Shown here piece by piece: positions 1 to 22,314 of a stretch of DNA of 22,314 nucleotides. The translations under genes and the position numbers were made by a program. Location of the stretch: positions 1 through 22,314 of the IMG/VR virus record IMGVR_UViG_3300030108_003721; one strand, given 5' to 3'. Within the stretch, counting starts at the first letter, position 1, and every line of letters starts with the position of its first letter. The notes beneath the pieces are model-generated. The model ran no database searches, was not told the DNA's origin, and saw nothing but the letters and a program-made list of their open reading frames with translations. The stretch comes from a virus.

Positions 1-183
1 TTCTTGTTTAACCGGTGCAGAAGCAAATCCGCTTAACATTACTTCCTCTTCGAAAGCTCTGTCAGATGTTTCAGTAGCATAAATCTCAGCATGCTGATTT
101 TCATATCTACTGTACTCCAGGCCGAATAAAGCATTCAAACCTGGCTCTAGTTCTTTAACTAGTTGTGATCGTGATATTGCCAT
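1..183 (-). CDS. major capsid protein, N-terminal part (partial)
   Basis: The frame is open from an ATG at 183 to the window edge, giving 61 residues that begin MAISRSQLVKELEPGLNALF and contain an acidic stretch (AEIYATETSDRAFEEE). This resembles the N-terminus of marine phage major capsid proteins, and the gene follows scaffold and two head-associated genes, where the capsid gene belongs. A strong ribosome binding site (GAGGAG, 7 nt before the ATG) fixes the start. The rest of the protein, including the HK97-fold body, lies outside the window, so the call rests on the N-terminus and on gene order. Confidence 0.75.
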   Translation of the reverse strand, partial: MAISRSQLVKELEPGLNALFGLEYSRYENQHAEIYATETSDRAFEEEVMLSGFASAPVKQE

Positions 184-202
184 AGTTATTCTCCTCTATT
201 TA

Positions 203-778
203 TTATAGGCCTGTTCCACTTCTGTAGAAGTGATTGTTTATTCTAACAAGAACATTAGCATTTGGATTAGCTGTGTCCGAGTTATCTGGATCTTGCGAAA
301 TGTCAATCGCCTGAATGACGAAAGTAGTCGCTGTTCCAGACACTGAAACATCTAATTGTGCTTTTGATATTCCTGTCGCAGTAACACCAGTAGTGTTAGT
401 AACTGAGTAGTTTTTAAAAAGATCTGCTCTAGTAAAAGCCTCGTCTGCATCAACCAAAAATACTGCGTCTGGGTCATCGATAACAAATGCCGTAATGTCA
501 TCTGCTGCAATTCCACCAGGGTAGAAATTTTTGAAAGTCGGCTTTTGAGTAGTTGGATCTGTGTAAAACACTCCGTTAAAAACGCCCACTACAGCATCAG
601 ATGTGTTAGCACCATGCTTCTGAATATTACCAGATGTTAGTGGTTCCACTAAATCACCTTGATATATTGCAGTCGCATAGCCACTAGCAATCGTGTATCT
701 GTTTTGAGCACCTACTAATGGTGTACCGTCAAGTTTTCTGTATGGTCTTAGACCAAACTTTTCACTTACGTTAGCCAT
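203..778 (-). CDS. head-associated structural protein (decoration or stabilisation candidate)
   Basis: A 191-aa protein encoded between the head-assembly genes and the capsid gene. It has no membrane segment and few charged clusters; it is rich in Gly, Thr, Val and Asp with alternating short hydrophobic stretches, as in a beta-rich virion protein. The start (MANVSEKFGLRPYRKLDG) is preceded by AAGGAG at 8 nt. Proteins of this size immediately upstream of the capsid gene recur in marine phages and are usually annotated only as structural or hypothetical. A decoration or head-stabilising role is inferred from position and size, not from a recognised domain. Confidence 0.55.
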   Translation of the reverse strand: MANVSEKFGLRPYRKLDGTPLVGAQNRYTIASGYATAIYQGDLVEPLTSGNIQKHGANTSDAVVGVFNGVFYTDPTTQKPTFKNFYPGGIAADDITAFVIDDPDAVFLVDADEAFTRADLFKNYSVTNTTGVTATGISKAQLDVSVSGTATTFVIQAIDISQDPDNSDTANPNANVLVRINNHFYRSGTGL

Positions 779-838
779 AGTTGTTTTCTCCTTATATGTT
801 TATTAATCCAAGCTACTTAAGTAGGTATCGCAAAAAAA

Positions 839-1306
839 TTATTTTTTACGAGAACCGCCAAAGGTAACTCTAGACTGCCTTTCAATATTGATCGGCATGT
901 CCGGGTGTTGTTCCTTCATAAGATCTCTGTCTATCGCGTCCGTTCGGTCTTGAGTAATTTTTCTAAAATACTCAGCACGTGACTTCAATATCTCCAAAGG
1001 TATCCTTGCCAACACAAGGCCACCAATTCCGACTAAACCAGCATGTTTTCCTTCGTGAAGAACTGGATACTCGTTTGGGCCAATTTCACTTAAAAGTGTT
1101 TCAGCTTTAACAAATTCCCAACCCTCTCTTAGTTTTTTAGATACATTAGCTGCATCTTCAAAACCTGCAGTCGCAGTTCTTATCCACCTATGTGCATAAC
1201 CCTGCGGGGCAGCTGGCGCATCCAAACTGGATGGTGGAGTCCAATCTTTTTTACGAGTTTCTTTCTGTCTCGTAACAGACTCGCGTGAAGTTTTGATTTT
1301 TTCCAT
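839..1306 (-). CDS. conserved marine phage head-module protein, unknown function
   Basis: A 155-aa soluble, basic protein. Residues 21-50 hold the pattern DWTPPSSLDAPAAPQGYAHR followed by WIR, and the C-terminus ends SRVTFGGSRKK; I recognise both as hallmarks of a protein family found beside the scaffold and capsid genes of marine phages. The middle part (residues 88-110) is Gly/Leu-rich and may be a short hydrophobic core. The start codon is 1 nt after the scaffold stop, and its AAGGAG lies inside the end of the scaffold gene, so the two are probably translated together. A head-assembly role is inferred from position only. Confidence 0.6.
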   Translation of the reverse strand: MEKIKTSRESVTRQKETRKKDWTPPSSLDAPAAPQGYAHRWIRTATAGFEDAANVSKKLREGWEFVKAETLLSEIGPNEYPVLHEGKHAGLVGIGGLVLARIPLEILKSRAEYFRKITQDRTDAIDRDLMKEQHPDMPINIERQSRVTFGGSRKK

Positions 1307-1307
1307 T

Positions 1308-2306
1308 TTATGCTCCTTCCTTCACGTATTTTGCGTATTCCTCTAGTGGCACTCCTAATTTCTTAGCAATAACTACCTGTGATTTAGTGAGTTTCACAGA
1401 CTTGCGTCCCCCTGATCTTCTACTAACTGAAGCTACATTTTGGACGGGTGTAACTTTAGTCTCCTCTTCAGTTGAAGATTGAGCAAACTTTTGAGGGAAA
1501 TACTCCTTCATACGTTTGTTGATTTGATTATAATACTCATCAGAATCTGAAGCAACCCCCTGCTGAATTAAGTCTTCATGAATACCCATAGCGGCACTCG
1601 TAAGAACTCTATCAGTTCCAAACCACTCGTTGTCCTCTGCCCATTTTTGAGCTTTCTGACTAATTGGTGGTTGTTCCACAGTTTGTTGTTGAGTCTCTGA
1701 TTCGCTTTGTTTTTTCTTAGCCTCTTTTTCACCAAGAGACATAGAAACTTTTTCTTTCTCAACCGCTAATTTAGTTAAGGCATCATTAGCCTCCATTATT
1801 TTATCAGCGTCTTGAGATTCAATTGCAGTTTTAAGATTAGCTTTTACTTGATCTCTTTGAGCATCAATTCTTGCATCATACTCTTTTAAGTAATTAGTAT
1901 CAGTCTCCTCAAACCTTGATTGAGCAGTTTCATACTTATCTTTAAGACCTTTAGCATAATCTAAAGCTGCTTTTTCTTTTCTTTCAGCTTCTCTTACTTG
2001 AAAAGTAAGTTTTTTTATACGTTTTTGAACTTTGTCAGAATAATCTTTTAATTCACCTTCGTCTTTGTTTTCTTTCTTCTCTTCTAACTTAGTTTCTCTT
2101 TCGTTTTCAAACGATATGTCAGTACCATGATCTTTTTCTTTTTCATAAGTTCTTTTATCGTTGTGATCTGTATATCCTAAATCAACGTCTTCCTTTGGAA
2201 GTTCAGTCGCTTCAGGTTCTTTCGGTGTTTCTTTTATTTCAACCGATTCTTCGTTGACACCATCTGTGTCTAACTCCACTTCGGGAGCTTTACTTTGTTC
2301 AACCAT
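1308..2306 (-). CDS. capsid scaffolding protein
   Basis: A 332-aa, very hydrophilic, Glu/Lys-rich protein. Residues 1-90 are acidic and probably disordered; about 95-205 is a long predicted coiled coil (repeated KEKAALDYAKGLKDKYE-like heptads); the C-terminal 35 residues are basic and helical (RRSGGRKSVKLTKSQVVIAK and onward). This acidic-coil-basic-tail plan is typical of phage scaffolds, whose basic C-terminal helix binds the capsid protein. It sits two genes upstream of the capsid gene. A strong AAGGAGG precedes the ATG and overlaps the stop of the GroES gene. There is no sign of a fused protease domain. Confidence 0.75.
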   Translation of the reverse strand: MVEQSKAPEVELDTDGVNEESVEIKETPKEPEATELPKEDVDLGYTDHNDKRTYEKEKDHGTDISFENERETKLEEKKENKDEGELKDYSDKVQKRIKKLTFQVREAERKEKAALDYAKGLKDKYETAQSRFEETDTNYLKEYDARIDAQRDQVKANLKTAIESQDADKIMEANDALTKLAVEKEKVSMSLGEKEAKKKQSESETQQQTVEQPPISQKAQKWAEDNEWFGTDRVLTSAAMGIHEDLIQQGVASDSDEYYNQINKRMKEYFPQKFAQSSTEEETKVTPVQNVASVSRRSGGRKSVKLTKSQVVIAKKLGVPLEEYAKYVKEGA

Positions 2307-2315
2307 ATTTCCTCC

Positions 2316-2762
2316 TTAGTAATGGTGCAAAATATCACGTGGATTCTTAATCGTGCTTATGATTTCATCATCATTTAACACTCTAACTTCTCCACCTTCT
2401 ATCTTGAATCTTGAACCTGCATACCTACTAAAAATTACCCAGTCATTAAGTTTGCACCATGGCCCAAGAGGAAACTTATCTTTGTCTCTATAACAAAGGT
2501 TTCCCATCTTAAGGATAAGACCACATACGGTTGTCATCTGTATGGTTTCTTGTGTTGTATCAGACAGTAAAATACCACCTTTTGTTTTTTTAGGACCAGC
2601 ATAAGGTAAAATTAACATTCTATACCCCGTTGGTGTTGGTAGTCTGTCTAATAGTGAATCGTTGATCGCTTTCGGATCAAGAACTGTAGAAATTTGCTCC
2701 TCTGGTTTATACGAGTCTTCTAATTTCTCAGTCCGTTTCGGTTTCTCCGTGGACGTTTGCAT
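2316..2762 (-). CDS. GroES-like co-chaperonin (Cpn10)
   Basis: A 148-aa protein: residues 1-40 are a charged, probably disordered extension, and 41-140 match the GroES fold. Visible landmarks are PTPTGYRMLILPY (first strand, cf. LHDRVIV in GroES), the mobile-loop segment GPKKTKGGILLSDTTQ (56-71) with the GGI motif that contacts GroEL, the LNDWVIFSRYAGSRF block corresponding to VGDxVxF, and LNDDEI near the end. Such proteins cap host GroEL and can adapt it to capsid proteins (T4 gp31 is the known precedent). No GroEL gene is in the window, so host GroEL would be used. It overlaps the preceding 72-aa gene by 35 nt and leads straight into scaffold. Confidence 0.85.
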   Translation of the reverse strand: MQTSTEKPKRTEKLEDSYKPEEQISTVLDPKAINDSLLDRLPTPTGYRMLILPYAGPKKTKGGILLSDTTQETIQMTTVCGLILKMGNLCYRDKDKFPLGPWCKLNDWVIFSRYAGSRFKIEGGEVRVLNDDEIISTIKNPRDILHHY

Positions 2763-2946
2763 CTTTTAACTCCTGTTTGTTCAGCAGGTCTTTCAGTTCC
2801 TGTTGCAAATCTTCTAAAGATTTGATTTGACCCCTAACATATTGTAGTTTCTCTAGGGTGTCAACACTATATATAGCGGCTGTTTTAAGAGTTTCAAGTT
2901 GCCTTTTAATTAGAGATTGTATTTGAGTTACTGTAAACGGTTCCAT
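2728..2946 (-). CDS. small coiled-coil protein, unknown function
   Basis: A 72-aa protein starting MEPFTVTQIQSLIKRQLETL. I chose the ATG at 2946 over an upstream in-frame one at 2967 because it forms a TAATG overlap with the stop of the methyltransferase-like gene. Residues 8-65 are strongly helical with heptad-like Leu/Ile spacing, suggesting a dimeric coiled coil; no catalytic motif or membrane segment is visible. Its 3' end overlaps the GroES gene by 35 nt. It might be a small head-assembly factor, but nothing in the sequence proves a function. Confidence 0.65.
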   Translation of the reverse strand: MEPFTVTQIQSLIKRQLETLKTAAIYSVDTLEKLQYVRGQIKSLEDLQQELKDLLNKQELKDANVHGETETD

Positions 2947-3524
2947 TATGTCATCCTTTGTAAACACATTTTGCTTGCACCTGAACCTATGATATTAAAA
3001 TTCCAATATGCTAATAGTTTTGCAATATCTTCTATTACATAAGTTCGAAAGTCGTCAAATATAAATCTAGTACCTTTTCTAGATTTATCTGCGAACCATA
3101 ACGCTTCTCTTAAAACATCTTGTGTTTTGTGTGGTCCATCAAAATAAACTAAATCAAATATTATATCTTTAGTTGAATTTAGTTTCATATACTCGATATC
3201 TGTGCAATGTTCCAAAATAAAATTTTTGTTATCAGCAAAATCTTTTAAAAGTTGAACTCTCATTGCATCACTATAATTTGATTTATATTCCGGAGACTTA
3301 TCATAATGTTGATATGTAATATCGCCATACGGGTCTATTCCAATATGCTCATATAAAACATCACCTATTCTAGATTTAATAGCTAACATAATTACTTGTG
3401 ATCCAAGTCCTTCTCGAACCCCTATTTCACAAGTTTTTACTGATTTTGGTTTTTCATAAAAAGGTAAAGTTTCGCACCATATTTTTAATAATTCATATTC
3501 GGTGCTATCACCTCTAATTGTCAT
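2946..3524 (-). CDS. class I methyltransferase-like protein
   Basis: A 192-aa protein with a Rossmann-like methyltransferase pattern: motif I CEIGVREGLGSQ (32-43), an acidic end of strand 2 at IGIDPYGD (61-68), FDLVYFDGPH (123-132) at the strand-4 position, and FIFDDFR (154-160). This arrangement matches the Methyltransf_24-type families often found near glycan or small-molecule modification genes. Substrate unknown. It sits in the head operon between a basic small protein and the coiled-coil/GroES pair, and no clear Shine-Dalgarno precedes the ATG. It could modify a virion protein or DNA, or act on host metabolites; the sequence does not decide. Confidence 0.65.
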   Translation of the reverse strand: MTIRGDSTEYELLKIWCETLPFYEKPKSVKTCEIGVREGLGSQVIMLAIKSRIGDVLYEHIGIDPYGDITYQHYDKSPEYKSNYSDAMRVQLLKDFADNKNFILEHCTDIEYMKLNSTKDIIFDLVYFDGPHKTQDVLREALWFADKSRKGTRFIFDDFRTYVIEDIAKLLAYWNFNIIGSGASKMCLQRMT

Positions 3525-3544
3525 GAGAGGACTATATTAGTTTT

Positions 3545-3823
3545 TTATGATTTTGCAAATGTTTTAACGTTTGTAGGTTTGCCTCCTACGCCTTGTGCTT
3601 TAGCTCTTTTCCTTGCAACGGCACTCCGTCTCTGGGATTCTGTCATCCTGGCCGCTTTGGCAGCAGGGACGCACTTTGGATACTTTCTTTTTGATCCACT
3701 CGCAGATTTTCTTCCACATTCTCTAAATCCTCCTCCGGGTTTTTTAGATCCAATGTCTACCCATTTTTGAGAGAACCATTTTTTTAGTCCACCCTCTTTC
3801 ATGTACTGGACGTTTTTTTGCAT
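3545..3823 (-). CDS. small basic Cys-containing protein (DUF5872-like)
   Basis: A 92-aa, very basic protein. It contains GGLKKWFSQKWVDIGSKKPGG, then CGRKSASGSKRKYPKCVPAA, then MTESQRRSAVARKRA: the KW-WVDI / CGR / RKYPKC / MT-Q-AV-RKR pattern I associate with DUF5872 proteins of phages and some giant viruses. The two Cys residues (about 37 and 51) could bind metal or each other. The high Arg/Lys content suggests nucleic-acid contact. The start codon overlaps the previous stop as TAATG. The N-terminal YMKEGGL is one copy of a short motif shared with several neighbours. Function unknown. Confidence 0.65.
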   Translation of the reverse strand: MQKNVQYMKEGGLKKWFSQKWVDIGSKKPGGGFRECGRKSASGSKRKYPKCVPAAKAARMTESQRRSAVARKRAKAQGVGGKPTNVKTFAKS

Positions 3824-4404
3824 TACATTAAATCTTTGTAATAGTCTGCCATTCCACCAGCCATATATCCTTTTGCAGGATTATTAAGCTCAGCTTTTAA
3901 ACCACCCATTTTTTTCTTATCGACTTTATTTTTTTTCTTTTTGTCTAATGCCTTTTGACCAGCTGCACCTGCAGCCGCTGCACCTAATAATGAAACAATA
4001 GCCTTAACTCTTTTTGGTAAAAGTTTTTTACCAACTTTTTTAACTTTTGATGCTACATCGCTTTGAGATGGAAGGAGTGATTTAGGGCCGGCTAACATCA
4101 TTCTTCTTTTAATAAATGATCTTGGATCAGCTATTGGTTTGCCCATACCTCTAGCAAACTTACCTCTCTTAGCTCCAACCATATTAGCTTTTTGAATTCT
4201 TCCTAATGCAGATTTTGAACCTGCAGTCATCATTGCGCCTTTTGCTGCTGGTTTTGGTCCTCTAAAATCTTTTCTCTTTACACCAGATGGATCTTTAATT
4301 TTACCTGCACAAATTTTACTAGCATATGCGTTAGCGTATGCTGACGGATATACCTTAAATTTTCTTTTAGCTGCTGCTTTACCTCTTGGACATAATTTTG
4401 TCAT
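3823..4404 (-). CDS. Lys/Ala-rich protein with degenerate EF-hand-like loop
   Basis: A 193-aa, strongly basic protein. The N-terminus (MTKLCPRGKAAAKRKFKVYP, then SAYANAYASKICAGK) is a motif I recognise from other marine phage proteins, with Cys5 and Cys32. Residues 134-150 form an Ala/Gly-rich hydrophobic stretch. Residues 153-170 read LDKKKKNKVDKKKMGGLK, which lines up residue for residue with the EF-hand-like loop of the 305-aa protein encoded at 9717-10634, but the acidic ligands are replaced by Lys. The C-terminus ends GYMAGGMADYYKDLM. It overlaps the holin-like gene by 4 nt (ATGA) with a GGAGG ribosome site. Possibly a virion or DNA-binding protein; function unknown. Confidence 0.6.
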   Translation of the reverse strand: MTKLCPRGKAAAKRKFKVYPSAYANAYASKICAGKIKDPSGVKRKDFRGPKPAAKGAMMTAGSKSALGRIQKANMVGAKRGKFARGMGKPIADPRSFIKRRMMLAGPKSLLPSQSDVASKVKKVGKKLLPKRVKAIVSLLGAAAAGAAGQKALDKKKKNKVDKKKMGGLKAELNNPAKGYMAGGMADYYKDLM

Positions 4405-4787
4405 TTTTTTCCTCCGTTACGAAATATTTGTGTACCCTTTATACCATATATTGATGCTACAACCAAGATCCACAGGTTAGTGAACCATGAAGGGAGCTGC
4501 GAAAACATCTCGAAAAACAATTTTACCTTGTCCATCGCAGTTGGGTCATCTGATATAACTGCCCAGGCAAGCACCAACACGGGCAAACTGAGAATTATTA
4601 AAACTGCCTCGTCCTTCCAGTCAGATTGTCGGGCTTCTAAGAGTTTTCCCTGGTATTGTTCCTCACCACGGGCCATACGTTCTGCATGCATCAATTGTGC
4701 ATCAGACATTGCCATCTTCGTCTTCTGCTTGTTAGCGTAAATTTTACTTCCTGCGCTAACTGCTAATTTTAAGGCACTCAACCACAT
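4401..4787 (-). CDS. two-TM membrane protein, holin candidate
   Basis: A 128-aa protein with a weakly amphipathic N-terminus, a charged helical region (20-60), and two hydrophobic segments at about 61-79 (AVLIILSLPVLVLAWAVIS) and 100-117 (SWFTNLWILVVASIYGIK), ending in a basic tail. The helix-then-two-TM plan and small size resemble GTA/phage-type holins, and I recognise the family from marine phages. A holin would permeabilise the inner membrane at lysis; no endolysin gene is visible in this window to support the assignment. AGGAG at 9 nt supports the start. The 5' end overlaps the endonuclease gene by 32 nt. Confidence 0.6.
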   Translation of the reverse strand: MWLSALKLAVSAGSKIYANKQKTKMAMSDAQLMHAERMARGEEQYQGKLLEARQSDWKDEAVLIILSLPVLVLAWAVISDDPTAMDKVKLFFEMFSQLPSWFTNLWILVVASIYGIKGTQIFRNGGKK

Positions 4788-5106
4788 TGTTGTATTTCTC
4801 CTGTCTTCGTTTACACATATAACTTATCATTTTATCCAAACTAGTTCTAGCCCCTTTACCATTGATACGCCATCTCCAAGTATTTTTATGATGGGCTTGT
4901 CTTTTTTTACATAAATACATACAGCCACCAAAAAACTCATAAAATCTAGCAACCATATCTCTATCTGTAGTTTCAACTGAACAAGCTAAGTATTTTTGTT
5001 TTTTCCATTTTGACCAAATGCCAAAACTTCCCTCGCCATCAAATACACCAGCTAAAAATATTAATTTATTTTTTTCTGGCAGACTTTCGTAGTCTTTTTT
5101 TATCAT
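4756..5106 (-). CDS. LAGLIDADG homing endonuclease, free-standing, short
   Basis: A 116-aa protein with one clear LAGLIDADG motif, LAGVFDGEGSFGI (residues 18-30), with the catalytic-type acidic residue in the DGEGS part. The remainder (YEFFGGCMYLCKK, WRWRINGKGA, KMISYMCKRRQEKY) fits the second half of the single-motif fold. Single-motif enzymes act as homodimers; 116 aa is on the short side (I-CreI has 163). GAGG precedes the ATG at 7 nt. The gene is wedged between a 50-aa gene (41-nt overlap) and the holin-like gene (32-nt overlap), as expected of a mobile gene inserted without a host intron. Confidence 0.85.
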   Translation of the reverse strand: MIKKDYESLPEKNKLIFLAGVFDGEGSFGIWSKWKKQKYLACSVETTDRDMVARFYEFFGGCMYLCKKRQAHHKNTWRWRINGKGARTSLDKMISYMCKRRQEKYNNVVECLKISS

Positions 5107-5218
5107 TATTAGACCTCATCATTTTCAAACCTTGTGGATTTGGTCCTTTTTTGGGTGGTGGCCCATACTTAACTCCTCCACTTAGTCCTTTTCTAACGTT
5201 GCGTCTTTCTGATTGCAT
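5066..5218 (-). CDS. 50-aa basic small protein (GPPPKKGPNPQG motif)
   Basis: A 50-aa ORF from an ATG at 5218 to a TAA at 5066-5068. It reads MQSERRNVRKGLSGGVKYGP, then PPKKGPNPQGLKMMRSNNDK, then KRLRKSARKK. The GP-KKGPNPQG segment is a signature I recognise in short basic proteins of marine phages. An AGGA ribosome site lies 6-7 nt upstream, inside the 3' end of the 94-aa gene. The last 41 nt overlap the start of the LAGLIDADG gene; family members I recall continue differently after the GPNPQ motif, so the 3' end may have been replaced by the endonuclease insertion. Function unknown. Confidence 0.6.
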   Translation of the reverse strand: MQSERRNVRKGLSGGVKYGPPPKKGPNPQGLKMMRSNNDKKRLRKSARKK

Positions 5219-5477
5219 TTTTTCCTGCTTTAAATATTGATGCTACTTTAGTTTTACCCATAACTTTTGCCCTTTGTTCTCCAACAGTGAGTATTTGTAT
5301 TTTTCTTGCAAAAGGTTTGTTTATATTTTTGACTTTTCTTACAGTTGCTGATGCATCTGCGGGTGTAGCAAATTTTATTCTTACTGTATCTCTTGGATTT
5401 TCATCTGTATACAATCTTCTGCCCGAACCCTTGGGCTTTTTACCAGTTCCTACCTTAGGATCTTTATTTTTTCTCAA
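5193..5477 (-). CDS. conserved marine phage protein (KDPKVGTGKKPKGSGRR family)
   Basis: A 94-aa basic protein starting at a TTG codon (MRKNKDPKVGTGKKPKGSGR, then RLYTDENPRDTV). This N-terminus is very conserved in marine phages; the rest (ATPADASATVRKVKNINKPF, then ARKIQILTVGEQRAKVMGKT) is a compact alpha/beta-looking segment. There is no in-frame ATG near the conserved N-terminus, and a GAGG lies about 7 nt before the TTG within the end of the portal gene (14-nt overlap), so the TTG start is well supported. It follows portal directly; a connector or head-to-tail role is possible but not shown. Confidence 0.7.
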   Translation of the reverse strand: MRKNKDPKVGTGKKPKGSGRRLYTDENPRDTVRIKFATPADASATVRKVKNINKPFARKIQILTVGEQRAKVMGKTKVASIFKAGKNAIRKTQR

Positions 5478-7791
5478 GTTTTTGCCTCGCGATGTCTAAT
5501 CTTTGTTCAGATTGTTCATCTTGTTGTTGAAGTTTATCATAATCATATTGTAATCTACCAGCTTCTCTTTGATTCTCTTGATCTTGTTTAAATCTTGTCT
5601 CTTCTGCTTTTCTTTGCATGTCCATAGCTCTTAAATCAACTTCTTGTTGTTTAATTCTAACTAAAGGATCTTGTTTTGCGGCATTTGCTTTCATTTCTGA
5701 TTGAACTAACTCATTTGTTATCTGCGCTGCTCTTTTTGCAACCTCAGAATCAAAAATTATTCTAAATGCTTCAGGATCTTGTCTCTGCATTACTGCCATT
5801 TCTTGATCATCAGCCATCATTAATTTAACTTCAGCTCTAGCTTTGAACGAAATATGATCTGAAACGTGCGATTGTAGTAAAGCATAAACAGCGGGGTTAA
5901 TTTGAACCATTCTTGAATTCATAAAAGCCATGTGTGCAGTCAAATGTGCATCGTGATCTTGAAATTCAAACGCTGTAAGTAATTGCATTTGTAATGCACG
6001 CGCATTTTCTTTGGCAGGATCCATTGGTTCCGGCTGTTTTGGTGCAGGTTTTAACAAACTTTCTATTTGTTTTGTTCCTAATGCTTCATAGACACGTCTA
6101 TATGCTTCGTGAATGTTGTGAATTCGTGGATTTGAGCTTGCAATTTGTAATTGTGTTTGTGCAAGAGTCACTCTTTGTGACATAGACATAATATTTGGGT
6201 CTGCAACTGGTAAAATATCAACACGATTATCAAAATCTGACGCTTTTATTTGTCTTGGGCCACCATAAACATCATAAGGATACTCAGGTGGTAAAAATTC
6301 TGAACAAATTCTTGCTAAAATTTTAAATTCTAACCTCATTGCATAATAACAACGCTTGTGAACACCACTCATTACACGCGATCCTCTTTCCATCAATGCA
6401 ATTGTAGTTCCAACTGCTCTATTTTGAAGATCGTTACCTATGTTTGAATCGGTTATTGCAGCAAATTTTTGTCCCGCATTAACTACGAAACCTAAAAGTT
6501 GATATAAAGTTGTGCTAGGTTCTGTAAATGGAAGATTAAAAAATTGATCTCTAATATTTCCACCTGGTGCATCTACATCCCTAAACTCTCCTGGTTGTAT
6601 TGGTTGGTCATCATCTCTAACTCTTATACCTCTAGACTTAAATCCAGCTGGTAAATTTTTTAATGTGCCTGCATCTATCAATTGTCTTAAAGATTGTGTT
6701 GCAGCTAATGATAAACCACCAATCATATGCGTTAAACCAAAACCATAAAAACCTAATCCTGGTAAAAATTTGTAATGAACGAAATATTCTATTCTAGTAT
6801 AATTCAAATCGTTTGGTCTATAGTTTCTATAAATAGATAAGATTTCTCCAGACCCCTCATCAATAGTTACAATGTAAGGAATTTTAATTTTTTTTGCTTT
6901 GTCGTCAAAATTTTCATAATCATCTAAATTTAAATCTACATGCATTTCAAGAACTGTGTGTAAGTAATCTCCTCCAGTTCTTTTTATACCCTCGATCTCG
7001 TTAATTTTCTTTTGTAAAGCATCAGGTTCAGAATTGCCCTGTGTTAATTCAATATCTCTGTAAAAACCAGCAGCTTGTTTTTTAATAACATCGTTCTGTG
7101 TCATTTTTAAAACGTGAGTTATTCTTTCACAATCTTTTAAATCTGATGCATAATACGGAACAACTAATTCTTCAGCTGGTATAAATTTAGAGACAGGTCT
7201 TGCAAGCATTGCATCGTAATATATTTTTTTAAATGTTGATCCTGATAATGGTAAGTAGAATAACATTTGATCCATATCACTTGTGTATTCCTCCATCTCT
7301 TCCATCAACATATAATTCATATATTCTTTTACTCTATCAGCTTGTTGTTCAATAATTGGTGTATTAAGACCAACTACTTGCGTTCTCACAGGTCCATCAC
7401 TTGGTATTAATTCTTTGTATGCTTGAGCTTGAAATTGTGTAACTGATTCTGCAAGTAAAGGGTGAGTAACATTCGATGCTCCTTTGAAAGGTCTAGTTAC
7501 CTCTTGATATTTTGTTCCTAATAAATCAAGTCCCCTAATGTATGTTTCTTCCCACTCTTTTCTAGATAATTTATCTTTTTTGTACTCTTGCACTAACTCC
7601 ATTGCCATAGTTTTAAGAGTTCTCTCATCCATGGTTTCTGCAAGATTTGCATTAAAATCATCTTGAGGTCTTTCCTCTATTTCTTCTTCACCCTCTACAA
7701 TTACTTCAGGCGGTAGGCCTTCAGGTTGTTCTTGGACTTCCTCTACCTTATCTTCTTCAGTAATGATTTCGTTATTCTTTTCTATAGCCAT
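5464..7791 (-). CDS. portal protein
   Basis: A 775-aa protein. Residues 1-50 are acidic and disordered; then a portal body with ERTLKTMAMELVQEYKKDKL, VTRPFKGASNVTHPLLAESV (a typical substrate-entry segment of this portal class), and QFQAQAYKELIPSDGPVRTQ; a long conserved middle; and a C-terminal helical, Gln/Glu-rich coiled coil (about 690-775, ending EQRLDIARQKLEKK). Length and patterns fit the long podovirus/P22-like portals of marine phages. The dodecameric portal would form the DNA channel bound by the terminase. It overlaps the upstream 641-aa gene by 10 nt, and only a weak ribosome site is visible, consistent with translational coupling. Confidence 0.85.
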   Translation of the reverse strand: MAIEKNNEIITEEDKVEEVQEQPEGLPPEVIVEGEEEIEERPQDDFNANLAETMDERTLKTMAMELVQEYKKDKLSRKEWEETYIRGLDLLGTKYQEVTRPFKGASNVTHPLLAESVTQFQAQAYKELIPSDGPVRTQVVGLNTPIIEQQADRVKEYMNYMLMEEMEEYTSDMDQMLFYLPLSGSTFKKIYYDAMLARPVSKFIPAEELVVPYYASDLKDCERITHVLKMTQNDVIKKQAAGFYRDIELTQGNSEPDALQKKINEIEGIKRTGGDYLHTVLEMHVDLNLDDYENFDDKAKKIKIPYIVTIDEGSGEILSIYRNYRPNDLNYTRIEYFVHYKFLPGLGFYGFGLTHMIGGLSLAATQSLRQLIDAGTLKNLPAGFKSRGIRVRDDDQPIQPGEFRDVDAPGGNIRDQFFNLPFTEPSTTLYQLLGFVVNAGQKFAAITDSNIGNDLQNRAVGTTIALMERGSRVMSGVHKRCYYAMRLEFKILARICSEFLPPEYPYDVYGGPRQIKASDFDNRVDILPVADPNIMSMSQRVTLAQTQLQIASSNPRIHNIHEAYRRVYEALGTKQIESLLKPAPKQPEPMDPAKENARALQMQLLTAFEFQDHDAHLTAHMAFMNSRMVQINPAVYALLQSHVSDHISFKARAEVKLMMADDQEMAVMQRQDPEAFRIIFDSEVAKRAAQITNELVQSEMKANAAKQDPLVRIKQQEVDLRAMDMQRKAEETRFKQDQENQREAGRLQYDYDKLQQQDEQSEQRLDIARQKLEKK

Positions 7792-9707
7792 GCTCTATTG
7801 TACCCTATTGGTTTAAACATATCCACCACTAAGCCTCCTTTGGCCTTATAGGTTTTTTGTGTATATCTCATTAATGGAGAGACCTTAACGGCAAACGCAT
7901 CAAAATACAAGTTTGGATCACCATCTTCTATAAATCTAAATCCTGTCATTTTAACATCACTTGCCTCCTCATGAACTCTACTAAAGATTTTTTTACCACT
8001 AAATTTATGCTCCTCTGGGTATGTCATCTCTTTTTTAGTAATATATTTATAAGGTTTTTTTGGGTCAGATAAATTTAATTTGATAGTTTCTGTTTTAGAA
8101 TCATAAAATTTAGCAGCCCTTTTCATAAGATTAGCCATTATGGAACTACCTTTATTATTTATACCTTTACCGTTGGCATAACCATAAAATCTTTCATTAC
8201 CTGCTTTATACCCTTGTCTCATACTTAATCTTTCAAAGGGTGCAACGGCAACATAATCAATATTTTCTTTAGCTGCCTTATTTAATAAATATTTTAAAGC
8301 ATGATCTCCATATTGATCTGCTTCGACCATAGGAAAGTAATCCTTCCTCTTTGGATTTTTTTGTATGAAATTACTTATTTTTCTTTGCACATCATTTAAA
8401 ATTTGAGCGTTTGCATTAATGCCAGAAATGTCTTGCTCTGATAGTGCCTTGTTTAATCTAGAACTTATTTTTCCTCTTTCGCTTATTAATAAATTTAACT
8501 CTATATCTGCATTAAAAGGATTGATTCTATTTTTCCCGTCTAATTGTTGACTCTTACTTAAAACTTTTGCAATCTTTTGATTAGCATCAGATTGCACTTC
8601 ATGTATCAATAAAACTTTTTTTCCATCTGGTGTAACTCTTGTATCAAATCTAACGTGATATATTTGATTTTTACCCTGTTCTGAAAAATGTGCAGGCGAT
8701 GTAAAAGCGTTTTGATTTGTTGGTATTTCCTCATCAAGTCTAAATATAGTTTCCCTATAATTTTTACCACCAGGTAAAGTATACGCCTCCTCTTTAGCAT
8801 ATTGTGTTTTATTTTGTTTGTTTGTTACTTTTGCTGCAGCTTCATCAACTTCGCCAATTATTCTATTTAAATTTTTAAAATCGCTTTGATTTATATTTGT
8901 GCCGTCTCTAGCTTTTCTTACTTGATTTTTAAATTTTAAAACAACTGAATTTACAGTGTTTGCATCTGTGGGTGCTGTTCCTTTTAAAGCTCTCAATTGA
9001 TACGCTGCATCAGTTAAACTAAGACCTATCTCACTGCTAGGGTATTTTTTTGCAATATTATCTAATTGTGCACTTATTGATTTGGATTTCGTAATCAATT
9101 GTTCAATGGCTTCGTCAGGTACACCAAGCTCTACTGCTTTTAATCTGTTAATTGGATTTAACTTAATCATTGAACCTATTTCATTTGCATCAAGTTTTAA
9201 TCCAAACTTCTTAGCAGCAAACAAAAGACCGCCAGTCAAATCACCAGCACTATTAAATACAGCTAAATTAGTATCAAATAATTCATCAGCGGTAACAACA
9301 GCTTGCCTACCAGCAAATGGTCCACTATCATATGTAAATTTTTTAGGCTCTCTTACTTTTCTTTGAGCGGCTTTGCCAAATATTTTAAAATTTTCTTTTC
9401 TTGTTGATGTTAAATGATTCAACCATTCATCAGCTGTGTATCTACCAGGACCAATCTTCATTGCCCAATCATAAGTGGAGGAACCAAAAGCAGGGGCAAC
9501 GTCATCGCCCATGTATAATGCTTTAGTTTGTTTTCTAACTATTGGAGGATTACGTAATTCTTTTGTAGCTAATTCTAAACCAGTTTCTTGTGGAGCTTTT
9601 TTTTCGTATGTAAGAAGCTTTTGCTGTTGTCCGGTAGCCGGTGTCGCTGATTCTTTTTTGCCTTTTAGAAGTCTTTTCCCAAGTTGGAATAAACCTTTGA
9701 GGGACAT
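7782..9707 (-). CDS. large polyvalent-type protein, candidate internal or ejected virion protein
   Basis: A 641-aa protein between TerL and portal. Residues 86-100 (GPGRYTADEWLNHLT) and 311-385 (LPGGKNYRETIFRLD ... HFSEQGKNQIYHVRFDTRV ... LLIHEVQSDANQKIAK), followed by DYFPMVEADQYGDHALKYLL and NIDYVAVAPFERLSMRQGYK, resemble segments of the large polyvalent proteins of phages, in which an H-(F)...AHVRFNDR...EEIQSDW block recurs. The catalytic nature of that region is not known to me. The middle (200-300) is helical. The C-terminus carries YKAKGGLVVDMF. AAGGGGG precedes the ATG. A role as a protein injected with the DNA is inference from family and position. Confidence 0.55.
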   Translation of the reverse strand: MSLKGLFQLGKRLLKGKKESATPATGQQQKLLTYEKKAPQETGLELATKELRNPPIVRKQTKALYMGDDVAPAFGSSTYDWAMKIGPGRYTADEWLNHLTSTRKENFKIFGKAAQRKVREPKKFTYDSGPFAGRQAVVTADELFDTNLAVFNSAGDLTGGLLFAAKKFGLKLDANEIGSMIKLNPINRLKAVELGVPDEAIEQLITKSKSISAQLDNIAKKYPSSEIGLSLTDAAYQLRALKGTAPTDANTVNSVVLKFKNQVRKARDGTNINQSDFKNLNRIIGEVDEAAAKVTNKQNKTQYAKEEAYTLPGGKNYRETIFRLDEEIPTNQNAFTSPAHFSEQGKNQIYHVRFDTRVTPDGKKVLLIHEVQSDANQKIAKVLSKSQQLDGKNRINPFNADIELNLLISERGKISSRLNKALSEQDISGINANAQILNDVQRKISNFIQKNPKRKDYFPMVEADQYGDHALKYLLNKAAKENIDYVAVAPFERLSMRQGYKAGNERFYGYANGKGINNKGSSIMANLMKRAAKFYDSKTETIKLNLSDPKKPYKYITKKEMTYPEEHKFSGKKIFSRVHEEASDVKMTGFRFIEDGDPNLYFDAFAVKVSPLMRYTQKTYKAKGGLVVDMFKPIGYNRAWL

Positions 9708-9716
9708 AAATCCCCC

Positions 9717-10634
9717 TTAATACATTTTTGTAGGTTTGTTTCTACCCAGTTTGCATTTTACTTTCACAGATTTACCTGCTTTATAACCCATGGGTCTCAT
9801 CATCATACCACCACCCATCATGCCTTTCATTTTTTTCTTATATAGATCAGCAACAGTCTCTCCTGGCATAACTCCAGCACCCATACCTGGCATCTTAACT
9901 GATTTTTTCTTTTTCATTTTGTCGAACATTTTTTTGCCTATGACACCTAATGCCATAGCACCCAATGCTGCTTTTTTTACTTTGCCTGGTTTTAATTTTT
10001 CATCTTGAAGACCCATACCTCTGCCTTTTGCTTTTTCTGCTCTAAGGATTTTAAAATCTTCTGCATCAATTTTATTATTTTTGTTCTTGTCCAATTTAGC
10101 TTGGCCACCTGATAAATACATTTTTCTTTTCATTATACCGCCTTTTTTCTTTTTCTTCACATCTGACAGTCTATTCCTTAAATACATTCTAGTCAATCCG
10201 TAGTCTTTTTTTGTGCCACGTTGAACATCCCCTTTATACAAACGTTCTAAGGTTGGTAGTGGACTTGGCATTCTATCAGATCTAGTTAACCCCGCAGCCA
10301 TTCTACCTTTCCTACTTCTAACTCTATGTGTTTGAAACGATTCTCCTATCTGACTTTGTTTTTTAAAAGGAACTAATTTTACCTCTGCATCTTTTACTCG
10401 TATATTGTAAGCTTTAAGTGATTTAGTTTCGCCTCTTTTTTGTCTGTTTATTTCTTTTCTAGTACGTGGTGTTTTTTTTCTTTTTAGTCCAGCTTTAGAT
10501 GTATATTCTTGAATAGTTGTAGGTGATAATTTTTTACCTGATGTCAAAGCCTTTTTCGCTCTTGCCATTTCTCTAGCTTTTTTGGATGCAGATTTTAAAA
10601 CACCAGCAAAAGTTCCTCTAAGTATACCTACCAT
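9717..10634 (-). CDS. Lys/Arg/Met-rich protein with EF-hand-like calcium loop
   Basis: A 305-aa, extremely basic protein. Residues 1-165 are Lys/Arg-rich and probably disordered. Residues 173-178 (YLSGGQ) precede a loop D182-KNKNNKIDAE-D193 that has the EF-hand spacing (Asp/Asn at 1, 3, 5, Ile at 8, Asp at 9 and 12), continuing FKILRAEKAKGRG. Residues 221-240 are Ala/Gly-rich and hydrophobic, and the tail is Met/Gly-rich (GMMGGGMMMRPMGYKAGKSV). A single loop of this type is found in dockerin-like and phage structural proteins; calcium binding is untested. The start overlaps the TerL stop as TAATG. Likely a virion component; specific role unknown. Confidence 0.6.
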   Translation of the reverse strand: MVGILRGTFAGVLKSASKKAREMARAKKALTSGKKLSPTTIQEYTSKAGLKRKKTPRTRKEINRQKRGETKSLKAYNIRVKDAEVKLVPFKKQSQIGESFQTHRVRSRKGRMAAGLTRSDRMPSPLPTLERLYKGDVQRGTKKDYGLTRMYLRNRLSDVKKKKKGGIMKRKMYLSGGQAKLDKNKNNKIDAEDFKILRAEKAKGRGMGLQDEKLKPGKVKKAALGAMALGVIGKKMFDKMKKKKSVKMPGMGAGVMPGETVADLYKKKMKGMMGGGMMMRPMGYKAGKSVKVKCKLGRNKPTKMY

Positions 10635-12112
10635 TAATAATATTTATATTCTTTTTCTAATTTAAAATTGGGTTCATCCCAATCATCAGAATAAGTTGAT
10701 ACAAATCCTCCTTGTCTGTATCTTAACACAGCTTGTGTCATACTATCAACATAGTCATCAAATTGGCCGTTTGGAAAAGCTGCGCATTCTTCAACAACTT
10801 CTTGAGCATAGTTTTGATCTAAAGGGGCATATACCATACCCGATTCAAAAACAGGAGCACAACTGTTTATTCTAGTGTGTTTATCTCTACCTCTTGCAGG
10901 CACGTAATCGATGACCGGTATCCCTGCTCTCCTTAGCTCATGTATCAAAGGCTGCCCTGAAGCTTTAGCCTCAATAATTACAGTTTCCGGTTCCCAGTAA
11001 TGATACTGCTCTAACGCAACATTTTTTAAATCTGGAAAATCATATCTTCCCTTGTGTGCATCTAAAAGTATAATACATTTTTCATAACCTTCTACAGGTT
11101 CAAAAATACCCCATGTAGTTATAGCTGAATAGTCCGCTGATTCTTTTTTAGAAAATGCTGTATCGTAACTTTGTATAACGTGTAAAAGTTTTGGTGTATA
11201 TTCTTTATCCCAATTTTGCCACCACTCGCGTTTTATGATTGCACCTTCTTCTGAAGTAGGATCTTGCATGTATTGTGCATTCCAATTTTTTACGGACACC
11301 GAAGCTTTGACAGCTTCTAAATCTTCTAATGACCAGTATTCAGGCCATACAGGATTACCGTTAGGAAGTATGGCAGGGAACTCTATAACTTTCCATTTGT
11401 CAGCCTTAGGTTCTGATTGTGCCTTGATGAGCCTTCCTGTTAAATCATCTGTAGCCCATCTTGTCATTACAACACAAATTCTTCCACCTGGTTGTAAACG
11501 CTGTCTAGGTCCTGATGAATACCATTCATATGCTCTGTCCATAGCAGAATCAGACATTGAGTCTTGTTCAGTATGTGGGTCATCGATAATAAGCAAATCC
11601 GCCCCTCGTCCTGTGATAGAACCGCCAACCCCCGCTGCAAAATATTCGCCACCATGATTTGTCTCCCAACGGCCTTTTGCCTTACTATCTTCTCTTAGTG
11701 TAACATTTCCGAAGATCTGTTTATACTCCTTGGTGTTCATTAAATTACGAACTTTGCTACCGAACCTTGTAGCTAATTCAGCGTTGTGAGATACCTGCAT
11801 TATTTTCATCTTAGGATTCCTTCCAATCATCCAAGCGGGGAATAAATAAGATGCAAATTCTGATTTAGTATGTCTAGGAGGCATATTGATAATGAGCCTC
11901 TTTTCATTATTAGCGGCTATTTTTTGAAACTCCTCAGCTATTATTTGATGGTGCCCATATCTTTTTGGGTCCTTTGTTTTACGATAAATAAAATCTTGCC
12001 AAACTGTTTGAGCAAAAATTAAAAAATCATCTTGGCATAACTTGATCCACTGCAATTGCTTTTGCAAAATTAAATCTTTTAATTCGTCTTCTGTAAGGTT
12101 TTCTAAGTTCAT
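10634..12112 (-). CDS. terL: terminase large subunit (TerL)
   Basis: A 492-aa protein from the ATG at 12112, packaging ATPase plus headful or cohesive-end nuclease. Visible motifs: Walker A-like PPRHTKSE (78-85), Walker B LLIIDDPH (173-180), motif III-like VVMTRW (214-219), then the RNase H-fold nuclease with Asp in SYDTAFS (317), Glu in VIIEAKASG (381) and DDYVDSM (452-458). I chose 12112 because AAGGA lies 10 nt upstream. The frame stays open to a TTG at 12250, with another ATG at 12181 that would add a CANC-containing 23-residue extension but lacks a ribosome site. First gene of the packaging and head operon. Confidence 0.92.
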   Translation of the reverse strand: MNLENLTEDELKDLILQKQLQWIKLCQDDFLIFAQTVWQDFIYRKTKDPKRYGHHQIIAEEFQKIAANNEKRLIINMPPRHTKSEFASYLFPAWMIGRNPKMKIMQVSHNAELATRFGSKVRNLMNTKEYKQIFGNVTLREDSKAKGRWETNHGGEYFAAGVGGSITGRGADLLIIDDPHTEQDSMSDSAMDRAYEWYSSGPRQRLQPGGRICVVMTRWATDDLTGRLIKAQSEPKADKWKVIEFPAILPNGNPVWPEYWSLEDLEAVKASVSVKNWNAQYMQDPTSEEGAIIKREWWQNWDKEYTPKLLHVIQSYDTAFSKKESADYSAITTWGIFEPVEGYEKCIILLDAHKGRYDFPDLKNVALEQYHYWEPETVIIEAKASGQPLIHELRRAGIPVIDYVPARGRDKHTRINSCAPVFESGMVYAPLDQNYAQEVVEECAAFPNGQFDDYVDSMTQAVLRYRQGGFVSTYSDDWDEPNFKLEKEYKYY

Positions 12113-12250
12113 ACCGTTTGGGTCCTTAGTATATGTATGTATATTGCTTTGTAAACCTCTTTTGCAATTTGCACAGCGCATTTTACGGGGTTTTTTGATT
12201 GGGAAAACCTGTTGGAGTTTGTAGCTACAGGTGAGCCTTGCATACACCAA

Positions 12251-12269
12251 TGGCGCTATAAAAGCGCCA
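12251..12269 (-). other. perfect 7-bp hairpin upstream of TerL
   Basis: TGGCGCT, a 5-nt loop (ATAAA), AGCGCCA. The hairpin lies just after the stop of the 83-aa gene and before TerL. It has no U-tract on either strand, so it is not a classical terminator; it could be an RNA-processing or stability element separating the small-gene and head-gene parts of the transcript. Confidence 0.5.
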
Positions 12270-12283
12270 TCAGTACAACGATG

Positions 12284-12535
12284 TTAATTATTTAGCTGTT
12301 GGATAAGTGTAGAAAACTTATCTAATATTTTTTGTTTGAACTCATCAACGACTTGGTTGCCTTGATTTTCAAGAATATGTTTCTCAACCTCTCCCTGTAG
12401 TAGTTGAAACATAATTTCGTAGTTGAGTTGTTTTTTACCATTAGCGTCTATGTGCAACGCTGACTTTTCAGTTGGCTTGTTATTGCTAACTCGTTCACTC
12501 AATACTTGGGCAATATTAATTAAACTATTTGTCAT
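12284..12535 (-). CDS. hypothetical protein, 83 aa
   Basis: An 83-aa protein (MTNSLINIAQVLSERVSNNK...), not recognised. It is mostly helical; the C-terminal half (ILENQGNQVVDEFKQKILDK then FSTLIQQLNN) looks like an amphipathic or coiled-coil helix. No Cys, no membrane segment. AGGAG lies 6 nt before the ATG within the 3' end of the 108-aa gene (11-nt overlap), so both are probably translated from the same message. Last gene before TerL. Confidence 0.6.
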   Translation of the reverse strand: MTNSLINIAQVLSERVSNNKPTEKSALHIDANGKKQLNYEIMFQLLQGEVEKHILENQGNQVVDEFKQKILDKFSTLIQQLNN

Positions 12536-12851
12536 TAGTATCTCCTATTGCTTTGTATTCACTATAAACCAATTCAGTAGTGAACTTGTTAAATAAATCG
12601 TTATGGGCAATCTTGAAATTTGCTGTTTCAAATTTCTTACGCTTACGATTTATTTTCTGAACACCAAAAGAATTACCATCTTCATCTTGGACAATAATTA
12701 AATTTTGGTTGGTTCTATCGAACACATTAACAATATTTTGTTTCATTGTGTCGATCTCTTTAGCTAGTCTATTAGACTTTAGCTTTAGTTGAGCATAAGC
12801 TAGGACTACTTTTTTTTCATCTTGCTTTAGCTTTTTTATCGCTTGTGTCAT
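12525..12851 (-). CDS. hypothetical basic protein, 108 aa
   Basis: A 108-aa protein, not recognised. Residues 1-45 (KKLKQDEKKVVLAYAQLKLK then SNRLAKEIDTMKQNIVNVF) form a long helix, followed by a short beta-like part (NLIIVQDEDGNSFGVQKINRKRKKF). The plan resembles small phage accessory proteins of DNA metabolism, but no catalytic motif is visible. It has its own promoter and the shared AAACTAACAAAGGAG leader (12858-12872), unlike the coupled genes downstream. Confidence 0.6.
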   Translation of the reverse strand: MTQAIKKLKQDEKKVVLAYAQLKLKSNRLAKEIDTMKQNIVNVFDRTNQNLIIVQDEDGNSFGVQKINRKRKKFETANFKIAHNDLFNKFTTELVYSEYKAIGDTNDK

Positions 12852-12857
12852 TTTTAA

Positions 12858-12909
12858 CTCCTTTGTTAGTTTGACCTCTAACTCTTATCAAATCCCATAC
12901 TTATTGCAA
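12858..12909 (-). promoter_or_regulatory. promoter and shared leader of the 108-aa gene
   Basis: Minus-strand TTGCAA (12909-12904), 16-nt spacer, TAAGAG (12887-12882) with an extended TG (TGATAAGAG). The spacer carries TATGGGATTT. Downstream is the leader AAACTAACAAAGGAG (12872-12858), which includes the ribosome site. Both the promoter and the leader are near copies of those at 13547-13597. Confidence 0.6.
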
Positions 12910-12912
12910 TAG

Positions 12913-13116
12913 TTAATTTAACTTTTTTTTGTCTAATTTTTTAAGTATTGGTTCAACCTCTAATTGTATAAAATCGCTGCCAACTATTTCTTTCAATCTG
13001 CCTGCCAACTGGGTTAACTCTGCTGTAACTCTATCTTGTTCAATCTGTCCAGCTTTACGAGATCGAGAGCGAGGCGAGGCGACAACTGTCGCCTCTGCTT
13101 TTTTATTTTTCGACAT
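12913..13116 (-). CDS. hypothetical protein, 67 aa, with embedded Arg/Ser repeat
   Basis: A 67-aa protein starting MSKNKKAEATVVASPRSRSR. The ATG at 13116 forms a TAATG overlap with the stop of the 141-aa gene, which decides the start over an in-frame one at 13131. Residues 14-22 (SPRSRSRKA) are encoded by a copy of the GC-rich repeat seen in the structured region at 13700-14890. The rest (QIEQDRVTAELTQLAGRLKE and on) is a helical, possibly coiled-coil domain. Not recognised; function unknown. Confidence 0.6.
   Translation of the reverse strand: MSKNKKAEATVVASPRSRSRKAGQIEQDRVTAELTQLAGRLKEIVGSDFIQLEVEPILKKLDKKKLN
13057..13093 (+). repeat. ACGAG-type repeat copy with adjoining hairpin, inside a gene
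   Basis: A run of CGAG units (13057-13083, beginning ACGAGATCGAGAGCGAGG) resembles the repeat at 13843-13870 (AAACGAGACGAGGCGAGAAC and on). It adjoins a perfect 7-bp inverted repeat, GGCGACA-AC-TGTCGCC, at 13078-13093. The element lies within the coding sequence of the 67-aa protein and is more GC-rich than its surroundings. Confidence 0.5.
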
Positions 13117-13541
13117 TACCAGCTGCACCAATATTCAACGACCTTTTTCTCATCTATCGCCTGCTCACAGAATTTGAGAAACTTGATGTCCTGCTCTTTG
13201 TATTCTTCGACACTCTCTTTCTGAAATTGTTGACCCCAAAAGAAACCATCAGTTGCGACATAATCCTTATAGCCATTTTTGATACACTCCCCCAGTTCCT
13301 GCACAACTTCCTTTGTCATATAACAAGGTGCTTCTTGGTCGGCATTAAAACCGAGATGCTTGAGAAACCCCTCAACTTCTACTTTAGGGTTTTGCTCTGC
13401 CCACTTGCACGACATAAATTGCTGAAGTCTTGCGTGCTTTCTCCAAACGAAAACTTTTTCGGTTTCCTCTTTATCGTCATCAAAGTATTTTTCCCAATTT
13501 ACCTTATGACCTCTTAAATGTGCGTGTTGGTCTAATCCCAT
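13116..13541 (-). CDS. conserved phage protein of the MGLDQ-LRG type, unknown function
   Basis: A 141-aa protein beginning MGLDQHAHLRGHKVNWEKYF. Conserved-looking blocks are VFVWRKHARLQQFMSCKW, HLGFNADQEAPCYMTKEVV, DGFFWGQQFQKESVEEYKEQ and a C-terminal CSW. I recognise this as a widespread phage family without an established function; the many Trp, Cys and His residues suggest a compact folded domain. I chose the ATG at 13541 because GGAG lies ideally upstream and the family starts here; an in-frame ATG at 13589 overlaps the promoter instead. Confidence 0.75.
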   Translation of the reverse strand: MGLDQHAHLRGHKVNWEKYFDDDKEETEKVFVWRKHARLQQFMSCKWAEQNPKVEVEGFLKHLGFNADQEAPCYMTKEVVQELGECIKNGYKDYVATDGFFWGQQFQKESVEEYKEQDIKFLKFCEQAIDEKKVVEYWCSW

Positions 13542-13546
13542 TTTCT

Positions 13547-13597
13547 CTCCTTTGTTTGTTTGATTCGTCATCTTATCATATCCCATCAATATAGCAA
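13547..13597 (-). promoter_or_regulatory. promoter and shared leader of the 141-aa gene
   Basis: Minus-strand TTGCTA (13597-13592), 16-nt spacer, TAAGAT (13575-13570) with extended TG (TGATAAGAT). The spacer carries GATGGGATAT (13587-13578). The leader AAACAAACAAAGGAG (13561-13547) differs from that of the 108-aa gene at one position. Confidence 0.6.
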
Positions 13598-13871
13598 GAA
13601 CTATCTTTTAGAATCGTTCTAAACTACGAAGTCTTCCTGAAGGAAGTGCCGTGAGCAGCACGGGAATTACTTAAGATATAAGAAAATCAACATAACCAGC
13701 ACGAGAACGAGGTTACCAAACCTTGGAGCTAACAGGTATGCCAGCAGTAAAAACCCAACTAAATGTATCATTATCTACACAACAACCAGGGAAGTGCCAT
13801 CTGGCCCTGGAGGGCCCGGTAACCAATGTAAATTCTAAAACCAAACGAGACGAGGCGAGAACGACACGACA
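13598..13871. other. gene-free structured segment with repeats
   Basis: No convincing gene. It holds short perfect inverted repeats: CTTCC/GGAAG (13633-13646), CCGTG/CACGG (13649-13663), CCAGGG/CCCTGG (13786-13810) around GCCA/TGGC, and GGCCCT/AGGGCC (13803-13816), the last two mutually exclusive. Repeat copies are at 13701-13712 and 13843-13870. Parts (TGCCAGCAG, GGGCCC, AATGTAAA, then the repeat) recur in the same order at 14541-14586, suggesting an old duplication. On the minus strand it would be the 3' untranslated part of the 85-aa gene's message; no U-tract terminator is seen. Confidence 0.5.
13701..13870 (+). repeat. repeat family ACGAGAACGAGG, left cluster
   Basis: Two copies: ACGAGAACGAGG at 13701-13712, flanked by GGTTACC, and a longer variant AAACGAGACGAGGCGAGAAC at 13843-13862 continuing GACACGAC. 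GGTTACC (13711-13717) and GGTAACC (13818-13824) form a 7-bp inverted pair between the copies. Confidence 0.65.
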
Positions 13872-14129
13872 TTAAGAATCTCCTTTAACACGATAATCCA
13901 TCCAACCAACTGCTTCTTCGACACCTTTGATGAATGCCTCCTTCTGCTGCACGGTATCAAAGTCGTATCTCTTCTCCACATCGTATCCTCTTCCCCACAC
14001 GAGGGTGATGCTGCAGCCTGAAGGTACTTCTGACTCCTTCCAACTGTTTCCGTTGGCAATGCATTTGCTGCCACGAGGACCGGTCAATGCGTAAGTCTTA
14101 CCCGCATCAGGTTTGTCTTTGTTCTTCAT
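13872..14129 (-). CDS. hypothetical protein, 85 aa
   Basis: An 85-aa protein (MKNKDKPDAGKTYALTGPRG...), not recognised. It has two Cys (about 23 and 39), a beta-like central part (GCSITLVWGRGYDVEKRYDF) and a helical C-terminus (TVQQKEAFIKGVEEAVGWMD). AAAGGAG lies 6 nt before the ATG in a leader matching those of two other genes. It is the only gene in the structured 13.6-14.9 kb region and lies downstream of a long non-coding leader. A competing ORF in another frame (13835-14074) lacks a ribosome site and is taken as a shadow. Confidence 0.65.
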   Translation of the reverse strand: MKNKDKPDAGKTYALTGPRGSKCIANGNSWKESEVPSGCSITLVWGRGYDVEKRYDFDTVQQKEAFIKGVEEAVGWMDYRVKGDS

Positions 14130-14460
14130 ATTTTTCTCCTTTGTTAATTCTTACCTCAGGTCTAGCACGATTTACGATACACGAGCCCACGCGTATATGC
14201 TGGCGGTGTATCCACCTACTAGACCAGAGATTTGACCAGTGACCGAGTAGCGGAAAATAAATTTTCAACGCGTCGCCCACTGATCCTAGGTCCATTACTG
14301 TAGCTACCTTGCAAGTGGCAATGGACCAAGGATCAGCACCTACACTAAAGTAGATTTTCGGACAGGGGTTCCCAAAACTTCACCCTTTCGGACTCAGTCC
14401 GCTGATCTCAGGATCAGTAGCGCATTTTACTTTATCGCGCGACGCTTACTGATCCATTTC
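14130..14460 (-). ncRNA. long structured leader or non-coding RNA (candidate)
   Basis: About 330 nt without a credible gene, starting just downstream of a consensus-like promoter on the minus strand. Strong inverted repeats: 14411-14422 with 14443-14455 (12 bp, one bulge); CGGAC/GTCCG (14389-14401); 14280-14296 with 14320-14336 (17-mers, one mismatch); CTAGACCAGAG (14219-14229) with CTCAGGTCTAG (14155-14165), one mismatch, enclosing GATACAC/GTGTATC (14176-14212). GCGTCGC (14270-14276) and GCGACGC (14439-14445) could pair at long range. GGATCAG recurs in several arms, so alternative folds are possible. I see no match to tRNA, hammerhead or a riboswitch I know. It ends in the leader of the 85-aa gene. 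Confidence 0.5.
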
Positions 14461-14461
14461 T

Positions 14462-14490
14462 AACATAAGACCAGATGGGATATTTGTCAA
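14462..14490 (-). promoter_or_regulatory. sigma70-type promoter upstream of the structured leader
   Basis: Minus-strand TTGACA (14490-14485), exactly 17 nt, TATGTT (14467-14462). The spacer contains ATATCCCATC, the reverse complement of the GATGGGATAT element in the promoter at 13570-13597. Best match to the consensus in the window. Confidence 0.65.
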
Positions 14491-14571
14491 CAGTTAATTT
14501 TTATTTTTTTTTTACCAACAGCTCGTGATGCCAATGAAGTTGCCAGCAGCAGGGGCCCAGACTCAAATGTA

Positions 14572-14889
14572 AAACGAGAACGACACATTTCCCTTTCTAA
14601 AACGAGAAACGAGCTCCCAACAGGATCCCGTCCCAGAGCCCCGTGTCAACTAACAAAGGGAAAAAAACACGGAGCTCTGGCACGAGAACGAGGTCACAGG
14701 TCAGGGTGCATGTGCCATGCGCTGCCTGGAAGGGGATGCTGGTTCTTTTCCTAAACGAGAACGAGGTTTCTTCGTTAAACGAGAACGAGCTCCTCCTGAC
14801 GCTGCACCGGGTACCTGGAGCATGTAACTCTGGACCGTTGGCCAGTCATACGGGAACGAGAACGAGGCACGAGGTTTCAGTAAACGAGG
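14572..14889 (+). repeat. repeat family ACGAGAACGAGG, right cluster
   Basis: Seven copies on the plus strand: AAACGAGAACGACAC (14572-14586), AAACGAGAAACGAGC (from 14600), CACGAGAACGAGG (14681-14693), AAACGAGAACGAGG (14753-14766), AAACGAGAACGAGC (14777-14790), GAACGAGAACGAGG (14854-14867) with an extra CACGAGG, and a short AAACGAGG (14882-14889). Spacing is irregular (24 to about 75 nt), so it is not a CRISPR array. From 14701 the copies lie inside the 3' part of the nuclease reading frame. Confidence 0.75.
14633..14680 (-). ncRNA. 14-bp hairpin whose loop is antisense to the shared leader
   Basis: Arms CCAGAGCCCCGTGT (14633-14646) and ACACGGAGCTCTGG (14667-14680) pair at 13 of 14 positions; the remaining pair is C-A on the plus strand but a G-U wobble on the minus strand, so the minus-strand RNA would be fully paired. 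The 20-nt loop contains, on the plus strand, AACTAACAAAGG (14648-14659), identical to the leader of the 108-aa gene; on the minus strand it is its perfect antisense, covering the ribosome site. No own promoter is seen; it could be made from the nuclease transcript. Confidence 0.5.
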
Positions 14890-15246
14890 ATCGGTGAACA
14901 GGGACACCGGTTCGTACAGTTTAAGGACTCTCTCAAAGAGGGCTTTACCCAAGTTTTCATGCAATACAAATACAGAACCACCAGCTTTAATATATTTATT
15001 AATCCATACAATTTGCCATTTATTTAACGCTGGAAAACTGATGTGATCTGATTTTAATTCTATCCAAAATATTTTTGTTTTTGCAACTGCATGAACATCA
15101 GGTATTCCGTTAATTGTGCTAGATTCTATGCGGGTTAAAAAGCAATCAGTCAGTCCTTTTTTTACCTTTTGCCATAAAAGACTTTCGGGGTTTTTAACAT
15201 TGTTTTTGTAGTCAGTATTTTTATATTTTTTCATGTGAAACATCAT
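14701..15246 (-). CDS. VRR-NUC-type endonuclease with repeat-encoded C-terminal extension
   Basis: A 181-aa protein. Residues 20-105 match the VRR-NUC branch of PD-(D/E)XK nucleases: Arg39-Ile-Glu41, NGIPDV with Asp50, WIELKS with Glu63 and Lys65, and Gln78 in NKWQIVW, then AGGSVFVLHE. Such phage nucleases cut branched or replicating DNA. The family domain ends near residue 115-120; the remaining 60 residues (ASFSFPYDW..., RSRLTKKPRSRLGKEP) are encoded by the ACGAG repeats read in reverse. The 5' end overlaps the 2OG oxygenase gene by 26 nt; two ATGs (15246 and 15243) are possible and no clear ribosome site is seen. Confidence 0.75.
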   Translation of the reverse strand: MMFHMKKYKNTDYKNNVKNPESLLWQKVKKGLTDCFLTRIESSTINGIPDVHAVAKTKIFWIELKSDHISFPALNKWQIVWINKYIKAGGSVFVLHENLGKALFERVLKLYEPVSLFTDPRLLKPRASFSFPYDWPTVQSYMLQVPGAASGGARSRLTKKPRSRLGKEPASPSRQRMAHAP

Positions 15247-15847
15247 TTGTATTTGATAAAGTCAGTAACTCTTTTGAACCAATAGCACCATCACAAAATG
15301 TATTAAATGATAGGCTGACCCTATCTTCCTCACCCTCATTGATAGGCACACTATGTCTTAATGATGATGGAAATAATATTAAGTCCCCTGGTTTACACAA
15401 AACTTTAAAAACTTCGGCGTTGATTTGATTATACTTAATTACATTAAGTTTTAAACTATCCTGTCTTTCTCTTACAAAATGTATAGGTGGTAATTTTTCA
15501 TTTATTTGAAAATACATAACACCGGATAAAATGCTATTTGGATGCACATGCTCGTGATGAACTGATCCCTTAGGATTACGATTAGCCCAGGATTGTGTTA
15601 TTCTGACTGTTTGGTCTGAATTTAATACATCTTTAACAAATCTATGTATAGCCAACTCAATAAATACTTTAATGTTACACAACTCATTATTTTTTAATAA
15701 AAATGTATCTTCAGATCTAAAATTACCATTACCTTTTTGTTCTAAAAAATTAACTGATTTAAGATAAGATAATTCTTTTTCAACAGATTGGCCATAAGGC
15801 ACAACTAGTAAAGGTGTAGGAAACAAGCGTAATAATTCTACATTCAT
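15221..15847 (-). CDS. 2OG-Fe(II) oxygenase-like protein (TIGR02466 type)
   Basis: A 208-aa protein starting MNVELLRLFPTPLLVVPYGQ. Residues 86-113 (SWANRNPKGSVHHEHVHPNS, then ILSGVMYF) are the hallmark of the TIGR02466 family: the His-rich segment supplies the first iron ligands. PGDLILFPSSLRHSVPINEG (153-172) gives the distal His165, and Arg176 in DRVSLSFN is the likely 2-oxoglutarate contact. Such enzymes hydroxylate proteins or small molecules; the phage substrate is unknown. The ATG overlaps the preceding stop (ATGA). Confidence 0.75.
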   Translation of the reverse strand: MNVELLRLFPTPLLVVPYGQSVEKELSYLKSVNFLEQKGNGNFRSEDTFLLKNNELCNIKVFIELAIHRFVKDVLNSDQTVRITQSWANRNPKGSVHHEHVHPNSILSGVMYFQINEKLPPIHFVRERQDSLKLNVIKYNQINAEVFKVLCKPGDLILFPSSLRHSVPINEGEEDRVSLSFNTFCDGAIGSKELLTLSNTNDVSHEKI

Positions 15848-16143
15848 TTTGTAGATAACTTTTTAATTTTTATAATTACAGAATTTGGAATAATAGTAGT
15901 ATTACCAATCTCAATAGTTCCATCATCGTTTTCAGAGTAATCACCAAATATTCTTGTTATGCCTTTAGATTGACTTAGTAAATGACCTTTGGTTACACAA
16001 ACTGGAAGTTTCGCCTGGAGGCAACTAGAAATATTTTGCCATGAGCTGTCTGAGCAAATGTCGGTCCATTCAACTGACACTAATGGATATTTTTCTTGCC
16101 AAGTTTTTGCCTTTTTATTTATACTTATTTTTCGTTTCAACAC
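15844..16143 (-). CDS. conserved small phage protein, 99 aa, unknown function
   Basis: A 99-aa protein. Conserved-looking segments WQEKYPLVSVEWTDICSDSS, LPVCVTKGHLLSQSKGITRI and FGDYSENDDGTIEIGNTTII match a small phage family I have seen but cannot assign a function to; the pattern suggests a small all-beta fold. I chose the GTG at 16143 because AGGAG lies exactly 6 nt upstream; a TTG at 16149 overlaps that site. It overlaps the 2OG gene by 4 nt. Confidence 0.6.
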   Translation of the reverse strand: MLKRKISINKKAKTWQEKYPLVSVEWTDICSDSSWQNISSCLQAKLPVCVTKGHLLSQSKGITRIFGDYSENDDGTIEIGNTTIIPNSVIIKIKKLSTK

Positions 16144-16261
16144 TAACAACTCCTACAGATGTATTTAAATTTGGGTTATGTTTTTCGTTAAAAGCTCTAA
16201 CGAATTCAGACCAACTAGCTTTCTTCCACTTTGCCTTCGATGGTTTTTGCGTTGTACCCAT
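16115..16261 (-). CDS. possible 48-aa protein
   Basis: A 48-aa ORF from the ATG at 16261, reading MGTTQKPSKAKWKKASWSEF then VRAFNEKHNPNLNT. It bridges the gap between the terminase small subunit (47-nt overlap) and the 99-aa gene (29-nt overlap). The N-terminal half is basic with WKKASWSEFVRAFNEKH, which looks like a real helical segment, but no good ribosome site precedes it. May be a genuine coupled gene or a chance ORF. Confidence 0.4.
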   Translation of the reverse strand: MGTTQKPSKAKWKKASWSEFVRAFNEKHNPNLNTSVGVVSVETKNKYK

Positions 16262-16721
16262 CGATTTTTGTCGAAAGCTCTTGTAATTTTTTCTCAAGCT
16301 CATCTCGTGACATACCCTCCAATCCAGTTACTCTAACTTCTTTCTTATCAACATAAGCACCAGCTAATTGTCCTGATCTATATTCTGCATTTATTGCAGC
16401 AGCATATTGATCTTTCTTCTCAGCTTTGTCTGCTAGTCTTTCTAATCTTTTGAATCGTCTAAGGTTGTCACCCTCATACATCTTAAGTTCTTTACTAAAT
16501 CTAGTGTCAAAATATTTAGCAACATGTGGATTTAATCTTCTACTAAGTAATCTAGATGCTATTGCAGAGTAATCATTTTCGTTCTTACAAACATATCCAG
16601 CTCTTTTTAAGGCCTCAGCTTGTGTGATGTTACCCCAATCTTTAACATAAATCTCCACAAACATTTTTTGTTTTGGAGTTAAGTCATCTACAGTTCTTAA
16701 TTCTTTCTTCTTTAGACCCAT
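16215..16721 (-). CDS. terS: terminase small subunit (TerS)
   Basis: A 168-aa protein. Residues 13-43 (DLTPKQKMFVEIYVKDWGNI, then TQAEALKRAGY) are the helix-turn-helix typical of terminase small subunits, which bind the packaging site; 80-120 is a helical oligomerisation region; EGMSRDELEKKLQEL near the C-terminus is a common tail segment that contacts TerL. It starts on a TAATG overlap with the 46-aa gene. Unusually it lies about 4 kb upstream of TerL, with nuclease, oxygenase and the structured region between. Confidence 0.8.
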   Translation of the reverse strand: MGLKKKELRTVDDLTPKQKMFVEIYVKDWGNITQAEALKRAGYVCKNENDYSAIASRLLSRRLNPHVAKYFDTRFSKELKMYEGDNLRRFKRLERLADKAEKKDQYAAAINAEYRSGQLAGAYVDKKEVRVTGLEGMSRDELEKKLQELSTKIDGYNAKTIEGKVEES

Positions 16722-16861
16722 TACTTTCTCTTCCTTTTAAACCAACTTAAAAATTTTAAATCACTAAAATAATATGCAATATCAGCGGCACTCATTTGGT
16801 CCGTAACAATACAGTCATAAATATCATCGTAATCTTTTCTTTTTATTTTTGCTCTTTTCAT
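16721..16861 (-). CDS. 46-aa small protein
   Basis: A 46-aa ORF, MKRAKIKRKDYDDIYDCIVT then DQMSAADIAYYFSDLKFLSW then FKRKRK. The stop overlaps the TerS start (TAATG), and the ATG comes 1 nt after the previous stop, so it fits the coupled operon exactly. The YDDIYDCI...ADIAYYFSD...FLSWF pattern resembles tiny helical proteins found next to terminase genes in marine phages. Function unknown. Confidence 0.6.
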   Translation of the reverse strand: MKRAKIKRKDYDDIYDCIVTDQMSAADIAYYFSDLKFLSWFKRKRK

Positions 16862-16862
16862 T

Positions 16863-17066
16863 TTATGCACAAAAGTTTTTTATTTTTACCGGCTCTACTC
16901 TGCCTGAATCATCTCTTTTTCTATTAGGCCATTTACAATTAATAGTCCAAACATTTTCTTTATCTTTCTCTCCTGAAACAATTACAATTTCATGACCTGT
17001 CTTAGTGCTTCTAACATGATGTTTTAAATAATCTCTTACTTCTGTTTTGGTTTTTCGTATTCCCAT
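16863..17066 (-). CDS. hypothetical protein, 67 aa
   Basis: A 67-aa protein starting MGIRKTKTEVRDYLKHHVRS. It is basic, with a beta-rich middle (GHEIVIVSGEKDKENVWTIN) and a C-terminus CKWPNRKRDDSGRV...CA. Not recognised. It is the first gene after the control region at 17067-17531, with an AGGA 13 nt before the ATG and a promoter-like site about 75 nt upstream, so it probably opens the TerS-nuclease operon. Confidence 0.6.
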   Translation of the reverse strand: MGIRKTKTEVRDYLKHHVRSTKTGHEIVIVSGEKDKENVWTINCKWPNRKRDDSGRVEPVKIKNFCA

Positions 17067-17142
17067 AAAATCAACAATCCTATTATAAATAAATAAATCA
17101 AACTTATAAGCCCAACGCTTATCAATATTTGAGATACCATAA

Positions 17143-17170
17143 ATTATACTATATAGATTATTTTAACACC
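17143..17170 (-). promoter_or_regulatory. promoter-like site for the TerS operon
   Basis: Minus-strand GGTGTT (17170-17165), 16-nt spacer, perfect TATAAT (17148-17143). The -35 is weak, and the iterated GGTGTCCCT repeats lie upstream, so an activator or repressor at the repeats could control it. The -10 overlaps one arm of the 15-bp inverted repeat. Confidence 0.45.
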
Positions 17171-17375
17171 TGACTACAATCTAAAAATGTTTTGATTGCG
17201 TTCCCGCAAGACTGATGTCCCTTAGGGACACCATAGGGACACCACAGGGACACCTCTAAAATAGACTATTATCGTTGGTATACTTGACTAATAGACTAAT
17301 AGGGACAGCAGGGACACCTGTTTGACCCCCTGGGGTATATTTTATTGAATAGGGGTCTAGATAATCTATATAGTA
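17147..17375. repeat. 15-bp perfect inverted repeat flanking the iterons
   Basis: TACTATATAGATTAT at 17147-17161 and ATAATCTATATAGTA at 17361-17375 are exact reverse complements, about 200 nt apart, with the AGGGACACC repeats between them. Confidence 0.7.
17216..17318 (+). repeat. AGGGACACC iterons (11-bp period) and GACTAATA repeats
   Basis: AGGGACACC at 17224, 17235 and 17246 (exact 11-bp period), AGGGACAGC at 17301 and AGGGACACC at 17310. TGTCCCT-T-AGGGACA (17216-17230) makes the first copy palindromic. GACTAATA occurs twice in tandem at 17286-17301, with a variant GACTATTA at 17264. Confidence 0.75.
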
Positions 17376-17457
17376 GAAATTTTCTGGTAAAGATGTTTGG
17401 CTTATGGTATTAATTAGCTATGTATAACTTTATGTTATTCATAATAACTCTTGATCT

Positions 17458-17497
17458 GGGGGCAGCCTACTGCTCTCTTTTTGTTTTGACAGCCCCC
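17458..17497 (-). terminator. possible terminator hairpin
   Basis: GGGGGC (17458-17463) and GCCCCC (17492-17497) form a 6-bp GC stem with a 28-nt loop downstream of the 138-aa gene. There is no U-tract after it, so this may instead be a processing element. Confidence 0.3.
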
Positions 17498-17531
17498 GGG
17501 TCTAAATTTGTTAGGCCACCGTGACTAAACT

Positions 17532-17948
17532 TTAACTCTTTAAATTTATTTTTTTAATATTTCCCATAATCTCTCGCCTTTTTTCGGTATCCTTTATTGA
17601 CCTATATTCCTTATATAAATTTCTGTATTTCACCCAGGCCAACTGTCTTTTGCTAAATGTCACTTGTCCGTTGTCATGTAACTTTTGGTAACGATCTGTT
17701 ATCATCTCAGGGTCGAAACCGGCTAACCAACAAATCTGCTCGAATACAGCGGTAGGATTTACAAACCAATTATGGGCATCAATTTTATAGTAACTCTCAC
17801 TCTTAGATGGATTAGAATTTAAAGCGTCCTCAAAGGCCTGCACTATGATAGCTTGGAACAGACGCTGCTCAGGCGGCCTGCTACTATCTACTAACTGAGC
17901 TGATATTTTAATGCCCAAAATTTTTAACAAGCCTGGAGAAAAGCTCAC
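17532..17948 (-). CDS. conserved phage protein, 138 aa, unknown function
   Basis: A 138-aa protein from a GTG at 17948 (AAGG 8-9 nt upstream). Residues 25-85 (PEQRLFQAIIVQAFEDALNS ... AHNWFVNPTAVFEQICWLAG then FDPEMITDRYQKL) follow a pattern I know from many phages (RLW-QAV--QA--DA ... WL ... VC-LAGLDP--V), whose function is not established. The C-terminus (FSKRQLAWVKYRNLYKEYRS) is basic and helical. It overlaps the upstream gene by 41 nt. Confidence 0.65.
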   Translation of the reverse strand: MSFSPGLLKILGIKISAQLVDSSRPPEQRLFQAIIVQAFEDALNSNPSKSESYYKIDAHNWFVNPTAVFEQICWLAGFDPEMITDRYQKLHDNGQVTFSKRQLAWVKYRNLYKEYRSIKDTEKRREIMGNIKKINLKS

Positions 17949-18120
17949 GATAATGCCTTTGAATGCTTATCGGAGACTGCAAATCAACTGTAAAATAATA
18001 ATCCTCTAGCGATTCTGCTATGATATCCGTCCGCTCTCGGCCGTTGAGAGTTTTACAGAATTCAACTGTAGAATCAGCTATTTCTTTAAGATTATATTTA
18101 GTATCTTTGCTCATACGCAT
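17908..18120 (-). CDS. hypothetical protein, 70 aa
   Basis: A 70-aa ORF starting MRMSKDTKYNLKEIADSTVE (a second ATG at 18114 would give 68 aa). Helical and charged; not recognised. The frame is open further upstream to 18231, but that part lies under the 83-aa gene and a hairpin and reads as non-natural sequence. No ribosome site precedes the ATG; instead a 9-bp inverted repeat ends 2 nt before it, which may control translation. Confidence 0.5.
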   Translation of the reverse strand: MRMSKDTKYNLKEIADSTVEFCKTLNGRERTDIIAESLEDYYFTVDLQSPISIQRHYRELFSRLVKNFGH

Positions 18121-18122
18121 AA

Positions 18123-18164
18123 CCACGGTGTGGGAAAAGATATGGATGTGAAAGTACACCGTGG
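18123..18164 (-). promoter_or_regulatory. 9-bp perfect inverted repeat at the start of the 70-aa gene
   Basis: CCACGGTGT (18123-18131) and ACACCGTGG (18156-18164) are exact reverse complements with a 24-nt loop. It fills the gap between the stop of the 83-aa gene and the ATG at 18120. It lacks a U-tract, so an operator or translational-control hairpin is more likely than a terminator. Confidence 0.55.
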
Positions 18165-18416
18165 TCACGCATTCTTGACAACCAGTTTTAAACCTTTTGC
18201 CTGAGCTACTCGCTTTCGACCTGATTGCCATCTAGACTCGATTTTGTCGAGAAAAGATAAACTGAAATTTCCTAAACCAAAGTCATTTCCACAATATAAC
18301 TGAAACATTAAACTTGTTAATTCATTATAAGTTTTCTTATTAGGACAAATCATTACTAATTTATCCAAAGATTCATTTAATGCTTCTTCACTACTTTTTT
18401 TAGCAGTTTTACCCAC
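18165..18416 (-). CDS. hypothetical protein, 83 aa (GTG start)
   Basis: An 83-aa protein starting MGKTAKKSSEEALNESLDKL from a GTG; AAGGAG lies 6 nt upstream, which decides this start. Two Cys (24 and 42), a helical N-terminal half and a basic tail (SRWQSGRKRVAQAKGLKLVV). Not recognised. It is the first gene after a 266-nt gap, so may have its own promoter, though I see no clear one. Confidence 0.55.
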   Translation of the reverse strand: MGKTAKKSSEEALNESLDKLVMICPNKKTYNELTSLMFQLYCGNDFGLGNFSLSFLDKIESRWQSGRKRVAQAKGLKLVVKNA

Positions 18417-18467
18417 TTAATCTCCTTATTAAAGTTAATTAAATAGTATTCGTTATTCGTTGGAAAT

Positions 18468-18491
18468 AAGGTGTTTTGAAAGCCTCACCTT
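18468..18491 (+). terminator. weak hairpin AAGGTG/CACCTT
   Basis: A 6-bp stem with a 12-nt loop followed on the plus strand by TTTTCATTT. There is no plus-strand gene upstream, so its role is unclear. Confidence 0.25.
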
Positions 18492-18587
18492 TTCATTTAG
18501 GCTTAGAAATACGTTGATTCGATTATTATAAAATTTGTGACTTAATTGCAACAGTTAAATTTAAAAAATTTGCGGGTATTGAGTCAG

Positions 18588-18614
18588 TAAGGAGGTAATG
18601 TTATGAGTAAATAA
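18588..18614 (+). other. perfect Shine-Dalgarno followed by a 3-codon ORF
   Basis: TAAGGAGGT (18588-18596) matches the bacterial anti-Shine-Dalgarno over 9 nt. The ATG at 18603 is followed by AGT AAA TAA (Met-Ser-Lys-stop); another ATG at 18598 gives two codons. A hairpin follows at 18619-18642. Confidence 0.4.
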
Positions 18615-18618
18615 TTAA

Positions 18619-18642
18619 TGGGGGTCAGTCTCCCAACCCCCA
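18619..18642 (-). terminator. terminator-like hairpin after the RHH gene
   Basis: TGGGGGT (18619-18625), 10-nt loop, ACCCCCA (18636-18642). On the minus strand it is followed by TTAATTATTTA, moderately U-rich, and lies 41 nt after the stop of the 71-aa gene. Confidence 0.45.
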
Positions 18643-18650
18643 ATCAACCC

Positions 18651-18677
18651 CAGGTTCAAGGTTAACCATCCAACCTG
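18651..18677. promoter_or_regulatory. nested palindrome, operator candidate
   Basis: CAGGTT and AACCTG surround a central GGTTAACC (18660-18667), with 3- and 4-nt spacers. It lies just after the stop of the RHH-type regulator gene and could be its binding site; this is inference. Confidence 0.35.
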
Positions 18678-18682
18678 CAGGT

Positions 18683-18898
18683 CTATTTACCGTTCAAGAG
18701 TTTCTTTCCTTGATTTAGTAAATTCTCTTTCATAGCTGCATAACTTTTATTTTGTTTCCTAGCTATCTTTTTAATTTCTTCATCAACCAATTTAGCTATC
18801 ATACTACCTGGTCTTCTAAAACCATTCTTACCCATTGCTCTAATAATGCAGTATGAATCAATATCTACCGCACAACTTTTCCATTTATTTATATCCAT
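18683..18898 (-). CDS. ribbon-helix-helix-like small protein, candidate regulator
   Basis: A 71-aa protein starting MDINKWKSCAVDIDSYCIIR. The order short beta strand (KWKSCAVDI), helix (SYCIIRAMGK), turn, helix (PGSMIAKLVDEEIKKIARKQ) fits the Arc/MetJ/CopG ribbon-helix-helix fold, whose dimers bind DNA with the strand. The C-terminal tail is basic. TAGGAGG lies 4-5 nt before the ATG. It sits between two terminator-like hairpins and so is probably expressed alone; a palindrome lies downstream. The fold call is by pattern, not by a recognised family member. Confidence 0.55.
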   Translation of the reverse strand: MDINKWKSCAVDIDSYCIIRAMGKNGFRRPGSMIAKLVDEEIKKIARKQNKSYAAMKENLLNQGKKLLNGK

Positions 18899-18936
18899 TT
18901 TACCTCCTAAAAAAATATTAAATAAGTTAAACCACC

Positions 18937-18973
18937 AAATAAAAACAATAATATTTTAGGTGGGAGTAGCATT
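18937..18973 (-). terminator. AT-rich hairpin between the 90-aa and RHH genes
   Basis: CCACC (about 18932) and GGTGG pair across an A/T-rich loop, and on the minus strand a T-rich run (TTTAACTTATTT) follows. A plausible weak intrinsic terminator for the 90-aa gene; coordinates are approximate. Confidence 0.3.
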
Positions 18974-18994
18974 AAAAAAATTATTAATACTATC

Positions 18995-19267
18995 TCAATT
19001 AGGTGTCTGTGCATCTCTTCTGTCCTTTCTACTTTCTATTTCATCCCATAATAAACTACAAGCCACATCACTATTAATTAAATAAATAGGCATATCAGTA
19101 AAGTTAAGAGAACAAGAAGTTAATCTTCGCATTTGGTCTTGGAAATGTGGATCTGAATATTCCATTTCAGCACCGGATGCTGTGGTTATATGTGTCTTGG
19201 ATAGTATTTCATCTATCTCTTTTATCCAATTACTCCAAGCTTCTGATTTAGATTTAATTCCGTTCAT
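18995..19267 (-). CDS. hypothetical protein, 90 aa
   Basis: A 90-aa protein starting MNGIKSKSEAWSNWIKEIDE; not recognised. Mostly helical with two Cys (52 and 70) and a charged C-terminus (DEIESRKDRRDAQTPN). GGAG lies 7 nt before the ATG. It overlaps the 96-aa gene by 14 nt, so the two form a coupled pair. Confidence 0.6.
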   Translation of the reverse strand: MNGIKSKSEAWSNWIKEIDEILSKTHITTASGAEMEYSDPHFQDQMRRLTSCSLNFTDMPIYLINSDVACSLLWDEIESRKDRRDAQTPN

Positions 19268-19544
19268 ATATTCTCCAACTAGAAAAACAAGATAAGATTT
19301 TATCTAACGCTTCGTGAAACTTAATGTTAGCACCTAAATTGTCTTTACAATTAAACTCTCTGTAAAGTTCATTATTCACGTGTAATGATATTTTATTTGT
19401 ATCTTCATCAAGAGTAAGAACAAATTTTCTTACTTTTGATTCGTCTCTGTCTTTTTCTTTCACCCATTCAGGCTTTAAGACTAAGGGTTCAACTGTAGCT
19501 GTTGCTCCAGTCGTCACACCTTCTATTTTTTGATCATCTTTCAT
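19254..19544 (-). CDS. hypothetical protein, 96 aa
   Basis: A 96-aa protein (MKDDQKIEGVTTGATATVEP...), not recognised. A polar N-terminus is followed by a beta-like part (SKVRKFVLTLDEDTNKISLH) and a helical C-terminus ending CFSSWRIYERN. The start is preceded by the shared leader AAACTAACAAAGAGG (19564-19550) and by a promoter at 19571-19598. First gene of a two-gene unit with the 90-aa protein. Confidence 0.6.
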   Translation of the reverse strand: MKDDQKIEGVTTGATATVEPLVLKPEWVKEKDRDESKVRKFVLTLDEDTNKISLHVNNELYREFNCKDNLGANIKFHEALDKILSCFSSWRIYERN

Positions 19545-19549
19545 GGTAT

Positions 19550-19598
19550 CCTCTTTGTTAGTTTTATCTCAATATAATATTTTTAATGGGATATGCAA
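19550..19598 (-). promoter_or_regulatory. promoter and shared leader of the 96-aa gene
   Basis: Minus-strand TTGCAT (19598-19593), 16-nt spacer, TATATT (19576-19571). The spacer starts with ATCCCATT, so ATATCCCATT overlaps the -35; read on the plus strand it is AATGGGATAT (19585-19594), just upstream of the oppositely oriented 70-aa gene. The leader matches those of three other minus-strand genes. Confidence 0.55.
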
Positions 19599-19608
19599 GG
19601 ATAATTTT

Positions 19609-19821
19609 ATGAAAATTTTACTTACCCTCATTATGTGTAGTTTTACAACTGGTGAATGTATAGCGCCTTATCAAGTAAAACAACCATTTAATGATATGCA
19701 CGATTGTCTTATGATGGGCTATCAAATGGCACAAGAAAAAACTAAGGAACTAGGTAAGGAAGAAGTAAATAAACACGGTATTTACATTAAATTTTATTGT
19801 AAAGCAGTGCCTGAGGCCTAA
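19609..19821 (+). CDS. small secreted protein with two conserved Cys (A)
   Basis: A 70-aa protein starting MKILLTLIMCSFTTGECIAP from the ATG at 19609 (AAGGA 9 nt upstream); an in-frame start at 19543 is rejected because it lacks a ribosome site. The N-terminus is a signal-peptide-like hydrophobic segment. Downstream are NDMHDCLMMGYQMAQEKTKE and a terminal IKFYCKAVPEA, so two Cys could form a disulfide in the periplasm. I recognise the family in marine phages; its role is unknown. It converges with a minus-strand gene of similar plan with no gap. Confidence 0.65.
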   Translation: MKILLTLIMCSFTTGECIAPYQVKQPFNDMHDCLMMGYQMAQEKTKELGKEEVNKHGIYIKFYCKAVPEA

Positions 19822-20040
19822 TTATTCACAAATAAAGCCTTGAATGGTGCCTCTACCATCATTTAAATACCAACCATTTTTCATTGAATCTTCAAACTCT
19901 ATATACTTTGAAATTGCTTCTCTATGATCATCAGCAAACAGTAAACACTCATGCACAGACATAGATCTTGAAAGACTATATCTTTCCTGAACTAATGTTC
20001 CATCAAATAATAATATTAATAAAACTAAAGTTTTTGCCAT
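19822..20040 (-). CDS. small secreted protein with two conserved Cys (B)
   Basis: A 72-aa protein starting MAKTLVLLILLFDGTLVQER, a signal-peptide-like start, then SRSMSVHECLLFADDHREAI and a C-terminal NDGRGTIQGFICE. The pattern M..H(E/D)CL, a helix and a final F(Y/I)C matches the convergent gene A, suggesting a distant paralog. GGGAG lies 5-6 nt before the ATG. Promoter at 20055-20084. A periplasmic role is likely from the signal peptide; function unknown. Confidence 0.65.
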   Translation of the reverse strand: MAKTLVLLILLFDGTLVQERYSLSRSMSVHECLLFADDHREAISKYIEFEDSMKNGWYLNDGRGTIQGFICE

Positions 20041-20054
20041 TTTGCTCCCAAATT

Positions 20055-20084
20055 ATTATATCATCTTTTTGCCTTAATCTACAA
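20055..20084 (-). promoter_or_regulatory. promoter of secreted protein B
   Basis: Minus-strand TTGTAG (20084-20079), 18-nt spacer, perfect TATAAT (20060-20055), about 15 nt before the ATG at 20040. It forms a divergent pair with the plus-strand promoter at 20094-20123. Confidence 0.55.
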
Positions 20085-20093
20085 TGTAAGGTG

Positions 20094-20123
20094 TTGCATT
20101 TATATCACATTTTGCTATATAAT
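20094..20123 (+). promoter_or_regulatory. promoter giving a leaderless start
   Basis: TTGCAT (20094-20099), 18-nt spacer, perfect TATAAT (20118-20123). The ATG of the 91-aa gene begins 6 nt after the -10, where transcription would start, and there is no Shine-Dalgarno, so the message would be leaderless. Confidence 0.6.
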
Positions 20124-20128
20124 ACCTT

Positions 20129-20404
20129 ATGAAGCTTTATCGCGTCCAAGCAAGATATAAAAATATGTATTATAATGGGATGCTTGAGGCCAAGAACGAT
20201 AAGGCTGCTCTTGACACGTTTGCGAATGGCGTTGAGTCAGGAGAAATAAAGGGTAATGAGGAATCTTTTTATAGTTCTGAAAGACCTGTAATAACATTCG
20301 AGGAGGTTGATAGAAATGTCTCTACAAGAACTAGTGGCGAAAAAACTTCAGCTGGAATCCAAGTGGGCAACACAAGCGTTGTCTCAGGGCAGAGTAACTC
20401 CTGA
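20129..20404 (+). CDS. hypothetical protein, 91 aa
   Basis: A 91-aa protein starting MKLYRVQARYKNMYYNGMLE. Residues 1-60 look like a small alpha/beta domain (KAALDTFANGVESGEIKGNE, then RPVITFEEVDRN), while the last 30 are Ser/Thr/Gly-rich and disordered (SGEKTSAGIQVGNTSVVSGQ). That tail is encoded in the same DNA as the N-terminus of the 62-aa protein in another frame. Probably leaderless. I have seen similar small marine phage proteins, without a function. Confidence 0.6.
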   Translation: MKLYRVQARYKNMYYNGMLEAKNDKAALDTFANGVESGEIKGNEESFYSSERPVITFEEVDRNVSTRTSGEKTSAGIQVGNTSVVSGQSNS

Positions 20405-20504
20405 CATGAAGTGGATCGACATTAAACTAAAAGATGTAAAGGTCAAAATCAATGAACAAAGTGTTATTGATGCAAAAGTTGATCTTTTACAAAAAGCAGG
20501 TTAA
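20316..20504 (+). CDS. hypothetical protein, 62 aa, overlapping the 91-aa gene by 89 nt
   Basis: A 62-aa protein starting MSLQELVAKKLQLESKWATQ, helical throughout with a charged C-terminus (KLKDVKVKINEQSVIDAKVD). GAGGAGG lies 9 nt before the ATG, stronger than any other signal here, which makes the start convincing despite the long overlap with the upstream gene. The nearby in-frame alternative at 20307 starts inside that ribosome site. Function unknown; likely a small coiled-coil protein. Confidence 0.6.
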   Translation: MSLQELVAKKLQLESKWATQALSQGRVTPDMKWIDIKLKDVKVKINEQSVIDAKVDLLQKAG

Positions 20505-20555
20505 GCTTTTAAAAAAACTAATTTTCTTCCTAAGGTTAATGCGCTCTAAATTAAA

Positions 20556-21032
20556 ATGATCAAAACTCAAGTCATAGATAATTGGCTAGAAAAAGATTTA
20601 ATTAACTTTTTACATACTTTTTTTCTACACCTGGCCCCTCACTTTTTTAGTCAAAGGTCCCATGCAGAAGATAAGGACAATTATTTTTATATTTCTAAAT
20701 TAAATACTTATGATCCATTTAGTTTATATCTATCTAGTAAATTAGAAAAATTTTTTAAAAAAAATATTTTAATTGATGATATCTATGCAAATATTCAACA
20801 TCCAAATATGGAAGGTTCCTTTCACTATGATAAGTGTGATGTAACTTGTTTGTTAATGGTAAGTGAAAGTTTAAAAGAGAATGGTCAATTCATTATTAAA
20901 GATGAAGAAATAATAGAATTTGTTCAAAATAGATTAATAATTTTTGATTCTAAAAAAATGCATAAAGGTGTTGCACCTGTCAAGGGCGCACGCATTTCAT
21001 TAGCTTTTAAAATAAATTTTCAAAAAGACTAA
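20556..21032 (+). CDS. 2OG-Fe(II) oxygenase (prolyl 4-hydroxylase-like)
   Basis: A 158-aa protein. GSFHYDKCDVTCLLMVSES (88-106) supplies the His90-x-Asp92 iron pair; FVQNRLIIFDSKKMHKGVAP (122-141) gives the distal His136; and ARISLAFKI carries Arg146, the likely 2-oxoglutarate contact. All four sit at the family's usual spacing, so the enzyme should be active. Substrate unknown. No nearby ribosome site is clear. A second, different 2OG-type protein is at 15221-15847. Confidence 0.75.
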   Translation: MIKTQVIDNWLEKDLINFLHTFFLHLAPHFFSQRSHAEDKDNYFYISKLNTYDPFSLYLSSKLEKFFKKNILIDDIYANIQHPNMEGSFHYDKCDVTCLLMVSESLKENGQFIIKDEEIIEFVQNRLIIFDSKKMHKGVAPVKGARISLAFKINFQKD

Positions 21033-21123
21033 AAAGCATTCGTTGTCGCATCTAGAATTAAACCCCTGCATTAGTGAGTCGTCTACTATTCAATAAAATA
21101 AAAAATCAAAAAAACGTCCATGT

Positions 21124-21153
21124 TATAATAGGTAAAAAATAAAAAAGGAGAGT
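21124..21153 (+). promoter_or_regulatory. promoter-like site and ribosome site of the 49-aa gene
   Basis: A perfect TATAAT at 21124-21129 with no clear -35, then AAGGAG (about 21145-21150) shortly before the ATG at 21155. Confidence 0.45.
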
Positions 21154-21154
21154 T

Positions 21155-21304
21155 ATGTTTTTATGGACACCAAAAATGATTAAAGAGTTAAAAGAGCAGG
21201 GTCTTAAAATAAAGTATTATGAATATGATCCTAGACTTAAAGATCAGACGTTTGAAGAGATTGAAGCTGAAGATCAGGAAGACATTGAGGGCACTCAACA
21301 GTAA
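21155..21304 (+). CDS. 49-aa acidic small protein
   Basis: A 49-aa ORF, MFLWTPKMIKELKEQGLKIK, YYEYDPRLKDQTFEEIEAED, QEDIEGTQQ. A basic helical first half is followed by a strongly acidic tail (about 11 of the last 20 residues are acidic). AAGGAG and an upstream TATAAT support expression. Its 3' end overlaps, on the opposite strand, the zinc-ribbon ORF. Not recognised; acidic tails of this sort occur in DNA-mimic and adaptor proteins, but that is only a possibility. Confidence 0.55.
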   Translation: MFLWTPKMIKELKEQGLKIKYYEYDPRLKDQTFEEIEAEDQEDIEGTQQ

Positions 21305-21398
21305 CCTTATGGGTCTCAGATAAATCAAACCAGGTTGTGATTACACGTTTATCATCACACCTGGGGCACTTATTCTTTTGCTTCTCCCCAACTTTTCC
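21237..21398 (-). CDS. small zinc-ribbon protein (start uncertain)
   Basis: The frame carries CPRC and CPQC separated by about 25 residues (KNKCPRCDDKRVITTWFDLS ... HKVTVECPQC), a classic small zinc ribbon, immediately downstream of DNA polymerase. The ORF is open to an ATG at 21446, but that part lies inside the polymerase gene; a TTG near 21398 within the polymerase 3' end would give about 53 aa and is my tentative start. The C-terminal residues after the second CxxC overlap the 49-aa gene on the other strand. Confidence 0.5.
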   Translation of the reverse strand, partial: GKVGEKQKNKCPRCDDKRVITTWFDLSETHKVTVECPQCLPDLQLQSLQTSDL

Positions 21399-22314
21399 CA
21401 AGTGCAATGTCCACTTTAAATGGGACTTTGAGATATTCGATTGCATTCTCCATCTCCTTTCTTAAATTAATAATATCATTTTCTTCATTTATAGAAAAGC
21501 ACAATTCATCATGTATTTGTAGTAATGGCTTAAAACCTTTTTTATGGCAATTAATCATAGCTTGTTTTGTTTGATCGGCAGCGGATCCTTGAATTAATCT
21601 ATTTAATGCTTTGTATGTAAAGGCTCTTCTAATATTATTACCATAAATAGCTTTAGCCTCTGCGTATTGCATAGCTTTATTCATTCCAAAGGTAGCAGGC
21701 TCCCACATGTTAAATCGGCATTTACGACCCCTTACTGTTCGAATAAAGCCATATTTTGAGGCACTATTAGTTACAGCTTCGGCTAACCTTTTAACAAAAG
21801 GTACTCTAGTATGGTATTTACTTAACAAACTCTCTGCAGCATCTTTTGATATACCTAACTCTCTAGCTAACTTTGCTTTACCCATACCATAAAACAAACC
21901 TAAGTTAATTGTTTTTGCATTAGTTCTAGATATTCCAGCCATGTCAGCAACTATCTGATGAAAATCAGCTTCGTCACTTTCATAAGCTTTTATAAATTCA
22001 TCAGCTCCAGTAAATGATCCATCAATATCTACAGAGGCAGCGTAATGAGCAACTAATCTTGGCTCTTGTTGTGAATAATCAAAGCTACCCCATTGTCTAC
22101 CCTCCTCAGGTAAAAACAAACTTCTTATTTTATTACCGAACTCTTTATTTCTTGCTGGTATTTGTTGAAGATTTGGATTAGAATAACTTAAACGTCCTGA
22201 TACAGTTCCGCCCTGGTCAGATCTTAATTGATTAATCTCTGAGTGGATTCTACCTTTGTGAACGTATCTTTGTATGGAGTCTATGAATGTTGAATGGAAT
22301 TTATTTATTTCTCT
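21370..22314 (-). CDS. polA: DNA polymerase I (family A), C-terminal part (partial)
   Basis: The frame is open from the window edge to 21370, giving the last 314 residues of a family-A polymerase. Visible: GRLSYSNPNLQQIPARN (40-56), motif A FDYSQQEPRLVAHYA (78-92), the O helix RTNAKTINLGLFYGMG (130-145) with Lys134 and Tyr142, and motif C QIHDELCFSI (266-275) with the catalytic HDE. Motif A has DYSQQEPR where E. coli has DYSQIELR, as usual in marine phage enzymes. The position equivalent to E. coli Phe762 is Leu138. It is the replicative polymerase of the phage. The N-terminal exonuclease part is outside the window. Confidence 0.93.
   Translation of the reverse strand, partial: REINKFHSTFIDSIQRYVHKGRIHSEINQLRSDQGGTVSGRLSYSNPNLQQIPARNKEFGNKIRSLFLPEEGRQWGSFDYSQQEPRLVAHYAASVDIDGSFTGADEFIKAYESDEADFHQIVADMAGISRTNAKTINLGLFYGMGKAKLARELGISKDAAESLLSKYHTRVPFVKRLAEAVTNSASKYGFIRTVRGRKCRFNMWEPATFGMNKAMQYAEAKAIYGNNIRRAFTYKALNRLIQGSAADQTKQAMINCHKKGFKPLLQIHDELCFSINEENDIINLRKEMENAIEYLKVPFKVDIALGKSWGEAKE

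Follow-up and report, generated by a model that had tools for sequence, protein, structure and literature searches.

A conserved hairpin RNA with a loop antisense to small-gene leaders, probably a translational repressor, in uncultivated relatives of HTVC023P-type pelagiphages

The window, that is the whole 22,314-nt stretch of viral DNA analysed here, carries on its minus strand a block of genes that is opened by the gene for a 96-aa protein (19254-19544) and closed by a nuclease-like gene, with a hairpin behind the latter. There then follow on the same strand a promoter-like site, small genes and the gene for the large terminase. The features needed for the argument are as follows.

14701 to 15246, minus strand: nuclease-like gene (PHROG endonuclease/helicase matches), its stop codon adjoining the hairpin; the constant neighbour of the hairpin in relatives
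14622 to 14693, minus strand: conserved hairpin RNA element, at the full extent of its covariance-model match
14648 to 14665, minus strand: hairpin loop of 18 nt, 5'-TTTTTTCCCTTTGTTAGT-3', antisense to the leader AACTAACAAAGG
14462 to 14490, minus strand: promoter-like site TTGACA-17-TATGTT between the hairpin and the small genes, found by scan and conserved in the close relatives L001 and L002
12881 to 12909, minus strand: putative promoter-like site TTGCAA-N17-AAGAGT immediately ahead of the 108-aa leader, seen in the sequence and in relatives, the hexamer limits being approximate
12852 to 12887, minus strand: 5'UTR and Shine-Dalgarno of the 108-aa gene, the proposed main target, with AACTAACAAAGG at 12860-12871; a 12-nt exact complement of the loop that tracks loop changes in relatives
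12525 to 12851, minus strand: gene for the 108-aa protein, an open reading frame conserved in the clade and proposed to be repressed
19552 to 19563, minus strand: leader AACTAACAAAGAGG of the 96-aa gene, a further possible target (complementarity; relatives)
14138 to 14149, minus strand: leader of the 85-aa gene, a further possible target (complementarity; duplex energy)
13549 to 13560, minus strand: leader of the 141-aa gene (gene 13116-13541), a further possible target (complementarity; duplex energy; relatives)

The 108-aa protein has no Pfam or PHROG match, its structural model (pLDDT 77) gave no confident structural neighbour in a fold search, and nothing detectably similar is present in any of 50,697 deposited phage records. 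Directly upstream of its gene stand a promoter-like TTGCAN and then an A/T-rich hexamer, and the 108-aa mRNA probably starts just before the target site, in which case the hairpin RNA would act in trans. The promoter-like site here is not listed by a consensus promoter scan, and promoter-like sites are no more numerous in the region than chance would give. Among relatives the hairpin is found some 1.5-2.7 kb upstream of the 108-aa gene (3.7 kb in one case) and on the same strand as the proposed targets, and for these two reasons a cis-encoded antisense RNA was rejected.

On the minus strand the hairpin has an inner stem of 15 bp (14633-14647/14666-14680) that includes two G-U pairs, a 1x1 mismatch at 14632/14681 and an outer stem of 6 bp (14626-14631/14682-14687). 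The first-pass annotation had placed a stable hairpin at 14633-14680 with a 14-bp stem and a 20-nt loop, and the hairpin is indeed there, with the dimensions to be corrected as above; its C-A on the plus strand, where the minus strand has G-U, is found at 14640/14673. Folding of the minus strand gives -38.6 kcal/mol (z -7.4, none of 200 shuffles being equally good) and of the plus strand -26.3 (z -5.8). An intrinsic transcription terminator was rejected as an identity for it, given the 18-nt loop, the lack of a U-run behind the stem in window and relatives alike, and its absence from the scan's list.

The loop, CCTTTGTTAGTT, is complementary over 12 nt to the 108-aa leader AACTAACAAAGG, over 11 nt to the 96-aa leader AACTAACAAAGAGG and over 9 nt to the 85-aa leader AATTAACAAAGG, lengths that had been given correctly at the outset, and the 141-aa leader now adds a fourth complementary site. 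Base 14647 can lengthen the loop-leader match if the U-G pair that closes the loop comes apart. For these four leaders the predicted duplex energies are about equal (-16.8 to -18.2 kcal/mol), and the other twelve of the 16 leaders tested reach -9.6 or weaker. When the loop was shuffled, a 12-nt exact complement to any of the 16 leaders arose in 9 of 3000 cases; the energy of the real duplex with the 108-aa leader, a computation that had been called for, is -17.5 kcal/mol and was reached by none of the 3000, the best of which gave -17.0.

That the hairpin belongs to a conserved RNA family is clear from its relatives. Two contigs about 92% identical to the window (L001 and L002) keep the loop unchanged and in the stem have replaced a G-C pair by A-U, a compensatory change, and a loop pattern search of the viral collection followed by folding found the same loop on quite different stems in dozens of contigs. 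Relatives were later collected via the neighbouring nuclease gene rather than the loop pattern, all loci in the comparison having been reached by way of genes from a single clade. From 25 hairpins, with the lineage of the window left out, a covariance model was trained that detects the window hairpin at 47.2 bits (E 1.7e-11). With it, 79 of 80 related nuclease loci have one copy each on the gene strand (E 4.2e-7 or better), close behind the end of the same nuclease gene, and the contig of the eightieth (L185) ends too early, with only 46 nt behind the gene. Stem sequences vary freely yet covary: in an alignment of 40 sequences both sides have changed in 14 of 17 pairs, and covariation scores 0.46, where shuffling gives 0.198 +/- 0.014 and sliding at most 0.144, a picture with which an alignment of 25 sequences agrees. 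The search of related phages and the covariation test proposed in the first-pass annotation thus both came out in favour of the hairpin. Its most conserved part is the loop, and a family-like loop is seen in 148 of the 157 contigs that have the 108-aa gene and enough DNA upstream, a few of the 148 being doubtful.

Across the clade the common loop core, 5'-CCUCUUUGUU, is the exact antisense of AACAAAGAGG, which most homologs of the 96-aa gene and many of the 108-aa gene have in their leaders; most 141-aa leaders carry AACAAAGGAG. Where the loop departs from this core, the 108-aa leader tends to have departed with it. In the lineage of the window the leader is AACTAACAAAGGAG and the complement of the loop AACTAACAAAGGG, in L148 and L153 (T)AACAAAAAGGA in the leader goes with a loop complement of AACTAACAAAAAGGA, in L320-L325 and L353 both have CAAACAAAGAGG, and in L302 the match spans 19 nt with the start codon included. 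The match is broken in L178 and L179 (loop complement AACTAAGAGG against leader AACAAAGAGG) and also in L361-L366. Over 73 distinct cases the own 108-aa leader is bound better than the leaders of other phages (-16.4 against -14.9 kcal/mol, shuffled loops giving -7.2), with a permutation P of 1e-4 in a test not corrected for phylogeny. Nearest-relative contrasts, which correct roughly for phylogeny, were redone on family-like loops because a structure-first choice of the strongest hairpin had mixed in unrelated ones; these loops were picked without reference to the own leader, and the doubtful ones were removed. They favour the own 108-aa leader by 16 to 5 (sign P 0.013, Wilcoxon 0.004), and by 10 to 1 among large effects.

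Quite which leader the loop has followed can be judged from the same contrasts, in which the 141-aa leader gives a weaker signal (18 to 9, sign P 0.06), so that part of the signal may be shared ancestry, and the 96-aa leader none that is significant. When candidate start sites are ranked (median 77 per case), first place goes to the 108-aa leader in 37 of 69 distinct cases, and in 54 it is among the best three. We rejected the 96-aa gene as the only target, for its leader AACAAAGAGG, while fitting the common loop exactly, does not follow the loop changes in the lineages of the window and L148, remaining AACAAAGAGG in L148 itself. Across the clade the likeliest single partner would therefore seem to be the stretch ahead of the 108-aa gene, its 5'UTR with the Shine-Dalgarno; the 96- and 141-aa leaders fit as well, but less certainly. 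The loop has kept its fit to the ribosome-binding site of another gene through evolution, as would a trans-acting antisense sRNA that blocks ribosome binding, and the position of the hairpin, at an mRNA 3' end and adjoining the stop codon in the window and 79 of 80 relatives, is that of a 3'UTR-derived sRNA.

We consider it probable that the hairpin is a phage-encoded antisense RNA which blocks translation of the 108-aa gene and of genes with related leaders, probably acting in trans. Such an RNA would be transcribed with the operon of the nuclease gene, or be processed from the 3' end of that operon, on the gene strand, and would fold into a long, slightly interrupted stem presenting a pyrimidine-rich loop of 18-20 nt. 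The loop would cover the site at which ribosomes bind ahead of the 108-aa gene and, less certainly, the corresponding sites of other genes with the same leader, and in keeping the 30S ribosomal subunit away it would repress or delay translation of the target. As the loop is the antisense of the ribosome site of a few small genes, this is probably an off switch made by the phage; expression of the RNA, its action in trans, the repression and its timing we infer from the comparative sequence data. The first-pass proposal of a regulatory RNA directed at the small-gene leaders is upheld to this extent, in a conserved gene-strand hairpin with an antisense loop, and loses its plus-strand alternative (below).

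A different role for the hairpin follows from its constant place next to the nuclease stop codon and its long stem with regular mismatches, as expected were it a 3'-end element of the nuclease transcript, either a stabilising hairpin or a processing site of the RNase III type, for which the stem is selected and the loop match is a by-product. We regard this as unlikely, since the most conserved part is a loop that tracks the 108-aa leader, something a stabiliser does not need. A little less likely again is that the loop is bound by a protein of phage or host (or by Hfq) or pairs with a host RNA, its similarity to the leaders coming from a shared pyrimidine/purine-rich bias. The strongly conserved U-rich core CCUCUUUGUU does resemble an anti-Shine-Dalgarno, but the matches reach past the Shine-Dalgarno in both directions, and they have changed in step with the leader. 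The pairing itself might instead take place in cis within a long read-through transcript, with the hairpin followed by the 108-aa gene on the same strand, or it might be activating, for instance by mRNA stabilisation; we give this a small probability, in that promoter-like sites lie both between the hairpin and the 108-aa gene and directly upstream of the 108-aa leader, and covering a Shine-Dalgarno normally represses.

That the antisense RNA proposed here belongs to the gene strand is shown by the base pairs themselves. Among 77 distinct hairpins the fold is better on the gene strand in 69, and there are 2.8 G-U pairs per hairpin on that strand against 0.5 on the other. A G-U on one strand is an A-C mismatch on the opposite one, and so selection has acted on the gene-strand RNA, which disfavours a role of the DNA only. 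Very improbable, too, is the decoy suggested at first, a plus-strand transcript whose loop reads AACUAACAAAGGGAAAAA, a leader without start codon, and shows a leader-like ribosome site, since what pairs as G-U on the minus strand is an A-C mismatch on the plus strand, the neighbouring genes run on the minus strand and a scan finds no plus-strand promoter-like site at the hairpin.

A known RNA family is ruled out by searches with Rfam 15, which includes the C4 antisense RNA: the window has no gathering-level match, a permissive search of 14560-14760 gave sub-threshold hairpin look-alikes only, mostly microRNA models and no C4, and the relatives likewise match no family. No such element is described in the HTVC023P-type phage literature searched, most subscription journals lying outside that search. 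The c4 antisense RNA of phages P1 and P7 is a structured RNA with complementary sequences thought to be in loops, and blocks translation around a ribosome-binding site (PMC12197685). It shares with the hairpin its phage origin, structure, loop complementarity and, for the hairpin as a prediction, action at a ribosome-binding site; the hairpin in contrast is single and long, comes from lytic-type marine phages, faces several leaders and has no antirepressor or immunity context, apart from the lack of an Rfam match. The sar RNA of phage P22, antisense to the ant mRNA, blocks its translation initiation (PMC12197685), and a phage antisense RNA against translation initiation of a phage gene is what is predicted here too, although the hairpin is on the same strand as its targets, at 1.5-2.7 kb from the 108-aa gene, with the match in a covarying loop. 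Outside phages, OppZ and CarZ of Vibrio cholerae are 3'UTR-derived sRNAs that autoregulate their own operon by base-pairing (PMC7398697); the hairpin is likewise at an operon 3' end, but the equivalent target, the 96-aa gene that is first in the block, is not the best supported. In Staphylococcus aureus a pyrimidine-rich motif in the icaR 3'UTR pairs with the Shine-Dalgarno region of its own mRNA and hinders translation initiation (PMC3868564). A pyrimidine-rich motif facing a Shine-Dalgarno region is common to both, whereas the motif of the hairpin lies in the loop of a covarying structure and faces mainly a site in another gene.

By terminase similarity the window lies near the Pelagibacter phages HTVC023P and HTVC027P, and a Pelagibacteraceae single-cell assembly (AG-919-D18) encodes the 108-aa protein at 89% identity, which suggests SAR11 hosts for the hairpin-bearing phages. 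The contig in question (L378, CACMNP010000007.1, 47.8 kb) begins inside the 108-aa gene homolog, and with the contig cut there the hairpin model has no match in the assembly. Nor does it match in the whole HTVC023P record or in the examined 25-kb stretches of HTVC027P and 023Pt_psg01, and no convincing leader-complementary loop was seen in HTVC023P or in a distant clade (L006, L008, L017, L019, L021). The hairpin hence marks a clade separate from the HTVC023P-type records examined, and an uncultivated one. The general leader AACTAACAAAGGAG is still in use in HTVC023P and thus extends to phages beyond those with the hairpin. Relatives with the leader and not the loop, which the first-pass annotation had named as evidence against its idea, are therefore to be had in HTVC023P, which counts in part against that idea, but would be few within the hairpin-bearing clade, given the 148 of 157 contigs above.

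More broadly, and tentatively, this may be an undescribed antisense RNA family of uncultivated HTVC023P-type pelagiphage relatives, in which one loop would control a set of genes in trans through a shared 5'UTR code, loop and leader coevolving. An antisense hairpin may explain why one leader is common to unrelated small genes, and an RNA that is conserved, present once and defined both in its loop and in its target site makes translational control directly testable in a probable SAR11 phage, the co-change of loop and leader being a natural data set for antisense coevolution.

Other repeats and structures were observed in the region. CTCGTT occurs 13 times on the minus strand of the window, each time within 13700-14890 and often doubled as CTCGTTCTCGTTT; in relatives the same repeats flank the hairpin and form part of its 5' arm, and another clade has CCCATTTCCCA-type repeats at the corresponding place. 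In many relatives (e.g. L087, L121, L160) a small hairpin, GTATTC-ATAA-GAATAC, stands in the 108-aa 5'UTR directly before the target, with compensatory variants GCAATC/GATTGT and GCAAAC/GTTTGT. At 14150-14450 on the minus strand, behind the TTGACA promoter-like site, lies a fast-changing array of hairpins (CTGATCC...GGATCAG) that cannot be aligned with L001 and L002, both flanks being about 92% identical; the hairpin model matches it weakly at 14274-14344 (E 0.0046). At the place of this array some relatives (L009:5330-5560, L005:2140-2370, L014:1-230) have in common some 200 nt of strongly conserved sequence (GGCTGGTC...GGGATCGCAAAGTCCCTAGGAACCAGACTTTGG...) that also follows a TTGACA promoter-like site and has the look of a further structured RNA.
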